Below, piece by piece: positions 1 through 64,000 of a stretch of 64,000 nucleotides of DNA (position 1 is its first letter; every line of letters starts with the position of its first letter). A model generated the notes under the pieces. That model ran no database searches. It was not told where the DNA came from and was given only the letters and a program-made list of their open reading frames with translations. Position numbers and translations under genes: made by a program. The DNA comes from Haloferax sulfurifontis ATCC BAA-897 (GTDB lineage Archaea > Halobacteriota > Halobacteria > Halobacteriales > Haloferacaceae), in the NCBI RefSeq assembly GCF_000337835.1, contig NZ_AOLM01000017.1:1-64000 (forward strand), read 5' to 3'.

Positions 1-1
1 C

Positions 2-277
2 GGGCGGTACGGCGCGATTCACGCGAAGGGCGTCGTCGCCGACGACACCGCGCTCGTCGGGAGCCTCAACTGGAACCGGCACTCGGCCCGCGAGAACCGC
101 GAAGTCGTGCTCGCGCTGTCTGACCCGGCCGCCGCGGCGTACTTCCGCGAGGCGTTCGCGGCGGACTGGCGGGCCAGCGGGCGCGGGGCGGAGCCGAGGA
201 CGGGACTCGTCGCCGCGGCCGCCCTCGCAGTCGTCGTCGGACTCGCGGCGCTCAGGCGACTGGAGTTCGAAAAATGA
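2..277 (+). CDS. Phospholipase D-like protein, C-terminal fragment
   Basis: This is the 3' end of a gene that begins upstream of the window; the reading frame is open from base 2 to the TGA at 275-277. The fragment opens with an HKD-type motif (HAKGVVADD, about residue 7) followed by GSLNWN, which is the second half of the catalytic signature of the phospholipase D superfamily. A hydrophobic alanine/valine-rich stretch near the C-terminus looks like a membrane anchor. Family members cleave or transfer phosphodiester bonds, but the substrate cannot be told from this piece. The gene converges with the RecJ-like gene, with 24 bases between the two stops. Confidence 0.75.
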   Translation, partial: GRYGAIHAKGVVADDTALVGSLNWNRHSARENREVVLALSDPAAAAYFREAFAADWRASGRGAEPRTGLVAAAALAVVVGLAALRRLEFEK

Positions 278-301
278 GTGTCGGGAACCGCGTCTGCGAC
301 C

Positions 302-2203
302 TTACGCCGTCGTCGACAGCTCTTCGTCGATGTCGGCTTCGGCCATCTTCTCGACGAGGCTGTCGATGACCTCCTGGCGCATGCCGCTGACGAACTTGAT
401 GGAGCCGACGACGAGGTGGCCGCCGCCGGAGACGCCGCCGCCGACGACCTCCTCGTTCAGTTCGGCGACCATCCGCGGGATGTCGAGGCGGACGCCGTCG
501 GACCGGAGGACGGCGAAGTCGGGACCGTAGCCGATGGTGATGACCGGCTCGCCCGTCTCCTGGACCTTGCGGTCGTGGAGTTTGCCCGTGGTCTTGCCCG
601 GCGCGGGGTAGGTAAAGCGGTGGGCCCACTTGTCGAGGTCGATGCGGTAGAGGTTGGCCCCGCTGTCGAGGCGCTCGTGTTCGAGGTGTGGCTCGGCGGC
701 TTCGAGCTGGCGCTCGACGTCGCGCTCGGCGCGCGTCGAGAGGAACTCGACGAGTTCGCGGTGGCGCTCCTCGTCGTCACAGCCGACGTTGAGCACGTCG
801 TTGACGATGGACGCGCCGTCGTTGTAGCGAAGCCAGTGGGCGGCGTAGTCGAGCGCCTCGCCCACGTCGAGGAGCTGTTCGCGGTCGTAGCCCTCGTCTT
901 CGGCGAGCGCGATGTAGTTGTCCATGACCTCCGCCTTCGAGCGGTCAGACAGCCCCGCGACGGCGGGGACGTGACGCAGTTCGTCGGTCACGTCGGGGTG
1001 AATCATCCGCGCGAGTTCGACGCACATCATGCCGGTTGTGATGCGGTAGTCCTCGCCGTGGAGATAGGGGTTGACGTGGGCGTCGAGAAGCGGGTCGACC
1101 GCCTCGGGGTCGGGGTGGTGGTGGTCGACGACCGCGATGGGCACGTCGTAGTGCGCGAGGTTCTCGTAGGCGGGCACGTCCTCCTCGGTCGACCCGTTGT
1201 CGAGCATGAGCAGGAAGGGAAGCCGCTGGCCGTGGCGGGCGCGCCCTTCGAGCGCGAAGTTCAGGTCGCGGGTCACGTCCTCCATCTCGTAGAACGGGGC
1301 CTTGCTCGGCAGGCGCTTGAACAGGTGTCGCGGCGCGTCGGGGTCGTCGTGGACCTCGGTGATGAGCCGTTCGAGGGCCAGTTGGACCGGGACGGACGCG
1401 CACATGCCGTCGCCGTCGGCGTGGTGGCGGACGCGAATCGGGCGGCCTTCGAGGACCGTCCGGCGGAGCAGGCGCGCCACGTCTTCGAGGTCGCCGCGGA
1501 GCTTCTCGAACGCCGACCACTCAACGAGCGGTTCGACGGGTTCGGGCTCGGCGCGCTCGTCGAGCGCGGCGTCGATGCGCTGGCGGGCGTCGGCCGCGGC
1601 CTCGTCGTCGAGGACGGTCAGGCCGTCGACTTCGAGCTGTCGGGTGCCCTCGTGGTCTTCGACGGTGCCGGCCATGCGGACCACGTCGTCGAGGTCGACT
1701 TCGGGGAACGCGCGGACGCCGGCTTCCTCGAAGGCGGCGGCGGCGACGATACCGGAGTCGTCGGCGATGCGGAAGACGGTCGGGCCGCCGGTCTGCTTGA
1801 TCTGCGTGACGACGCCCTCGACGGTGACCGACTCGCCGACCGAGAGACTGGAGATAGGTGTGATGGTCGGCTCGTGGTCGACGGTCAGGGTTCGGTAGTC
1901 GTCGGGCGTGTCCTCGGCGAACGCGATGTCGCCGTTCTCGCGGACGGATTCGAGGCGGACGACCAGTCGGTCGCCGACCTCGTAGTCGGCCGAGAGGTTG
2001 GACTCGTGGATGAGACCGGAGACGGAGTCGGAGATGTCCACGAAGATGCCGTACTCCACGACGCCGTTGACGACGGCGTGGTAGTACGCGTCGGTCTCGA
2101 CGTCGTCGGCGGTACAGTTCGGTGCGAGATCATAGACGATAGGTCGCGCGTCCGAATTCGGACGCGAGTCGTCGCCGGAACCCCCGGCGTGCTCGTCGCT
2201 CAT
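302..2203 (-). CDS. recJ: RecJ-like DHH-family single-strand nuclease with S1 and OB domains
   Basis: The protein has 633 aa. An S1-type RNA/DNA-binding domain lies at about residues 30-100 and a second OB-like segment (VTVEGVVTQIKQTGGPTVF) at about 115-200. A DHH phosphoesterase core follows, with HHADGDG, LMLDNGST and the diagnostic VVDHHHPDP, and a C-terminal DHHA1 glycine-rich motif (GGGVSGGGH). Archaeal RecJ/GAN relatives are manganese-dependent exonucleases acting in replication, repair or RNA decay; haloarchaea carry several paralogues, so the exact role is open. The start is supported by an AT-rich element centred about 29 nt upstream (2229-2236), as expected for a leaderless transcript. 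Confidence 0.85.
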   Translation of the reverse strand: MSDEHAGGSGDDSRPNSDARPIVYDLAPNCTADDVETDAYYHAVVNGVVEYGIFVDISDSVSGLIHESNLSADYEVGDRLVVRLESVRENGDIAFAEDTPDDYRTLTVDHEPTITPISSLSVGESVTVEGVVTQIKQTGGPTVFRIADDSGIVAAAAFEEAGVRAFPEVDLDDVVRMAGTVEDHEGTRQLEVDGLTVLDDEAAADARQRIDAALDERAEPEPVEPLVEWSAFEKLRGDLEDVARLLRRTVLEGRPIRVRHHADGDGMCASVPVQLALERLITEVHDDPDAPRHLFKRLPSKAPFYEMEDVTRDLNFALEGRARHGQRLPFLLMLDNGSTEEDVPAYENLAHYDVPIAVVDHHHPDPEAVDPLLDAHVNPYLHGEDYRITTGMMCVELARMIHPDVTDELRHVPAVAGLSDRSKAEVMDNYIALAEDEGYDREQLLDVGEALDYAAHWLRYNDGASIVNDVLNVGCDDEERHRELVEFLSTRAERDVERQLEAAEPHLEHERLDSGANLYRIDLDKWAHRFTYPAPGKTTGKLHDRKVQETGEPVITIGYGPDFAVLRSDGVRLDIPRMVAELNEEVVGGGVSGGGHLVVGSIKFVSGMRQEVIDSLVEKMAEADIDEELSTTA

Positions 2204-2228
2204 AGTCCCGCTAGGTCAGGGGGTAGTG

Positions 2229-2236
2229 TTAAGCTT
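2229..2236 (-). promoter_or_regulatory. Putative TATA element of the RecJ-like gene
   Basis: On the minus strand the stretch CTTAACA lies about 26-33 nt before the ATG at 2203, the spacing of an archaeal TATA box serving a leaderless mRNA. Confidence 0.45.
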
Positions 2237-2317
2237 TACAAAAGCATCTCGCGTGCGCGGCGGGTTCTCACGACTCGATTCGACTCGGTTCGGCCCGAGA
2301 CTCGCGTTCGCGGGCGG

Positions 2318-3170
2318 TCAGTAGCCGAGTTCGTCCAGCGCGTCTTCGACCGACGGGACGTAGTCGGCCCCGAAGACGCGGACGTGTTCGAGGAGCGGGA
2401 ACAGCGCGTAGGCGGGCGAGCGGTCCTCGAAGAAGCCGTCGGCGATGGGTCGGCGCTCGTCGTAGGCGTCGAAGAAGGCGTCGCCGACGGCGTCGAACCA
2501 GTCGATGTAGGCCAGTTCGACCTCGGGGTGGCCGTAGTAACACGCCGGGTCGAGGAAGGCGACGACGCGGTCGTCGCGGGCGCGGAGGTTCGCGCCCCAC
2601 ACGTCGCCGTGGACGAGCCGCGGGGCCGCCGGTTCGACGAGGAGCGCGTCGAGGTCGGCGGCGACCGACTCGATTCGCTCGGCTGTCGCGGCGGGGAGTC
2701 CGGCGTCGAGCGCCGCCTCGGCCCACGGCAGGAGGCGCTGGTCGCGGAAGAACGCCACCCACGAGTCGGTCCACGGGTTCGCCTGGCGGTACGGTCCCGA
2801 GAGCGTGTCGTAAGGGAAACCGAACGCCGGCGCGGTCGTCTCGTGGAGCGCGGCGAGGTGGGCGGCGAGGCCGCGCTCGGCGGCGGGGGTCAACTCTGAC
2901 GCGCCCTCGACGTAGTCGAGGACGAGCAGGTCGGCGTCGGCGTGGTGGACCGCGGGGACCGGAAGGCCGGCCGCGGCGAGCGAGTCGAGCATCGCCGCCT
3001 CCACGTCGAGCGGCGTGTCGCCACCTTGCGACGACGGGGTCGCGCCCGTCGAAGTCGAGGCGGTAGACGCGGCCGACGTGTCCGCCGTCGAGTTCGGTCG
3101 TCGCGGGCGGCGGCGCGTCGGCGTCGAGCGCGTCGGTCACGCGAGCGGCGAGGTCGGAATCGAGCGTCAC
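2318..3170 (-). pseudogene. Fructosamine kinase family protein, frameshifted
   Basis: Two minus-strand reading frames join into one family-length protein. The N-terminal part starts at a GTG at 3170 (VTLDSDLAARVTDAL), runs through GGHVGRVYRLDFDGRDPVVA and then loses frame around 3015-3025. The other frame picks up as GDTPLDVEAAMLDSL and continues to the stop at 2318 with HGDVWGAN and DPACYYGHPEVELAY, the catalytic and metal-binding motifs of the fructosamine-3-kinase/aminoglycoside-phosphotransferase fold. The total is 853 nt, one more than a multiple of three, so one extra base (or two missing) explains the break. Intact members phosphorylate ketoamine adducts on glycated proteins. Either the gene is inactive here or there is a sequencing error; nothing else in it looks decayed. 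Confidence 0.7.
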
Positions 3171-3272
3171 ACCCGAGGTCGGGCGAGCGCCGACCTCAGT
3201 ATGGCGGTTCCGTTCCGGCGACCGACTCGGCGTTCCGGAACCCTTAGATGGAGCGCCCGCGGACGGTTCGGT

Positions 3273-3758
3273 ATGCGACTCTTCCGGTCGCGGGAGGTCG
3301 TCGGTATCGCCGCCGACGCCCTCGACTTCGCGCTCGAAGCCTCTGCGGAGACGCATCCGAACGAGTACATGGGCCTCCTCCGCGGCGAGGAGGCCCGCCG
3401 GGTCGGCGTCGACCGCGACGGCTACGTCGTGACGGACGTGCTCATCATCCCGGGGACCGTCTCGGACCCCGTCAGCGCGACCGTCAGAAACGACCTCGTG
3501 CCGAACGACTTCCGCGCCGTCGGGTCGATTCACTCGCACCCGAACGGCGTCCTCCGCCCGAGCGACGCCGACCTCGACACGTTCGGGAGCGGTCGGGTCC
3601 ACATCATCATCGGCTCGCCGTACGGCCCCGACGACTGGGAGGCGTTCGACCAGTCCGGCGAGGTCCGCGACCTCGACGTGCTCGACGTCGACCTCCCCGA
3701 CCCCGAATCGTTCTTCGACTTCACGCAGGACGACATCGACGCGGAGTTAGACCGATGA
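3273..3758 (+). CDS. jamm2: JAMM/MPN domain metalloprotease
   Basis: The protein has 161 aa. The JAMM zinc signature [14 protein letters not shown] is at about residues 91-104, with an upstream glutamate in NEYMGLL, so the catalytic zinc ligands appear present. Haloarchaeal JAMM proteases cleave ubiquitin-like SAMP modifiers from target proteins; H. volcanii has two, and this one resembles JAMM2 by context beside ribL, although its own substrate is less clear. The ATG at 3273 is preferred over upstream starts because CCCTTAGA lies about 27 nt before it. Its stop overlaps the ATG of the next gene (ATGA), so the two are probably cotranscribed. Confidence 0.85.
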
Positions 3759-4183
3759 GACGGGTCATCGCGCAGGGCACCTTCGACATCCTCCACCCCG
3801 GCCACGTCCACTACCTCTCGGACGCCGCGTCGCTCGGCGACGAACTCCACGTCATCATCGCCCGCGGCGAGAACGTGACGCACAAGCCGAAGCCGATTCT
3901 CGACGACCGCCAGCGCCGCGACATGGTCGCCGCGCTCGACGTGGTCGACGAGGCGCACCTCGGCCACGCCGAGGACATCTTCGTCCCCATCGAGAACATC
4001 GACCCCGACGTCATCGTCCTCGGCTACGACCAACACCACGACGAGGAGGGAATCAAAGCCGCGCTCGACGCCCGCGGCATCGACTGCGAGGTCACGCGCG
4101 CGACGCCGCGGGAGCCACGCCACGACGACGAACTGCTCTCGACGGGCCGCATCATCGACCGCATCGTCGAGCGGCGCTGTTGA
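3755..4183 (+). CDS. ribL: FAD synthase (cytidylyltransferase-like)
   Basis: The protein has 142 aa, typical for archaeal RibL. The nucleotidyltransferase motif [14 protein letters not shown] is at residues 8-21, and a C-terminal STGRI corresponds to the ISSTxxR-type motif. RibL transfers AMP from ATP to FMN to make FAD. The related glycerol-3-phosphate cytidylyltransferases share the fold, so the assignment rests on archaeal family resemblance. The start codon overlaps the stop of the JAMM gene by four bases. The riboflavin-pathway gene ribH lies elsewhere in this window at 41.9 kb. Confidence 0.85.
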
Positions 4184-4299
4184 GTGCTCGCCGCGGAAGA
4201 CGACCCGAACTGCGAACTGCCGACTGATTTTCCGACGACCGACCGCGACGAGCGCGAGCGTCGTCACTCGGCGGCGAGGGTCGAAAGAGAAGGGATGCG

Positions 4300-5061
4300 T
4301 TACTGCGTGGAGTTCGTCGCGGTGCTGTTCGAGGACGAAGACGACGATTCGCTGTTGGCCGACTGTTGCTCGTCGAGCCAGTTCTGATACTCGTCCTGCG
4401 AGACGACTTCGACGGTGAAGTACATCTGGGAGTGCGCGACGCCGCAGTACTCAGTACAGTAGCCCTGGTAGGTGCCTTCCTCGTAGGCGACGGTCTTGAT
4501 GGTGTTCGTCGAACCCGGCATCGCGTCCTGTTTGAGCGCGAGTTCGGGGACGTGGAATCCATGTATCACGTCCGCTGAGGTGATTTGGAAGTAGACGGGG
4601 CGGTCGGCGGGGATGACGATCTCGTTGCCCGACGAGAAGTTACCCTCCTCGGGGTAGTACATGTTCCAGCCCCACTGGTACGCCTCGGCCGTGACGACGA
4701 CCGGGTCGTCGTCCATGGCGATGTCGTTGCCCTGGTGCGTGACGTTCTCGTTGGCCAGCACGCCGTAGGAGGCGACGCCGACGAAAAGCAGGATAATCGC
4801 TGTCGCGATGGTCCACGTGATTTCGAGCCGGCGATTCTCCTTGGTCGGCAGTGCGCGCTCGCTGTTGCGGAACTTGATGACGGTGTAGAGGAGGATGACC
4901 TCCACCAGCACGGTGATCGGGATGGCGACGTACAGTAGCTCCCCGTTCAGCTGGTTGATGAGTTCCGACGTGGCAGACGCCTGCGCGGCGGCGGGGGTGG
5001 CAACGAGTGCCATCACGGCCGTCGCGAGCAGGGACGCGAGCGCGAAACGCGTCTTTCTCAT
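4300..5061 (-). CDS. coxB: Cytochrome c oxidase subunit II
   Basis: The protein has 253 aa. An N-terminal signal sequence ends near ATPAAAQA, two membrane helices follow at about residues 42-62 and 80-103, and the remainder is an extracellular cupredoxin domain. The CuA ligands are present: a histidine at about residue 167 in DVIHGFH and the cluster CTEYCGVAHSQM near 207-218. The subunit accepts electrons for the heme-copper oxidase. The C-terminus is a serine/threonine/asparagine-rich tail with NST-type sequons, compatible with surface glycosylation. The gene is divergent from the heme synthase gene, and a TATA-like TTTATG sits about 27 nt upstream of this ATG. Confidence 0.93.
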   Translation of the reverse strand: MRKTRFALASLLATAVMALVATPAAAQASATSELINQLNGELLYVAIPITVLVEVILLYTVIKFRNSERALPTKENRRLEITWTIATAIILLFVGVASYGVLANENVTHQGNDIAMDDDPVVVTAEAYQWGWNMYYPEEGNFSSGNEIVIPADRPVYFQITSADVIHGFHVPELALKQDAMPGSTNTIKTVAYEEGTYQGYCTEYCGVAHSQMYFTVEVVSQDEYQNWLDEQQSANSESSSSSSNSTATNSTQ

Positions 5062-5087
5062 GCTGAGCGAGAGTTAGGAACAACCGC

Positions 5088-5093
5088 ATAAAT
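5088..5093 (-). promoter_or_regulatory. TATA box of coxB
   Basis: TTTATG on the minus strand is 27-32 nt before the coxB ATG at 5061, giving a leaderless transcript. It forms half of a divergent promoter region with the heme synthase promoter. Confidence 0.6.
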
Positions 5094-5184
5094 GCGTACC
5101 GACTCTCGGCCCGCCGTTTATCAACCCCACCCCGCCATATCGCGGGAAGCGACGCCCGAACGCGAGGCGGAAAAGCGCGGGTCC

Positions 5185-5190
5185 TAAATA
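5185..5190 (+). promoter_or_regulatory. TATA box of the fused heme synthase gene
   Basis: TAAATA lies 25-30 nt before the GTG at 5215. The spacing favours this GTG over the in-frame GTG at 5224. Confidence 0.55.
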
Positions 5191-5214
5191 CGGGACGGTC
5201 CAACACGTCGGTAG

Positions 5215-6630
5215 GTGAATTTCGTGGCCACGAATCGCGGTTCGAACACGTTCCACGGCCTGCTCGCGGCGACCGCGATGGGCGTCTATCTCCTGCTCAT
5301 CGTCGGCGCGACGACCGCGCTCACGGACGCGACCGCCGCCTGTAGCGCGTGGCCCGCGTGCGGCGACGGCTTTTCGCTCCCCGCGACGCTCGACGGCTGG
5401 GTCGCTCTCGGCCACCGCGTCGCGGCCGTGCTCGTCGGCCTCCTCGCGGTCGCCACGCTCGTCTCGGCGTGGCGGACCGACACGTCCCGCTGGGTGCGAG
5501 CGACCGTCACCGTGTCGGCGGTGCTCTACCCCGCGCAGGCCGGTCTCGGCGCGGTCGTCGCCACCGTCGGCGTCGGCGCCGCGCTCTCGACGCTCCACTT
5601 GGTCCTCGGCATGGTCATCTTCGGCGGCCTCGTCGCCGCCCTCGCGTGGACCCTCGAAGCGGCCACCGGCGACCCCGACGACGCGCCGGTCGGCACCCCG
5701 TCGATGAGCCCCCCGGCCGACGACGGCGAGCGACCGCCCGTTCCGACCGAGCCGGTCGCCCGCGCGAAGGCGACGGTCAACGCGTACTTCCGGCTCATGA
5801 AGCCGCGGCTGATGTGGCTCCTCTGTCTCGTCGCGTCGGCGGCGATGGCGCTCGCCGGCACCGTCTCGCCCGGACTCACGCCCGAGGTCATCGCGGCGAC
5901 CCTCGGCGGCGGCGTCCTCTCTATCGGCGCGTCCGGCACGTTCAACCACGTCCTCGAACGCGACGTGGACCGCCGGATGCAACGGACGAGCGACCGACCG
6001 CTCGCGGTCGACCTCGTCCCCGTCCGCAACGCCGTCGCGTTCGGCCTGCTCCTGACGGTCGCGTCGGTGGCGCTGTTCGCGTCCGTCAACTGGCTCGCGG
6101 CCGTCCTCGGCGTCGTCGCCATCGCCTTCTACAGCGTCGTCTACACGCTCATCCTGAAGCCCAACACGGTCCAAAACACCGTCATCGGCGGCGCGGCCGG
6201 CGCGCTTCCGGCGCTCATCGGCTGGGTCGCCGTCACCGGCGACGTCGGCCTCGGCGGTCTCGTCCTCGCCGTGGTCATCTTCATGTGGACGCCCGCGCAC
6301 TTCTACAACCTCGCGCTGGCCTACAAGGACGACTACGCCCGCGGCGGCTTCCCGATGATGCCCGTCGTCCGCGGCGAGACCGAGACGCGAAAGCACATCC
6401 TCTGGTGGCTCGGCGCGACGCTCGTCTCGGCGGCCGGCCTCGCGGTCATGGACGCCCTCGGGGTCGTCTACCTCGTGACGAGCATCCTCTTCGGCGGCGC
6501 GTTCCTCTACTTCGTCGTGCGCCTGCACTACGAGCGCGACGACACCGCCGCCTTCCGGGCGTTCCACGCCTCGAACGCCTACCTCGGGATGTTGCTCCTC
6601 GCCATCGTCGTCGACACGCTCGCAATCTGA
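5215..6630 (+). CDS. ctaB: Protoheme IX farnesyltransferase with N-terminal heme A synthase-like domain
   Basis: The protein has 471 aa, well above the roughly 300 aa of a bacterial CtaB. The first 150 residues hold four predicted membrane helices, with CSAWPACGDGF in the first loop, and resemble half of a CtaA/Cox15 heme A synthase. From about residue 185 the UbiA-type prenyltransferase follows (FRLMKPRLMWLL, then the polyprenyl-diphosphate site NHVLERDVDRRMQRT near 243-257). The enzyme converts protoheme to heme O by farnesylation for the terminal oxidase. The location divergent from coxB fits that role. Whether the N-terminal part has its own catalytic activity cannot be judged from the sequence alone. 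Confidence 0.88.
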   Translation: MNFVATNRGSNTFHGLLAATAMGVYLLLIVGATTALTDATAACSAWPACGDGFSLPATLDGWVALGHRVAAVLVGLLAVATLVSAWRTDTSRWVRATVTVSAVLYPAQAGLGAVVATVGVGAALSTLHLVLGMVIFGGLVAALAWTLEAATGDPDDAPVGTPSMSPPADDGERPPVPTEPVARAKATVNAYFRLMKPRLMWLLCLVASAAMALAGTVSPGLTPEVIAATLGGGVLSIGASGTFNHVLERDVDRRMQRTSDRPLAVDLVPVRNAVAFGLLLTVASVALFASVNWLAAVLGVVAIAFYSVVYTLILKPNTVQNTVIGGAAGALPALIGWVAVTGDVGLGGLVLAVVIFMWTPAHFYNLALAYKDDYARGGFPMMPVVRGETETRKHILWWLGATLVSAAGLAVMDALGVVYLVTSILFGGAFLYFVVRLHYERDDTAAFRAFHASNAYLGMLLLAIVVDTLAI

Positions 6631-6657
6631 GAACCGACTACGACACCACCCAAACAC

Positions 6658-7314
6658 ATGGCAACCGCATCCGCACTTCCCCGCCCCTCGCGGGCCAGTC
6701 TGCTCCGCGCCGCCGTCGCCGTGAACACGACGCTGATTCTGGCGTTCGTCTACCTGCTTTTCACCGAGGCGAGCGTCGGCGCGCCGCGTTACGCCGTCTA
6801 CGGCGTCGCGTGGGTCATCGTCGGCCTCTGGGTCATGTTCGACACCGACGTCGCCTCCGCCTCATCCGCGACGAAGCGCAAGGCGGCCGCCGTCGCCGTC
6901 GGCTACTTCGCGCTCCTCGCGGTCGCCGGCGGTCTCGTCACCTCGCCCGTGCCCGGCGGGACGAGCGGCGTCCGCGTCGCCTTCCTCCCGCCGGGATGGG
7001 GGCCGGCGCTCGTCTACGGCGGCGACCTGTTCAACCTCGTCCTCATGCCGGCGCGCGTGGTCGGCTACGCGGCGCTCGCGTTCCTCGTCTACGACACGGT
7101 CGTCGAGGCGGCGGGCGCGGCCGTCTCCGGCGTCGTCGGCCTCTTTTCCTGCGTCTCGTGTTCGTGGCCCGTCCTCGCGTCGGTCGCCACGAGCGTCTTC
7201 GGCGGCGGGACGGCCGTCGCGGCGACCGTGACGACGCTCTCGTACGACCTCTCGACGCTGGTCTTCCTCGTCACCGTGGTCCTCCTCCGGTGGCGGCCCG
7301 GCTTCGGGAAGTAG
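6658..7314 (+). CDS. Haloarchaeal multi-spanning membrane protein next to the oxidase genes
   Basis: The protein has 218 aa and about six hydrophobic helices. Helix-bounded cysteines occur in the sequence LFSCVSCSWPVLAS near residue 160, a CxxC that could bind metal or be redox-active. The gene follows ctaB by 27 nt on the same strand and is probably cotranscribed, which hints at a role in oxidase assembly or copper/heme handling. I do not recognise a characterised family. Confidence 0.65.
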   Translation: MATASALPRPSRASLLRAAVAVNTTLILAFVYLLFTEASVGAPRYAVYGVAWVIVGLWVMFDTDVASASSATKRKAAAVAVGYFALLAVAGGLVTSPVPGGTSGVRVAFLPPGWGPALVYGGDLFNLVLMPARVVGYAALAFLVYDTVVEAAGAAVSGVVGLFSCVSCSWPVLASVATSVFGGGTAVAATVTTLSYDLSTLVFLVTVVLLRWRPGFGK

Positions 7315-7388
7315 TCGCGGGTTCGCTCCCGCGGACGCGCTCGCCGCCCGCCCTCTCGTTTTTACCCGCGCGCCGTGAACGTCCGGCC

Positions 7389-7622
7389 ATGACCGAGGTC
7401 GAAATCGAATACTGCGTCCCCTGCGGCTTCCTCGACCGCGCCGAACAGCTCCAGCACGCGCTCCTCGAACAGTTCGGCGAGCGACTCGACCGCGTGGCGC
7501 TCGTCACGGGCGACCACGGCGTCCTCACCGTCACCGTCGACGGCGAGCGCGTCTGGGACAAGTCGGAAGACGAGTTCGACCCGGACCTCGTGCTCCGGCG
7601 GGTCCGCCCGCACGTCGGCTGA
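7389..7622 (+). CDS. Rdx/SelW-family thioredoxin-like small protein
   Basis: The protein has 77 aa. The N-terminal EIEYCVPCGF carries the CxxC of the SelT/SelW/SelH (Rdx) fold, and LTVTVDGERVWDK matches the conserved strand-turn of that family. Members are small redox proteins of mostly unknown substrate. The ATG at 7389 gives a family-sized protein. The next gene starts 12 nt downstream, so the pair is likely one transcript. Confidence 0.75.
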   Translation: MTEVEIEYCVPCGFLDRAEQLQHALLEQFGERLDRVALVTGDHGVLTVTVDGERVWDKSEDEFDPDLVLRRVRPHVG

Positions 7623-7634
7623 GCGGGGCGGGAC

Positions 7635-8039
7635 GTGAAATCACTCGAACACGCCGCCGTCGGCGCGGTCGCCGGGGCGGTCGCCGCGCTCGCCGTGGAC
7701 CCGCCGGGGAGCCTGCCGCTTCTCGTCGCCGGCGCGGTGTTCGCGAGCGTCTTCATCGACCTCGACCACTTCGTCATCGCCCGCGTCCAGCGCGGCGACT
7801 GGGCGAACCTGCGGCTCGCGGTGACGAACCCGCGGGTCGGCCTCCTCGACCAAGAGCGGGTGTTCGAGGAGTTCGACACCGAGTTCGACCGCAAGCGACT
7901 CCTGAGCCACCACCTCGTCGGCGGCGTCGCGGTCGGCGCGCTCGCGCTCTCGGGACTCGGGTCGCTCGCGGCGTTCCTCGCGGTCGTGCTCTACGTCCAC
8001 GTCGTCTGCGACTTCCTGCGAGACCTCGGCATCGCGTGA
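7635..8039 (+). CDS. Small membrane protein, YdjM/DUF457-like hydrolase fold
   Basis: The protein has 134 aa and uses a GTG start. It has two or three hydrophobic segments and the motifs FIDLDHF (about 44-50) and SHHLVGG (about 95-101); D-x-D-H plus a later histidine pair are the marks of the YdjM-like membrane metal-dependent hydrolases. The family is poorly characterised in archaea, so function is inferred from motifs only. It follows the Rdx gene by 12 nt. Confidence 0.6.
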   Translation: MKSLEHAAVGAVAGAVAALAVDPPGSLPLLVAGAVFASVFIDLDHFVIARVQRGDWANLRLAVTNPRVGLLDQERVFEEFDTEFDRKRLLSHHLVGGVAVGALALSGLGSLAAFLAVVLYVHVVCDFLRDLGIA

Positions 8040-8121
8040 GAAAAGCCGGAGTCGGAATCGTCCGGGGCGTTCGGGTCGTCCGTCTCGCCCGTCTCGCCCG
8101 TCGCGCGTCGCCCGCAGTCGC

Positions 8122-9144
8122 TTAGTGGCCCCAGCGTTTGCCGTCTTCGTCGTAGCGGGCGTTCGTGATGCGCTCCCACTGGTCGGTCGAGATGTCCACG
8201 TCGGCCGCGCCGACGTTCTCGTCGAGCTGGTCGGTCGTTCGCGCGCCGACGATGGGGACGACCGTCGCCTCGGGGTAGTCCATCAGCCAGCGGAGCGCGA
8301 CCTGTGCGGGGCTGGCGTCGACCTCGTCGGCGACGGCGCGAATCTCGTCGAGCACCTTCCAGCCGCGCTCGGAGACGTAGAAGCGCTCGAAGCGATCGTC
8401 GAACGAGCCGCGCGCGCCGTCGGGCGCGACGTACTTCGAGGGGTCGTCGGGGTCGGCGCGCTCGTACTTGCCCGTGAGAAAACCTCCCGCGAGCGGCGAG
8501 TACGGACAAATCGCGATGTCCTGGTCACCGCACACGTCGAGGTAGTCTTTCACGTCCTCGTAGTAGCCCGCGTGGAACAGCGGCTGGGTCACGTCGAATC
8601 GGGCGTAGTCGTTGACGTCGGATTTCCACAGCGCCTTCGTGAGTTGCCACGAGGCCATCGTGGACGCGCCGAGGTAGTTGACCTTCCCCTCCTCGACGAG
8701 GCCGTTGAGCGTCTGGAGCGTCTCCTCGATGGGCGTCTCCTCGTCCCAGCGGTGGATGTAGTAGAGGTCGAGGTAGTCGGTGTCGAGGCGGTCGAGCGTC
8801 CCCTCGATTTGGTTGCGGATGTGGGTCCGCGAGAGGCCGCGCCCGTTGGGGTTGTCCTCGTCGAACGGGAAGTACACCTTCGAGGCGAGCACGTAGTCCT
8901 CGCGGTCGCGCTCGGCCAGCCAGTTGCCGATGTACTGCTCGGAGGTGCCGTTCGGATTCCCGTAGACGTTGGCGGTGTCGATGAAGTTCCCGCCGCGCTC
9001 CTCGAACGCGTCGAGGAGTTCGTGCGCTTCCTCCTCGTCGGTCTCGAGGACGCCGCTACTCTTTCGACCGAATCGCCACGTGCCGAAGCACAGTTCCGAG
9101 ACGCGGGTGCCGGTCGACCCGAGTCGTCGATAGTCGAGGCTCAT
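8122..9144 (-). CDS. Aldo/keto reductase
   Basis: The protein has 340 aa. The AKR catalytic tetrad is visible: D and Y in DTANVYG (near residue 54), K in LASKVYF (near 86) and H in YYIHRWDE (near 125). The C-terminal NADPH-binding region includes VVPIVGART. The family reduces carbonyl compounds using NADPH; this one belongs to the AKR9/YajO-like branch with no specific substrate evident. The ATG at 9144 (MSLDYRRLGS) is preferred to one four codons earlier because family proteins begin immediately before the first beta-hairpin. Confidence 0.85.
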   Translation of the reverse strand: MSLDYRRLGSTGTRVSELCFGTWRFGRKSSGVLETDEEEAHELLDAFEERGGNFIDTANVYGNPNGTSEQYIGNWLAERDREDYVLASKVYFPFDEDNPNGRGLSRTHIRNQIEGTLDRLDTDYLDLYYIHRWDEETPIEETLQTLNGLVEEGKVNYLGASTMASWQLTKALWKSDVNDYARFDVTQPLFHAGYYEDVKDYLDVCGDQDIAICPYSPLAGGFLTGKYERADPDDPSKYVAPDGARGSFDDRFERFYVSERGWKVLDEIRAVADEVDASPAQVALRWLMDYPEATVVPIVGARTTDQLDENVGAADVDISTDQWERITNARYDEDGKRWGH

Positions 9145-9196
9145 GGTCGATGCCACGTCGGCCGGCGACTAAAGCGTGTGAGTAGCGGCGAGGTGT

Positions 9197-9418
9197 TCAG
9201 CGTTGTTCGCCGGCGTCGGGCGGTTCGGCGGGGGCCGCGTCCGCCGCGAACAGGTCGCGCGCGACCGGCGCGCCGCCGAGCGCGAGCGCGAGGAGGAGCA
9301 CCGCGAACCCGACGGTGACGAGCCCCTGCGACGGATTCTCGGCGAGGGCAGTAACGTGGAGCGCCACACCAACTAACGCGAGCACGACGGCGAATCGCTG
9401 GAGGACTGCGTCGTCCAT
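9197..9418 (-). CDS. Small two-helix membrane protein
   Basis: The protein has 73 aa with hydrophobic segments at about residues 9-24 and 32-48, then an acidic Ala/Pro-rich tail. It lies between the aldo/keto reductase and the divergent Gfo/Idh gene. I do not recognise a family. The ATG at 9418 is chosen because upstream sequence in this frame is Arg/Pro-rich and not haloarchaeal in composition. Confidence 0.5.
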   Translation of the reverse strand: MDDAVLQRFAVVLALVGVALHVTALAENPSQGLVTVGFAVLLLALALGGAPVARDLFAADAAPAEPPDAGEQR

Positions 9419-9497
9419 GCCCGACCCACACGCGCTCCCCGGGAATCCCTTGGGACTCGCCCGCACGCTTTTGCGGCTTCCGCGCGACTGATACGCC

Positions 9498-10496
9498 ATG
9501 TTCAGAGTCGCAGGTATCGGCCTCGGAAGCCTCGGTGTGCTGGAGTGTCGCCTCCTCAACGAACTGGAGGGGGTTCGCGTCGTCGCCGGCGTCGACCCCG
9601 CCGACGAGGTGCGCGAGCGGTTCGCAGACGAGTTCGACGTGCTGACCTACGAAACGACCGCGGAACTGCTGGACGCCGAGTTCCTCGACGCGATGACTAT
9701 CGCCTCGCCGCACACCAAGCACTTCGACCAGGCGCTCGCCGCGCTCGACGCCGACCTTCACGTCCACCTCGAAAAGCCGATGGTGACGGACCTCGGCGGG
9801 GCGCGGGTGCTCATCGACCGCGCCGACGAGCGCGGCCTCACGCTCGCGGTCGGCTACCAGCGCCACTTCGACCCGCGGTTCCACGAACTCCGGCGCGTCG
9901 TCGACAGCGGCCGCATCGGCGACCCGCACATGGTGGTCTGCCACCTCGAACAGGAGTGGATTCGCTGGACGAAAGACGAGTGGCGCGGCGACCCGTCGCT
10001 GTCGGGCGGCGGCCAACTGTACGACTCGGGGTCGCATCTCCTCGACGCGATGCTCTGGGTGACGCGCTCGAAACCGGTGACGGTCGCCGCGGCGGTCGAC
10101 CACCGCGGCCACGACGTTGACGTGAACGCGGCGCTCGCGGTCGTCCTCGACCGCGACGGCGACCGCCTCACCGCGAGCGTCGGCGTCTCCGGCGACGGAC
10201 AGAGCGTCCCGGACCCCGGCGAGTCGCTCCGGGTCATCGGAACCGAGGGGATGGTCGCCTTCGACGGCGAGACCATCGAGGTGACGGAGGGCGGGACGAC
10301 CTACACCGCCACGCCGCCGACGCCCGGCTTCGAGGAGTTGACCCGGAAGAAGCTCCGGAACTTCGTTGACGCCGCCCGCGACGAGGCCGACCTCGCCATC
10401 CCGGCCGAGGACGCCCTGCGCGTGACCGCGCTGACCGAGGCGGCCTACGAGTCGGCGACGACGGGCAGGCGGGTCAACGTCGACGGCGACGCCTGA
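9498..10496 (+). CDS. Gfo/Idh/MocA family oxidoreductase
   Basis: The protein has 332 aa. An N-terminal Rossmann fold contains GIGLGSLG (residues 6-13), the EKP motif of the family is near residue 92 (VHLEKPMVTD), and GGGQLYDSGSHLLDAM near 170-185 provides the conserved Asp and His of the catalytic region. Family members are NAD(P)-dependent sugar, inositol or glucose-fructose oxidoreductases; the substrate is unknown here. A weak T-rich element at 9471 precedes the ATG by 27 nt. It faces a sugar dehydrogenase gene on the other strand. Confidence 0.82.
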   Translation: MFRVAGIGLGSLGVLECRLLNELEGVRVVAGVDPADEVRERFADEFDVLTYETTAELLDAEFLDAMTIASPHTKHFDQALAALDADLHVHLEKPMVTDLGGARVLIDRADERGLTLAVGYQRHFDPRFHELRRVVDSGRIGDPHMVVCHLEQEWIRWTKDEWRGDPSLSGGGQLYDSGSHLLDAMLWVTRSKPVTVAAAVDHRGHDVDVNAALAVVLDRDGDRLTASVGVSGDGQSVPDPGESLRVIGTEGMVAFDGETIEVTEGGTTYTATPPTPGFEELTRKKLRNFVDAARDEADLAIPAEDALRVTALTEAAYESATTGRRVNVDGDA

Positions 10497-10526
10497 CGCC
10501 CCGGCTTCGGAGGCGCGGGACGAGGC

Positions 10527-11924
10527 TCACGCGCCGGTCAGCCGGTTCAGCGCGCCCGACGACCCGGTGACAATCGGGCGGTCGCTGGTGCAGACGTACA
10601 GTTCGCCGTCGGGTGCGCGGCCGAACGCGAGGACGTTCGTGCCGCCGTCGTCGCGGTCCGCCACGGGAAGCTCCGCGATGTCCCACGGCCGCGACTCGCT
10701 CGGGCGGGCGGCGAACAGTCTGCCCTCGGACTGCCAGTCGGCGAAGACGTACGCGCCCGACAGCGCCGGAATCGACTCGCCGCGGTAGACGTGGCCGCCG
10801 ATGACGGCCACCCCGGACGGGCCGTCCCCGCTGTGGGGGTACTCCAGCACCGGGTCGATGAGCGGCGCGCCGTCGGGCGTCTCGGTCGGGCAGTCGCCCG
10901 CGCGGAAGCAGTGTGCGCCCTCGCGGACGTTCCAGCCGTAGTTGCCGCCGGCTTCGAGCAGGTTCACCTCCTCCCACGCGCCCTGACCCACGTCGGCGAC
11001 GTAGCAGTCCTCGCCGTCGAACGAGAGCCGCCACGGGTTTCTGAGCCCCCACGCGTACTGCTCGTCGCGGCCGTCGGAGCCGACGAGCGGGTTGTCCTCG
11101 GGGATTCCGTAGGGCCGGTCGTCGTCGCCGGCGACCCCGCCGGTCGAGTCCACGTCGATGCGGAGGACGCTCCCGAGGAGGTTCTCGGTCACGTCCTGTC
11201 CGTTGCCGCCCGTGACGGCGTCGTACCAGTCGTCGACGTGGCCGCGCCCCTCGTCGTTCGCGCCGCCGCCGTCGCCCGTGGCGACGTAGAGATAGCCGTC
11301 CGGGCCGAACGCGACGGCTCCCGCGTTGTGGTTCGGCTGGGGCTCGGGGAGTTCGAGCAGTGTCCGCTCGGAGTCGGCCGAGACGGTCGTCGCCTCGGGG
11401 TCGACCGTCAGTTCGCTCAGGACGAACGTGTGACTGTAGTTCGCGGGCGTTCCCGACCGTCGCGGGGCGCTGTACCGGAGGTAGAGCCGCCCGTTGTCGG
11501 CGAACTCGGGGTGGAAGGCGACGCCGAGGAAGCCGCGCTCGTCGTAGCCGTTGAGGTCGACGACGCGGTCTGTGATGTCGAGGTACGGTTCGCTTTGCAG
11601 TCCCGCGTCGTCGTGGAGCCACATCCGGCCGGGCTGGTCGACGACGAACCGTCGGCTCCCGCCGAACGCCTCGGGGATGGCCACGTCGACCGGCGAGGCG
11701 AACCCGGTCGCCACCGTCTCGTAGGCGACTTCGAGGCCCGCGAGGGAGCCGCCGGAGCCGCCGGAGCCGTCGCCCGTGGTCGCGGTCGTGGTCGACCCGT
11801 CGGTCGGCGCGTCGCTGTCGGTCGTTTCACCACCGCCGTCGGTCGGGGCGCTCGCACAGCCCGCGAGCCCGCCCAAGAGGGTCGCGCCGGTCGCGGCGAG
11901 AAAGTCGCGTCGGGAACCGTTCAT
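10527..11924 (-). CDS. PQQ-dependent sugar dehydrogenase-type lipoprotein
   Basis: The protein has 465 aa. The N-terminus has a twin-arginine signal (SRRDFLAATGA) and a lipobox (LAGC), so the enzyme is probably exported folded by Tat and anchored by lipid. A Ser/Thr/Gly/Asp linker follows to about residue 75, then the six-bladed propeller of the soluble glucose/sorbosone dehydrogenase family, with GYDERGFLGVAFHPEF, DGYLYVATGDGG and VAVIGGHVYRG. Family members oxidise aldoses with PQQ. The upstream in-frame extension is rejected because the Tat signal must be N-terminal. It converges with the Gfo/Idh gene. Confidence 0.82.
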   Translation of the reverse strand: MNGSRRDFLAATGATLLGGLAGCASAPTDGGGETTDSDAPTDGSTTTATTGDGSGGSGGSLAGLEVAYETVATGFASPVDVAIPEAFGGSRRFVVDQPGRMWLHDDAGLQSEPYLDITDRVVDLNGYDERGFLGVAFHPEFADNGRLYLRYSAPRRSGTPANYSHTFVLSELTVDPEATTVSADSERTLLELPEPQPNHNAGAVAFGPDGYLYVATGDGGGANDEGRGHVDDWYDAVTGGNGQDVTENLLGSVLRIDVDSTGGVAGDDDRPYGIPEDNPLVGSDGRDEQYAWGLRNPWRLSFDGEDCYVADVGQGAWEEVNLLEAGGNYGWNVREGAHCFRAGDCPTETPDGAPLIDPVLEYPHSGDGPSGVAVIGGHVYRGESIPALSGAYVFADWQSEGRLFAARPSESRPWDIAELPVADRDDGGTNVLAFGRAPDGELYVCTSDRPIVTGSSGALNRLTGA

Positions 11925-12065
11925 GTCAACGTAGAGCGGCGCGAGTGGAGTAAGGCTTGCTACGGTCGGGTCAGCTGGGTCTCCCCGCTGTCCCGCCGCC
12001 CCCACGACTCGAATCGAGCGGCGATTCCGAATCCCTTACCACCCGATAGTGACGACGGGTACGAC

Positions 12066-13025
12066 ATGGACGAGGTACTCGCCGCCGACGGCCTCAGGAA
12101 GTCCTACGGCGACGTGGAGGCGCTTTCGGGCGTCTCCCTGTCGGTCGCCGAGGGGGAGGTCTTCGGTCTCATCGGTCCGAACGGCGCGGGGAAGACGACG
12201 CTGGTTCGCGCCCTCACGGGTACGACCGCGGTGGACTCGGGGTCGGCGGCCATCCTCGGGCGCGACCCGACCGAGGTGGACCGCCAGCGCCTCGGCGTCC
12301 TCCCGCAGGAGTTCCGCCCCGCGGGTCGGCTCACCGCCCGCGAACTCGTGGCCTACTACGCCGGGCTCTACGACGACGCCCGCGACCCCGACGCGGTGCT
12401 CGACGAGGTCGGTCTCGCCGACGCCGCCGACACGTGGTACGAGAACCTCTCGGGCGGCCAACAGCGCCGCGCCTGCATCGCCCTGACGCTCGTCAACGAC
12501 CCCGACGTGCTGTTTTTGGACGAACCGACGACCGGCATCGACCCCGCGGGTCGGCGGTCGCTGTGGGGGCTCATCGAGGGCCTCGCCGCCGGCGGGACGA
12601 CGGTGTTTCTCACCAGCCACTCCATGGAGGAGATAGAGCGCCTCGCCGACCGCGTGGGCCTGCTCAACGCGGGCGAGCTCGTCACGGTCGGCCGGCCGGA
12701 CGACCTCGTCTCCGAGTACGGCGGCGACAGTCGTCTCGTCGTCCGGACCGACGGCGACGCCGACGCCGACGCCGACGCGGCCCTCGAATCGGTGTCGCTC
12801 CCGGCCGCGCTCGACGCGACGGTGTCGGGCGACGGCATCACCGTCCACGGCGTCGGCCCGCGCGACATCGGCGACGTGGTCGCCGCCTTCGACGACGCGG
12901 GCGTCGTGTACGAATCGCTCGTCTGGAAACAGCCCGGTCTCGAAGAGGTCTACCTCTCTTTGACCGGCGAGCAGTTCGAGGCCGCCCGCCCCGCCGCGGC
13001 CGCCGCGGTCGGAGGTGACAGATGA
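12066..13025 (+). CDS. ABC transporter ATP-binding protein
   Basis: The protein has 319 aa. Walker A GPNGAGKTT is near residue 39, the signature LSGGQQRRA near 131, and Walker B VLFLDEPTTGID near 149, followed by the switch histidine in FLTSHSMEE. A DADADAD acidic run from a GAC/GCC triplet repeat sits in the C-terminal part. The partner permease begins at 13022, overlapping by four bases (ATGA), so the two form an ABC-2 type exporter, often a drug or multidrug efflux or polysaccharide type; substrate unknown. Confidence 0.9.
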   Translation: MDEVLAADGLRKSYGDVEALSGVSLSVAEGEVFGLIGPNGAGKTTLVRALTGTTAVDSGSAAILGRDPTEVDRQRLGVLPQEFRPAGRLTARELVAYYAGLYDDARDPDAVLDEVGLADAADTWYENLSGGQQRRACIALTLVNDPDVLFLDEPTTGIDPAGRRSLWGLIEGLAAGGTTVFLTSHSMEEIERLADRVGLLNAGELVTVGRPDDLVSEYGGDSRLVVRTDGDADADADAALESVSLPAALDATVSGDGITVHGVGPRDIGDVVAAFDDAGVVYESLVWKQPGLEEVYLSLTGEQFEAARPAAAAAVGGDR

Positions 13026-13777
13026 GCCTCGCCGCCCGCGTCCGCTCGGAGTTCGTCGCCTCGTGGCACTCGTTCCTCCGGCGGCGGACGGCGGTCTTCT
13101 TCACCTTCTTCTTCCCCGCCATCATCGTCGTCATCTTCGGGGCGCTCGTGCAGACCCAGCCGACCGGCGGCGGCCTGTTCGCCGAGCCGAAGGAGTACTA
13201 CATCGCCGGCTATCTCGCGGTCGTCGTGCTGTTCACGCCGCTGTCTCGCGTCGGGAGCACCATCGCCCGCCACCGAGAAGGGAGCCGCTTCGAGAAGCTG
13301 GCGACGACGCCGCTGTCGCGCGCCGAGTGGCTCCTCGCGCACTCGCTCGTCAACGTCGTCGTCATCGGCCTCGCGGCGCTGTTGCTCCTCGCGCTGTCGG
13401 CGCTCGTGACGGGCGCGTCGATTCCGCTGACGCCCGCGACGCTCGCCATCGTCCCCTTCGTCGCGCTCGGCGTGACGCTCTTCTGCGGCCTCGGGGCCGT
13501 CATCGGGAGCGTCGCCGATTCGCAGGACGGCGTCATCGCCGCGAGCAACGCCATCGCGCTTCCCCTGCTGTTCCTCTCGGAGACGTTCGTGACGCCCGAC
13601 CTGCTACCGGCGTGGTTCGTCCCGGCGCTGAACCTCTCGCCGCTCACGTACTTCGCCCGCGGCGTCCGGGCGCTCACCTACGGCGGCGGCGACTGGCTCA
13701 CGAACCTCGCGGTGCTCGCGGCGCTCGCGGTCGCCTTCTTCGCGGCCGGAACGCTGGCGATTCCGCGGACCGACTGA
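13022..13777 (+). CDS. ABC-2 type transporter permease
   Basis: The protein has 251 aa with six predicted membrane helices and the ABC-2 permease layout: an N-terminal cytosolic segment (WHSFLRRRTAVFFTFFF), REGSRFEKLATTPLSRAEWL after the second helix, and the LFLSETFVTPDLLP / LSPLTYFARGVRAL signature before the last helix. It forms the membrane half of the exporter with the preceding ATPase. The ATGA overlap implies translational coupling. Confidence 0.88.
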   Translation: MSLAARVRSEFVASWHSFLRRRTAVFFTFFFPAIIVVIFGALVQTQPTGGGLFAEPKEYYIAGYLAVVVLFTPLSRVGSTIARHREGSRFEKLATTPLSRAEWLLAHSLVNVVVIGLAALLLLALSALVTGASIPLTPATLAIVPFVALGVTLFCGLGAVIGSVADSQDGVIAASNAIALPLLFLSETFVTPDLLPAWFVPALNLSPLTYFARGVRALTYGGGDWLTNLAVLAALAVAFFAAGTLAIPRTD

Positions 13778-13877
13778 GGGGACGCACCGCTCCCGCCCGC
13801 GACGTTCGAGGCGTCCCGAGGGCCCCGACGCGCCCGCAAACTCAAGCCTTAACCCGCGGCCGACCCCACGTGGTGGC

Positions 13878-14162
13878 ATGGTCGAAACTGAGACGTACAC
13901 CATCGAGGGACCGGACGGAGACACCGAAGCGCTGGAACTCCCCGCGGGCCTCGTCGACATCTTCTCGGAACAGGGCGAAGAGCCGACCGACGTCGTCGCC
14001 GACGTCGTCGTACAGGCGTTCGCACAGCAGGCCCACGTCGTCGCCCACCACAGCGAAGGCGGCGCGCCGGCCGACATCGCCGAAATCAACGAGAAGATGG
14101 AGGAACTGTTCGAAGAGCGCTTCGGCGTCCCGCTGTCGGACGCGCTCGGCCACTCGCACTAA
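13878..14162 (+). CDS. Conserved haloarchaeal small acidic protein
   Basis: The protein has 94 aa, is strongly acidic and contains several histidines (AQQAHVVAHHSEGG and a C-terminal GHSH). It has no membrane helix. The C-terminal half is predicted amphipathic helix. I do not recognise a function; the length and simple organisation match a conserved haloarchaeal family of unknown function. The start is supported by CCTTAACC about 27 nt upstream. Confidence 0.65.
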   Translation: MVETETYTIEGPDGDTEALELPAGLVDIFSEQGEEPTDVVADVVVQAFAQQAHVVAHHSEGGAPADIAEINEKMEELFEERFGVPLSDALGHSH

Positions 14163-14190
14163 GCGGCAGTCGCACCCGAATTTTCTCGAA

Positions 14191-14394
14191 TTACGACAGG
14201 TAGCCGCGCCTGTCGAGGGAGAGCCCAGCCACGACGACGACGAGCACGATGCCCAGCGCCACGGGCATGAAGTACGGACTAGATATCGTCCCTCGCGTGA
14301 GTTGCCACGAGCAGAGAACCCCGAGAACTCCGCCGAGCGTGACGAGCGCCCAGAGGAACCCTAACTCGGAGAGAACCCGCGTCAGCACGGACAT
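14191..14394 (-). CDS. Small two-helix membrane protein
   Basis: The protein has 67 aa with two membrane segments, about residues 10-30 (FLWALVTLGGVLGVLCSW) and 41-60 (YFMPVALGIVLVVVVAGL), and a short basic C-terminus. Nothing in the neighbourhood identifies its role. Codon use is in line with its neighbours, which favours a real gene. Confidence 0.5.
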   Translation of the reverse strand: MSVLTRVLSELGFLWALVTLGGVLGVLCSWQLTRGTISSPYFMPVALGIVLVVVVAGLSLDRRGYLS

Positions 14395-14527
14395 CGTTCG
14401 CTCACCGGGACGCGTGGCGGTTCACTCGGTCCCGACATCACGACGAGCGCGGGAAAACGCCGTTCGAATCCGGTCATCACGGCTGTTCTGACAACCCGCA
14501 GAACCATATGTGTTTCAGCGGGCGCGC

Positions 14528-15325
14528 TCAGATGAACGCCAGCGGCACCATGATGGCGAAGCCGGCGACGAGGCCGGCGACGAGTTCGACCCGGCCGCCG
14601 CGCGGGAGGCGCTCGCCGAGTTCGAGCGCCTCGGGGATGAACTCCGTGAGGACGAGAAACACCATCGCGCCCGCGGCGAAGCCGAAGCCAAAGGGGAGGA
14701 ACTCCCGGGCGATGCGGACGAAGTAGAACGCGATGACCGCGCCGATGGGCTGGGGCAGACTGGAGAAGATGGCCCACCAGACGAGCTTCCAGTTCGAGAC
14801 GTTCATCGACCGGAGCGGGATGGAGATGGCCAGCCCCTCGGGGACGTTGTGAATCGAGATGGCGATGGTCATGAACACGGCGAGTAGCGGGACGACGAAG
14901 CCGAACAGTTGGATACCGCCGTCGAGGCCGAGGTCGGCGAACGAGACGCCGACGGCGACGCCCTCGGGGAAGCTGTGGACGGTGAGGATGCCGAGAATCA
15001 AAAGCAGTTTGCGGAAGTCGGCCTCCTCGTACTGCTTAGGGTTGACGTCCGCGCCCTCGATGACGCGGTGGGCGACGACGACGAGCGCGACGCCCGCGAG
15101 CATCCCGATACCGAGTTGGAGCGGCGTCCCGTTTGCGAGCCCCTCGAAGACGAGGCCGAACAGCGACGCCGACACCATGATTCCCGAGGCGATACCCCAC
15201 AGCGCCACGTTCCAGCGGTCGCTCACGTCCGAGACGAAGAAGAACGGAATCGCGCCGAGACCGGTCGCAATGGCCGTGACGAGCCCGGCGAGAAAGACGA
15301 ACGTGAGAGCGGCAAACTGGTCCAT
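14528..15325 (-). CDS. ZIP family divalent metal transporter
   Basis: The protein has 265 aa with about eight membrane helices. The two metal-site helices are recognisable as HSFPEGVAVGVSF (TM4) and HNVPEGLAISIPL (TM5), the His/Pro/Glu signatures of ZIP proteins of the GufA/ZupT branch. They import Zn, Fe or Mn into the cytosol. The ATG at 15325 (MDQFAALTF) is chosen over the one at 15340 because an AT-rich box at 15351-15360 is placed for a leaderless start there. Upstream lies a strong palindrome resembling a DtxR-family site, so control by metal is likely. Confidence 0.88.
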   Translation of the reverse strand: MDQFAALTFVFLAGLVTAIATGLGAIPFFFVSDVSDRWNVALWGIASGIMVSASLFGLVFEGLANGTPLQLGIGMLAGVALVVVAHRVIEGADVNPKQYEEADFRKLLLILGILTVHSFPEGVAVGVSFADLGLDGGIQLFGFVVPLLAVFMTIAISIHNVPEGLAISIPLRSMNVSNWKLVWWAIFSSLPQPIGAVIAFYFVRIAREFLPFGFGFAAGAMVFLVLTEFIPEALELGERLPRGGRVELVAGLVAGFAIMVPLAFI

Positions 15326-15350
15326 ACCGACCGTAGCCACTCGGAGCCGA

Positions 15351-15360
15351 TAAGTATTAT
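15351..15360 (-). promoter_or_regulatory. TATA element of the ZIP transporter gene
   Basis: ATAATACTTA on the minus strand lies 26-35 nt before the ATG at 15325. Confidence 0.55.
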
Positions 15361-15373
15361 CATATCTCAGATA

Positions 15374-15389
15374 TTTTGGCTGGCCTAAA
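15374..15389 (-). promoter_or_regulatory. 16-bp palindrome upstream of the ZIP gene, DtxR/SirR-like
   Basis: The plus strand reads TTTTGGCTGGCCTAAA, matching its own reverse complement at 12 of 16 positions with GGC/GCC half-sites flanked by T and A runs. DtxR-family metal regulators bind sites built on TTAGG/CCTAA arms. The dyad lies 14 bp upstream of the TATA element. A partial second copy with one good arm occurs at 15422-15437. The regulator assignment is inference. Confidence 0.5.
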
Positions 15390-15421
15390 CCATTGAATGC
15401 CGAGTAGAGGGCTTCAGATGG

Positions 15422-15437
15422 TTTAGATAGGCCAAAA
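15422..15437 (-). repeat. Partial second copy of the ZIP upstream element
   Basis: TTTAGATAGGCCAAAA shares the TTTAG and GGCCAAAA arms with the reverse complement of the 15374-15389 palindrome. The flanks AAACCAT and ATGGTTT at 15387-15393 and 15418-15424 additionally form an inverted pair around the gap. Confidence 0.4.
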
Positions 15438-15558
15438 AGTGCGGCCCAGAGTTAGAATAGATATTCTGATATATATCGGCGTGGGCGGCGGCTCGGCGGC
15501 GATAGTCGGCGAAGAAAGGTGTCGGTGCCGCGGTGCGCGCACACCGGGCAGAGCGCGT

Positions 15559-16311
15559 TCAGTCGTCGGCCGGCGACGCGCTCTCGGGGGAGTCGGTGTC
15601 GCCGCCCATCGGGGAGACGGGGGTGGCCGCGACGGAGCGGGCCGAACCCATCCAGCGCTCGACGTTGGCCGAGACGTAGTCGCGCGCGCCGAAGGCGACC
15701 GCGCCGCCGACGCCGATGGCGAGGGCCGCGGCGATGCCCCACGCGAACGCCTGCGCGATGGTGAACAGGATGGCCACGTCGATGCCCATCGTGCTCAGGC
15801 CGATGACGACGGCGGTGAAGTAGAGGAACATCCGGGTGCCGACCGCGAAGACGCTCGTGTACGGCGTCTCGGTCGCCGCGCGGGTCCGGGTGATGGCGTC
15901 ACCGATGAAGTCGGCGACGACGAACCCGAGGACGATGACGAGCAGACCGGCCACGAACGACGGCGCGTACGACGCCGCGGTCGAGACCCACTCGGAAAAC
16001 AGGTCGACCGCGAGCACGTCGGCGGCCGCGAGGACGGCGATGGCGTAGACGAACCACTTGCCGAGCGTCCCGAACGCGCTCGATACCGCCTTTTCTGTTC
16101 CGCCGAGAATCTTCCCGACGGGCGTCGCCAACACTGCCTTGTCGACCTCGACGCGGTCGGCGATTCGCGTGATGAGGCGGGCCGCGATACTGCCGATGAA
16201 CCAGCCGACGATGAGGATTAACAGCGCGCCCACGAGCCGCGGGACGAACGCGAGCACGGCGTTGGTCAACTCCGCGATGGACTCGGTCAACGTGACTTGT
16301 AACGGATACAT
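15559..16311 (-). CDS. MscS-like mechanosensitive channel family membrane protein
   Basis: The protein has 250 aa. It has an N-terminal helix (LVGALLILIVGWFIGSIAARLITRI) followed by three or four further helices containing the repeated TM-helix module of small-conductance channel relatives (FVAGLLVIVLGFVVADFIGDAI; AFAWGIAAALAIGVGGAVAFGARD). It lacks the large cytosolic beta domain of E. coli MscS. The ATG at 16311 (MYPLQVTLTESIAELTN) is chosen because upstream codons are not conserved-looking. It may act in osmotic adaptation; the acidic Ser/Pro tail is typical of halophiles. Confidence 0.72.
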   Translation of the reverse strand: MYPLQVTLTESIAELTNAVLAFVPRLVGALLILIVGWFIGSIAARLITRIADRVEVDKAVLATPVGKILGGTEKAVSSAFGTLGKWFVYAIAVLAAADVLAVDLFSEWVSTAASYAPSFVAGLLVIVLGFVVADFIGDAITRTRAATETPYTSVFAVGTRMFLYFTAVVIGLSTMGIDVAILFTIAQAFAWGIAAALAIGVGGAVAFGARDYVSANVERWMGSARSVAATPVSPMGGDTDSPESASPADD

Positions 16312-16521
16312 TGTTCCGGGTGGAACATCGCGCTCCCGACAGTTAGTTAATAATAGAAGAACCGTCACCGAAATTATCTCGTAATCGGTACCCTCCGATT
16401 TCGCCGATACTCGGCGGAAACGGACGAACAGACGGATTTCGCGGTGGGTTTTTCGATTCTCGCCCGACCGATTCGCGGGCGAGACCGTCTCGGGTTCGGG
16501 CGCGTCGGCCGCGATTTAATC

Positions 16522-16782
16522 TCAGCTTGATTCGTCGCCGCGGTCGCGGGACTCGGTGCGCTCGTCGGCGAGGCGACCGAGCTGTGTCGCGATTTCCTCC
16601 ATGGCGACGACGAGCCGAGCGGCGTACCAGAGGACGACGACGGCGACGACGAGGAACACCCACGCGAGAATCTGCTGGGCGATGAGGAGCGCGTAGGCGA
16701 GCGTCAACACGAGGAAGACGACGACGGCGACTTTCGCGCCGGTGGACCGATGAAGCGGCGCGTCGGGGGAGGGGTTCGACAC
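16522..16782 (-). CDS. Small two-helix membrane protein
   Basis: The protein has 86 aa starting at a GTG. Two adjacent membrane helices span about residues 17-36 and 39-61, followed by an amphipathic charged segment with EEIATQLGRLADE. It precedes the channel gene on the same strand with a gap of about 210 nt. Function unknown. Confidence 0.5.
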   Translation of the reverse strand: MSNPSPDAPLHRSTGAKVAVVVFLVLTLAYALLIAQQILAWVFLVVAVVVLWYAARLVVAMEEIATQLGRLADERTESRDRGDESS

Positions 16783-16877
16783 AACCCATCGTTTTCAGGG
16801 GATGACATTATGTGTTTGGCCGTCGCGGGCCGGCGGTGTCGACCCCCTACTGACGAGCGTAACCGGCCCAATTCTGT

Positions 16878-16899
16878 GGTATGAATCACGAACCATACC
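16878..16899. repeat. Inverted repeat GGTATG-N10-CATACC
   Basis: A perfect 6-bp inverted pair separated by ten bases lies between the small membrane gene and acd, 91 nt upstream of the acd ATG and next to an AT-rich ATTAATTG. It could be an operator for either divergent gene. No known regulator is assigned. Confidence 0.35.
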
Positions 16900-16958
16900 G
16901 ATTAATTGCGCTACTGTATCGTGCCACCAAAGGCCGTGAGACGCCCCACACCACCGAG

Positions 16959-16964
16959 TTTATC
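16959..16964 (+). promoter_or_regulatory. TATA box of acd
   Basis: TTTATC lies 26-31 nt before the ATG at 16990, consistent with a leaderless acd transcript. Confidence 0.6.
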
Positions 16965-16989
16965 AGTCAATGACGGGAATCAACAACCA

Positions 16990-19083
16990 ATGGGAGAGCT
17001 ATCCGAATTGTTCGCGCCGAACCGAATCGCGGTGGTCGGTGCGACCGAGCGCGAAGGAGCAATCGGGCGGGCAATCATGGACAACCTCATCGACGAGTTC
17101 GACGGTGAGGTCGTTCCGGTCAACCCCAAGTACGACGAACTGTTCGGCCTGCAGTGCTACGGCGACGTCGGCGAGACGAACGCCGACCTCGCGGTCATCG
17201 TCGTTCCCCCGAAGGTCGTCCTGCCGGCGATGAAGTCCGCCGGGGAGGCGGGTATCCAGAACGTGGTCGTCATCACCGCCGGCTTCGGTGAGACGGGCAG
17301 TGAGGGAGCCGCCCGCGAGCAGGAACTCCGCGACATCGCCGAGGAGTACGACCTCAACGTCGTCGGCCCGAACAGTCTGGGCATCATGAACACGGACGTG
17401 GGCATGAACGCGACGTTCGGCCCCGACATGGCCCTCGACGGCAACATGTCGTTCATGAGCCAGTCGGGCGCGTTCATCACGGCCGTCATCGACTGGGCCA
17501 ACGACGAGGACATCGGCTTCAAGGACATCGTCTCGTTGGGTAACAAGGCCGTCCTCGACGAGGCCGACTTCATCGAGACGTGGAACGACGACCCCGACAC
17601 CGAGGTCATCATCGGCTATCTCGAGGGCATCTCCGCGGGCCGCGAGTTCATCGACTCCGCCCGCGACGTGACGAAGGACACGCCCATCGTCCTCGTCAAG
17701 TCCGGCAAGACCGACGCCGGCGCGCAGGCCGCCTCCTCGCACACCGGCACCATCGCCGGCTCCGACGCCGCCTACGAGGCCGGCCTCGAACAGGCGGGCG
17801 TCATCCGCGCGGAGTCCGTCCAGCACCTGTTCGACACCGCCCGCGTGCTGGGCGACCAGCCGGTCCCCGAGAACAAGGACGTGGCCGTCATCACGAACGC
17901 CGGCGGCCCCGGCGTCATGACGACCGACGCCATCGGCGAGTCGGAGCTGAAGATGGCCGACTTCACCGACGAGACGCTCGAGGCCTTCTCCGAGTCGCTC
18001 CCCGCCGAGGGGAACATCTACAACCCGGTCGACATCGTCGGCGACGCCGACAACGCCCGGTTCAAGGAGGCCCTCGACGTGGCGCTCGCCGACGACAACG
18101 TCGGCATGGCGCTCGTGTTGACCTGTCCGACGGCCGTCCTCGACTACAACCAACTGGCCGCCGACACCGTCGAGCTACAGGAGAAACACGACAAGCCCAT
18201 CGCCGCCTGCTTCATGGGCGGCGAGCGCGTCGACGCCGCCTCCGACGTGATGAAAGACGCGGGCATCCCGAACTACTTCGACCCCTCGCGCGCCGTCGAC
18301 GGCCTCGAAGCCCTCTCGAAGTACGCCGACATCCGCCAGCGCGAGTACGACGCGCCCACCGAGTTCGACGTGGACCGCGAGCGCGCCCGCGAAATCCTCG
18401 AAACCGTCGAGGACCGCGACGACACCCGCCTCGGCGTCGAGGCGATGGAACTGCTCGACGCCTACGGCATCGAGACGCCGACCGGGGACATCGTCGACGA
18501 CCCCGCCGACGCGCTCGAAGTCGCCGAAAACATCGACGGCGACGTCGTGATGAAAATCGTCAGCCCGGACATCCTCCACAAGTCCGACATCGGCGGCGTC
18601 AAGGTCGGCGTCGGAAACGAGGACGTCTACGACGCCTACGAGGACCTCGTCACTCGCGCGAAGAACTACCAGCCCGACGCCAACATCCTCGGCGTGCAGG
18701 TCCAGGAGATGGTGAACCTCGACGACGGCGTCGAGACCATCGTCGGCATGAACCGCGACCCGCAGTTCGGCCCGCTCATGATGTTCGGTCTCGGCGGCAT
18801 CTTCGTGGAAATCCTCGAAGACACGACGTTCCGCGTCGCGCCCGTCTCCGAGGCGGAAGCAGAAGACATGACGAAGGAAATCGACGCCGCGCCGATGCTC
18901 CGCGGCGCCCGCGGTAACGACCCGGTCGACATCGGCGGCATCACGGAGACCATCCAGCGGCTCTCCCAGCTCGTCACCGACTTCCCGGCCATCCTCGAAC
19001 TCGACATCAACCCGCTCGTCGCCCTGCCGGACGGCGTGAAGGCCGTCGACGTTCGACTCACCGTCGACCCGGACGAACTTTAA
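16990..19083 (+). CDS. acd: Acetate-CoA ligase (ADP-forming), fused alpha-beta
   Basis: The protein has 697 aa, the length of the haloarchaeal single-chain enzyme. The N-terminal CoA-binding domain (RIAVVGATEREGAIGRAIMDNL) is followed by succinyl-CoA-ligase-like domains with the phosphorylated histidine near residue 251 (SSHTGTIAGSDAAYEAGL). The C-terminal ATP-grasp half has MKIVSPDILHKSDIGGVKVGV and GLGGIFVEIL. It converts acetyl-CoA, ADP and phosphate into acetate, CoA and ATP, giving substrate-level phosphorylation during sugar catabolism. The start at 16990 (MGELSELF) fits the TATA at 16959. Confidence 0.93.
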   Translation: MGELSELFAPNRIAVVGATEREGAIGRAIMDNLIDEFDGEVVPVNPKYDELFGLQCYGDVGETNADLAVIVVPPKVVLPAMKSAGEAGIQNVVVITAGFGETGSEGAAREQELRDIAEEYDLNVVGPNSLGIMNTDVGMNATFGPDMALDGNMSFMSQSGAFITAVIDWANDEDIGFKDIVSLGNKAVLDEADFIETWNDDPDTEVIIGYLEGISAGREFIDSARDVTKDTPIVLVKSGKTDAGAQAASSHTGTIAGSDAAYEAGLEQAGVIRAESVQHLFDTARVLGDQPVPENKDVAVITNAGGPGVMTTDAIGESELKMADFTDETLEAFSESLPAEGNIYNPVDIVGDADNARFKEALDVALADDNVGMALVLTCPTAVLDYNQLAADTVELQEKHDKPIAACFMGGERVDAASDVMKDAGIPNYFDPSRAVDGLEALSKYADIRQREYDAPTEFDVDRERAREILETVEDRDDTRLGVEAMELLDAYGIETPTGDIVDDPADALEVAENIDGDVVMKIVSPDILHKSDIGGVKVGVGNEDVYDAYEDLVTRAKNYQPDANILGVQVQEMVNLDDGVETIVGMNRDPQFGPLMMFGLGGIFVEILEDTTFRVAPVSEAEAEDMTKEIDAAPMLRGARGNDPVDIGGITETIQRLSQLVTDFPAILELDINPLVALPDGVKAVDVRLTVDPDEL

Positions 19084-19086
19084 ACA
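19078..19086 (+). promoter_or_regulatory. Possible TATA element between acd and the BioD/DRTGG gene
   Basis: ACTTTAAAC overlaps the acd stop codon and is centred about 27 nt before the ATG at 19110, so the second gene could have its own promoter as well as read-through from acd. Confidence 0.4.
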
Positions 19087-19109
19087 CTTCACCACCCTAT
19101 CACTCAACA

Positions 19110-20213
19110 ATGAACACGGTACTCGTCACCTCGACCGGAGAAAGCACCGGGAAGACCGCAATCACGCTCGCACTCGGCGTCCTCGCCAAGGAGCGCGGGC
19201 TGGACGTGGGCTACATGAAGCCCAAGGGCACCCGCCTGCAGTCCAGCACCGGCAAGACCCTCGACGAGGACCCGATGCTCGCCCGAGAACTGCTCGACAT
19301 CGACGCCGAGATGCACCAGCTCGAACCCGTCGTCTACTCCCCGACGTTCATCCAGGGAGCCGTCCGCGGCAAGGAGAACGCCGAGGAGCTCTCGGAGGTC
19401 ATCTCCCACCACTTCGAGGACATCTCGGCCGGCAAGGACCTGATGCTCGTCGAGGGCGGCGGCTCCTACCGCACCGGCGGCATCGTCGACCTCACCGACG
19501 GCGACGTGGCGAACCTCCTCGACGCCGAGGTCATCCTCGTCGCCGACTACCAGCACCCGAGCGACCTCGACGACGTGGTCGCGGCGGTCGAAGACATCGG
19601 CCCCGACCGCCTCGCCGGCGTCGTGTTCAACCGCGTGAGCGACGCCGTCTACGACGAACTCGAAACCGAGATCGCGCCGTTCCTCGAAGCCCGCGGCGTC
19701 CCCGTCCTCGGCGTCGTCCCGACCGAAAAGGACCTCGCGGGCGTCACCGTCGAGGAACTCGCGAACGAACTCGGCGCGGACTTCGCCACCGACGCGCCGA
19801 CCGACGCCTTCGTCGAGCGCTTCCTCGTCGGCGCGATGGGCGGCGACGCGGCGCTCCGCTACTTCCGCCGCACGAAGAACGCCGCGGTCATCACCGGCGG
19901 CGACCGCGCGAACATCCAGCGCGCCGCGCTCGAAGCCCCCGGCGTCAAGTGTATCATCCTCACCGGCGGCCACCGACCCGTCGGGGCCGTCATCGGCAAG
20001 GCCGAACAGAAGGGCGTCCCGGTGCTCCTCGTCAACGGCGACACGCTCTCTGTGACCGACCGCGCCGAGGACATCGTCAGCACGGGCCGCACCCGCGACG
20101 AGCGCACGGTCAACCGGATGCGCGACCTGCTGTACGAACACGCCGACATCGACGCCATCATCGGGGACATCGAACCGTCCGGTGACGACGCTGTCGACGG
20201 CGACGACGAGTAA
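19110..20213 (+). CDS. BioD-like P-loop protein with DRTGG domain
   Basis: The protein has 367 aa. An N-terminal P-loop (STGESTGKTAITL, residues 8-20) and the Walker-B-like LMLVEGGGSYRTGG (about 110) resemble dethiobiotin synthetase. The C-terminal third (from about residue 215) has the DRTGG-type fold with VITGGDRANIQ and IILTGGHRPVGAVI. The combination equals the N-terminal regulatory part of long bacterial phosphotransacetylases without their catalytic domain. It lies 26 nt downstream of acd, so a regulatory role in acetyl-CoA/acetate metabolism is a reasonable inference. Confidence 0.8.
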   Translation: MNTVLVTSTGESTGKTAITLALGVLAKERGLDVGYMKPKGTRLQSSTGKTLDEDPMLARELLDIDAEMHQLEPVVYSPTFIQGAVRGKENAEELSEVISHHFEDISAGKDLMLVEGGGSYRTGGIVDLTDGDVANLLDAEVILVADYQHPSDLDDVVAAVEDIGPDRLAGVVFNRVSDAVYDELETEIAPFLEARGVPVLGVVPTEKDLAGVTVEELANELGADFATDAPTDAFVERFLVGAMGGDAALRYFRRTKNAAVITGGDRANIQRAALEAPGVKCIILTGGHRPVGAVIGKAEQKGVPVLLVNGDTLSVTDRAEDIVSTGRTRDERTVNRMRDLLYEHADIDAIIGDIEPSGDDAVDGDDE

Positions 20214-20265
20214 CGACTGACGCGCCGGCAGTCTCGACTGCGTTGCTTTCTTTCGGGCTTCGGAC

Positions 20266-20454
20266 TCAGGCCCCGTTTCCGTCGCCCTCGCGACTATCGA
20301 GGTAGTCGTTGACGAGCGACGGCGCGACGACGCCGACGGCGAGCAGTGCGAGAAACGAGACGGTGAACTGCCCGGTGGCCTCCTCCACGAGGTAGGCGAC
20401 CGGGAGGGCGGCGAGGACGAACCCGGTGACGACGAGCGTCTGTCGGGAGACCAT
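20266..20454 (-). CDS. Small two-helix membrane protein
   Basis: The protein has 62 aa with hydrophobic segments at about residues 7-23 and 30-47 and a charged glycine-containing tail. It converges with the BioD/DRTGG gene. I do not recognise a family. Confidence 0.5.
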   Translation of the reverse strand: MVSRQTLVVTGFVLAALPVAYLVEEATGQFTVSFLALLAVGVVAPSLVNDYLDSREGDGNGA

Positions 20455-20493
20455 GCGCCCGCTACGGCAGTCAGCGAGTTAACAGCTTTGCAC

Positions 20494-21603
20494 CTAACAG
20501 CGCCAGCCGCGGTCGGTGTCGTTCAGGAGTTCCGCGCCGTCGTCGGTGACGACGACGAGGTCTTCGATTCGGACGCCGAACTCGTCGGGGAGGTAGATTC
20601 CCGGTTCGACGCTGAAGACGTGGCCGACTTCGAGTTCGCGGTCGCTCCCGGCGACGATGTACGGCTCTTCGTGCACGTCGAGGCCGACGCCGTGGCCGGT
20701 CCGGTGGATGAAGCGGTCGCCGTAGCCCGCCTCCTCGATGACCTCGCGGGCCGCGCGGTCGACGTCGCCGGCGGCGACGCCCGGTTCGACGGCCTCGACG
20801 GCGGCGGTCCGGGCGGCCTGCACGACGCCGTGGACCTCCGCGAACTCCGCGGGCGGCTCGCCGGCGAAGACGACGGTCCGGGTCTGGTCGCTCGGGTAGT
20901 GGTCGACGACGGTGCCGAAGTCGAGGACGACCGGGTCGCCCGACTCGATGACTCGGTCGCCGTGGCTGTGGTGCGGCATCGCCCCGTTCGGACCGGAGCC
21001 GACGAGCGGGCCGAAGGGAATCCCCTCGCCGCCCTCGTCGGCGAGGAGGCGCTCGATTTCCGCCGCGAGTTCGTTCTCGGTCATGCCGACGGCGTCGTCG
21101 CCCATGTCGCGGACGCGCTCGACGGCGCGGTCGACGGCCGCCCCGGCGCGGCGGAGCGCGTCGAGTTCGGCGTCGTCCTTCCGCGCGCGGAGCGGCGCGA
21201 CGACCTCGCCCGCGAGGCCGAAGTCGGCGTCGGGAAGCGCCGCCCGGAGGTCCTGCGAGAAGCGCGCCCACATCGTGTCGTCGACGAGGACGCGGCCGCC
21301 GGCGAGGGCGAGGTCCGAGACGATGTCCGCGAGGGCGTCCCGCGGGTCGTCGTCGTCGTCGCTCCACGTGCGCACGTCGGCGACCCACGACTCGGCGCGG
21401 ACCTGCGTCTCGTAGAGGTCTGGGACGAGAAACACCGGGTCGCCCTCGCGGGGGACGAAAAGAAGCAGATGGCGTTCCGCGGGCGCTTCGTCGAAGCCCG
21501 AGAGGTACAGCAGGTTTCGGCTGGGGAACAACACGGTCGCGTCGGCGTCCGCGTCGGTCAGTCGCTCCTGGCAGGCGCGGGTCCGTCGTTCGAAGGGCGT
21601 CAT
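20494..21603 (-). CDS. M24 family aminopeptidase (Xaa-Pro dipeptidase type)
   Basis: The protein has 369 aa. The N-terminal creatinase-like domain is followed by the pita-bread catalytic domain with all five expected metal ligands: D in VVLDFG and D in HYPSDQTRT (near 220-235), H in HRTGHGVGLDVHE (near 294), E in FSVEPGIY and E in VRIEDLV. The family removes N-terminal residues before proline or cleaves Xaa-Pro dipeptides using two metal ions. Its neighbours are unrelated. Confidence 0.88.
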   Translation of the reverse strand: MTPFERRTRACQERLTDADADATVLFPSRNLLYLSGFDEAPAERHLLLFVPREGDPVFLVPDLYETQVRAESWVADVRTWSDDDDDPRDALADIVSDLALAGGRVLVDDTMWARFSQDLRAALPDADFGLAGEVVAPLRARKDDAELDALRRAGAAVDRAVERVRDMGDDAVGMTENELAAEIERLLADEGGEGIPFGPLVGSGPNGAMPHHSHGDRVIESGDPVVLDFGTVVDHYPSDQTRTVVFAGEPPAEFAEVHGVVQAARTAAVEAVEPGVAAGDVDRAAREVIEEAGYGDRFIHRTGHGVGLDVHEEPYIVAGSDRELEVGHVFSVEPGIYLPDEFGVRIEDLVVVTDDGAELLNDTDRGWRC

Positions 21604-21695
21604 GCGAGTCGATACGAGCCCCGGGAGAAAAGCGTGGGCGGTCTGCGAGCGCGTGCCGGGGCGCTGGCCACCGGTCGGCCCGCCCCTCGGGCGCC

Positions 21696-22799
21696 CTACG
21701 CTCCGAGGTCCAGCGGGTCGTAGAGCTGGCCGGTGATGGACTCGAAGGCGTCGGAGGCGGTCACGAGACCGACCACGGAGCCGCTTTGGGGGTCGCGGAC
21801 CATGGCGAGCTCCTGATTCTCTGCTTGGAAGCGGTCGATGAGGTCGCTGACCGAGAGGTCCGAGGGGACCGAAAGCGGGGGCGCGGCGATGTCGTCGAGG
21901 CGGCGGTCGCCCGACTGGAGGCGGTCGATGTTCGAGAGCACCGTCGGCGCGTAGACGACGCCGCGCACGTCGTCGAGCGAGTCGCCGACGAGCGGGAACC
22001 GCGAGTGCTGGGGGTTCGCCCGGACGCGTTCGAGGTTATCGTCCGTGGTCGCGTCGGCCGAGAGCGCGACGACGCGGTCCGCGGGGACCATCACGTCGCG
22101 GACGGGTAACTCGCCGATGCGGAGCGCGTTGAGCACCTCCTCGCGGCGGTCCTTCGGAAGCGAGCCCTGCGAGAGGATGTCCCCCATCTGGCTTCGGACC
22201 TCGCCGCGACTGAGCCGGGGTCCCTCGCCCGCGGAGCCGTCGCCGTCCTCGTCGTCGAGTTCGGCCTCCTGCCACGACCGGGTTATCTCCACGCCGCCGA
22301 GCGACAGCAGGCGCTTCGCAAGCCAGTCGGCGACGACGATGACCGGGTACATCAGCTTCGTCCAGCCGTAGAGGACGGGCGCGGTGTACTTCGCCACCGC
22401 GCGGGAGCGCTCGACGCCGAGATACGTCGGCACCTGCTCGCCGAGGACGACGTGCGAGAGGTTGATGACGACGAGCGCCAGCCCGACCGAAAGCGACGTG
22501 TGGGAACCCGCCGCTCCGCCGCCGCCGAGGGCCGCGTCGAAGGTGGCCGCGACCGCCGGTTCGGCGACGACGCCGAGGCCGACGCTGGCGATGGTAATCC
22601 CGACCTGACAGCCCGAGAGGTACACCTCCAGCCGTTCTGTCATCTCCCACGCGAGTTCGAGACCGCGGGAGCCCTCGAAGGCGGACTCGTCGAACTGCGG
22701 GACGCGCGTCATCGCGAACTCCGAGACGACGAAGAAGGCGTTCGCGAGCAACAACACGAGGCCGCCGCCGAGGCGAAGCGCGGTTTCGACACCTACCAT
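21696..22799 (-). CDS. CNNM/CorC-type membrane protein with CBS pair
   Basis: The protein has 367 aa. The DUF21 membrane region (residues 1-170) has four helices and the ANAFFVVSEFAMTRVP signature, with VVINLSHVVLGEQVPTYLG. A linker leads to two CBS domains (about 220-345; RDVMVPADRVVALSADAT and DLIDRFQAENQELAMVRD). Related proteins export or sense Mg2+; CBS domains bind adenosine nucleotides. The C-terminal CorC/HlyC transporter-associated domain seen in longer members is absent or very short. Confidence 0.82.
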   Translation of the reverse strand: MVGVETALRLGGGLVLLLANAFFVVSEFAMTRVPQFDESAFEGSRGLELAWEMTERLEVYLSGCQVGITIASVGLGVVAEPAVAATFDAALGGGGAAGSHTSLSVGLALVVINLSHVVLGEQVPTYLGVERSRAVAKYTAPVLYGWTKLMYPVIVVADWLAKRLLSLGGVEITRSWQEAELDDEDGDGSAGEGPRLSRGEVRSQMGDILSQGSLPKDRREEVLNALRIGELPVRDVMVPADRVVALSADATTDDNLERVRANPQHSRFPLVGDSLDDVRGVVYAPTVLSNIDRLQSGDRRLDDIAAPPLSVPSDLSVSDLIDRFQAENQELAMVRDPQSGSVVGLVTASDAFESITGQLYDPLDLGA

Positions 22800-22897
22800 G
22801 TGAGCCGAGCGTTCGAACCGGACTCCCCTGAGGGTGTCGGCTCGGACCGGCGGTGCGAACCTCTCGCGGGCGGTGCGGTCCGGGAGACCGATTCCGA

Positions 22898-22934
22898 GCG
22901 GTCAAAACGCTCCCAGAGCGGTCCAAGACGCTCC
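22898..22934. repeat. Direct repeat GCGGTC(C)AARACGCTCC, two copies
   Basis: GCGGTCAAAACGCTCC at 22898-22913 recurs as GCGGTCCAAGACGCTCC at 22918-22934, one helical-turn pair (20 bp) apart, with a degenerate third CGGTTCGAAG after it. The repeat sits in the intergenic region between divergent genes at 22799 and 23017 and could be a tandem operator. Confidence 0.35.
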
Positions 22935-23016
22935 AAAACGGTTCGAAGCGGCCGGTGTGCGAGAGACACCTTAGCGCTCGAACAGCTTTATCTCGCGAGA
23001 CGTCGCATTGTCACTC

Positions 23017-24054
23017 ATGAGTTGGAAAGCAATCGACGCCCTCGACGACGCTCGTGACGCCACGACGTCGCTCCTCCTCCCGTTCGACGCGGGTCGATGG
23101 GCACGTCTCGCACTCATCGCCCTCTTCGTCGGCGGCCTCGGCGGTGGCGGTGGCACCGGTGGCAACACCGGAACGACCGTGAGCAACGGAGGCGGGTCGA
23201 CGGATATCCCGGTCGACTCGCTCCCCGGGTTCGTGACGCCCGAGAACGTCTTCGCCGCGGTCATCGCGCTCGTGGCGGTCGGCCTCGTCCTCGGCCTCAT
23301 CTGGTCGTTCGTCGGCTCCGTGATGCAGTTCGTTCTCGTGGACGCCGTCGTCACGAAAGACGTGCGCATCCGCAAGCCGTTCCGCGAGCGCTTCTGGCTC
23401 GGCGTCAGGCTGTTCGCGTTCCAAACCGGGCTGTTCGTCGCCGTGCTCGCGGTCATCCTGCTCCCGGTCGCCGCGGTGTTCTTCGGCTCCGTCGCGGTCA
23501 CGCCCGGGATTGCCCTCCTCGCCATCCCGCTGGTGTTTCTCGCCATCGCGTTACTGTTCGCGGTCGCGGTCGTCATGCAGTTGACGACCGACTTCGTCGT
23601 CCCGACGATGATAGCCGAGGACCGCGCGCTCCTGTCGTCGTGGGGCCGGGTCGCTCCGGTGTTCCGCGCCGAACTCTCCGAGTTCGGACTGTACGTCATC
23701 GTCCGGTTCATCCTCGGCATCCTCGCGAGCATCGCCATCGGCATCGCGGCGCTCCTCGCCATCGTCGTCGTCGCCATCCCCTTCGCCATCGTCGGCGGCG
23801 GGGCGTTCCTCGCGCTCGACGCCGCGAACGTCGCGCTGTTCTCGACGGTCGGGCTGGTCGTCTTCGGCGCGCTCGGGGTCCTGTTCGTCCTCGCGGCCAT
23901 CGCCGTCGGCGCGGTCGTCCAGATGCCCGTCGTGACGTACTTCCGGTACTACTCGCTGTTCTTGCTCGGGAGCGCCGACGACTCGCTCGACCTCGTCTCG
24001 CAGTTCCGGTCCGACGACGACACGTCGGCCCCGGAGGGCCCAACGCCCGCCTGA
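23017..24054 (+). CDS. Haloarchaeal polytopic membrane protein
   Basis: The protein has 345 aa with about six membrane helices. A glycine/threonine-rich loop (GGLGGGGGTGGNTG, about 40-55) joins the first and second helices. It has no recognisable transport signature; the general layout (helix-loop repeats, VLVDAVVTKDVRIRKPFRERFW) resembles bacterial glycerophosphoryl-diester-phosphodiesterase membrane-domain-like proteins. The ATG at 23017 is selected over an upstream TTG because TTTATC at 22987-22992 lies about 27 nt before it. Confidence 0.65.
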   Translation: MSWKAIDALDDARDATTSLLLPFDAGRWARLALIALFVGGLGGGGGTGGNTGTTVSNGGGSTDIPVDSLPGFVTPENVFAAVIALVAVGLVLGLIWSFVGSVMQFVLVDAVVTKDVRIRKPFRERFWLGVRLFAFQTGLFVAVLAVILLPVAAVFFGSVAVTPGIALLAIPLVFLAIALLFAVAVVMQLTTDFVVPTMIAEDRALLSSWGRVAPVFRAELSEFGLYVIVRFILGILASIAIGIAALLAIVVVAIPFAIVGGGAFLALDAANVALFSTVGLVVFGALGVLFVLAAIAVGAVVQMPVVTYFRYYSLFLLGSADDSLDLVSQFRSDDDTSAPEGPTPA

Positions 24055-24205
24055 ACATCGCCGACGCGCTCGCAGGTTCGGCGCGCTCGCCCGCGCGCCC
24101 CGGGACATCACCACCCCCGAAACAGCCGCCACGCCCCGAAACGCAACACTGTACGCCGTTTTTCGCATCGTCGCCGACGTGCCCGTCTCGGGCGATAAGC
24201 GGTGA

Positions 24206-24215
24206 TTAATTAATA
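24206..24215 (+). promoter_or_regulatory. TATA element upstream of the zinc-ribbon gene
   Basis: TTAATTAATA lies 24-33 nt before the ATG at 24239, in a conspicuously AT-rich spot. Confidence 0.55.
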
Positions 24216-24238
24216 CGTTGACACGCCTCGGTGTCGGT

Positions 24239-24409
24239 ATGTCCTTCGAATGGGTCTCGTACTTCACGTGCGAGGAGTGTGGGCTAGAGCGCCCGTCGGC
24301 GGAGGTGCCTTACGACCGACTCGGCTACGCGGTCTGTCCGAACTGCGGCACGGAGACGCGCCCGGCCGCGCCGACGGCGACCGACGCATCGACGCTGGCG
24401 GATGGGTAG
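24239..24409 (+). CDS. Small zinc-ribbon protein
   Basis: The protein has 56 aa. CEEC (about residue 11) and CPNC (about 32) give a four-cysteine zinc ribbon, followed by a short Ala/Thr tail. Such mini-proteins are common in haloarchaea and mostly of unknown function. The ATG at 24239 is placed correctly relative to the TATA element, unlike an earlier in-frame ATG. Confidence 0.65.
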   Translation: MSFEWVSYFTCEECGLERPSAEVPYDRLGYAVCPNCGTETRPAAPTATDASTLADG

Positions 24410-24439
24410 ACACTTCGGCCTCCGCCGTCATCGCCCGGT

Positions 24440-24667
24440 ATGAGTTGGACGGAGGCCCGCCGAGACGACCGCATCGTGGAGTGGGAACGGAGCGACGGCC
24501 ACGCGACCATTCGGCTCCGACGCGGGCCGAACGCGTGGCACGTCAGGGTCGACCGACTCTATCAGTCCGCCGAGGGCCGCGGCTACGAGGGCGAGCGCTT
24601 CGAATCTGAGCCGGAAGCCCGCGAAGCCGTCGACGCGTGGAAAGCCGAGTACGACGTGGAGAACTGA
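24440..24667 (+). CDS. Conserved haloarchaeal small protein
   Basis: The protein has 75 aa, soluble, with a beta-rich central part (GHATIRLRRGPNAWHVRVDRL) and an acidic C-terminal helix (SEPEAREAVDAWKAEYD). I recognise no characterised domain. It converges with the CBS-ParB gene, the two ends being separated by one base. Confidence 0.6.
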   Translation: MSWTEARRDDRIVEWERSDGHATIRLRRGPNAWHVRVDRLYQSAEGRGYEGERFESEPEAREAVDAWKAEYDVEN

Positions 24668-24668
24668 G

Positions 24669-25451
24669 CTACTGTAGTCGGCGCGTCGTCTCGACCAGCG
24701 GGTGTCGGGCGTAGTCGACGATGTCGATGTCCGAGATGGACTTCAGACCCTCCTTTTCTGCGGTCCGTTGCATCCCGAGTTCGACGGGGTCGTCGACGAC
24801 GATGACGTAGGCGTCCATCTCCTCGATGCCGATGCGGTCGGCCGCGAGGACGCGGTGGTGTCCGTCCGCGAGGAGCAACGTCCCGTTGTTGTCGATGACG
24901 ACGAGCGGCTCCGCGAGACCGCGTTCGAGTTCGTACCGGCGGCCGTCGAGTTCGTCGGCGTAGACGCGCGCCTGCGTGGGTATGAGGTTCGAAAGCGCGA
25001 CGGTCCGGCGCTCCTGGTGGACCGTGATGCCGTGAATCTGTTCGAGCGTCCGCATGAGTTTGCCCACCTTCTCGGGCGTCGCGCGCTCGATTTGGCTTCG
25101 GATGACGTCGGTGTTCGAGATGATGCCGACGAGGTTGCCCGCGTCGTCGACGACCGGGAGCTTCTGGATGCCCGACCGGAGGATGACGCGGGCGGCGTCG
25201 TTGACGTCCATCTCGGGGTGGGCGACGACGAGGTCCGTCGCCATCACCGTCTCGATACTCGCGTCGTCGTCCGACAGGAGGATATCTCGGGCCGTGACGA
25301 ATCCCTCGGCCTTGCGGCCGTCACAGACGGGAAATCCGTTGTGGCCGTCGCTTTCCGCGATGCGTTGGGCGACGTCCGCGACCGTGTCGGTCGGAGAGAC
25401 GGTCTGGACCTCGCGCGTCATGTACTCCTTGACGGTCGCTTTAGTACTCAT
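24669..25451 (-). CDS. CBS-pair protein with ParB-like domain
   Basis: The protein has 260 aa. Two CBS motifs occupy residues 1-130 (VKEYMTREVQTVSPTDTVADV and VMATDLVVAHPEMDVNDAARV). A ParB/Srx-like nuclease fold follows at about 150-235 with the GHHR-type motif LLADGHHRVLAADR. Archaeal proteins of this type have been linked to serine kinase (SerK-like) or sulfiredoxin-like activities, but most are unassigned; the CBS pair suggests adenine-nucleotide sensing. The ATG at 25451 (MSTKATVKEYMT) is chosen because the upstream codons are not family-like. It lies 43 nt after an RCK-DHH gene on the same strand. Confidence 0.8.
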   Translation of the reverse strand: MSTKATVKEYMTREVQTVSPTDTVADVAQRIAESDGHNGFPVCDGRKAEGFVTARDILLSDDDASIETVMATDLVVAHPEMDVNDAARVILRSGIQKLPVVDDAGNLVGIISNTDVIRSQIERATPEKVGKLMRTLEQIHGITVHQERRTVALSNLIPTQARVYADELDGRRYELERGLAEPLVVIDNNGTLLLADGHHRVLAADRIGIEEMDAYVIVVDDPVELGMQRTAEKEGLKSISDIDIVDYARHPLVETTRRLQ

Positions 25452-25494
25452 CTCCCACCTGATAGGGCCACCGTCGGCAAAAACGTGTGGGCGC

Positions 25495-26952
25495 TTACTC
25501 ATCGATCGGGTACTCGAAGGCGACGTCGGTATCCAGACTCGGCGTCGGCGTCGCGTGCTCCAGCGTCTCGAACATCCGCCCGGCGACGATGTCCGTGACG
25601 ATAGTCGCGAGCGACTCCCGAGAGTCGTCGCCCACGTCGTCGAGAATGCCTAACGGAATCTGTGCGCCCGCCATGTCGGCGTGGCCGCCGGCGCTCCCGA
25701 TGGTGCCGAGGGCGTCTCGAAACGCCTCGCCGAGGTCGACCCGCGCTCCGCGGGCGCGACCGGAGACGTAGACCGTCCCGTCCATCAGGCCGTAGACGAC
25801 CGTCACCTCGACGCCCTCCATCCCGAGGAGGTGGTCGGCGGCCTGCGCGAGGGCGTCCCGCTCGCGGATGTCGCCGACGTTCGTCGTGAGAACGTTGCCC
25901 CGAACGTCGCGGTTCGAGATGGCGCGGGCGAGCGTCTCCATCGTCTCCGAGGTCAGACTCGGCGTCTCGACCCGTTCGAGCAGGGCCATGTCGACGTGGG
26001 GGATGAGGAAGGCGGCGGCCTCGAAGTCGGCCGTCGAGACCTCCCGCGTGAAGTCGTTGGTGTCGACCTGGATACCGAACAACAGCGCCGTCGCGACCGT
26101 CGTGTCGGGGACGATGCCGAGCCGGTCGAGGTACTCCGCGAGGAGCGTGCTCGTCGCGCCGACGCCGCGTCTGAGGTCCACGTACGCCGCCTCGACCGGC
26201 GCGCGCGGCGGGTGGTGGTCGATGACGATGTCGATTGTCGTCTCCGGCGGGAGGCGGTCGTTGACGCCCGGCCGGGAGTGGTCGACGAGCGCGAAGCCGG
26301 CGTACTCGTCGTCCGAGGGCACCTCGTCGAGGACGCGGAGGTCCAACTCGAGGAGGTTGACGAGCGCGCGGTTCTCCTGGTGAGAGATGTCGCCGAAGTA
26401 ACACGCGTCGGCCTCGACGCCCGCGCGTTCGGCGATGGCTTGTAGCGCCAGCGCCGCGGCGATGGCGTCGGGGTCCGGGTTGTCGTGCATCACGACCGCG
26501 AGTCTGCCGTCGACGTTCCGGAGCACCCGCATCAGGCGGTTCAACCGCTCCGTGTGCGACGTGCCGACGGCGTCGAGGATGCGGTCTGTGACCACTTCCT
26601 GCGGGTCGATGACCTCGTCGGCGAGGGCGTAAACCTCGTCGCGGACCGACGGCTCGGCGTCGTCGCCGAGGTAGACGACAAGCGGCGCGTCCGGGCAGTG
26701 TTCGCTGGCCGCGCGCGCCGCGTCGAGGTTCAACCGTGGAGACTGTCCGCCGACGATGACGAGGTCGACCGCGTCGGGATAGGTCGACGGGTCGGCGGGG
26801 TCGCCCTCTCTCGCGTCGATGCCGTCCGAGCGGAGGTCCTCGGCGCGCCCCTTCCGGTCGGTGACGACCGTCACCGTCCCGCCGCGGCCGGCGAGTTGCT
26901 CGACGAGGTCCCCACCGAGTGACCCACAGCCGAGAACCAGGCGACGTACCAT
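25495..26952 (-). CDS. RCK (TrkA-N) / DHH-DHHA1 phosphoesterase
   Basis: The protein has 485 aa. A Rossmann RCK_N domain (VLGCGSLGGDLVEQL, residues 5-19) spans about 1-120. A DHH phosphoesterase domain follows with HDNPDPDAIAAALAL (about 155), the VDHSRPG motif, and IDHHPPRAP (about 250), and then a DHHA1 domain with GGHADMAGAQIP near 445. The DHH family includes cyclic di-AMP phosphodiesterases, nanoRNases and inorganic pyrophosphatases, and the RCK domain is a nucleotide or NAD-binding K+-transport regulator; this fusion is typical of archaea. Cyclic dinucleotide hydrolysis is plausible but not proven by sequence. Confidence 0.82.
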   Translation of the reverse strand: MVRRLVLGCGSLGGDLVEQLAGRGGTVTVVTDRKGRAEDLRSDGIDAREGDPADPSTYPDAVDLVIVGGQSPRLNLDAARAASEHCPDAPLVVYLGDDAEPSVRDEVYALADEVIDPQEVVTDRILDAVGTSHTERLNRLMRVLRNVDGRLAVVMHDNPDPDAIAAALALQAIAERAGVEADACYFGDISHQENRALVNLLELDLRVLDEVPSDDEYAGFALVDHSRPGVNDRLPPETTIDIVIDHHPPRAPVEAAYVDLRRGVGATSTLLAEYLDRLGIVPDTTVATALLFGIQVDTNDFTREVSTADFEAAAFLIPHVDMALLERVETPSLTSETMETLARAISNRDVRGNVLTTNVGDIRERDALAQAADHLLGMEGVEVTVVYGLMDGTVYVSGRARGARVDLGEAFRDALGTIGSAGGHADMAGAQIPLGILDDVGDDSRESLATIVTDIVAGRMFETLEHATPTPSLDTDVAFEYPIDE

Positions 26953-27041
26953 ACAGGAACGGTCGAACTCCGGCCGCAAAACCCTACCGTCCTCCAATCC
27001 GGCGATGATATTATGTCATGGCATACCATGTCACATATACG

Positions 27042-27422
27042 ATGGAACTCGAGACGCAACTGCTCCCCGAATCGCGAGCCGAGTCGTTCGTCCGAACCTG
27101 TCGAACCGTCGTCGGCGATGACCTCAGGAGCGTGACGTACTTCACCCACGACCGCTGTGAGCAGATGTACCTCCGGAGCGACCTCGAAGCCGACGCCGAC
27201 CTCACCGGGTTCGTCGAACACGAGACCGACGGGTTTCAGGCGCGGACCGCCTACCGCGGCTCCGAGCTCGGCGACTACCGCTACACCGTCCGCGCCTTCG
27301 ACCACGGCTACCTGACGCGGGTGACCGCCGACGACAGAGGCGTGTTCGTCACGACCGACGGCCTGACGCTCCGCCGCTCCGAGGAGTTGGCGTCGGCGCT
27401 CGGCGAGCTACTGCGCGAGTAA
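27042..27422 (+). CDS. Conserved haloarchaeal protein
   Basis: The protein has 126 aa and is soluble. It has cysteines in SFVRTCRTVVGDDLRSVTYF and HDRCEQMYLR and a C-terminal strand-turn (DDRGVFVTTDGLTLRR). I do not recognise a function; it resembles a small uncharacterised haloarchaeal family. The ATG at 27042 is favoured over 27018 because a TATA-like GATATTATG at 27006-27014 lies about 27-33 nt upstream, in a locally AT-rich spot. It converges with nuoN. Confidence 0.6.
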   Translation: MELETQLLPESRAESFVRTCRTVVGDDLRSVTYFTHDRCEQMYLRSDLEADADLTGFVEHETDGFQARTAYRGSELGDYRYTVRAFDHGYLTRVTADDRGVFVTTDGLTLRRSEELASALGELLRE

Positions 27423-27459
27423 AAGAAAAACCGAACCGGAACCGGAATCGCCGAACCGC

Positions 27460-28980
27460 TCAGAAGAGCGCCGCGGCGACGGTCTGGGCCGTCTCGATGA
27501 CGGGCTGAGAGCCGGGCAGGAGCAGGACCGTCCCGACCGCGGCGAAGACGATTGCCACGTACAGCCCGACCGGCTGACTGCCGATTTCGAGGTCCGCCGA
27601 CGGCTCTTCTATCCACATCGCTTTCACGACGCGGCTGTAGTAGAACAGCGACAGCGCGCTGTTGACCGCGCCGACCGCGGCGAGCCACCAGAAGCCGGAT
27701 TCGATGGCCGAGAAGAACAGCGCGTACTTCGAGAAGAAGCCGCCGAACGGCGGCAGGCCCGCGAGCGAGAACATGAAGACGGTCATCGCCGCCGCGGCGA
27801 TGGGTGCCTTCGAGGCGATGCCGTTGTAGTCCTCGAACGTGCGGCCGAGGCCCCACTTTTCGACCATGGCGATGAACAGGAACGCGCCCGTGTTCATGAA
27901 GCCGTAGACGAACAGGTGCGCCATGCTCGCGCCGAGCACGTCGCCGTTCGCGGCACCGCCGTCGACGGTGATGGCCGCGAGACCGATGAGCGCGTAGCCG
28001 GCGTGTCCGATAGAGGAGTACGCCAGCATGCGCTTTACGTTCTGTTGGGTCGCCGCCGCGAAGTTACCGAGCGTCATCGTGACGACGGCGAGCAACGCGA
28101 ACAACAGCGACCAGTCGACGCTCCCGCCGCCGATCGACGTGACGGTTCCGAGGGGGAACGCGACCGTGAAGACGCGGAAGGCGACGACGAAGCCGGCCGC
28201 CTTCGACGCCGACGAGAGGAACGCGCTCACCGGAGCGGGCGCGCCCTCGTAGGCCTCCGGCGCCCAGAAGTGGAACGGGACGGAGGCGGTCTTGAACGCG
28301 AAGCCGCCGGCGATCATCAGCACGCCGAGGCCGAGGACGCCGACGAGTTCGGTGCCCTCCGCGAGCGACGCGGCGATTTCCGGGAGCACCAGCGAGCCGG
28401 TGACGGCGAACACGAGGCTGATACCGAACGCGAACACCGCCGACGACAGCGCGCCGATGAGGAAGTACTTCAGACCCGCCTCGATGCTCCCGCGGTCCTC
28501 CTTGAGGAACGCGACGAGCGCGTACGAGGGCAGGGACGCCAGTTCGAGGCTGACGAAGACGGTCGCCAGCGAGTTCGACATCCCCATGAGCGTCATGCCG
28601 GTCGCGGCGAACAGCACGAGGGCGTAGAACTCGCCTTGGTAGCGCTGGTCCGCGAGGTAGTCGTACGAGGCGACCGAGACCATCGCGGCGACGCTGGTGA
28701 AGATGAGCGTGAAGAACAGGCTCATCCCGTCGACGACGAGCGCGTCGCCGTACAGCGATATCGCGCCGCCGGTGGACTCCATGCCGGTTCCGCCGATGAG
28801 GAACCAGCCGGCGATGCCGCCCGCGGCGAGCGCGCCGAGCGTCGCCGTGCCGGCCAGGAGGCCGTTGTTCGTGGAGTCCGGGTCGATGGTGTCGATGAGT
28901 AGCAGTGCGAGCCCCGTCAGTGCGAGCACGATGGCGGGAGCCGTCGCCGCCCACTCGGGGAGCGCCTGGAGGGGCGTCAT
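27460..28980 (-). CDS. nuoN: NADH-quinone oxidoreductase-like subunit N
   Basis: The protein has 506 aa with about fourteen membrane helices. It has the proton-pumping antiporter-like fold: LVALLALFV-type helices, a conserved lysine in VKRMLAYSSIGHAGY near residue 314, and the second in NVKRMLAYSS; the broken helices are recognisable. NuoN is one of three antiporter-like pump modules of the complex. It is the last gene of the operon, and its ATG (28980) is immediately next to the nuoM stop. Confidence 0.93.
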   Translation of the reverse strand: MTPLQALPEWAATAPAIVLALTGLALLLIDTIDPDSTNNGLLAGTATLGALAAGGIAGWFLIGGTGMESTGGAISLYGDALVVDGMSLFFTLIFTSVAAMVSVASYDYLADQRYQGEFYALVLFAATGMTLMGMSNSLATVFVSLELASLPSYALVAFLKEDRGSIEAGLKYFLIGALSSAVFAFGISLVFAVTGSLVLPEIAASLAEGTELVGVLGLGVLMIAGGFAFKTASVPFHFWAPEAYEGAPAPVSAFLSSASKAAGFVVAFRVFTVAFPLGTVTSIGGGSVDWSLLFALLAVVTMTLGNFAAATQQNVKRMLAYSSIGHAGYALIGLAAITVDGGAANGDVLGASMAHLFVYGFMNTGAFLFIAMVEKWGLGRTFEDYNGIASKAPIAAAAMTVFMFSLAGLPPFGGFFSKYALFFSAIESGFWWLAAVGAVNSALSLFYYSRVVKAMWIEEPSADLEIGSQPVGLYVAIVFAAVGTVLLLPGSQPVIETAQTVAAALF

Positions 28981-30510
28981 CTAGAACGCACCTCCCAGTT
29001 CGAGAATCGGGGTAACCGCGTCTTGAATCATCGTGAAGAAGATGTCCGGAGAGACACCGAGCACGATGGTGAGAAGCAACAGCACCGCGAGGGGTGCGAC
29101 GTCGTGGAACGGTGCCTCCGTGATGTCGTAGTCGCCGTCGAACCGGAAGGGTCCGAACAGCGTCCGCTGCATCGCGAACAGCAGGTAGCCGGCGACGATG
29201 ACGATACCGAACATCCCGGCGCCGGTGAAAAGCGGCATGGCCTCCATCACCGTGGACTCGAACGCGCCCTTGAAGATGAAGAACTCGGCCGCGAAGCCGG
29301 CCATGAGCGGCAGGCCCATGTAGCCGAACGCGCCGGCGACGAAGATGCCCGCCGTAACGGGCATCCGGTCGGCGATGCCGGACATGTCCGACACCATGCG
29401 CGTGTGGGTCGTGTTGTAGATGACGCCGACGGCCATGAACATCAGACCGGAGATGAGGCCGTGGGCGACCATCTGGAAGGTCGCACCGCCGACGCCGTAG
29501 GTGGTGTAGGCGATGAGACCGAGGATGACGTACCCCATCGACGAGACGGAGGAGTACGCGACGATGCGCTTGAGGTCCTGCTGTGCCAGCGCGAGAAGCG
29601 CGCCGTAGATGACGCTCGCGACGGCGAGCAGGGCGATGGGGAGCGCGAAGGCGCGCGCCGTCTCCGGGAGCATCGTGAAGTTGAACCGGAGCAGGGCGTA
29701 GGTACCCATCTTCAGGAGGACCCCAGCCAGCATGACCGACACCGGCGTGGGGGCCTCAACGTGTGCGTCCGGAAGCCACGTGTGAAGCGGGGCGACCGGG
29801 ACCTTGACCGCGAACCCGATGAACATCGCGATGAACGCGACCGACGCGAGCGCGCCGGCCGACAGTCCCGCGAAGCTCCCGAGTTGACCGGCCTGCAACG
29901 CCTGTGCGATTTCCGGCAGGCGGAGCGACGTGATGGAGTCGCCGAGGCCGAACACGAGCGAGACAAACCCGATGAACATCACGAGCGACGCGATGTTCGT
30001 GTAGACGAAGAACTTGATCGCCGCGTACTTGCGGCGGGGACCGCCCCAGACGCCGATGAGGAAGTACATCGGGAGCAGGACGGCCTCCCAGAAGATGAAC
30101 CAGACGAAGAAGTCGAGCGCCGTGAAGACGCCGAGCAGGTTCGCCTCCATCAGGAGCATCAGTCCGAAGAACTGGGACTGGCGCTCCGAGATGGGCGTCC
30201 ACGCGCTGACGATAGCCAGCGTGGTGAGGATGGTCGTGAGGACGACAAGCGGCATGCTGATGCCGTCGACGCCGACCATCCAGTGGATGTCGTACTGGCC
30301 GAGCTGCAGCCAGACGACGTCTGTCTCGAACGCGATGTTCCCGCCGAGAAGGGCGTTCCCGCTCGCGTCGTACTGTTGCCACATGTAGAGGCTCCCGACG
30401 ACGGGAGCCAGACTCAGCGCGAAGGCCGCCTTGCCGGCGTACCGGTCCGGCAGGACGAAGGTGACCAGCGCGGCGAGGAACGTGACTGCGATGAGCGCTT
30501 CGATTATCAT
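28981..30510 (-). CDS. nuoM: NADH-quinone oxidoreductase-like subunit M
   Basis: The protein has 509 aa with fourteen helices and the complex I M-subunit signature (RIVAYSSVSSMGYVILG; PVAPLHTWLPDAHVEAPTPVSVMLAG, split by a few residues). The conserved glutamate and lysines of the proton channel lie in these segments. The ATG at 30510 overlaps the nuoL stop as ATGA, which rules in this start rather than the TTG at 30519. Confidence 0.94.
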   Translation of the reverse strand: MIIEALIAVTFLAALVTFVLPDRYAGKAAFALSLAPVVGSLYMWQQYDASGNALLGGNIAFETDVVWLQLGQYDIHWMVGVDGISMPLVVLTTILTTLAIVSAWTPISERQSQFFGLMLLMEANLLGVFTALDFFVWFIFWEAVLLPMYFLIGVWGGPRRKYAAIKFFVYTNIASLVMFIGFVSLVFGLGDSITSLRLPEIAQALQAGQLGSFAGLSAGALASVAFIAMFIGFAVKVPVAPLHTWLPDAHVEAPTPVSVMLAGVLLKMGTYALLRFNFTMLPETARAFALPIALLAVASVIYGALLALAQQDLKRIVAYSSVSSMGYVILGLIAYTTYGVGGATFQMVAHGLISGLMFMAVGVIYNTTHTRMVSDMSGIADRMPVTAGIFVAGAFGYMGLPLMAGFAAEFFIFKGAFESTVMEAMPLFTGAGMFGIVIVAGYLLFAMQRTLFGPFRFDGDYDITEAPFHDVAPLAVLLLLTIVLGVSPDIFFTMIQDAVTPILELGGAF

Positions 30511-32543
30511 GCGAACCAACCTCCGAGCAGACCAAGACCGAGAAGGAGCGCGGTCAGACCGAGCGTGAGGAGCGCCGCGTAGTTGCTCACCACGCCGGTC
30601 TGAATGCGCTTGACGCGACCGCCGGCGAACAGACTCACGCTGGAGACGCCGTTGACGACGCCGTCGACGATGCCCTGGTCGAACTTGTCGAGGGCGCGCG
30701 AGATGGGCTGGACGACGCCGGTCGCGATCCAGACCTGGTACTCGTCCTGGTAGTAGTTGTTGTACAGGACGGTCTTGATGCTCCCGAGCTTGTCCGTGTG
30801 TTCGACGGGCTCGGGGACGTTGTACAGGCGGTAGGCGAGCCCAGCGCCCGCGAGGGCGAGAGCGAGCGAGACCAGCCCGGGCGCGATGGAGCCGATGCCG
30901 GCCGGGTGGAGCCCCGCGCCGACGCCGCTTTCGAGCACTTCGAGGTAGTGGTGCGCGGTCAGCGACGAGATGCCGCCGTCGAGCCAGTCGTGGAGGAACG
31001 TGAGGTGAATCCCCGTGAGGTCCTCCACCGGGGCCATGTTGACGAGGCCGGTGACGGCCGCGAGCACGCCGAGGACGGCGAGCGGGAACTTGACGTTCCA
31101 GCCGAAGCCGTGCGGGTCGCGCGCGGTCTCGCTACGCGGTTCGCCGTGGAACGTGAGGAACACCATCCGGAAGGTGTAGAACCCGGTGAAGAACACGGCG
31201 ATGAGCCCCATCGCGTACGCGAGGAGGAAGACGGTCCCGAGACCGCCGTCGGTCCCGAGGCCGTGGTTGAGCGCCTCGTAGAGAATCTCGTCTTTCGACC
31301 AGAAGCCGGCGAACGGAACGATGCCGGCGAGGGCGAGCGAGCCCGAGAGGAACGCGTAGTACGTCACGGGCATCTTCTCTTTGAGGCCGCCCATGTCCCA
31401 CATGTTCTCGTTGTGGTGCATCGCGATGATGACCGCACCGGCACCGAGGAACAGAAGCGCCTTGAAGAAGGCGTGGGTGAGCAGGTGGAACGTCGAGGCG
31501 ACGTAGCCTCCGACGCCGAGCCCGAGCATCATGTAGCCGTACTGGCTGATGGTCGAGTACGCGAGCACCTGCTTGATCTCTTTCTTGACGACGCCCATCG
31601 TCGCGGCGAAGAGGGCCGTGAAGCCGCCCACGAGCGCGATGATACCGAGCGTCGTCGGGGTCAGCGCGTAGAAGCCGTACATCCGGGCGACGAGGTAGAC
31701 GCCGGCCGCGACCATCGTCGCCGCGTGAATGAGCGCGGAGACGGGGGTCGGACCTTCCATCGCGTCCGGAAGCCACGTGTGCAGGGGGAACTGCGCGGAC
31801 TTGCCGACGACGCCCCCGAGAACGAGGAGGCCGACGACGGTGAACCACGCCTGTTCGCCCATGCCGAGGAACGTGTTGACCGCGTGCTCGCCGTGGAGCG
31901 CCTCCTCGGCGAGGACCGGGAACGCCTCGGGGCCGGCGAACGCCGCCGAGCCGAACGTCGCGAACACCGCGACGACGCCGATGAGGAAGAAGTAGTCACC
32001 GAAGCGGGTGACGAGGAACGCCTTCTTCGCGGCGCTCGGCGGGCCCTGCTGGCGGAACCAGAAGCCGATGAGCAGGTAGGAACACAGGCCCACCAGCTCG
32101 AAGAACATGAACGCCATGAGGAGGTTGCTGGACACGACGAACGCCAGCATCGACGCGGTGAACAGGCCGAGTCCGGCGTAGTAGCGCGGGAGGCCCGTCT
32201 CGCCCTCGTCGTTCATGTAGCCGAGGCTGAAGATGTGGACGAGGACGGCGACGAGCGTCACGATGACGAGCATCATCGACGAAAGCGGGTCGATGAGCAG
32301 GCCGAAGTCGAGCGAGACCGCGTCGCCGGCGCCGGTCGCCCACGTGTAGATGTGTTGGTTGTAGGTCTGTCCGCCGCTGACGGCGAAGAACGTCGCGATG
32401 GACAGGACGAACGAGCCCGCCGTCGCGCCGATACCCGCCAGCGCGCCTCCCTTCGGCATGTACCGTCCCGCCCCGAGCGCGATCAGGAACGAGAGGAACG
32501 GGAGGAGGACGATGGCCGGAGCGAAGTCTAAGATACCTGCCAT
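30507..32543 (-). CDS. nuoL: NADH-quinone oxidoreductase-like subunit L
   Basis: The protein has 678 aa. The N-terminal antiporter-like bundle carries SVGLCSYLLIGFWF-type and PLHTWLPDAMEGPTPVSALIHAAT signatures, with QVLAYSTISQYGYMML; the long C-terminal portion (from about residue 500) includes the lateral helix. The subunit belongs to the proton-pumping arm. The stop overlaps the nuoM start; nuoK ends 4 nt upstream. Confidence 0.94.
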   Translation of the reverse strand: MAGILDFAPAIVLLPFLSFLIALGAGRYMPKGGALAGIGATAGSFVLSIATFFAVSGGQTYNQHIYTWATGAGDAVSLDFGLLIDPLSSMMLVIVTLVAVLVHIFSLGYMNDEGETGLPRYYAGLGLFTASMLAFVVSSNLLMAFMFFELVGLCSYLLIGFWFRQQGPPSAAKKAFLVTRFGDYFFLIGVVAVFATFGSAAFAGPEAFPVLAEEALHGEHAVNTFLGMGEQAWFTVVGLLVLGGVVGKSAQFPLHTWLPDAMEGPTPVSALIHAATMVAAGVYLVARMYGFYALTPTTLGIIALVGGFTALFAATMGVVKKEIKQVLAYSTISQYGYMMLGLGVGGYVASTFHLLTHAFFKALLFLGAGAVIIAMHHNENMWDMGGLKEKMPVTYYAFLSGSLALAGIVPFAGFWSKDEILYEALNHGLGTDGGLGTVFLLAYAMGLIAVFFTGFYTFRMVFLTFHGEPRSETARDPHGFGWNVKFPLAVLGVLAAVTGLVNMAPVEDLTGIHLTFLHDWLDGGISSLTAHHYLEVLESGVGAGLHPAGIGSIAPGLVSLALALAGAGLAYRLYNVPEPVEHTDKLGSIKTVLYNNYYQDEYQVWIATGVVQPISRALDKFDQGIVDGVVNGVSSVSLFAGGRVKRIQTGVVSNYAALLTLGLTALLLGLGLLGGWFA

Positions 32544-32547
32544 AATG

Positions 32548-32850
32548 TTACCACCTCATCGTGGTCGCGTTGGTCACGTCCACGCCGTCGAAGTTGCGGT
32601 ACAGTACGAGGATGATGCTGATACCGACCGCCACCTCGGCGGCGGCGAGCGCCATCGTGAACAGCCCGAACGTCTGGCCCGTCACGTTGCCCCAGTAGTA
32701 GGAAAAGGCGACGAGGTTGATGTTCGCGGCGTTCAGCATCAGTTCGACCGACATCAGGAACAACAGCGCGTTCCGACGGGTCAAGAGGCCGAAGATGCCG
32801 ATGCAGAACACGGCGGCCGACAGGACGAGGTAATACTGCGCGGGCACCAT
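32548..32850 (-). CDS. nuoK: NADH-quinone oxidoreductase-like subunit K
   Basis: The protein has 100 aa with three helices and the conserved glutamates in NALLFLMSVELMLNAANIN and MALAAAEVAVGISI, which form part of the membrane proton path. Its ATG overlaps the stop of the upstream NuoJ2 gene. Confidence 0.94.
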   Translation of the reverse strand: MVPAQYYLVLSAAVFCIGIFGLLTRRNALLFLMSVELMLNAANINLVAFSYYWGNVTGQTFGLFTMALAAAEVAVGISIILVLYRNFDGVDVTNATTMRW

Positions 32851-33218
32851 CAGTTGTCACCCTCCTCGTCGTCGAACAGCGTCTGCTTGAGTTCCCGACC
32901 GCCGTCGGTCAGGATGGTCCGCATCTGCCCCGCGGTGTCCTCGCGGCGAGCGAGGAGCACCGCGCCGGCGAGCGCGGCGACGAGCACGAGGTCGATGATT
33001 TCGAACGCGACCAGCATGCTCTCGCCGTCGACGCTTCCGAACCCGAGGTTGAACATCGAATAGCCGATGCTCGCGGTGATGTTTGCTCCCTCTGCGAACC
33101 CCTGTGGGTCCGGGAACGACGCACCGAGGAACACGACCGCCATCACGACGAACAGCGCGACGGCGGCGAGTCCGGGCACGAGGTGCGAACCGAGTTTCAG
33201 CTGTGGTTTCGTGGTCAT
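32850..33218 (-). CDS. nuoJ2: NADH-quinone oxidoreductase-like subunit J, C-terminal part
   Basis: The protein has 122 aa with two helices and an acidic tail (LKQTLFDDEEGDN). Together with the upstream 86-aa protein it equals a standard NuoJ split into two genes. The gene overlaps both neighbours by four bases (nuoK and nuoJ1), so the pieces are translationally coupled. Confidence 0.85.
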   Translation of the reverse strand: MTTKPQLKLGSHLVPGLAAVALFVVMAVVFLGASFPDPQGFAEGANITASIGYSMFNLGFGSVDGESMLVAFEIIDLVLVAALAGAVLLARREDTAGQMRTILTDGGRELKQTLFDDEEGDN

Positions 33219-33475
33219 GTACTACTCACCTCCGGATTGATACGCGTCAGCATCACGGCGAACGTGATGAGAATCAGGACCCCGCCGACGTAGACGAGGA
33301 CCTGCATGGCGGCGAGGAACTCCGCCTGCAACATCACGTAATGCACCGCGACGCTCAAGAGCGCGCCCCCGAGCAGGAGTGCGGAATGCCAGATGTCCCG
33401 CACGAGGACGACGCCCAGGCTGCAGCCCACGGTGATGAGGGCGAACAGCGCGAACGCGATGGTTTCATAAACCAT
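33215..33475 (-). CDS. nuoJ1: NADH-quinone oxidoreductase-like subunit J, N-terminal part
   Basis: The protein has 86 aa and three helices: the N-terminal half of NuoJ (FALFALITVGCSLGVVLVRD; VLVYVGGVLILITFAVML with the pi-bulge-type region). A Shine-Dalgarno-like AAGGAGA about 10 nt before the ATG at 33475 supports its start. Confidence 0.85.
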   Translation of the reverse strand: MVYETIAFALFALITVGCSLGVVLVRDIWHSALLLGGALLSVAVHYVMLQAEFLAAMQVLVYVGGVLILITFAVMLTRINPEVSST

Positions 33476-33522
33476 TGTGTGTGTCTCCTTGAGATATCCC
33501 TTTGAACATTTCGAGAACGTCC

Positions 33523-33579
33523 TCAGCGTCCGGTAGCGGACGCGGGCTGACGGGACTCGAACGATTCACTCGCGGTCAT
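33523..33579 (-). CDS. Possible 18-codon ORF between nuoI and nuoJ1
   Basis: An ATG one base after the nuoI stop opens an 18-residue reading frame (MTASESFESRQPASATGR) that ends before the nuoJ1 ribosome-binding site. The spacing is like that of other operon genes, but the peptide has no recognisable feature. It fills part of a 105-nt gap that is otherwise unusual in this tightly packed operon. Confidence 0.2.
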   Translation of the reverse strand: MTASESFESRQPASATGR

Positions 33580-33580
33580 G

Positions 33581-34042
33581 TTACTGGTAGTCGACCTCTC
33601 CTTCGCCCTCGCCGACCCACGCGTTGCGGTCGGGGTTGCGGGAGTTGAGCGGGTCGATATCCTTGTACCACGGGACGTTCTTGAGCTGTTCTTTGTTGTA
33701 GACGAAGTCGTTTTTCGTGTCCGCCGTGAACTCGAAGTTCTGCGTGAGCAGGATGGCGTCGACGGGACAGACCTCCTCGCACAGCCGGCAGTAGATACAC
33801 TGGCCGATGTGGAGGTTGTACTGCTCGCCGTTGCGCTTGTCGTCCTGAACGATCTGAATCGTGTCGTTCGGACAGACGTTCTCACACTGGCGACACCAGA
33901 TACACCGCTCTTGGCTGAACTTGTGGACGCCGCGGAAACGCGGGCTCACTTCGGGCGCGGTCTCGGGGTACTCGACCGTGAACGTCTGCCCGTCGAGCGC
34001 GTGCTTCAGCGTCACTGCCATGCCTTTCAGAATTCCGATCAT
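33581..34042 (-). CDS. nuoI: NADH-quinone oxidoreductase-like subunit I (ferredoxin type)
   Basis: The protein has 153 aa. Two 4Fe-4S clusters are visible: CIWCRQCENVCP near residue 48 and CIYCRLCEEVCP near 87. The subunit carries clusters N6a and N6b in the quinone-proximal arm. The ATG at 34042 overlaps the nuoH stop as ATGA. Confidence 0.94.
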   Translation of the reverse strand: MIGILKGMAVTLKHALDGQTFTVEYPETAPEVSPRFRGVHKFSQERCIWCRQCENVCPNDTIQIVQDDKRNGEQYNLHIGQCIYCRLCEEVCPVDAILLTQNFEFTADTKNDFVYNKEQLKNVPWYKDIDPLNSRNPDRNAWVGEGEGEVDYQ

Positions 34043-35088
34043 GCAATCACCCCCACGATGATGGCCGTGAGAACCAGGTTGGCGAAGGAGAGTACGAGCA
34101 TCCCCTTCCAACCGATTTCGAGGAACTGATCGACGCGAAGGCGCGGCACCGCAGAGCGCGCCCACTGGGTGAACAGGAAGAACGCCCAGATTTTGATGGT
34201 GAACCAGACGAATCCGGGAAGCACCGGACCAGCCGGACCGCCGAGGAACAGGGTCGCCGCGATAGCGCCGCCGAGGAAGATGTGGATGAACTCACCGAGG
34301 TAGATGAGCACGAAGTAGACCGAGGAGTACTCGGTCTGATACCCGGCGACGATTTCGGTCGGCGCTTCGGGGATGTCGAACGGGTTGCGGCCGACCTCCG
34401 CGAGGTTCGCGATGACGAACAGCGCGAACGCGAATGGGTTGACGAACGCGAACCACGTCGGAATCGTCACGCCCGCGACCGAAAGCAGTGGTTCGGCCTG
34501 CACGGCGACGATTTCGCTCATCCGGAGCGAGCCGGCGAAGATGACGACCGAGGCCGCCGTGATGACGAGCGGAATCTCGTAGGCGATGTTGGCCGCGACG
34601 GCGCGGAGCGCGCCGATAAGCGAGAACTTGTTGTTCGATGCGTAGCCGGTCATGACGATGCCCAGCGAGGCGATAGACGCCGCGGCGAAGGCGAACGCGA
34701 GGCCGGTCTCGGGGTCGGCGAGCTGGATGCCGTTCCCCATCGGGATGACGGCGAACCCGAGCAGTGCGGAGAAGGGGATGACCATCGGCGCGAGGTCCCA
34801 CGCGGGACGGTCGACGCCCTCGGGAACGATGAGTTCCTTCGACAGGAGTCGGACCGCGTCCGTGACGATGGTCAAGAGGCCGAACGGACCGATTCGGTTG
34901 ACCGCGATGCGGTCACCGAAGGCGGCTGTAATCTTCCGCTTGGCCCACGGTCCGGCGAACGCCGTCATGATGAGCATGATGTTGGCGACGAGGAACGCGC
35001 CGACGAGTCCGCCGACGACGTCACCGAGGACGCCTTCGAGACCGAGGAGGCCGCTGACCGTGTCCGGAAGAACTGCCTGCAGACTCAT
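34039..35088 (-). CDS. nuoH: NADH-quinone oxidoreductase-like subunit H
   Basis: The protein has 349 aa with eight helices. The conserved loop PFDIPEAPTEIVAGYQTEYS near residue 240 and the glutamate-rich EIPLVI segment mark the quinone-chamber subunit. It is followed by nuoI with a four-base overlap; the nuoCD stop and its ATG share one base. Confidence 0.95.
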   Translation of the reverse strand: MSLQAVLPDTVSGLLGLEGVLGDVVGGLVGAFLVANIMLIMTAFAGPWAKRKITAAFGDRIAVNRIGPFGLLTIVTDAVRLLSKELIVPEGVDRPAWDLAPMVIPFSALLGFAVIPMGNGIQLADPETGLAFAFAAASIASLGIVMTGYASNNKFSLIGALRAVAANIAYEIPLVITAASVVIFAGSLRMSEIVAVQAEPLLSVAGVTIPTWFAFVNPFAFALFVIANLAEVGRNPFDIPEAPTEIVAGYQTEYSSVYFVLIYLGEFIHIFLGGAIAATLFLGGPAGPVLPGFVWFTIKIWAFFLFTQWARSAVPRLRVDQFLEIGWKGMLVLSFANLVLTAIIVGVIA

Positions 35089-36764
35089 TACCGGTCCACC
35101 TCTCCGAGGACGATGTCGAGACTGCCGAGCGAGGCAATCATGTCCGGGATGTACTCACCCTCGGACATCTCGGGGAGCGTCTGCAGGTTCGAGAAACACG
35201 GGCTTCGAATCTTGAAGCGGGCCGGCTTGTCCGTGCCGTCGGCGCGGATGTAGATGCCGAGTTCGCCCTTCGCGCCTTCGACGGCGCGGTAGATTTCCGT
35301 GTCCTCGTCGGGCTTGAGGGTGCGCGGAACGTTGGCCTGGATGTTCCGCTCGTCTTCGGGCCAGTCTTCGAGGAGGTCGACACACTGCTGGATGATCTTG
35401 GCCGACTCCTCGACCTCGCGCATGCGCACGAGCAGGCGCGAGAAGTTGTCGCAACCGTCCTCGACGACGACGTCCCAGTCGAGTTCGTCGTAGTAGCCGT
35501 AGGAGTCGTCGCGCCGGAGGTCGTAGTCGATGCCGGAGCCGCGGGCGACCGGGCCGGTCGCGCCGTAGCTCTTTGCGACTTCCGGCGGCAGGACGCCCGT
35601 GCCGACCGTGCGGGCCTGCAGAATCTCGTTCGAGGTGATCATGTCGTGGTACTCCTCGAGCGCCTGCGGAAGCCCGTCGAGGAAGTCACGAACCTTCTCG
35701 AAGAACTCCTCGCGGGGTTCGGGGAGGTCCCAGACGACCCCGCCGAGCCGGAAGTAGTTGAACATCATGCGCTGACCGGTGAGGTCTTCGAGGATGTTCT
35801 GGACGATTTCGCGGTCCCGCATGGCGTACATGAAGATGGCCGTGAAGTCGCCGTACACGTCCAGCGCGAACGTGCCGAGCGCGATCATGTGCGACGCGAT
35901 GCGGCACAGTTCCGCGCCCATCGTGCGGATGATCTGGGCGTACTCGGGGACTTCGATGTCCGCGAGGTCCTCCGCGGTGCGGGCGTAGGCCCACTCGTTC
36001 AGGAGGCCGGCCGAGATGTAGTCCCAGCGGTCGGGGTACGGCATAATCTGGTGCCGGTAGGTCCCCTGCTGGCACATCTGCTCTTCACAGCGGTGGAGGT
36101 AGCCGATGTCGGCGTCGAGGTCGACGACCTGCTCACCGTCGACGACGGTCTCGACGTGCAGCACGCCGTGGGTCGCCGGGTGGTGGGGACCGATGTTGAT
36201 GTACATCGTGTTGCTGTCCCCCGCGGCGCGGTGGTCCTCCTCCAGCGGGTTGGCGTGCTCGCGGAGCGTCGCTATCTGCGGGCGGTCCTGGTCGTAGTCG
36301 AGTCCGAGCGGGTGACCCTGCCACGTGTCGGGCAGGAGGATGCGACGCAGGTCCGGGTGGTCTTCGTACTGGATGCCGACGAGGTCGTACGCCTCCCGTT
36401 CGTGCCAGTCGGCCGTCCGGAACACTGGCTCGGCGGACTGACTGACCGGGTTGTCCTTCGACGTGGGCACGACGACCGAGACCTCGTCGGTCCGGTCGTC
36501 GAACTTCGTCAGGTGATAGATGGACTCGTAGCGGTCCTCGTACTCCTGTGCGGTCACACACGAGAGGTGGTCGAAGCCGGCCTCGTCGCGGAGCTTGAAC
36601 AGCGCGTCTTGGACCTCGTCGGGACGGATGACGAGGCCGGGCGCGTTCATGTGCTCTTCGCGGCCGACGACGAGGTCGCCGAGCAGGTCGGCGAGTTCGT
36701 CGCCGCGGCTGACGCCCGATTCGAGTTCCGCGGGCTCGTCGGACTGTTGTTCTTCGAGGCTCAT
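35088..36764 (-). CDS. nuoCD: NADH-quinone oxidoreductase-like subunit CD fusion
   Basis: The protein has 558 aa. The NuoC domain is N-terminal (WHEREAYDLVGIQYEDHPDLRR near 140) and the NuoD domain C-terminal (IGPHHPATHGVLHVE near 193; CEEQMCQQGTYR; the C-terminal GEVDR). The HPATHG loop forms part of the quinone-binding pocket. CD fusions are known from E. coli and some archaea. A close second copy of this gene lies at 51.6-53.3 kb but is interrupted. The stop overlaps the nuoH start. Confidence 0.94.
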   Translation of the reverse strand: MSLEEQQSDEPAELESGVSRGDELADLLGDLVVGREEHMNAPGLVIRPDEVQDALFKLRDEAGFDHLSCVTAQEYEDRYESIYHLTKFDDRTDEVSVVVPTSKDNPVSQSAEPVFRTADWHEREAYDLVGIQYEDHPDLRRILLPDTWQGHPLGLDYDQDRPQIATLREHANPLEEDHRAAGDSNTMYINIGPHHPATHGVLHVETVVDGEQVVDLDADIGYLHRCEEQMCQQGTYRHQIMPYPDRWDYISAGLLNEWAYARTAEDLADIEVPEYAQIIRTMGAELCRIASHMIALGTFALDVYGDFTAIFMYAMRDREIVQNILEDLTGQRMMFNYFRLGGVVWDLPEPREEFFEKVRDFLDGLPQALEEYHDMITSNEILQARTVGTGVLPPEVAKSYGATGPVARGSGIDYDLRRDDSYGYYDELDWDVVVEDGCDNFSRLLVRMREVEESAKIIQQCVDLLEDWPEDERNIQANVPRTLKPDEDTEIYRAVEGAKGELGIYIRADGTDKPARFKIRSPCFSNLQTLPEMSEGEYIPDMIASLGSLDIVLGEVDR

Positions 36765-37462
36765 GGCGAATCAGCCCAGTTGTACCGCATGACGAGGTCG
36801 TCTTCGTCGATCTGCGCGGCGAGTTTGTCGACGATTTCGTCGGATTCGAGGTCGCCGAACTGCTCGAGTTCGTACGGCTTGACCGTCACCGGGCTGGACT
36901 CGCCGTTCGCGATGCGCTCTTGGAGCTTCGCGATACCGTAGATGAGCGCCTCCGGGCGCGGCGGACAGCCGGGGATGTGGATGTCCACCGGGATGACCTC
37001 CTCTGCGCCCTTGATGACGTTGTAGCCCTCCTGGAACGGGCCGCCGGAAATCGTACACGACCCCATGCCGACGACGAACTTCGGTTCGGGCATCTGGTCG
37101 TAGACGCGCTTCATGCGCGGGGCGAACTTCGAGACGATCGTCCCCGGCACGATAATCACGTCGGCCTGTCGCGGCGACGCGCGCGGCACACCCGCCGCGA
37201 ACCGGTCCAAGTCGTGCTTGATCGCGTAGGTGTGCATCATCTCGATGCTGCAGCAGGCGATACCGAACTGCAACATGAACATCGAGGAGCCGCGGACCCA
37301 GTTCATGAACTTGTCGAACTTCGTGAGGATGAACGGTGACGAGCCGAACGCCTCCCGAAGCTTCGAGTTGAACCGGTCGTCAGCCCCCGCCATGCGGGCG
37401 TCGCGGGTCTCGGTCTGTACCTGTGTATCGTCCGTGACGAATGGCTTCTGTTCGCTACTCAT
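36761..37462 (-). CDS. nuoB: NADH-quinone oxidoreductase-like subunit B
   Basis: The protein has 233 aa. The cluster N2 ligands are present: GIACCSIEMM (about residue 64) and the later VGMGSCTISGGPF and PGCPPRPEALIYGI. The N-terminal 40 residues are an extension beyond bacterial NuoB. It overlaps nuoCD and nuoA by four bases each. Confidence 0.95.
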   Translation of the reverse strand: MSSEQKPFVTDDTQVQTETRDARMAGADDRFNSKLREAFGSSPFILTKFDKFMNWVRGSSMFMLQFGIACCSIEMMHTYAIKHDLDRFAAGVPRASPRQADVIIVPGTIVSKFAPRMKRVYDQMPEPKFVVGMGSCTISGGPFQEGYNVIKGAEEVIPVDIHIPGCPPRPEALIYGIAKLQERIANGESSPVTVKPYELEQFGDLESDEIVDKLAAQIDEDDLVMRYNWADSP

Positions 37463-37875
37463 GCATCTTGTCTCTCTGTCTTACGACGACTTGCCTGCGG
37501 GCTTTTGACCCACTTGACAGCGCCGTTGCGCCACGCCCAGACGAGGCCGACGACGAGGACGCCGATGAAAACGAGCATCGGCGTCAGAATCGTCGCCAGC
37601 GACGCGCCCTGTTCGAGGGCCGAGCGGTAAATGACCGTCCAGGGGAAAATCAGGACGGTCTCGATGTCGAACACGAGGAACAGCAGCGCGACCATGTAGT
37701 ACTGAATGTTAAACTGGACGCGCGCCGTGCCTGTCGGCACCTCACCACTCTCGTACGTGGCACTCTTTCCTTGTTCCGGTACGCTTGGGCGAAGCAGCGC
37801 CGACACCGCCATCATCGCGAGCGGTATGCCGACACCAACCAGCCCCATCGCACCGATTGCAATCCAATCACTCAT
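37459..37875 (-). CDS. nuoA: NADH-quinone oxidoreductase-like subunit A
   Basis: The protein has 138 aa with three helices and the conserved acidic/FDIE segment (VALLFLVFDIETVLIFPW) of NuoA. It is the first gene of the operon, which runs nuoA-B-CD-H-I-J1-J2-K-L-M-N without the NADH-dehydrogenase module (nuoE, F, G). A GGGAG ribosome-binding site lies 8 nt upstream of the ATG, and TATAAA at 37917-37922 provides a promoter with a short leader. Confidence 0.94.
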   Translation of the reverse strand: MSDWIAIGAMGLVGVGIPLAMMAVSALLRPSVPEQGKSATYESGEVPTGTARVQFNIQYYMVALLFLVFDIETVLIFPWTVIYRSALEQGASLATILTPMLVFIGVLVVGLVWAWRNGAVKWVKSPQASRRKTERQDA

Positions 37876-37883
37876 GCCGTGTC

Positions 37884-37888
37884 TCCCT
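37884..37888 (-). promoter_or_regulatory. Shine-Dalgarno of nuoA
   Basis: GGGAG on the minus strand ends 8 nt before the nuoA ATG. It shows that the nuo transcript has a leader, unlike many genes of this window. Confidence 0.45.
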
Positions 37889-37916
37889 GACGTGCGGCGG
37901 TTAGAAGCGCTCCCCT

Positions 37917-37922
37917 ATAAAC
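37917..37922 (-). promoter_or_regulatory. TATA element of the nuo operon
   Basis: On the minus strand the stretch TTTATA (plus-strand TATAAA) lies 42-47 nt before the nuoA ATG. Transcription would start about 16-20 nt before the ATG, leaving room for the GGGAG at 37884-37888. Confidence 0.5.
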
Positions 37923-37985
37923 ATTGATTTGTGTGTTTCGGGCGCGAGAGGGCTTCTATTTGGAAAATACGCGAGAGACGCCCGG

Positions 37986-38005
37986 AACCCCGCGCGGGCG
38001 GGGTT
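37986..38005 (-). terminator. Hairpin downstream of purE
   Basis: AACCCCGC-GCGG-GCGGGGTT forms a perfect 8-bp stem with a four-base loop in the 199-nt gap between the purE stop (38075) and the nuoA start. A run of T residues (TTTTTTCGTC on the minus strand near 38035) lies between purE and the hairpin. Either element may end the purE transcript. Confidence 0.4.
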
Positions 38006-38074
38006 TCGACGCCGGTAGCGACCCCTGCTGACGAAAAAACGACCGCGCGGCAACGGGTGGCGAGACGCGCCCCG

Positions 38075-38686
38075 CTACCGCGACTCGCGGAAGCCGGCGA
38101 CCCCGAGGTCGTGGAGCGCGGCCGAGGTCTCGGCCACGTCGGAAACGAGTTCTTCGTGGTAGTCGACGAGTCGGTCTTCGAGTTCGGGGTGGCCGCGGGA
38201 GAGCGCCTGTACCGCCGACAGCGCCGCGTTGAACGACTTACCGGCGTCGACCGCGACGATGGGCGCGCCCGTCGGCATCCCGATGACCGAGTCGACCGAC
38301 TTCTCCTGGACGGGGACGCCGACGACCGGAATCGGGTACGCGATGGAGGCGGTCATGTTCGGCAGGTCCGCGGACTTGCCGCCCGCGCCGGCGATGATGA
38401 CCTCGACGCCGCGGTCGCGCGCGGTGTCGCCGTAGGCGTACATCAGGTCCGGCGTCCGGTGCGCGGAGACGACGTACGTCTCGTAGGTGAATCGCTCCTC
38501 GGGCGGCGCGTCGAAGTCCGTCTGCTCGCCGAACCCGAGCGTGTCCAGCGCCTCGTGCGCGCCGGACATCACGTCGAGGTCGGAGTCAGACCCCATGATG
38601 ATGCCCACGTCGGGCGTCGTCTCGGGGTCGCGGTCGGCGTCGGCCTGTGCGTGCAGTTCGTCGATGAGGTCCCGTTCTGTCGTCAT
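38075..38686 (-). CDS. purE: N5-carboxyaminoimidazole ribonucleotide mutase
   Basis: The protein has 203 aa. The PurE signature IIMGSDSDLDVM is near residue 30 and VVSAHRTPDLM near 75, with AGAGGKSADLPNMTAS near 98; these form the active site and the class I catalytic His. It rearranges N5-CAIR into CAIR in purine synthesis. The first 25 residues form a short acidic extension. It follows purK by 30 nt and is probably in one transcript. Confidence 0.93.
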   Translation of the reverse strand: MTTERDLIDELHAQADADRDPETTPDVGIIMGSDSDLDVMSGAHEALDTLGFGEQTDFDAPPEERFTYETYVVSAHRTPDLMYAYGDTARDRGVEVIIAGAGGKSADLPNMTASIAYPIPVVGVPVQEKSVDSVIGMPTGAPIVAVDAGKSFNAALSAVQALSRGHPELEDRLVDYHEELVSDVAETSAALHDLGVAGFRESR

Positions 38687-38716
38687 AGGTCCAGTAGTGT
38701 CGTGATCGGTCGTCGG

Positions 38717-39865
38717 TCAGTCGAAGTGCAGTCCGTCGCGGAGCTCGCGTGCGCGTGCGAGAAGGGTTTCGAGGGCGGCGTCATCGTCGCCGACGGCGGT
38801 GAGGTGGCCCATCTTTCGCAGGGGCCGAACCTCGTCTTTGCCGTACCAGTGCAGCGAGACGCCGGATTCGGCGAGGGCGTCGTCGAGACCGCCGAGTCGC
38901 GCTGGCTGGCTCTCGTCGACCGTGCCGAGGACGTTCGCCATCACGGTGGGCGACCGGCGGGTCGTCGCGCCGAGGGGCCACCCGAGGACGGCGCGGACGT
39001 GCTGTTCGAACTGCGAGGAGAGCGCGCCCTCGATGGTCCAGTGGCCGGAGTTGTGCGGGCGCGGGGCGACCTCGTTGACGAGCACGTCGCCGTCCGGTGT
39101 CTCGAACAGTTCGATGCCGAAGACGCCGCGGCCTGGCAGATGCGAGAGCACCTCGCGGGCGACGCGGTCGGCCTCCTCGCGCACCGCGTCTGTGGTCCGC
39201 GCCGGGACGACGGTCTCGCGGAGAATCTCCTCCTCGTGGACGTTCTCGCCCACGGGGAACGTCCGAATCTCGTCTTCGCCGCGGACGCCGATGACAGAGA
39301 GTTCGCGCTCGAAGTCGACGAACGCCTCGGCCATCGCCGGGCCGCCGACCTCCTCGATGGCGGCCTCGGCGTCGTCGGGGTCGGTCACGGGAACGTTCCC
39401 GCGGCCGTCGTAGCCGCCGGTCCGGGCTTTCAGCATAACCGAGCCGAACTCGTCGAGCGCGTCGCGGAGGTCGGCCGCGTCGTCGACGCGGTGGAACGGC
39501 GGAATCGGGATGCCCGCCTCGCCGAAGGTGTCCTTCTGGACCAGTTTGTCCTCGATGGTCCGGAGCGCGTCGGGCGAGGGGTGGACCGCGATTCCCTCCT
39601 CGGCGGCCAGCTCGTCGAGCAGGTCGGGGTCGGCGAGCTCGATTTCGAACGTCAGCGCGTCGGCCCGCGCGGCGAGTTCCGCCATCGCCTCGGGGTCGTC
39701 GAAGTCGCCGACGATCTGGTCGGCGACGGCCGACGCCGGGCAGTCGGGTGTCGGGTCGAGCACGACGATGTCGACGCCGAGCGGTGCGGCGGCCTCGCCG
39801 AGCATGCGCCCGAGCTGGCCCCCACCGACGACGCCGAGCGTGGGTCCGGGTACGGTGACGGTCAC
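38717..39865 (-). CDS. purK: 5-(carboxyamino)imidazole ribonucleotide synthase
   Basis: The protein has 382 aa. The dinucleotide/ATP-grasp PurK signature GPTLGVVGGGQLGRMLGEAA opens the protein, with VNEVAPRPHNSGHWTIEGALSSQFEQH near 280 as the catalytic metal/ATP segment. It makes N5-CAIR from AIR, bicarbonate and ATP, feeding PurE. The GTG at 39865 is chosen because TTTATG at 39890-39896 lies 25-31 nt before it. Alternative ATG starts exist at 39892 and 39925, and another AT-rich element (TTTTATC near 39936) precedes the latter, so the start is not certain. Confidence 0.9.
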   Translation of the reverse strand: MTVTVPGPTLGVVGGGQLGRMLGEAAAPLGVDIVVLDPTPDCPASAVADQIVGDFDDPEAMAELAARADALTFEIELADPDLLDELAAEEGIAVHPSPDALRTIEDKLVQKDTFGEAGIPIPPFHRVDDAADLRDALDEFGSVMLKARTGGYDGRGNVPVTDPDDAEAAIEEVGGPAMAEAFVDFERELSVIGVRGEDEIRTFPVGENVHEEEILRETVVPARTTDAVREEADRVAREVLSHLPGRGVFGIELFETPDGDVLVNEVAPRPHNSGHWTIEGALSSQFEQHVRAVLGWPLGATTRRSPTVMANVLGTVDESQPARLGGLDDALAESGVSLHWYGKDEVRPLRKMGHLTAVGDDDAALETLLARARELRDGLHFD

Positions 39866-39889
39866 AGTCGCGGATTCAGTACGTCGGTG

Positions 39890-39896
39890 CATAAAC
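39890..39896 (-). promoter_or_regulatory. TATA element of purK
   Basis: TTTATG on the minus strand lies about 27 nt before the GTG start at 39865. Confidence 0.45.
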
Positions 39897-40034
39897 GTTG
39901 CCACATTCGGTGTCCAGATGTGCATGAGCGTGGATAAAATAGGACAGAATCGACGCCGACCGCGCCGGACGCTCGCGGCGCTCACCCCGGTCGAACGCGA
40001 GAAAAACCGGAGCGGTCGAACGTCCCGACCGGCG

Positions 40035-41783
40035 TCAGCCCCGCGTCTCGTTCGCGGCGGCGAGGGCGTCCTCGTCGATGAAGACGACCACGTCCTCGCT
40101 CCAGAGCTTGAAGGCGTGCTGGCGCGCGACGTAGCCGTCGAGTTCGGATTCGAGTTCGGCGCGGTCCCACTCGTAGGCGACGACGACCGGCGGCGCGTCG
40201 GCGGTCACCTCGGAGACGTTCGCGTCGGGCGCGCTACTGGTTCGCTCGACGTCCGCGCCCTCGAAGTACCACGGGAGCGGGAGGCGGCTGTGCCACGACG
40301 GCCCGCCGAGGGGGTCCGACTCGTTTGCGACGTAGAAGTGGGTCTCGTCGCTGTCCGGCGGGCGTGTGCCGTACAGGAGCACGTCGGTGCCGTCGTTGGC
40401 GGCCGACACGCGTGCCACGTCGTCGAGGGTGGCCTTGAGGTCGTTTTCGGGTTGGGCCCACTGGAGCACCTCGCTGTCGTCGTCGGTCGAGGCGTTCCAG
40501 TAGTCGACGTTCGCGGCCGCGACGCCGCCGACCGAGGCGACGAGGACGAGCGCCGCGAGACCGACGCCGACCGCGTCTTTACTGTCGAGCGCCCGCGCGC
40601 CGGAGCGGAAGACGAACGCCGCGCCGACCGCGGCGGGAATCGCGAGCGGGACGACAGCGTGGACGACGACCCACGGCGCTTGGATGTCGGTCGCCAGCGG
40701 GTAGCCGAAGATGCTCACGACGCCCCAGTAGGTGGCGAAGGCGACGAGCCACCGGATTCGACCGGCGACGACGCCGTAGCGGTCCACGACGACGCCGACG
40801 AGCGCGAAGACGATGAGCACCGGCGCGCCGTAGACGAACGTTTCGAGGAAGTCCTTCAGATACGGGAGGTACTCGTGAGACTGGTGGCTCCCGCCGAGCC
40901 AACTGCCGACCATCTCGGAGGCCGCGCCGACGGTCCCGGCTTCGAGCACCGGGAGCATCGGGACGGAGCCGCCGAGCGCGTTCCAGAGGCCGGGCCGCGG
41001 CGCGTAGAAGAAGACGAAGACGACGAGGAACGCGAGCAGGCCGCCGAGGACGCCCGCGGCGTAGCGAACCGCGCCGTAGCCGAGACTGCCGGCCCCGCGT
41101 GCGCGGAGTCGGTCGCGGAGGCTCGCCGGCAACTCCGAAAAGAGGATGTCGCGGGCTGACTCGCCGGCCGAGGTGCGGGCGAGCAGTCGGTGGTCGAACA
41201 CGAGGAACGCCGCCCCGAGGAAACACGCGAGGTAGACGACGTAGTTCTCCTTCGTCGCCGACCCGGTCGCAAAGGAGACGCCCGCGGGGATGAGGTACGC
41301 GAGGCGGCCGGTGTCGTACGCGCGGACGACGAAGCCGAGCGCGACGAACGAGAAGGCGGCCACGAGCACGTCGTTGCGCATGAACCGCGAGTAGTAGACC
41401 AAAATCGGGTTCGCCGCGAGGAAGACCGCGAGCGCGACCATCTCGTCGCGGCGGAGGTGCTCGCGGAACAGCCAGACCGAAAGCGGGAGCAGGCCGCCGA
41501 CGAGCGCCACCGGGAGCCGAGCCGTGAAGTCCGCCGCCGGCAGGACCGCAAAGAGGTAGTCGTTGACGACGGGGAGAAACGGGCCGTGGATGATGGGCCG
41601 GTAGGAGAACTCGCCGGTCTCGTGATAGCGCAGAATCCAGTAGCCGACGCGGCCTTCGTCCCAGTGGAAGATGCGACCGCCGAGGTCGACGAGGCGGACG
41701 AGGAGGGCGAGGGCCGCCACGCCGAGAATCGCCAGGAGGGCGCGGGACCGAGCGACCGTCTCGGTCCCACTGTCAGTACTCAT
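40035..41783 (-). CDS. Membrane glycosyltransferase, Agl23-like (TIGR03663 type)
   Basis: The protein has 582 aa with about ten helices. The N-terminus has the GT-C motif IFHWDEGRVGYWILRYHETGEF near 40-60, with the acidic pair typical of dolichol-phosphate-dependent glycosyltransferases, followed by hydrophobic segments with TGSATKENYVVYL near 180. Relatives are described as flippase-activity-associated protein Agl23 in archaeal glycosylation. A C-terminal soluble domain starts near 430. The ATG at 41783 is preferred to one eight codons upstream because the N-terminus then begins close to the first helix. Confidence 0.72.
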   Translation of the reverse strand: MSTDSGTETVARSRALLAILGVAALALLVRLVDLGGRIFHWDEGRVGYWILRYHETGEFSYRPIIHGPFLPVVNDYLFAVLPAADFTARLPVALVGGLLPLSVWLFREHLRRDEMVALAVFLAANPILVYYSRFMRNDVLVAAFSFVALGFVVRAYDTGRLAYLIPAGVSFATGSATKENYVVYLACFLGAAFLVFDHRLLARTSAGESARDILFSELPASLRDRLRARGAGSLGYGAVRYAAGVLGGLLAFLVVFVFFYAPRPGLWNALGGSVPMLPVLEAGTVGAASEMVGSWLGGSHQSHEYLPYLKDFLETFVYGAPVLIVFALVGVVVDRYGVVAGRIRWLVAFATYWGVVSIFGYPLATDIQAPWVVVHAVVPLAIPAAVGAAFVFRSGARALDSKDAVGVGLAALVLVASVGGVAAANVDYWNASTDDDSEVLQWAQPENDLKATLDDVARVSAANDGTDVLLYGTRPPDSDETHFYVANESDPLGGPSWHSRLPLPWYFEGADVERTSSAPDANVSEVTADAPPVVVAYEWDRAELESELDGYVARQHAFKLWSEDVVVFIDEDALAAANETRG

Positions 41784-41890
41784 GCCCACCCATCGCGACG
41801 CCGACAATACAACTTTTGTGCTTGGTCGTCGCCGGGACCAAATTCGGTCGGTGTCGGTAGTTCTTTTATCCGAGACGGGAAGGGTCGGCC

Positions 41891-42295
41891 ATGGTCTCTC
41901 TCGGACTCGTCGTGGCCCGATTCAACTCGTCGGTCACGGAGCAGATGGAGGAGGCGGCCCGCGACGCGGCCGCCGAGCGCGACGCGGAGGTCGTCGAAAC
42001 GATTCAGGTCCCCGGGGCGTACGACTCGCCGCTCGCGGCCGACCGACTCGCCCGCCGCGACGACGTCGACGCCGTCGCGGTCGTCGGCGCAATCGTCACC
42101 GGCGACACCGACCACGACCGCGTCATCGCCGACGCGACCGCGAAGTCGCTGACGGAGGTCTCGCTGGACCGCGACAAACCCGTCTCCTTCGGCGTCTCCG
42201 GCCCCGGCATGAGCGGCGCTGAAGCGCGCGAACGCGTCAGCAAAGGTGCGGAAGCGGTTTACGCCGCGACCGATATGGTGGAGGCGTTGGCATGA
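41891..42295 (+). CDS. ribH: 6,7-dimethyl-8-ribityllumazine synthase
   Basis: The protein has 134 aa. The signatures VVARFNSSVTEQM, VPGAYDSPLAADRL (usually PGAxExP) and VVGAIVTGDTDHDRVIAD are present, giving the lumazine synthase fold. It condenses the ribityl-aminouracil with dihydroxybutanone phosphate, the penultimate step of riboflavin synthesis. The stop overlaps the ATG of the next gene (ATGA), so the two are cotranscribed. Confidence 0.92.
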   Translation: MVSLGLVVARFNSSVTEQMEEAARDAAAERDAEVVETIQVPGAYDSPLAADRLARRDDVDAVAVVGAIVTGDTDHDRVIADATAKSLTEVSLDRDKPVSFGVSGPGMSGAEARERVSKGAEAVYAATDMVEALA

Positions 42296-43446
42296 ACTTC
42301 GATTTCAGCGACCGAGTCGGCCGCGTCGAACCGAGCGCGACGCTCGCCATCTCGAACCTCGCGAGCGAACTGGAAGCGCAGGGCGAAGACGTCGTCGACC
42401 TCTCGGTCGGCGCGCCGGACTTCCCGACCCCGGACAACATCACGCAGGCGGCGAAGGACGCCCTCGACGCGGGACACACGAGCTACACCTCGTCGAACGG
42501 GATTCCGGAACTCAAGGAAGCCATCGCGGCGAAGCTCCGCGGCAACGGCGTCGACGCCGAGGCCGACGAGGTCATCGTCACGCCCGGCGGCAAGCAGGCG
42601 CTGTTCGAGACGTTCCAGACGCTCGTCGACGACGGCGACGAGGTCGTGCTCCTCGACCCCGCGTGGGTCTCCTACGAGGCGATGGTCAAACTCGCCGGCG
42701 GCACGCTCAGCCGCGTCGACCTCGCCCAGCACGACTTCAAGCTCGAACCCGCGCTCGACGAACTCGGCGAAACGGTCTCCGACGAGACGAAGCTCCTCGT
42801 CGTCAACTCCCCGTCGAACCCGACCGGCGGCGTGTTCTCCGACGCGGCGCTCGAAGGCGTCCGCGACCTCGCGGTCGAGCACGACTTCGCCGTCATCTCC
42901 GACGAGATTTACGAGCGCATCGTCTACGACGGCTTCGAGCACACCTCGCTCGGCTCCCTCGACGGGATGGAAGACCGCACCATCACCATCAACGGCTTCT
43001 CGAAGGCGTTCTCGATGACCGGCTGGCGGCTCGGCTACCTCCACGCCCCGTCGGACCTCATCGCGCAGGCCGGCAAGCTCCACTCGCATTCGGTCTCCTG
43101 TGCCGTGAACTTCGTCCAGCACGCCGGCGTCGAGGCGCTCTCGGAGCGCACCAACGACTCCGTCGAGGAGATGCGCCAGGCGTTCGAGACCCGCCGCGAC
43201 ATGCTCGTGGACCTCCTCGCCGAACACGACGTCGACGTGGCCGTCCCGAAGGGCGCGTTCTACATGATGCTCCCCGTCGACGACGACGACCAGGCGTGGT
43301 GCGAGGGCGCGATTCAGGACGCGAAGGTGGCGACCGTCCCCGGAAGCGCCTTCAACGCGCCGGGCTACGCCCGAATCTCGTACGCCGCGAGCGAAGAGCG
43401 ACTCCGCGAGGCCGTCGAGCGGCTCGCCGAGCACGACTACATCTGA
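42292..43446 (+). CDS. PLP-dependent aminotransferase, aspartate/aromatic class I
   Basis: The protein has 384 aa. The PLP lysine lies in INGFSKAFSMTGWRLGY near residue 235, with NSPSNPTGGVF near 178 and SDEIYERIVYDG near 200; the substrate-arginine is in YARISYAASEERLREA. The family transaminates aspartate or aromatic residues with 2-oxoglutarate. Its four-base overlap with ribH suggests coupled expression although the pathways differ. Confidence 0.9.
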   Translation: MNFDFSDRVGRVEPSATLAISNLASELEAQGEDVVDLSVGAPDFPTPDNITQAAKDALDAGHTSYTSSNGIPELKEAIAAKLRGNGVDAEADEVIVTPGGKQALFETFQTLVDDGDEVVLLDPAWVSYEAMVKLAGGTLSRVDLAQHDFKLEPALDELGETVSDETKLLVVNSPSNPTGGVFSDAALEGVRDLAVEHDFAVISDEIYERIVYDGFEHTSLGSLDGMEDRTITINGFSKAFSMTGWRLGYLHAPSDLIAQAGKLHSHSVSCAVNFVQHAGVEALSERTNDSVEEMRQAFETRRDMLVDLLAEHDVDVAVPKGAFYMMLPVDDDDQAWCEGAIQDAKVATVPGSAFNAPGYARISYAASEERLREAVERLAEHDYI

Positions 43447-43622
43447 GCCCCCCGCGGCGACCCGGTTTTTGCGGCGGCGTCTCGAACGGCACCCGAACCG
43501 TGACTGTCGGTTGAACTGTATGCTAGCGACGAACGTAATTTTTGCTGTCGTGTCGTTGGTTAGATTTATGTTTGTGACCTTCCATGTAGCATTCATACAT
43601 ACCGCGTTCCGGGTGGGTTTTC

Positions 43623-43637
43623 CGCGGATTAACCGCG
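43623..43637 (+). promoter_or_regulatory. Perfect dyad overlapping the pilin TATA element
   Basis: CGCGG-ATTAA-CCGCG is a 15-bp inverted repeat with TTAA in the middle; the ATTAAC centre is 27-31 nt before the ATG at 43659 and serves as the TATA element. The arrangement looks like an operator that would occlude TBP binding. Confidence 0.45.
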
Positions 43638-43658
43638 TATGTATACGATAAACAACTC

Positions 43659-44093
43659 ATGAAATTAAACCAACTATTCGCAGACGACGACGCGGTGTCG
43701 CCGGTCATCGGTGTGATTCTGATGGTCGCGATCACCGTCATCCTCGCGGCCGTCATCGGGACGTTCGTGCTGGGCCTGGGTGACCAAGTGAGCGAGACAG
43801 CGCCGCAGGCAACGTTCAGTTTCGATTACGACAGCACATCCGGCTCGGAGTTATTAACGATCACTCACGAGACTGGCGACGCGATTGACCCAGCAAGACT
43901 GGAAGTCGTTAGTCCCACGATTGGCACTGTCAGTTGGTCTAATACTGGATCCGACTCACTAGTGAATGCGGGCGATTCCCAAGAGTTCAGTAGTGGCACT
44001 GCTATCCCGTCCGGCGAAACAGTACGCATTGTCTGGACATCTGAGAGCGGGAGCACCTCTGCAACGCTCCAGAGTTGGACCTACAACGGGTAA
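43659..44093 (+). CDS. pilA: Type IV pilin, PilA family
   Basis: The protein has 144 aa. It has a short charged leader, a prepilin-peptidase site (DDDAVSPVIGV) and the conserved hydrophobic helix ILMVAITVILAAVIGTFVLG that is shared almost identically by haloarchaeal PilA proteins. A Ser/Thr/Gly-rich surface domain follows. Such pilins form adhesion pili in H. volcanii and are processed by PibD. The next gene encodes a second pilin starting immediately at its stop. Base composition is more AT-rich than in the flanking genes. Confidence 0.88.
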   Translation: MKLNQLFADDDAVSPVIGVILMVAITVILAAVIGTFVLGLGDQVSETAPQATFSFDYDSTSGSELLTITHETGDAIDPARLEVVSPTIGTVSWSNTGSDSLVNAGDSQEFSSGTAIPSGETVRIVWTSESGSTSATLQSWTYNG

Positions 44094-44684
44094 ATGAACG
44101 TTAAACACCTCATCCGTGACGAAGACGCTGTATCGCCAGTCATCGGTGTGATTCTGATGGTCGCGATTACCGTCATCCTCGCGGCCGTCATCGGGACGTT
44201 TGTGCTCGGATTGCGGGGGCAGACCGAGTCGGCACCGAACATGGCATTCGATTTCGATGAGGAGAAAGGACAGGTTCGAGCGTTGGATGGTTCCCTACTG
44301 AACAGTCATTTTAACGGGTCTCACCACCCGTCATCTCCAGCCGGGGAACCGTATCATGATAACATCACTGTCGCAGTCGTCGTAGAGTCGGGCGAATCAG
44401 TCGACACCTCGAATATAAATATCACCGTGAACGGCGAACAGGCCTGGGGTGTGATTGACCCCGGTTCTGGGGAGACAGACACGGAGAAACCGTTCACCTC
44501 CGGAGACCTGTCGGCAAGCTCGAAAGCGACGATCTCTCTGTACGGTGATTCCGTCACAGATGGCCAGAACGTCGTTGACAGTCTGGGCAGTGGCACCGAA
44601 CTCCGCGAGGGCGACGTCATCCGCGTCGTCTGGACTTCGGACAGCGGCGAGACGAGTTCCGTCCTCGCAGATTACACCGTCTAA
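44094..44684 (+). CDS. pilA: Type IV pilin, PilA family, second copy
   Basis: The protein has 196 aa. Its leader and helix (DEDAVSPVIGVILMVAITV and onwards to VIGTFVLGL) are identical at the helix to the preceding pilin, while the C-terminal domain is different and has NxS/T sequons (NGS, NITV, NINIT) that could be N-glycosylated. The ATG directly follows the upstream stop (TAAATG), so the pair is one transcript. Local composition is AT-rich. Confidence 0.88.
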   Translation: MNVKHLIRDEDAVSPVIGVILMVAITVILAAVIGTFVLGLRGQTESAPNMAFDFDEEKGQVRALDGSLLNSHFNGSHHPSSPAGEPYHDNITVAVVVESGESVDTSNINITVNGEQAWGVIDPGSGETDTEKPFTSGDLSASSKATISLYGDSVTDGQNVVDSLGSGTELREGDVIRVVWTSDSGETSSVLADYTV

Positions 44685-45024
44685 CATCCGACGCGAAACG
44701 ATTTTTCGTGACAACACAACGACCGCGAGTACCGCCGCAGTTATTTCCACACCGCCGCCACCGACCGCTCGTTGACTAGTTCCAACGTCGGGGACAGCCC
44801 GACGGATGCTCGTGCGACTCCGAATCCGACGGTGGAGACAATAGAAGGGCTGTTCGGTATATAACGGTGGAAAACGAGTCATGAAGGACGAGCGCGTCGT
44901 TGTACGACACCCGCGCGATGCTGGTGTGCTGTCTTTGCCCACCCGACTGCCGACCCGAACGACAGCCGACGACCTCCCCGTCGGCGAAGATACTTATGTG
45001 AGTCCGCCGCCACCTCTGTGACAG
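44685..45024. other. Intergenic region of 340 nt, no convincing gene
   Basis: The region has an AT-rich box TATATAA at 44858-44864 and a later CTTATG near 44993 that is well placed for the helicase at 45025. A 46-codon reading frame (44881-45021) ends 4 nt before the helicase start but has no family resemblance and overlaps the promoter. I see no RNA gene or repeat. Confidence 0.6.
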
Positions 45025-46944
45025 ATGCGCGTGCGTGACCTCCCGCTGTCGGCGGCCCTCGTCTCCCACTACGAGTCGAACGGTATCGAGGAGCTGTACC
45101 CGCCGCAGGCCGCCGCCGTCGAGGCCGGCGTCGCGGCGGGCGGCCGCGTCGTCGCCGCCATTCCGACCGCCAGCGGCAAGACGTTCATCGCGGAACTCGC
45201 CATGCTCACCGCCGACGGGCCGGCGCTGTACATCGTCCCGCTTCGCGCGCTCGCCCGCGAGAAGTACGAGACGTTCGACCAACTCCCCGGCGTGAGCGTC
45301 GGCATCTCCACCGGCGACTTCGACGCCGACGAGGCGGAACTCGGCGACCACGACATCGTCGTCGCCACGAGCGAGAAAGTGGACTCGGCGATTCGAAACG
45401 GCGCGCCGTGGGTCGAACGCCTCGCCTGCGTCGTCGTCGACGAGGTCCACCTCCTCGGCGCGCCGGGGCGCGGGCCGACGCTCGAAGTGACGCTTTCGAC
45501 GCTCCAGCGCCGCGTCCCCGACCTCCAGCTCGTCGCCCTCTCGGCGACTGTCGACAACCCCGAGGCCATCGCCGACTGGCTCGACGCGGAGCTCGTCGAG
45601 AGCACGTGGCGGCCCGTCTCGCTCCGGACCGGCGTCTACGCCGACGAGACCGTCGAGTTCGACGACGATACCGACCTCGACGTGGTCGTCCCCCCGACCG
45701 GCCCGAACGACGACGAGGCAACCGAGGCGACCGTCGCGCTCGTCGAAGACGCGGTCGAGACCGGCGGGCAGTGTCTCGCGTTCGTCCGGTCGCGCCGCGA
45801 GGCCGAGGCGCTGGCCGACCGCCTCGCCGACGAGGAGCTTTCGCCCGCGCCCGCCCTCGGCGACGAACTCGACGAACTCGGCGGCACCGCGACCGGCCGT
45901 CAGCTCTCGGAGTGCGCCCGGACCGGCGTCGGCTTCCACCACGCCGGCCTGCGGAGCGCCCACCGGGTCGCCGTCGAGAACGCCTTTCGGGACCGCCGGC
46001 TCGCGGTCATCTGCGCGACGCCGACGCTCGCCGCCGGGGTGAACGTCCCCGCCCGCCGGGTCGTCATCCGCGACCAGAAGCGCTACACCGGCGACGCGAT
46101 GGAATGGATTCCCGTCCTCGACGTCCACCAGATGTGCGGCCGCGCCGGTCGCCCGCACCTCGACCCGTTCGGCGAGGCGGTCCTCGTCGGCGACGCGGAC
46201 ACGAAAGCCGAGCTGTTCGACCGCTACGTCACCGCCGACGCGGAGGCCGTCGACTCGCAGTTCGCCGACCCCGAGGCGCTCCGAACACACGTTCTGTCGG
46301 TCGTCGCCTCCGGGTTCGCCGACAGCCTCGACGGCGTCGCCGACGTGTTTTCAGCGACCTACTACGCCCACCAGCACCCCGACGTCGACCTCGCGGAACT
46401 CGTCGCCGAGGTGGTCTCGGAGCTCGAAACGATGGAGCTCCTCGACGTGACGGGAGAGACGCTGTCGGCGACGACGCTGGGCGCACAGACCTCCAGACAG
46501 TACGTCTCGCCGACGACCGGTGCGCGCATCGTCTCGGGCATCCGGACCATCGAGGAGATGGCCGACGAACACGTCACCGCCCGGACCGCCCTCGAAGTCG
46601 TCTGCGACACGCCCGATATGCACGACACCTACCTCGGCAACCGAGAGCGGGCGCTGATGTACCAGTACGCCCGGAGCCACGCCGCGGAGTTCACCACCGC
46701 GATGCACGACGCCGACCCCTTCGAGGAGTGGCTGACGGCGGTCAAGACCGCCCGCATCCTCCACGAGTGGACCGAGGGGTCGGACATCGAGGAACTCGTC
46801 GAGCGGTACCGAATCGGACCGGGCGACGTGGAGTCCCGCGTGGAGCGCGCCGAGTGGTTGCTGGGCGCGGCGGACGCCCTCTGTGCCGCCCTCGACGCGG
46901 ACGTGCCCGAGTTCCGCGAGGTCCGGGCGCTGTTGTCGCCCTGA
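45025..46944 (+). CDS. hel308: Hel308-like superfamily 2 DNA helicase
   Basis: The protein has 639 aa. Walker A AIPTASGKT is near residue 47, DEVHLLGAPGRG near 139 (motif II), ALSATVDNP near 173 (motif III) and HQMCGRAGRP near 369 (motif VI). A winged-helix region and ratchet domain follow. Family members unwind forks and lagging-strand DNA. It is shorter than canonical archaeal Hel308 (700-830 aa), and the C-terminal auto-inhibitory helix-loop-helix domain appears reduced or missing. CTTATG about 27 nt upstream fits a leaderless start. Confidence 0.82.
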   Translation: MRVRDLPLSAALVSHYESNGIEELYPPQAAAVEAGVAAGGRVVAAIPTASGKTFIAELAMLTADGPALYIVPLRALAREKYETFDQLPGVSVGISTGDFDADEAELGDHDIVVATSEKVDSAIRNGAPWVERLACVVVDEVHLLGAPGRGPTLEVTLSTLQRRVPDLQLVALSATVDNPEAIADWLDAELVESTWRPVSLRTGVYADETVEFDDDTDLDVVVPPTGPNDDEATEATVALVEDAVETGGQCLAFVRSRREAEALADRLADEELSPAPALGDELDELGGTATGRQLSECARTGVGFHHAGLRSAHRVAVENAFRDRRLAVICATPTLAAGVNVPARRVVIRDQKRYTGDAMEWIPVLDVHQMCGRAGRPHLDPFGEAVLVGDADTKAELFDRYVTADAEAVDSQFADPEALRTHVLSVVASGFADSLDGVADVFSATYYAHQHPDVDLAELVAEVVSELETMELLDVTGETLSATTLGAQTSRQYVSPTTGARIVSGIRTIEEMADEHVTARTALEVVCDTPDMHDTYLGNRERALMYQYARSHAAEFTTAMHDADPFEEWLTAVKTARILHEWTEGSDIEELVERYRIGPGDVESRVERAEWLLGAADALCAALDADVPEFREVRALLSP

Positions 46945-47037
46945 GGCGGGACCGACCCACACGACGTCCCGACTCACCCACTTCGGGCCGAGCCGTGTGT
47001 CTTCGCGTCGAGGAGCCAAAGTCGCTTCGGGATGCCG

Positions 47038-47044
47038 TTTTAAG
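47038..47044 (+). promoter_or_regulatory. TATA element of rbcL
   Basis: TTTTAAG lies 25-31 nt before the ATG at 47069, supporting a leaderless RuBisCO transcript separate from the helicase gene. Confidence 0.55.
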
Positions 47045-47068
47045 CTTCGCGGGAGCGTAGGCGAGGCT

Positions 47069-48313
47069 ATGGGTATCACGTACGAAGACTTCCTCGACCT
47101 CGACTACGAACCGACCGACGAGGACCTCGTCTGCACCTTCCGAATCGACCCCGCGACGGGGATGTCGACGGAGGCGGCGGCGAGTCGCGTGGCCTCGGAG
47201 TCCTCCAACGGGACGTGGGCGGCCCTCCAGACCGGCGCGGACTTCACCGACATGGGCGCGACGACGTTCGACATCGACGGCGACCTGATTCGGGTCGCCT
47301 ACCCCGCCGGGCTGTTCGAACCCGGCAACATGCCGCAGGTGCTGTCGTGTATAGCCGGCAACATCATGGGCATGAAGGCGGTCGACACGATTCGCCTCCT
47401 CGACTGCGAGTGGCCCGAGTCGGTCGTCTCGGCGTACCCCGGCCCGCTGTACGGGTCGTCGGTCCGCGAGGAGATATTCGGCGTCACCGACCGCCCTATC
47501 ACGGCGACAGTCCCCAAGCCGAAAGTCGGTCTCTCGACGGCGGCGCACGCGCAGGTCGGCTACGACGCGTGGGTCGGCGGCGTCGACCTCCTGAAGGACG
47601 ACGAGAACCTGACCGACCAGTCGTTCAACCCCTTCTCCGACCGTCTGACCGAGTCACTGTCGCTCCGCGACGACGCCGAAGACGAGACGGGCGAGACGAA
47701 GTCCTACCTCATCAACGTCACCGCCGACACCCAGACGATGCTCGACCGGGTGGACGAGGTGGCCGCGCAGGGCGGCGAGTACGTCATGGTGGACATCATC
47801 ACCGCGGGCTGGGCGGGGCTCCAGACCGTCCGCGAGCGCACCGAGAAACACGGCCTCGCCATCCACGCCCACCGCGCGATGCACGCCGCCTTCGACCGGC
47901 TTCCGGCCCACGGCGTCTCGATGCGGGTGCTCGCGCAGGTGGCTCGCCTCTGCGGGGTCGACCAGCTCCACACCGGCACCGCCGGCCTCGGCAAGCTCGC
48001 AAACGAGGACACCGTCGGCATCAACGACTGGCTCGCGGGCGACCTCTACGGGACGACCGACGTGCTCCCGGTCGCCTCGGGCGGGCTCCACCCCGGCTTG
48101 CTCCCCGACCTGCTCGACGCCACGGGGACGAACGTCTGCGTCCAACTCGGAGGCGGCATCCACGGCCACCCCGACGGCACCCGCGCGGGAGCGGTGGCGC
48201 TCCGGTCGGCCATCGACGCCTACGCCGAGGGGCGGTCTATCACCGAGGCCGCCGAGGAGACGCCCGAACTCGCGGTCGCCCTCGATAAGTGGGGAACGGA
48301 GACGCCGCGGTAG
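47069..48313 (+). CDS. rbcL: Ribulose-1,5-bisphosphate carboxylase, form III
   Basis: The protein has 414 aa. The catalytic residues are present: K150 in PKPKVGL, the carbamylated lysine K176 in GGVDLLKDDENL with the adjacent Asp-Glu metal ligands, and the histidine at about 267 in IHAHRAMHAAF. The length and loop patterns match archaeal form III rather than plant or type IV. It converts ribulose-1,5-bisphosphate and CO2 into two 3-phosphoglycerate. In archaea its substrate comes from AMP through AMP phosphorylase and ribose-1,5-bisphosphate isomerase, both encoded 6-9 kb downstream. Confidence 0.95.
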   Translation: MGITYEDFLDLDYEPTDEDLVCTFRIDPATGMSTEAAASRVASESSNGTWAALQTGADFTDMGATTFDIDGDLIRVAYPAGLFEPGNMPQVLSCIAGNIMGMKAVDTIRLLDCEWPESVVSAYPGPLYGSSVREEIFGVTDRPITATVPKPKVGLSTAAHAQVGYDAWVGGVDLLKDDENLTDQSFNPFSDRLTESLSLRDDAEDETGETKSYLINVTADTQTMLDRVDEVAAQGGEYVMVDIITAGWAGLQTVRERTEKHGLAIHAHRAMHAAFDRLPAHGVSMRVLAQVARLCGVDQLHTGTAGLGKLANEDTVGINDWLAGDLYGTTDVLPVASGGLHPGLLPDLLDATGTNVCVQLGGGIHGHPDGTRAGAVALRSAIDAYAEGRSITEAAEETPELAVALDKWGTETPR

Positions 48314-48594
48314 GCCGCGGTAGGTCGACTCGGGCTCATCCGCCTTCGCAAGTGTTGCTATTTCGTGACAATGGTTCGAAACTCGTTGAATGATTACTGC
48401 AATACCGAGTGAGAGATTGGCCCGCTATTCTGTGGGTTTCGAAGCGGGTTCGTCGTTTGAATATCGATGATAATAATTGGCGAGTGAGTTTTATACGATT
48501 GTTTTCGCAGAGCTACAGTCAGAGTAATTCGGCCACTACCGGCTGTTCGGCGCACATTGGGGGACGCCGGGGATTCGCCGATATCACCCACATC

Positions 48595-51540
48595 ATGAAG
48601 ATACGAACGAAACTTATCGCGCTCTGTCTCGCCATCTCGCTGATTCCCGTGTCAGTCGTCGGCGTTGCGGGCGTCCAAGGAATGGATAGTATTGGAAATT
48701 ATGCACAAGGACAGAGCGAGGCGACGCTCGAATCACAGATCACCGGCGACCTGAACCACACCGTCGCCGCCCGGCAAGAGGAGATACAGAACCTCCTCGA
48801 CGCCCGTCGAATCGACGCCCTCGCGCTGGCGGACTCGGCACCCGTGCAGAACTACGAGGCCGCCCGGGACGGGGAGATGGAACTCGTCCAAGAACAGAGC
48901 CAAGCGCAGTTGGGCTACATGGCGCTCCAGATGCGCGCCACCGTCGAGACCACGAAGCAGTCCGTCCTCGCGAACCAGTACGGCGGACAGGACTGGGCGG
49001 ACCTCTCCCCGGCGCAACAACAGCAGGTGAAAGACCGAGTCGAGGCGCGAATCGCCGGGACAGCAGGAAGCGGCGTTCAACAGAGCGGGACGCTCTCCGA
49101 CGCGTTCTACCCCGGTTACGTCGGCTCGACCGGGTACGCGTTCATCCTGAACGGGGACCTCGACTTCGTCGTCCACCACGGCCTCGACGACGGGGTCAAC
49201 ACCGTCGAAGACACCGGGATAACGGCGTTCAATCAGGTGCCCGCCGAAATCGAGTCGAACGCCGCCGTCCGCGACGGCGAGGACTGGGGCATCGTCGAGT
49301 ACGAGTGGGAAGACACCACTCAGGAGGGCAACCCCGTCGAGGAGAAGTTCGTCGCGTACACCTACCACGAGGACTTCGACTGGGTGCTCGCGCCGAGCGT
49401 CTACTACTACGAACTGCAGACGGCCGCCGTCGCCGACGCCCGCGGCCAGATTAACGACTCGTTCCGGAGCTACCTCGAAACCCGCGCCGTGACCATCGAC
49501 GGCGAGGAGCACCCCGCCTACGACGAGGTGCTGTTCACCGACGAGAACGGACAGGGCATCGTCCAAGCGACCCGCACCGACGACGGCATCGCCACCGAGT
49601 CGGTGGCCGACACCTCGTTCGCGGACGAGGCGTGGTTCGAGTCCGCGACCGAACTTCAGGACGGCGAAATCCAGGTCAGCGAGGTCACGAACGTCGGCGG
49701 CGACGCCGCCGTCTACGTCACCGCGCCGGTGTACCGCGGGGGAGAACTCGCGGGCACCATCACGCTCCAGTTCAACTTCGAACTGCTCAACACGCTCATC
49801 GACGACATCCAGGTGGGTGAGACCGGCCACCTGAGCATCGTGAGCGAACGCGGGACGCTGTTGACCGACTCGCGGGAGTCGCTCGGCTCCGTCGAGTCCG
49901 AAATCGCGAGGAACGTGACCGCGATTGTCGGCCAGAGCGGACTGACAACTCACGAGACGACCGGCGACGACGACGAGTCGGCTCGCTACTTCGTCGGCTA
50001 CGCGCCGCTCCACTTCGGCAACGGGCAGTACGAACTCGTCGCGACCGTCCCCGAGTCCGACGTGACGGCCCCGGTCGAACAGCTCGGGCAGGCGATGAAC
50101 GACCGGGCGGACACCGCCCGGAACGTCATGCTCCTGTTAATCGTCGGCATCATCGCGGTCGTCATCGGCGTCGGCTACGTGGCCGCTCGGTACTTCTCGG
50201 AGCCGATAGAGGCGCTTCGGGACCGCGCGCAGTCGCTCGCCCGCGGTCGGTTCGACGACGACGAGGACATCGACGCCAACGACGACGAACTCGGCGAACT
50301 CGTCGAGGCGTTCGACGACATGCAGGAGAACCTCCAACGGCAGGTCTCTGCGCTTCGAACCGCCGGGACGGAACTCGGCGACGGCAACCTCGACCAGAAC
50401 CTCCGGACCGACCTCCCCGGCGAGTTCGGCGCCATCATGTCCGACCTCGACACCGGGATTCAGAAGCTCCAAGACGGCTTCGTCGAGGTGCAGTCCGTCG
50501 CCGACGAGTTCGCGGCGGTGAGCAACGAGACGGTGTCGAGCGCGAAGGAAATCGAGTCCGCGAGCCAGGAGACCGCGCGGTCGGTCGAGGAAATCGCCCA
50601 CGGCGCGGAACAGCAGACCGAGCGGCTCCAGACGGTCGCAAACGAGATGAACGACCTCTCGGCGACCATCGAGGAGGTCGCCGCCTCCGCCGACGGCGTC
50701 GTCCAGTCGGCGAACCAGGCCGTGTCGCTCGCCGACGAGGGGCGCGAGCACGCCGCGGAGGCGACAGACGAGATATCGACCATCGAGACCGAGGCCGACG
50801 AGGCGGTCGAGCGGGTCGAAGCCCTCGGCGAGCAGGTGGGCGAAATCAACGAAATCGTCCAGCTCATCAACGACATCGCGGAGCAGACGGACCTGCTCGC
50901 GCTCAATGCCTCCATCGAGGCCGCCCGCGCGGGCGAGGCCGGCGAGGGCTTCGCCGTCGTCGCCAACGAAATCAAGGCGCTCGCCAAGGAGGCCAGTCAG
51001 GCAACCGACGAGGTGGAAGCCCAAATCGACGAGGTGCGCGACCGCGCCGACGACACGGTCGACGACATGCAGTCCATGCAGGAGAGCGTCGAGAGCGGCT
51101 CCGAGACCATCGGCGACGCCATCGAGATGTTCGACCACATCTCCGGGGCGATTCGGGAGGCCGAACACGGCGTCGAGGAGATTTCGCAGGCGACCGAGAA
51201 TCAGGCCGTCTCGACCGAGGAGGTCGTCTCGATGGTCGACGACGTGTCGAGCGTGAGCGAGGAGACCACCTCGGAGACGGCGACGGTCTCCGCGGCGACC
51301 GAAGAGCAGACCGCCGCCATAAACGAGGTCACGCGGAACATCCGGCAGGTGTCGGAGTCCGCCCAGTCGCTCAACGACCTCGTCGGCCGGTTCGACGTCG
51401 GAAACGGCGGCGGAAGCGACCGCGGCGGCGACGCTCCCGCGGCGGCCGGCACGACCCCCGACGGGTCGCCGCCGGCGGGGTCGCAGGCCGTCGCCGACGG
51501 CTCGGGTGAGGGAAGCTCCGTCCCGTCGGCGGACGACTGA
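48595..51540 (+). CDS. Methyl-accepting chemotaxis transducer (Cache, HAMP, MCP)
   Basis: The protein has 981 aa. Two membrane helices at about residues 7-29 and 509-533 flank an extracellular dCache-type sensing region of about 480 residues. A HAMP linker follows, then a long coiled-coil cytoplasmic domain with the signalling tip EINEIVQLINDIAEQTDLLALNASIEAARAG near 750-785. It presents environmental signals to the CheA kinase. The ATG at 48595 is chosen because the preceding segment is not conserved and the helix must begin near it. It sits downstream of rbcL on the same strand with a 281-nt gap. Confidence 0.9.
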   Translation: MKIRTKLIALCLAISLIPVSVVGVAGVQGMDSIGNYAQGQSEATLESQITGDLNHTVAARQEEIQNLLDARRIDALALADSAPVQNYEAARDGEMELVQEQSQAQLGYMALQMRATVETTKQSVLANQYGGQDWADLSPAQQQQVKDRVEARIAGTAGSGVQQSGTLSDAFYPGYVGSTGYAFILNGDLDFVVHHGLDDGVNTVEDTGITAFNQVPAEIESNAAVRDGEDWGIVEYEWEDTTQEGNPVEEKFVAYTYHEDFDWVLAPSVYYYELQTAAVADARGQINDSFRSYLETRAVTIDGEEHPAYDEVLFTDENGQGIVQATRTDDGIATESVADTSFADEAWFESATELQDGEIQVSEVTNVGGDAAVYVTAPVYRGGELAGTITLQFNFELLNTLIDDIQVGETGHLSIVSERGTLLTDSRESLGSVESEIARNVTAIVGQSGLTTHETTGDDDESARYFVGYAPLHFGNGQYELVATVPESDVTAPVEQLGQAMNDRADTARNVMLLLIVGIIAVVIGVGYVAARYFSEPIEALRDRAQSLARGRFDDDEDIDANDDELGELVEAFDDMQENLQRQVSALRTAGTELGDGNLDQNLRTDLPGEFGAIMSDLDTGIQKLQDGFVEVQSVADEFAAVSNETVSSAKEIESASQETARSVEEIAHGAEQQTERLQTVANEMNDLSATIEEVAASADGVVQSANQAVSLADEGREHAAEATDEISTIETEADEAVERVEALGEQVGEINEIVQLINDIAEQTDLLALNASIEAARAGEAGEGFAVVANEIKALAKEASQATDEVEAQIDEVRDRADDTVDDMQSMQESVESGSETIGDAIEMFDHISGAIREAEHGVEEISQATENQAVSTEEVVSMVDDVSSVSEETTSETATVSAATEEQTAAINEVTRNIRQVSESAQSLNDLVGRFDVGNGGGSDRGGDAPAAAGTTPDGSPPAGSQAVADGSGEGSSVPSADD

Positions 51541-51579
51541 GTCGGAAACGACGCCCGGTCCCGGTCGTCTCGCCGACGA

Positions 51580-53277
51580 CTACCGGTCTACTTCTCCCAT
51601 TATCGTGTCGAGGCTCCCGAGCGCCGCGATGAGGTCCGGGATGTACTCGCCTTCGGCCATCTCGGGGAGCGCCTGCAGGTTCGAAAACGAGGGGCCGCGA
51701 ATCTTGAACCGCGCCGGGGTGTCGGTGCCGTCGGCGCGGATGTAGATACCCAACTCCCCTTTCGCGGCCTCGACGGCGCGGTACACCTCGGTGTCGTCGT
51801 CCGGTTTGATGGTTCGCGGGACGTTCGACTGGACGGTCCGTTCGTCCTCGGGCCAGCCTTCGAGCAGGTCGACGCACTGGGCGACGATGTTGGCCGACTC
51901 CTCGACCTCGCGGAGGCGGACGAGCAGGCGCGCGAAGTTGTCGCAGTCCTCTTCGACGGCGACCGCCCAGTCGAGTTCGTCGTAGTAGCCGTAGGGGTCG
52001 TCGCGGCGGAGGTCGTAGTCGATGCCGGAGCCGCGGGCGACCGGTCCCGTCACGCCGTAGTCCTTCGCCACCTCGGGCGGGAGGATACCGGTGTCGACCG
52101 TGCGGGCCTGCAGAATCTCGTTCGCCGTCAGGAGGTCGCGGTACTCCCGCAGTTTCTCGGGGAGGTCGTCGACGAAGCGCCGAATCTTCTCGAAGAACGC
52201 CTCGCGGGGGTCGGGGAGGTCCCAGACGACCCCGCCGAGCCGGAAGTAGTTGAACATCAGCCGCTGGCCCGTGAGGTCTTCGAGGATGTTCTGGACGAGT
52301 TCGCGGTCCCGGAGCGCGTACTGAAACGTCGCCGTGAAGTCGCCGATGACGTCGAGGGCGTACGCGCCGACCGCGAGCATATGCGAGAGGATGCGGCTCA
52401 GTTCGGCCGCCAGTGTCCGGAGCACCTGCGCGTACTCGGGCACGTCGATGTCCGCCAGCGCCTCGGCGGTGCGGGCGTAGGCCCACTCGTTGAGGAGGCC
52501 GCCGCCGCCCCAGTCCCAGCGGTCGGGGTACGGCATAATCTGGTGTCGGTAGGTCCCCCGCTGGCACATCTGCTCCTCACAGCGGTGGATGTAGCCGATG
52601 TCGGGCTCGACGTCGGCGACCTACTCGCCGTCCAGTGCGACCTGCAGGTGCATCACGCCGTGGGTCGCCGGGTGGTGCGGCCCGATGTTGAGGAGCATCG
52701 TGTTCGTGTCGGCGCGGCCGTCTTCGGCGAGCGGGTTCGCGTTCTCGTCGTACCGGACGACTTGGGGCCGCGTCTGGTCGTAGTCCAGCCCGAGCGGGTG
52801 ACCCTGCCACGTCTCCGGCAGGAGGATGCGGCGCAGGTCCGGGTGGTCCTCGTACCCGACGCCGACGAGGTCGTACGCCTCCCGCTCGTGCCACTCGGCC
52901 GTCCGAAACACCGGCGCGGCAGACTCGCTCACCGGGTCCGAGCGGGGCGTCGGGACGACGACGCTCGCCTCTCGGGTCGGGTCGTCGTACGACTTCAGGT
53001 GATAGACGGACTCGTAGCGGTCCTCGTACTCCTGTGCGGTCACACACGAGAGGTGGTCGAGGCCGAGACCGTCGCGGAGGGCCGAAAGCGACGACTGCAC
53101 CGCGTCGGGGCGAATCTGCACCGCGGGCGCGTGGACGTGCTCCTCGGTGGCGAGGGCGGCGTCCCCCAGCGCCCGCCGGAGCGCGTCGGCGTCGAGGGGA
53201 CCGGCGTCGTCGGCGGCGCGCGCGGCGGGGTCGTCGTCGTCGGACTCGGGGGTCTGTCGCGGGCGTTCGAGTGACAT
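51580..53277 (-). pseudogene. Second NuoCD paralogue interrupted by one in-frame TAG
   Basis: A complete NuoCD-like coding sequence runs from ATG 53277 to a stop at 51580 in a single frame, 565 aa if read through. Codon 219 is TAG (52621-52623). Before it stand the NuoC domain and the HPATHG loop; after it VADVEPDIGYIHRCEEQMCQRG continues the NuoD domain exactly where the operon copy reads VVDLDADIGYLHRCEEQMCQQG. The operon gene has CAG (Gln) at the corresponding codon, so one base change explains the stop. The ends match closely (IRGPSFSNLQALPEMAEGEYIPD against IRSPCFSNLQTLPEMSEGEYIPD). No other lesion is visible. It may be a recent pseudogene, a sequencing error, or be read through. Confidence 0.82.
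52621..52623 (-). other. In-frame TAG in the second nuoCD copy
   Basis: The codon reads TAG on the minus strand (plus CTA) and lies between GGC GAG and GTC GCC. The aligned codon in the operon copy encodes glutamine. Confidence 0.9.
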
Positions 53278-53342
53278 GGCGGCTGACGCCCGTTCGTTCG
53301 TCCGGCCGTCGGTTCGGCGTTCTGCCTCACGAGTGCGGTCAG

Positions 53343-53349
53343 TTTTTAT
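53343..53349 (+). promoter_or_regulatory. TATA element of the Bat-type regulator
   Basis: TTTTTAT lies 26-32 nt before the ATG at 53375, consistent with a leaderless transcript. Confidence 0.55.
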
Positions 53350-53374
53350 GTCGCGGTCGAATCAACCCGCTGGC

Positions 53375-54037
53375 ATGAAATCCGTCAGGCTTCGATTCGC
53401 GCCCGACGACGAGCAGATGCACCCGATGCACGAGTTCGTCGTCGACCACGAGGCGTTCGAGCGGACCGAACTCCACCACTGGAACCCGACGGTGACCGAC
53501 AGGAACACCATCGTCTTCGAGGTGTTCGGCTCCGACATCGAGGCCTACGAGGCGGCGCTCGCGGAGACGGAGCGCATCCGGTCGTACGAGGTCTCACAGC
53601 TCCCCGGCGACTCCTTTTTCATCGTGGTGAACGAGCGGCTCGACGCGGCGGGCGCGAGACAGACGGCGGCCGTCACGCGGGGCGACCTCATCGTCGTTCC
53701 GCCGGTCGTCTTCGACGGCGACGGCGCGGTGTCGGTGACGCTCGTCGGCACCGACGACGCCCTCCAGTCGGCGGTCGAGGAGATGCCCGAGGGCCGCGGC
53801 CTCGAAATCGTGCGGGTGCGGGAGTACACGGGTCCGGGGAGCGTCTCCGCCGGGTCGCTGTCGCCCCGCCAGCGCGAGGCCGTCGAGGCCGCCGTCGACT
53901 GCGGCTACTACCGCGAGCCGCGGACGGGGGCGGTCGCCGACGTGGCCGCCCGGCTCGACTGCTCGACGAGCACCGCGGCGGAACACCTGCGAAAGGCGGA
54001 GATGAAAGTCATGGGCGACCTCGTCGACGGGCCGTGA
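53375..54037 (+). CDS. Bat-type helix-turn-helix transcription regulator
   Basis: The protein has 220 aa. The C-terminal 60 residues carry the haloarchaeal HTH-10 domain of bacterio-opsin activators (LSPRQREAVEAAVDCGYYREPR near 155 and SRLDCSTSTAAEHLRKAE-like helix near 190). The N-terminal region is a sensing domain of the type seen in Bat-like proteins, without a recognisable ligand site. Divergent from the nuoCD paralogue and upstream of the nucleotide-salvage genes; its targets are unknown. Confidence 0.85.
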   Translation: MKSVRLRFAPDDEQMHPMHEFVVDHEAFERTELHHWNPTVTDRNTIVFEVFGSDIEAYEAALAETERIRSYEVSQLPGDSFFIVVNERLDAAGARQTAAVTRGDLIVVPPVVFDGDGAVSVTLVGTDDALQSAVEEMPEGRGLEIVRVREYTGPGSVSAGSLSPRQREAVEAAVDCGYYREPRTGAVADVAARLDCSTSTAAEHLRKAEMKVMGDLVDGP

Positions 54038-54121
54038 CCGCGGGTCAGTCCGCGACGACGGTCCGGACCCTGACGACGACTCCGGCTACGGTTCGGCCCG
54101 CGACGGCGGTTTGGGACCGTC

Positions 54122-55093
54122 CTACGGTTCGACCCGCGAGGACGGCTCCGCCCACGGTTCGCTGGTTCCCTCGCCGAACAGCTCCCGCATCAGGATGACG
54201 ATGCTCTCGGGCGGGAACTGCCCGCGCTCGGTGACGATGGCGTCCACGTAGCGCGGCGGCGTCACGTCGAACGCGGGGTTCTTGACGGTCGGGTTGCCGA
54301 GTTCCGCGAGCGTCTCGTCGTCGACGACCTCTGCGGTGTCGCGCATCTCGATATCGACGGTGTGGCCGGTCATCGTCCCCGGGTGGAGCTTGAGCGTCTG
54401 CGCGGCGACCATGATGGGCGTCCCCCGGTCGCGGGCGTTGACCGCGAGGCCGCTCGTCCCGATTTTGTTGACGACGCTCCCGTCGGCCGCGACGGCGTCC
54501 GCGCCGACGAGTACGTGGTCCACGTCGTTGAGGTAACGCCGCGCCGCCGAGTCGACGATGAGCGTGACGGGCACGCCCAGTTCGTCGAGTCGCTTCGCGG
54601 TGATGTGCCCCTGATTTCTGGGTCGGGTCTCCTTGACGACGGCCTCGATGTGTTTCCCCTGCTCGACCGCCGCCTCGACGCACGCCAGCGCGTCCGTCGA
54701 GTGGCAGTGGGTCATGATGGTGTCGCCGTCGCGGAGGCGGTTCGCGCCGACCTCGCCGAGGTCGGCCTGGGCCCGTTCGAGGCGGGCGCGGAACTCGTCG
54801 GCCGACTCGACGACGTTCTGCCGGAGCCCCTCGACGGTCGTACTCGACATGCCGCGGAGGACGTACCGGAGGGCGTTGGGGAGGCTCACGGCGGTCGGCC
54901 GCGTCTCGTAGAGCGCCCGCGCGGCCGTGCGGAGTTCGGCGCGGAACGCCTCGGCGTCGGCGGCGTCGCTCTCCGTGGCCTGCGTCCGAAGCGCCCGCGC
55001 GGCCGCGTCGGCGATGGTCGCCGCGCCGCGAATCTCCATCGTGTCGATTTCCGTCGCGGTGCGCCGGACCTCGGGGTGTACGCGGTCGTCCAT
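54122..55093 (-). CDS. Ribose-1,5-bisphosphate isomerase (eIF2B-related)
   Basis: The protein has 323 aa. It has the eIF2B/MtnA-like fold with TIMTHCHSTDALACVEAAVEQ near 130 (active-site Cys), VKETRPRNQGHITAKRL near 150 and HVLVGADAVAADGSVVNKIGT near 195. Archaeal members interconvert ribose-1,5-bisphosphate and ribulose-1,5-bisphosphate. The gene lies 48 nt downstream of the AMP phosphorylase on the same strand. The pyrimidine-rich CTTTTTCC about 27 nt upstream is a weak promoter candidate. Confidence 0.87.
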   Translation of the reverse strand: MDDRVHPEVRRTATEIDTMEIRGAATIADAAARALRTQATESDAADAEAFRAELRTAARALYETRPTAVSLPNALRYVLRGMSSTTVEGLRQNVVESADEFRARLERAQADLGEVGANRLRDGDTIMTHCHSTDALACVEAAVEQGKHIEAVVKETRPRNQGHITAKRLDELGVPVTLIVDSAARRYLNDVDHVLVGADAVAADGSVVNKIGTSGLAVNARDRGTPIMVAAQTLKLHPGTMTGHTVDIEMRDTAEVVDDETLAELGNPTVKNPAFDVTPPRYVDAIVTERGQFPPESIVILMRELFGEGTSEPWAEPSSRVEP

Positions 55094-55141
55094 GCGGGAA
55101 CTACGGGCGTCGAATGGAAAAAGGTCGCCGCGGCGACGCTC

Positions 55142-56620
55142 TCAGACCCGGTCGACAAGCGCCTCGTCGGGGTGTCGGACCCGGACGGTCTCGACGCGCT
55201 CGGTGAGCGCCTTCGCGTCGGCGAGTTTGTCCTCGGACTCGGCGTGGACCGTAAACAGCGTCTCGCCGCTGGCGGACATCTCGCCGACGCGGCGGTGGAG
55301 TTCGAGGCCCGCGCCGGGGTCTCGCGGCGCGCCGGCCCGGCGGGCGACCTCGTTGACGAGGCGGTTGTTGACGTGCGTGACCACGCCGTCGCGGGTGGCG
55401 CGGACCGCGGCGGTGTGCCGGCCGGGCGAGAGGTCCGCGGCCTCCACGTCGGGGTCGCCGTTCTGCGCGGCGAGTATCTCGCGGAAGGTCTCCTCGGCCC
55501 GCCCGGAGTCGAGGATGTCGGCGGCGTCGGCGTCGACGCCGGTGGACTCGAAAAGCATGTCGGCGAGGCGAATCGCCTTCATGCGGAGGTCGTTCGGGCC
55601 GCCGCCGGCGAGCGTGGCGAGGACCTCGCGGGCTTCGAGCACGGGGCCGACGCCGCGGCCGACCGGCGCGGCCCCGTTCGTGATGGCGCACTCGATGGCC
55701 ATCCCGAGGTGGCCGCCGACGCGGTTGAAGTCCTCCGCGAGTTCGCGCGCCTCCGCGAGGCTCTCGACTTTCGCGCCCTCGCCGTAGGGGATGTCCACGA
55801 CCACGTTGGTCGAGCCGGCGCTCTTTTTCTTCGAGAGGACCGAGGCGATGAGCTGTCCCTTGGGGTCGATAGAAAGCGGCGTCTCGGCGCGGATGATGCG
55901 GTCGTCGACCGGCGAGAGGTTCACCGCGCCGCCCCAGACGAGACAGCCGCCGGTCTCCCCGACGATGTCGCGTATCTCCGGCACGGAGAACTCCACGTCG
56001 CAGAGGACCTCCATCGTGTCGGCGGTGCCCGCCGCGGAGGTGACGGCCCGCGAGGAGGTCTTCGGAATCTTCAGCCCCGCCGCGGCGACGATGGGGACGA
56101 GAATCGGCGTGACGCGGTTGCCCGCGACGCCGCCGATTGAGTGTTTGTCGGCGATGACCGGCTCTTCCCACGCGATGGATTCGCCGATGTCCGCCATCGA
56201 CTCCGTGAGGTGCATCGTCTCCTCCATGGACAGCCCGTTCGTGTAGGTCGCGGAGACGAACGCGCCGAGTTCCACGTCGGCGAGGCGCTCCTCGTAGATG
56301 TCGCGGACGAGTCGGGACAGTTCGTCCGCGTCGAGTTCGATGTCGTCGAGCTTCTTGCGGATGTAGTACACCGAGTCCGGTTGCGGCGCGACCGACACCT
56401 CGACTGCGCCTTCGAGGTGGTCGAGACGGCGCGTCACCCCGAGGGTCCCCTCGGAGACGAGTTCGTCCGTCAGTTCCACGATGCCGATAGTCGTCCGCCC
56501 GTCCCGGCGCAGTTGGACGCGTTCGAGGGCGTGAACCCCGAGTTCGGCCGCGTCGCTCTCGTTCAGGAGGACCGTCGGAGACCGGGTTCCGATGTCGATG
56601 TGCTCGGCGACGAGTTGCAT
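55142..56620 (-). CDS. deoA: AMP phosphorylase
   Basis: The protein has 492 aa, close to the roughly 500 aa of archaeal AMP phosphorylases. An N-terminal 80-residue extension precedes the thymidine-phosphorylase fold. The phosphate/nucleoside motif KHSIGGVAGNRVTPI is near residue 155 and the SSRAVTSAAGTADTMEVL segment near 185. The enzyme splits AMP with phosphate into adenine and ribose-1,5-bisphosphate, the entry to the RuBisCO route. It precedes the isomerase gene on the same strand. Confidence 0.9.
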   Translation of the reverse strand: MQLVAEHIDIGTRSPTVLLNESDAAELGVHALERVQLRRDGRTTIGIVELTDELVSEGTLGVTRRLDHLEGAVEVSVAPQPDSVYYIRKKLDDIELDADELSRLVRDIYEERLADVELGAFVSATYTNGLSMEETMHLTESMADIGESIAWEEPVIADKHSIGGVAGNRVTPILVPIVAAAGLKIPKTSSRAVTSAAGTADTMEVLCDVEFSVPEIRDIVGETGGCLVWGGAVNLSPVDDRIIRAETPLSIDPKGQLIASVLSKKKSAGSTNVVVDIPYGEGAKVESLAEARELAEDFNRVGGHLGMAIECAITNGAAPVGRGVGPVLEAREVLATLAGGGPNDLRMKAIRLADMLFESTGVDADAADILDSGRAEETFREILAAQNGDPDVEAADLSPGRHTAAVRATRDGVVTHVNNRLVNEVARRAGAPRDPGAGLELHRRVGEMSASGETLFTVHAESEDKLADAKALTERVETVRVRHPDEALVDRV

Positions 56621-56680
56621 ACCCGATGGTCGGACGATACCGTCAAGAAATCGACCCCGAGTCCCGGGGAGGGAGAACGC

Positions 56681-57106
56681 CTACGCGAGCCGGGATTCGA
56701 CGAGGTTCTTCAGGTCGTCGTAGCCGCGGACGCCGACGAGCTGTTCGACCGCCTCGCCGCCGGCGAAAAGCACCATCGTCGGGACGCCCCGGACCTGGTA
56801 CTGGGCGGCGAGCTCCTGGTTCGCGTCCACGTCGACCTTGGCGACCGCGGCGTCGGTGGTCTCCGCGAGCTTCTTCACGGTGGGTTCGAGCATCTTGCAC
56901 GGACCGCACCAGTCCGCATAGAAGTCAACGAGCACCACGTCGTACGAGGCGACGGCGTCTTCCAGTTCGTCCGCGCCGTCGACGTGGACGGGTTCTGCCG
57001 GCCCAGTCGCGGCTTCTTTCACCGCAGTTCCGCCGTCTCCGCGGAGCTTGGATTCGAGTTGTTCGCGTTTCTGCTTCCGGATGTCGGTCAGTTCGTCGTC
57101 GGACAT
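56681..57106 (-). CDS. trxA: Thioredoxin
   Basis: The protein has 141 aa. The WCGPC active site with DWCGPCKMLEPTVKKLAE is near residue 62-68, and the cis-proline segment GVPTMVLFAGG near 108. An N-terminal extension of about 40 residues (QKREQLESKL) precedes the fold. It reduces protein disulfides. The ATG at 57106 is chosen over one 14 codons upstream because it gives the usual haloarchaeal length. It precedes deoA by about 60 nt on the same strand and may be cotranscribed. Confidence 0.9.
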   Translation of the reverse strand: MSDDELTDIRKQKREQLESKLRGDGGTAVKEAATGPAEPVHVDGADELEDAVASYDVVLVDFYADWCGPCKMLEPTVKKLAETTDAAVAKVDVDANQELAAQYQVRGVPTMVLFAGGEAVEQLVGVRGYDDLKNLVESRLA

Positions 57107-57237
57107 ACCTACCGATACCGGCCGCGTCCTAATAACGGTTTTGCACAATTAGAGCAATAATGTCTGCAATCACAGAGACGTGGTAACAGTGTGCATTGAA
57201 TGGAGCGACGCTGTGATTCACGGCGAGAGTCCGGTGA

Positions 57238-57269
57238 GAAACGACGGGGAACGACGGGAAACAACGGGA
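57238..57269. repeat. Three imperfect 10-bp repeats (AACGACGGGR)
   Basis: The units AACGACGGGG, AACGACGGGA and AACAACGGGA follow one another without spacers in the 261-nt gap upstream of trxA and downstream of a small membrane gene. They could be an array of operator half-sites or a slippage product. Confidence 0.4.
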
Positions 57270-57367
57270 AAAAGGCGAAAACGGCGGTGAGAGAACGTGG
57301 CGAGCACGACCGCAGTCAGGACGATTCGAAAGCGGTTCGGAACGTGGAGACGGGTCGGCGAGCGCGG

Positions 57368-57661
57368 TCAGTCGACGTACAGCGAGTAGGTGATGACCGC
57401 GAAGCCGACGAGCGTCAACACCGAGTCGAAGAGCAGTCCGGTGGCGAGGTCGACGTTGAGAATCACGTCGAGCGCGCCGCCGAGCATCGCGCCGAGCGTG
57501 ACGACGCCGAAGCCGAGCGCGAGCGCGCGGAGCGACGCCGCCCCGGTGTTCCGGTACGCCTTGTAGCTGAAGTAGGTGATGAGCCCGCCGAGGACGAGGA
57601 TGCCCGTCTTGACGACGATAATCATCGTCGCTATCGTCGGCGAGGCGCTGAGGTGCCCCAT
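57368..57661 (-). CDS. Three-helix membrane protein partnered with an HTH regulator
   Basis: The protein has 97 aa with three hydrophobic helices (TMIIVVKTGILVLGGLITYF; LGFGVVTLGAMLGGALDVIL; LVGFAVITYSLY). The start codon overlaps the stop of the upstream HTH gene by one base (TGATG), so the two are translationally coupled. In haloarchaea such pairs are common and look like a regulator with a membrane sensor or effector. Function unknown. Confidence 0.7.
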   Translation of the reverse strand: MGHLSASPTIATMIIVVKTGILVLGGLITYFSYKAYRNTGAASLRALALGFGVVTLGAMLGGALDVILNVDLATGLLFDSVLTLVGFAVITYSLYVD

Positions 57662-58035
57662 CAGGTCTCCCTCCGGACCCGCGACCAGATGTCCGCGAGG
57701 CGTTCGTCGGGCGTCTGCTCGGGGCGGCCGACCGCGACGTCGAAGTCGCGGTCCTCGTTGAGCGCGATTCGCACCTCGTCGAAGGCGACCTCGTAGGTCG
57801 TCGCGTGGTGGCCGTCCGCGCGAATCTGGGTCCCCTCGGCGAGGAGCGCCGCGTCCGTGAGCAGGTCCAGCTTCCTGTACGTCGTCGAAAGCGGGATGTC
57901 ACACGTGTCTGAGATTTCGCTTGCCGTCATGGGTTCTTCGAGTCCTCTGATGATGGCTCGGGCGTCCGCGTCGTCGAGCGCGTCGAGCACCGCCGTCAGT
58001 TCGGCCGACTCCATCGCGGACCGGTCGCGCGCCAT
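57661..58035 (-). CDS. ArsR-like winged helix regulator
   Basis: The protein has 124 aa. A winged HTH spans about residues 15-75, with the recognition helix in EISDTCDIPLSTTYRKLDLLTDAALL, followed by a wing and an acidic linker (FDEVRIALNEDRDFDVAVG). No metal ligand or sensor cysteine is evident. It probably controls itself and its partner membrane protein at 57368. Its start lies in an AT-rich spot (TTAATAAG, near 58055) upstream. Confidence 0.8.
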   Translation of the reverse strand: MARDRSAMESAELTAVLDALDDADARAIIRGLEEPMTASEISDTCDIPLSTTYRKLDLLTDAALLAEGTQIRADGHHATTYEVAFDEVRIALNEDRDFDVAVGRPEQTPDERLADIWSRVRRET

Positions 58036-58062
58036 TACCCAGACTCACCGACGAGAGCCTTA

Positions 58063-59409
58063 TTAACTCTCCGGGTCGGGCTCGTCGCTATCCGCCGATT
58101 CGGGGGCTGTGTCGTACGCGCCCTCCATTCTGAGGGCCCCCGCGCGGGCCAACACCGCGGGCGTTCGACAGACGCCCGGCGCGCCCGTCGCCTGCGGCAC
58201 CGCGCAGTTGTTGCAGTTCTCGCAGACGACCCGCGTGTCGGCCGCCACGTCGCGGCCGAGCAGTCGCGCCGGGAGCTCCGGTTCGGCGTAGAACGGCCGG
58301 GCCATCCCGACGGCGTCGCAGGCGTCGCCGAGCAGTCGGTCGATGTGGCCGCGCTCGCGGATGCCGCCCTCGCAGAGCACGGGCACCGAGACGGCGTCGC
58401 GGACGCGGCGGCACAGGTCGGCGTTCCACGCCGGGTCGAAGTCGTACCACGCCGCTTCGATTCGGTTGCCGAGTTCGACGAGTCGCGCCCGGAGCGGGCC
58501 GCCGAAGGCCGCGGCGTAGCCGTCGCGGTAGCGGTCGTCGCGCCACGCGCGGGCCGGGAACGACCCCCGGACGATGCTCGCGTCCCAGAACACCGACCCC
58601 GAGACGGGGACGAGCGCGTCGTAGCCGGCGTCGTCGAGGCGGCGGCAGATGTCGACCGCGTCGGCCTCGGTCAGGCGTCGGCGGACGCCGGGCGGCGCGG
58701 CCGTCTCGGCCGGCGCTTTCGTCATGAGCGGCACGTCGCCCGCCCGCCCGCGGACCTCGTCGGCGACGACCTCCAGAAACCGGACGCCGTCGCCGAACTC
58801 GTCGTCCCGGCGGTTGTAGAACGGCGAGAGGAACTGGTGGACGACGCCCATGTTCGCGCCGGCGACGTGGACAACGTCGTAGCCGGCGTCGACGGCCATC
58901 GCCGCGGAGCGGCCGAAGTCCGCCGCGAGGTCGTACACCTCCTCGGTCGTCATGACGTGGGCGTCGTAGTCGAGAAAGCCGAGGCCGTCGAGCAGTCTGA
59001 GGAGCCGCGGCGGCCGGGAGACGGCGAGCTGTCGCAGGTCGGGGTGGTCCCGTCGGTACGCGGCGTGCCACGTCTCCATGCTCCGCAGGCCGCCGTACTC
59101 CAACTGGACCGCGACGGCCGCGCCGTGGTCGTGGAGTCGCTCCGTCACCGCCGACAGCGACGCCGCGAACTCGGGGTCCGCGATGCGGGTCATCCCCGGC
59201 GCGGCACAGCCGCCCGTCTCGCGGACGATGGTCGCGCCCTGACAGACGAGGCCCGCGCCGGCCCGCGCCGCGGGTTCGAGTTCCGCCGCGAGGCGCACGG
59301 GCGCGTCGGGTCCGGTGCCCGCGCATTCGAGGACCGGCGCGCGGTAGAGCCGGTTTCGGAGCGTGAGCCCGCCGATGTCGAGCGGGTCGTCGAGCCGAGG
59401 AGTCGCCAT
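58063..59409 (-). CDS. NADH:flavin oxidoreductase, old yellow enzyme family
   Basis: The protein has 448 aa with a TIM-barrel OYE fold: N-terminal LRNRLYRAPVLEC, CQGATIVRETGG near 76, VHVAGANMGVVHQFLSPFYNRR near 185 (substrate His/Asn), LCEGGIRERGHIDRLL near 330 and GMARPFYAEPELP near 360. A cysteine group CENCNNC plus a fourth cysteine 11 residues later near 405-420 resembles the 4Fe-4S motif of 2,4-dienoyl-CoA reductase-type relatives, but the second FAD/NAD domain of those enzymes is absent. It reduces activated alkenes, substrate unknown. The ATG at 59409 starts directly before the barrel. Confidence 0.82.
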   Translation of the reverse strand: MATPRLDDPLDIGGLTLRNRLYRAPVLECAGTGPDAPVRLAAELEPAARAGAGLVCQGATIVRETGGCAAPGMTRIADPEFAASLSAVTERLHDHGAAVAVQLEYGGLRSMETWHAAYRRDHPDLRQLAVSRPPRLLRLLDGLGFLDYDAHVMTTEEVYDLAADFGRSAAMAVDAGYDVVHVAGANMGVVHQFLSPFYNRRDDEFGDGVRFLEVVADEVRGRAGDVPLMTKAPAETAAPPGVRRRLTEADAVDICRRLDDAGYDALVPVSGSVFWDASIVRGSFPARAWRDDRYRDGYAAAFGGPLRARLVELGNRIEAAWYDFDPAWNADLCRRVRDAVSVPVLCEGGIRERGHIDRLLGDACDAVGMARPFYAEPELPARLLGRDVAADTRVVCENCNNCAVPQATGAPGVCRTPAVLARAGALRMEGAYDTAPESADSDEPDPES

Positions 59410-59501
59410 GAGAGAAACGTGGCGCGCGAGCGACGTAAATCGACGCGGCGGTCGGTCGCCACCGGTCAACCTTCTTACCCGTCGCCGCCGATGACCGTCT
59501 C

Positions 59502-60530
59502 ATGAACCCCGAACCGTTCAGGTACGACTCGGAGGTGCCGCCGGGCGAGGTGCGACACCTCAGATACGAAATCAGCGAGACGTACCTCGGCGACCCCGTC
59601 GAGATACCCGTCACGGTCATCAACGGCGAGCAGGGCGGGCCGTCGGTCTTCATGACCGCGGCGCTCCACGGCGACGAGCTCAACGGCGTGAAGGTGATGC
59701 AGGAGGTCGCGAGCCGGTACAACCCCGCGGACATCCACGGCACCATCGTCTGCATCCACGTGGCGAACGTCCCCGGCTACCTCGCCCAACAGCGCTACAT
59801 CCCCATCTACGACCTCGACCTGAACCGGTCGTTCCCCGGCCGCGACGGCGCGAACACGGCCGAGCGCATGGCGAACCAAATCTACCGCCGGTTCGTCGAG
59901 CCCTGCGACCTCGGCATCGACTTCCACACCTCGACGCGCAACCGGACGACGATGTACCACGTCCGCGCCGACATGAACCGCCCCGAGGTCGCACGCCTCG
60001 CGCGGTCGTTCGGCGCGAACCTCATCCTCTCGGGCGAGGCCGAGGCGAGTTCGCTCCGCACCGTCGCCACCAACGACGGGATTCCGACCATCACCGTCGA
60101 GATGGGCCGCGCCCACCGCTTCCAGCCGGCGATGGTCGACCGCGCGCTCGACGGCGTCGAGAGCGTCCTCGCCGAGTACGGCGTCCTCCCGGACGAGGCG
60201 GTCAGCTGGCCGGGCTGGTCGCGCGTCATCGACTCCGCGACCGACAAGACGTGGCTCCGCGCCGACGTGGGCGGCCTCGTCGAGATGCAGTACGGCGACG
60301 TGCCCCTCGTCCACGAGGGCGACACCATCTGCACCATCTCGGACCACTTCAAGACGAGAGAAAAGCGCGTCTCTGCGCCCTTTACCGGCCTCGTCGCCGG
60401 CGTCCTCCAGAACCCCGTCGCCGCGCCCGGCCACCCGCTCTGTCACCTCGTCAGCGTCGACGACGCGACGCTCCGCGAGATAGAGCGCGAAATCGAGGCC
60501 GGCGAGTTCACGGAACGCCCGTGGAGTTAG
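59502..60530 (+). CDS. Succinylglutamate desuccinylase/aspartoacylase-like zinc hydrolase
   Basis: The protein has 342 aa. Zinc ligands of the family are visible as H and E in AALHGDELNGVKV near residue 55 and H in IDFHTSTRN near 143. The second half continues to LSGEAEASSLRTVATNDGIPTITVEMG (catalytic Glu near 203), after which a small beta domain ends the protein. The family removes acyl groups from amino acids, and haloarchaeal members are often involved in osmolyte or amide metabolism; substrate unassigned. Confidence 0.82.
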   Translation: MNPEPFRYDSEVPPGEVRHLRYEISETYLGDPVEIPVTVINGEQGGPSVFMTAALHGDELNGVKVMQEVASRYNPADIHGTIVCIHVANVPGYLAQQRYIPIYDLDLNRSFPGRDGANTAERMANQIYRRFVEPCDLGIDFHTSTRNRTTMYHVRADMNRPEVARLARSFGANLILSGEAEASSLRTVATNDGIPTITVEMGRAHRFQPAMVDRALDGVESVLAEYGVLPDEAVSWPGWSRVIDSATDKTWLRADVGGLVEMQYGDVPLVHEGDTICTISDHFKTREKRVSAPFTGLVAGVLQNPVAAPGHPLCHLVSVDDATLREIEREIEAGEFTERPWS

Positions 60531-60579
60531 GCGGGGCGCGTCGAATCAGACGCGCTCGTGTCGCCGCCGCCCCGCTCGG

Positions 60580-60789
60580 TCAGTCGTCCGCGCCGACCTG
60601 CTCGTGGGTGTGGTGGAAAAACCGGACGTGCGGCCGCCCGTCGCGTTCGACCGGCTCGAAGCAGACGCGCCGGTAGCGCTCGTTGTCGAGGAGATTGACG
60701 AGCAGGCCGCGGTCGTGGAGCGAGACCGAGTCGTAGGGCGTCGAACAGACCGGACACAGCTCCGGGTCGGTCGCGTCGCTCACCGTCAT
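60580..60789 (-). CDS. Small zinc-binding-type protein
   Basis: The protein has 69 aa with CPVC at about residue 12 and a third cysteine in YRRVCFEPVERDG plus histidines in VRFFHHTHEQVG. These ligands suggest a small zinc or iron site. Its start overlaps the macrodomain stop by four bases, so both are cotranscribed. Function unknown. Confidence 0.65.
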   Translation of the reverse strand: MTVSDATDPELCPVCSTPYDSVSLHDRGLLVNLLDNERYRRVCFEPVERDGRPHVRFFHHTHEQVGADD

Positions 60790-61304
60790 TTTCCGGTCCC
60801 CGACCCGACCGCGTCGGCGACCCGCGAAACCGTCTCGAACTCGTCGTCCGCGTAGGCGATGAACCGAACGTCGCGGAGCGAACTCGGCTCGAACGCCGCG
60901 AGTTCCTCGCAGATGAGTCGCGCGCCGTCGGCGAGGTCGAACCCGGCGACGCCACAGCCGAGCGCCGGAATCACGAGCGACTCACAGCCGCGGTCGTCCG
61001 CGGCCCGCAGGGCGTTTCGCGTGGCGTCGCGGATGCTCTCGGCGGTCGCCCGCCCGTCGCCGTAGTGGGGCATCGCCGCGGCGTGAATCACGACCTCGGC
61101 GTCGAGGTCGAAGGCGTCGGTGACGGCGGCCGCGCCGAGGGCTATCGGCCCCTTCGCCATCGCCGCGTCGTTCAGTTCGGGACCGCCGCCGCGACGGAGC
61201 GCGCCCGCGACGCCGGAGCCCATCCGGAGGCTCGTCCCCGCGGCGTTCACCAGCGCGTCGGCCGACTGGGCGGCGATGTCGCCCTGTACGACGGTGTACT
61301 CCAC
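60786..61304 (-). CDS. Macrodomain protein (ADP-ribose binding)
   Basis: The protein has 172 aa. The macrodomain features VVQGDIAAQSADALVNAAGTSLRMG near 5-30, with the adenine-binding Asp, and IPALGCGVAGFDL near 112 with the phosphate loop are intact. Such domains bind or hydrolyse ADP-ribose on proteins or O-acetyl-ADP-ribose. It is one base from the downstream aldo/keto reductase gene's stop and overlaps a Cys/His mini-protein by four bases. Confidence 0.85.
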   Translation of the reverse strand: MEYTVVQGDIAAQSADALVNAAGTSLRMGSGVAGALRRGGGPELNDAAMAKGPIALGAAAVTDAFDLDAEVVIHAAAMPHYGDGRATAESIRDATRNALRAADDRGCESLVIPALGCGVAGFDLADGARLICEELAAFEPSSLRDVRFIAYADDEFETVSRVADAVGSGTGK

Positions 61305-61305
61305 G

Positions 61306-62151
61306 TCAGGCCAGTCGGTCCATGTCCTCGTCGTCGAGGTCGATGTGCGAGGCCGCCACGTTGTCGCGGAGGTGCGAGACGCTGGACGTGCCGGGGATGG
61401 GAAGCATCACGTCGGAGCGGTACAGGAGCCACGCGAGGGCGATCTGCTGGGGCGTCGCGTCGTGTTTCGCCGCGACCGCGGAGACGGCGTCGGCCCGGTC
61501 GCCGAGGTCGCCCGCGCCCAGCGGGTACCACGGGATGAAGCCGATGCCGTACTCCTCGCAGGCGTCGAGGCTCGCCTCGAACTCGCGGTCGCCGATGTTG
61601 AAGCGGTTCTGGACCGTGGCGATGTCGACGATGTCGCGCGCCTCGTCGAGCTGTTCGACCGAGACGTTCGAGAGGCCGACGTGCCGAATCAGTCCCTCGT
61701 CTTTCATCTCGGCGAGCGCGTGGACCGAGTCCTCGAAGGAGACGTGCGGGTCGGGGCGGTGAAGCTGATAGAGGTCGATGGTGTCCACGCGGAGGCGGTC
61801 GAGGCTTCCGAGGACGGCGTTCCGGAGGTAGTCGGGGTCGCCGTTGGGCTTCCAGTCGCCGTCGGTGTTGCGGAGCAGACCGCCCTTCGTGGCGACCACG
61901 AGGTCGTCCGGGTAGGGCGCGAGCGCCTCGCCGATGAGGCGCTCGGAGACGGCGGGGCCGTAGGAGTCCGCCGTGTCGATGAGGTCGACGCCGTGGACGA
62001 GCGACTCGTGGAGGACCTTCTTCGCGTTCTCCACGTCGTCCGGCTCGCCGATGATGTCGTCGCCGGTGATGCGCATCGCGCCGAAGCCGAGTCGGTGAAC
62101 CGTGAGGTCGCCGCCGATGTCGAACGTGCCGCTGGCGTTTTCGAGTCCCAT
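61306..62151 (-). CDS. Aldo/keto reductase
   Basis: The protein has 281 aa. The catalytic tetrad is visible as DTADSYG (near 48), VATKGGL (near 78) and LYQLHRPD (near 119), with the NADPH-binding end LPIPGTSSVSHL. The enzyme reduces aldehydes or ketones. The ATG at 62151 (MGLENASGTF) is preferred because the longer frame upstream lacks the family fold. It converges with the macrodomain pair rather than being controlled by it; specificity is unknown. Confidence 0.85.
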   Translation of the reverse strand: MGLENASGTFDIGGDLTVHRLGFGAMRITGDDIIGEPDDVENAKKVLHESLVHGVDLIDTADSYGPAVSERLIGEALAPYPDDLVVATKGGLLRNTDGDWKPNGDPDYLRNAVLGSLDRLRVDTIDLYQLHRPDPHVSFEDSVHALAEMKDEGLIRHVGLSNVSVEQLDEARDIVDIATVQNRFNIGDREFEASLDACEEYGIGFIPWYPLGAGDLGDRADAVSAVAAKHDATPQQIALAWLLYRSDVMLPIPGTSSVSHLRDNVAASHIDLDDEDMDRLA

Positions 62152-62263
62152 AGATGACAGTTCGTCGCCAGACACCTGTGCGTTTCGCTGGGGGAAATCG
62201 ACCGCAGAGGGCGGTGCCCGCGACCGCCGAAACCCACACCCGTCGGCGGTCCTAACGGTCGCT

Positions 62264-62950
62264 ATGGACCTCCTGTCGATGCGCTGGCGGCACACGCTGT
62301 TCGCCCACTGGCCGGTCGCTCCCGAACTCGTGGAGCCGCGACTTCCCGACCGGCTCACGGTGGCGACCCGCGACGGGCGGGCGTGGCTCGGCGTCGTCTC
62401 GTTCGACATGACGGACATCCGCCCGCGCGGGTCGCCAATCGGGTTGGGGTTCCCCGAGGTGAACCTCCGGACCTACGTCGAACCCGCCGACGGCGGCCCC
62501 CGCGGCGTCTACTTTTTCACCCTCGACGCCGCCGACCGCCTCGGCGTGACGATGGCCCGACTGGGCTACCGGCTCCCGTACCACTACGCGACCATCTCGG
62601 TCGAGGAGCGAGACGGCGCGGTCGACTACGAGAGCTACCGGCCCGCGACGGCCGAGACGCCGGAAGCGCGGTTCGAGGCGACCTACCGGCCGACCGGCGA
62701 GGTCCGAACCCTCGACCCCGGGTCGCTCGACGCGTTCCTCGTCGAGAACTACCGCTTTTACACGGACGACTGGCCCGTCGTCATCGGCGACATCGACCAC
62801 GACCCGTGGCCGATACAGGACGTGGAGGCCGAGATTCGCGCGAACACGATGTTCGAGGCCTGCGGCTTCGACCACCCCGGCGGCGACCCGGTACTCCACT
62901 ACGCGGCCGCCCTCGACGTGACGGCGAAGCCGCCCGCGGTGCTTCGCTGA
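62264..62950 (+). CDS. YqjF/DUF2071 family protein
   Basis: The protein has 228 aa. The N-terminus MRWRHTLFAHWPVAPELVEPRLP and the central RAWLGVVSFDMTDIRPRG and GVYFFTLDAADRLGV are the conserved segments of the DUF2071/YqjF family, a predicted barrel fold with no established reaction. The stop codon lies inside the first copy of a 28-bp tandem repeat. The start matches the ATG after CCTAACGGTCGCT; a longer frame upstream is not conserved. Confidence 0.82.
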   Translation: MDLLSMRWRHTLFAHWPVAPELVEPRLPDRLTVATRDGRAWLGVVSFDMTDIRPRGSPIGLGFPEVNLRTYVEPADGGPRGVYFFTLDAADRLGVTMARLGYRLPYHYATISVEERDGAVDYESYRPATAETPEARFEATYRPTGEVRTLDPGSLDAFLVENYRFYTDDWPVVIGDIDHDPWPIQDVEAEIRANTMFEACGFDHPGGDPVLHYAAALDVTAKPPAVLR

Positions 62951-62993
62951 CATCGTTCGCTTCGGGGTGCTCCGCTGACATCGTTCGCCCCGG
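62938..62993 (+). repeat. Tandem repeat of 28 bp spanning the end of the DUF2071 gene
   Basis: Two adjacent 28-bp units, 62938-62965 and 62966-62993, differ at three positions (25 of 28 identical). Both contain GCTGACATCGTTCGC. The stop codon of the DUF2071 gene is inside the first copy, so the repeat duplicated the gene's end into the intergenic region. No mobile-element signature surrounds it. Confidence 0.75.
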
Positions 62994-63092
62994 GCGAGAT
63001 GGCTCACGCGAACGCGACGCGTTCGGCTGGGTCGCCTCCCTCGGCCGCCCGAAGGTGAAACCTTCAAGCATCGCTGAACTAACCCGACGGAC

Positions 63093-63539
63093 ATGGCACT
63101 CATCGACACCGTGATGGCAACGCTCCACCTCGTCGTCGGCGGTCTCTGGACGGGGAGCGTCCTCTTTTTCGCGCTCGCCGTGTTGCCGACCGCCCGCGCC
63201 GGGAACATCCGCGCCGCCGCGTTCGAATCGGTCGTCTCCCGGCTGACGATGTGGTCCCGCGGGGCCTCGCTCGTGATGTTCGCGACCGGCGGCCACCTCG
63301 CCGGCACGCGCTACACCGTCGACAGCCTGTTCGGCTCCGGCCGCGGCCACCTCGTCCTCGGGATGCTCGCGCTCTGGTTCGTCCTGACCGGCCTCGTGGA
63401 AGTCGGCCGCGCCCGCGCGAAAGACGGCCTCGCCGAGAAGAAGGTCCGCACGCCCGCCGAGAAGGCCGCGCCGTTCTACCTCGGTGCCGCGCTCGTCGCC
63501 GTCTTGCTCCTCGTCGACGCCGGCCTGCTCCTCAACTGA
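63093..63539 (+). CDS. CopD-like small membrane protein
   Basis: The protein has 148 aa with four helices. LHLVVGGLWTGSVLFFALAVL with a histidine in the first helix and GASLVMFATGGHLAGTRYTVDSL near 65 resemble the CopD/CcoP-like membrane domain, where histidines bind metal. Haloarchaeal homologues are annotated as copper-resistance D-type or transport proteins, but the role is unproven here. Confidence 0.6.
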   Translation: MALIDTVMATLHLVVGGLWTGSVLFFALAVLPTARAGNIRAAAFESVVSRLTMWSRGASLVMFATGGHLAGTRYTVDSLFGSGRGHLVLGMLALWFVLTGLVEVGRARAKDGLAEKKVRTPAEKAAPFYLGAALVAVLLLVDAGLLLN

Positions 63540-63612
63540 CGCCGGCGCAGACTCCCGAGGACTCCGTAGAATATCTATATCTACGTTCGAAAATATATAT
63601 TCTGTACGATAT

Positions 63613-63619
63613 GTTTATC
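63613..63619 (+). promoter_or_regulatory. TATA element of the terminal gene pair
   Basis: GTTTATC lies 27-33 nt before the ATG at 63646 in an AT-rich block (63568-63620 contains TATATCTACG and TATATATTCTG). Confidence 0.55.
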
Positions 63620-63645
63620 AGCTCGGTCCGGGTGAGTCCACGTGT

Positions 63646-63771
63646 ATGCACGGGGACGAGACGCGCGCCACCGAGTCGCCGCTTCGAATCGAGTTGTGTC
63701 CCGACACCGGGCGGATACGCGTCCACCGGGAGACCGCGCTGGGGACGTTCACGCGGACCATCGACCGATGA
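63646..63771 (+). CDS. Small basic/acidic protein upstream of a phosphoesterase
   Basis: The protein has 41 aa with an extended beta-type pattern (PLRIELCPDTGRIRVHRETALG). It has no recognised domain. The stop overlaps the ATG of the phosphoesterase gene (ATGA), and the promoter lies immediately upstream, so the pair is one transcript. Real because of that coupling and its leaderless promoter, though very short. Confidence 0.55.
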   Translation: MHGDETRATESPLRIELCPDTGRIRVHRETALGTFTRTIDR

Positions 63772-64000
63772 GTCCGGACGCCCCGCCGGCCCTCGGAACG
63801 TCGCCGGTCGGGAACTCGGCCGAGCGCGGTCCCGGTCCGGTGCTCGCGCGCCTCGGCCGGCCGGTCTCGGAGACGCCGACCCGGCTCGCGGTCGTCGCCG
63901 ACCCGCACGTCACGCCGACGGGCTCCGGCACGTGGAAAGCCTACCACCGGAGCGAGACGCGGCTTCGGACCGCCGTCTCGACCATCGCCGACCTCGACGT
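63768..64000 (+). CDS. Metallophosphoesterase, N-terminal fragment
   Basis: The gene runs off the window. The 78 visible residues include a Pro/Gly/Ser-rich extension and then LAVVADPHVTPTG, which is the first metal-binding motif (D-x-H) of calcineurin-type phosphoesterases. Substrate cannot be judged from the fragment. Its ATG overlaps the upstream small ORF's stop. Confidence 0.65.
   Translation, partial: MSPDAPPALGTSPVGNSAERGPGPVLARLGRPVSETPTRLAVVADPHVTPTGSGTWKAYHRSETRLRTAVSTIADLD

Follow-up and report, generated by a model that had tools for sequence, protein, structure and literature searches.

Residue patterns suggest that haloarchaea may divide a c-di-AMP phosphodiesterase into catalytic and sensor RCK-DHH-DHHA1 copies

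What does a protein that joins an RCK domain to a DHH-DHHA1 core do in a haloarchaeon, and does it act together with the CBS-ParB protein encoded beside it? We addressed these questions in Haloferax sulfurifontis ATCC BAA-897, in a stretch of 64,000 nucleotides (contig NZ_AOLM01000017.1, positions 1 to 64,000; hereafter the window) for which an initial annotation had described such a fusion and its neighbour. Counting genes from nuoB (HVO_0979), on the presumed order of the small nuo genes, the fusion gene is the orthologue of Haloferax volcanii HVO_0990, whose phosphodiesterase prediction was reportedly first made in an earlier paper. PMC8305020 lists HVO_0990, HVO_0756 and HVO_1690 of that species as predicted c-di-AMP phosphodiesterases. 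c-di-AMP is reported to be essential in H. volcanii, and papers of 2021 described its degrading enzyme as unknown (PMC8646023, PMC8305020). The fusion gene, hereafter A-type, lies among the following features of the window:

24669..25451, minus strand: CBS pair plus ParB/Srx-fold protein, 260 aa (Pfam, profile search, conservation)
25452..25494, minus strand: intergenic gap of 43 nt between the RCK-DHH and CBS-ParB genes
25495..26952, minus strand: RCK_N (TrkA_N)-DHH-DHHA1 protein, A-type, HVO_0990-like, 485 aa (ORF/translation, Pfam, relatives)
25648..25896, minus strand: DHHA1 domain, residues 353-435 (Pfam, residue comparison)
26071..26499, minus strand: DHH domain, residues 152-294 (Pfam, residue comparison)
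26608..26940, minus strand: RCK_N domain of Rossmann type, residues 5-115, nucleotide site altered (Pfam, residue comparison)
27018..27422, plus strand: DUF7522 gene between nuoN and the RCK-DHH gene (PF24366, E 1.3e-54)
27460..28980, minus strand: presumably nuoN, which closes the nuo cluster (named from its sequence)

Open reading frames and Pfam matches confirmed the coordinates and domain reading of the initial annotation, an RCK-DHH-DHHA1 fusion next to a CBS-ParB protein, and the two genes do share a strand with 43 nt between them. The A-type frame (26952..25495, minus strand) begins with ATG and encodes a 485-aa product in which TrkA_N (residues 5-115, E 3.1e-8), DHH (152-294, E 4.2e-10) and DHHA1 (353-435, E 1.4e-12) all pass the curated Pfam cut-offs. 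Its DHH residues H156, D160, D162, D224 and D245-H246-H247 are intact, as are D297 just past that domain and R399 and G422-G423-H424 in DHHA1. The RCK_N domain retains G8xG10xxG13 and has T31 where an Asp is normally found, so that the canonical nucleotide site has its glycines and misses its acid. Ktr/Trk proteins bind c-di-AMP through RCK_C, and RCK_C/TrkA_C is absent from the window protein (Pfam, E <= 1), on which ground an RCK (TrkA/Ktr) K+ channel regulator was rejected as its identity. Both the RCK-DHH-DHHA1 architecture and the CBS-ParB fusion are already in print, and neither half is new. The published arCOG01566 comprises DHH-DHHA1 proteins, some of them fused to a Rossmann NAD-binding domain as in the window protein, and calls them uncharacterised and of unknown pathway; the accessible part of that source gives no tie to c-di-AMP, no catalytic/sensor split and no neighbour genes (PMC3307487).

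The DHH-DHHA1 half most resembles GdpP. A profile of 36 rows (profile A1), searched against solved structures, placed GdpP at the top, with a match that spans all of DHH-DHHA1 (E 3.6e-21), followed by Mn-pyrophosphatase (E 4.2e-16) and, much more weakly, NrnA (E 6.2e-6). The AlphaFold model of the A-type protein (mean pLDDT 86, pTM 0.54), whose N-terminal part shows a Rossmann-like alternation of strands and helices, had GdpP, TmPDE, Borrelia DhhP and S. aureus Pde2 as its top Foldseek matches (E 2.5e-19 to 2.5e-18); the scores of these four are nearly tied, and that of NrnA is close to them, so the substrate cannot be named from fold alone. The A-type protein shares DHH-DHHA1 with GdpP, with DHH motifs I-IV and the DHHA1 GGH all aligned, but has RCK_N in place of the membrane helices, PAS and degenerate GGDEF of GdpP (Pfam). 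A family II (Mn) pyrophosphatase, including the CBS-DRTGG type, was rejected because the A-type protein has DHHA1 (E 1.4e-12) and not DHHA2, and NCBIfam pyrophosphatase matches fall far under their cut-off (48.6 vs 283 bits).

We assessed the association between this family and the diadenylate cyclase using 196 phylum genomes (33 from class Halobacteria and 163 from outside it), calling RCK-DHH with profile A1 at E <= 1e-15 and the cyclase by its DAC domain (PF02457). RCK-DHH was found in 177/196 genomes and DAC in 176/196, with both in 171, neither in 14, RCK-DHH alone in 6 and DAC alone in 5 (Fisher p 4e-13, which is overstated because the genomes are related and not independent). Joint absence is spread over at least three lineages: RCK-DHH and DAC are missing together from eight genomes of family f26, from four of genus g70, where two sister genomes keep the pair, and from single genomes of f15 and f17, the latter incomplete; G257 is among these double absences. 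Of the five genomes with DAC alone, G150 and G190 reach a completeness of 90% or more, and DAC was found in all 33 class genomes sampled. The co-occurrence is new support for a c-di-AMP role, and it links the RCK-DHH family, not the A-type specifically, to c-di-AMP, with 11/196 mismatches.

An unexpected pattern emerged from comparison with a second copy. Relatives of the window protein were placed in 80 named loci, of which L042 of H. denitrificans is close to the window (100% identity in the best segment, less in other genes of the locus). RCK-DHH-type matches occur in 145/145 Halobacteria genomes with at least two in each; outside the class one match was found in 134/163 genomes, two in 10 and none in 19. 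We compared 89 A-type, 38 B-type (HVO_1690-like) and 49 N-type sequences, the last from outside the class, at the RCK site (G8, G10 and G13 of GxGxxG, together with an acid at position 31, where strand 2 ends) and at ten catalytic positions (H156, D160, D162, D224, D245, H246, H247, D297, G423 and H424). The two patterns are reciprocal: the RCK site is complete in 2/89 A-type, 38/38 B-type and 44/47 N-type sequences (those with an aligned N-terminus), and all ten catalytic residues are present in 89/89 A-type, 0/38 B-type and 34/49 N-type sequences. Allowing Glu at 297 and omitting the two DHHA1 residues raised the N-type count to 48/49 and left the B-type at 0/38, and H156 and H247 occur together in 89/89, 0/38 and 49/49 A-, B- and N-type sequences, respectively. 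B-type H247 is replaced in 35/38 sequences by Tyr, Leu, Phe, Asn, Cys or another residue, and the three that retain it carry Gln at 156 (H156 is lost in 8/38 overall); D297E is found in 38/38 B-type sequences, yet also in 14/49 N-type. Seven genomes sampled for both copies show the A/B pattern side by side, with the exception of G142, whose A-type has a complete RCK site.

The A-type RCK domain may still bind a nucleotide, since Asp or Glu stands at position 32, one past the usual site, in 60/89 sequences and GxGxxG is retained in 55/89. Low RCK identity was dropped as a sign of decay, because the N-type RCK domain is also less conserved than its DHH domain (mean identity 40% vs 57%), nearly the same as in the A-type (43% vs 68%). 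In trees, A-type and B-type each formed one group, both with whole proteins (98/99 and 100/100) and with DHH-DHHA1 alone (100/100 and 100/100). On the idea of a recent A/B duplication the trees speak both ways: the B-type grouped with the N-type and not with the A-type (88/67, not starred), and a single A+B clade was not rejected (p-AU 0.443). The initial annotation had linked both the RCK domain and the DHH core to potassium and c-di-AMP biology in other organisms, and the c-di-AMP link is supported for the DHH-DHHA1 half, which is nearest GdpP, and for the family, which tracks the cyclase domain; it is not supported for the RCK half, which is RCK_N only and has an eroded nucleotide site in A-type orthologues.

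From the architecture, residue patterns, cyclase co-occurrence and neighbourhoods, all computed directly, we favour a reading, with a probability of roughly 0.55, in which haloarchaea have split one RCK-regulated c-di-AMP phosphodiesterase into a catalytic A-type copy, the one in the window, and a sensor B-type copy. Both copies would descend from one ancestral DHH-DHHA1 phosphodiesterase that served this pathway under RCK control. The H. volcanii A- and B-type proteins appear side by side among those raised after hypochlorite (PMC10294847), which we count in favour of this reading. We infer that c-di-AMP is the substrate of the A-type, which would hydrolyse it probably to pApA and perhaps to AMP at a putative metal site of H156, D160, D162, D224, D245, H246, H247 and D297, with DHHA1 R399 and GGH predicted to hold the substrate; its RCK_N domain, without the usual dinucleotide site, would have lost nucleotide binding and probably serves assembly. 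The B-type lacks at least one catalytic histidine and has an intact RCK site, which argues that it is regulatory rather than catalytic; presumably inactive, it may be an NAD(H)- or adenine-nucleotide-responsive partner that acts on the A-type either by direct contact, as a mixed dimer, or by way of the substrate pool. We put forward only tentatively the more specific proposal that the nuo-linked A-type catalyses without sensing, that the B-type senses without catalysing, and that a mixed oligomer of the two ties c-di-AMP to NAD(H)/adenylate and possibly to division. HVO_0756, HVO_0990 and HVO_1690 were published as equal predictions, whereas the residue patterns keep the catalytic set in only two of the three and so choose among them, the window type being predicted active and the HVO_1690 type predicted inactive or regulatory. 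The split, if true, would be a natural case of sensor and catalytic site parted between gene copies and would account for a missing step in archaeal c-di-AMP signalling. A literature search, with subscription journals mostly outside its scope, found nothing on the A/B split or on the RCK-DHH/CBS-ParB neighbourhood.

The close Foldseek scores of GdpP, TmPDE, Pde2 and NrnA would also suit an A-type that is a housekeeping pApA/nanoRNA hydrolase or pAp phosphatase (NrnA/pApase-like) acting after the c-di-AMP phosphodiesterase, leaving c-di-AMP to the B-type or to a further paralogue, the C-type. DHH-DHHA1 enzymes have overlapping substrates, and the Pyrococcus pApase cuts neither c-di-AMP nor pApA according to the accessible part of its description (PMC8268124). 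The C-type, DHH-DHHA1 without RCK, has intact catalytic residues in Haloferax and relatives at E <= 1e-60 in 123/145 class genomes, and from its sequence it is a second catalytic candidate that could be the main phosphodiesterase. We nevertheless regard this alternative as doubtful: the profile favours GdpP over NrnA (3.6e-21 vs 6.2e-6), the RCK-DHH family is absent where the cyclase is absent, which a general pAp/nanoRNA enzyme does not predict, and 22/145 genomes have no C-type match at 1e-60, yet DAC is present in 33/33 sampled.

A B-type with a new substrate or chemistry, beside an A-type whose RCK domain had merely drifted, would dispense with any division of labour. The B-type is strongly conserved (mean identity 72% in DHH and 81% in DHHA1), hence under selection, and it retains D162, D224, D245, G423 and H424 in 38/38 sequences, both of which fit such a role. 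Against it, H247 is gone in 35/38 and H156 in the remaining three, mutation of the equivalent residue, the third of the DHH motif, in the Pyrococcus pApase, a related archaeal DHH enzyme, brought 100% loss of activity (PMC8268124), and strict A/B reciprocity is not what it predicts, so that we hold it to be rather unlikely. That the A-type is a RecJ-type DNA repair nuclease seems very improbable, although HVO_0990 and HVO_1690 were grouped under DNA recombination/repair and raised after hypochlorite (PMC10294847): the four RecJ proteins of H. volcanii are other loci (0073, 1147, 1018 and 2889; PMC7776575), and RecJ-Cdc45 appeared only at rank 50 of the A-type fold search, below c-di-AMP/pApA enzymes and pyrophosphatases.

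The CBS-ParB gene directly downstream of the A-type gene is a conserved haloarchaeal neighbour whose product could bind an adenine nucleotide. Its CBS pair matches Pfam at E 7.8e-27, while ParBc_2 on the single protein stays under the Pfam cut-off (15.8 vs 23.6 bits); the signal is clearer across the family, where each of 18 C-terminal domains gives a weak ParBc_2 match (best 3.6e-5), and the CBS-ParB profile ranked ParB/Spo0J first among solved structures (E 0.0032 to 0.076). SerK, a kinase whose ParB-fold domain phosphorylates free serine with ADP, was not among the 10 matches listed at E <= 10. CBS Asp56 and Asp115, which we take to be ribose-binding residues, and the ParB P motif G197-H-H-R200 are invariant in 29/29 sequences. 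The structure model has a mean pLDDT of 78, with four of five models near 58, and its fold searches were filled by CBS pairs, so they barely probed the ParB part; the fold match of the CBS pair to DarB is generic. A ParB of ParABS was rejected as an identity, the neighbour having GHHR (GxxR) and no HTH or C-terminal domain match in Pfam. CBS-ParB is reported to be more common than any other ParB-fold fusion of archaea and to occur chiefly in Methanobacteriota and Haloarchaea, and the window neighbour is of the same kind; the accessible part of that report makes no tie to RCK-DHH or c-di-AMP (PMC12704722).

Whether the two proteins form one nucleotide-sensing pair governing K+ or osmolyte balance, as the initial annotation proposed, was judged from gene positions and distribution. 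Since both families are present in 145/145 Halobacteria genomes, we do not take the observation for chance. Among the 144 genomes with listed positions for both (G021 left out), best matches start at most 2.6 kb apart in 116 and at most 6.2 kb apart in five more; of the 80 named loci, 79 hold CBS-ParB, always on the RCK-DHH strand and with a median gap of 74 nt, the exception being L117, a Thermococcus. This arrangement, the invariant CBS aspartates and the ability of DarB CBS pairs to bind c-di-AMP speak for a pair. Against one, over 6.2 kb or a contig boundary separates the genes in 23/144 genomes, including all 15 g2 and all three g4 genomes, and the window protein misses RCK_C. Across the phylum, with full-length CBS-ParB defined by a best E <= 1e-70, a cut chosen for this analysis, the counts against RCK-DHH were 118/7/59/12 (outside the class, Fisher p 0.086). 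Many non-haloarchaeal genomes have RCK-DHH and DAC without full-length CBS-ParB, four g70 genomes carry CBS-ParB without RCK-DHH and without DAC, and outside the class those best matches to the two families that were compared by position are not neighbours. This weak link shows that CBS-ParB is not a steady partner. Genome co-occurrence, which had been suggested as a check, thus came out well for RCK-DHH, which tracks DAC, and poorly for CBS-ParB, which does not closely track RCK-DHH; with the two genes neighbours in haloarchaea only, the sensing pair has become improbable.

Two CBS-ParB-like units occur in a single frame in G259 (contig C8, 23645-25165) and G281 (contig C1, 3830-5353), giving proteins of 626 and 513 aa, as if by tandem duplication and fusion. 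The genome of the window (G000) encodes another CBS-ParB-like protein (contig C11, 96788-97552), with 48% identity to the window's own; its gene is some 11 kb away from the B-type gene.

The B-type gene (L178:8933-10390, on the same contig C11) is 5 bp away from a convergent PRC-barrel gene and lies about 23 kb from the cyclase gene; the B-type is thus on the cyclase contig here, and HVO_1690 is likewise near HVO_1660 by number. A PRC-barrel gene is found within 1.2 kb in 28/38 B-type loci and 10/49 N-type loci, and the one beside the B-type gene here is, by gene order, HVO_1691, which we take to be CdpB1. The regulator CdrS binds upstream of HVO_1691, a PRC-domain gene, and of dacZ (PMC8406309), and CdpB1 and CdpB2, both PRC-barrel proteins, have roles in division (PMC12186497). 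Such a link would couple c-di-AMP turnover to division via the B-type and not via the window gene. In G140 the C-type gene is in two pieces (contig C1, 1912532-1913649), perhaps broken or a sequencing error.

Upstream of the RCK-DHH gene, nuoN is on the same strand in 70/80 loci; the opposite-strand DUF7522 gene between the two makes co-transcription with nuo unlikely in Haloferax. DUF7522 occupies this spot in Haloferax and some near relatives and is absent there in most other haloarchaeal loci. Genes resembling an ADP-forming acyl-CoA synthetase and a P-loop/DRTGG protein (names given partly by eye) lie near the A-type gene at 16906-20213 of the window, and similar genes are close to the B-type gene in L189, L192 and L193. 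A gene for a MazG-like NTP pyrophosphohydrolase (named by eye) adjoins RCK-DHH in several genomes of family f14 (L157-L160, L166 and L169).
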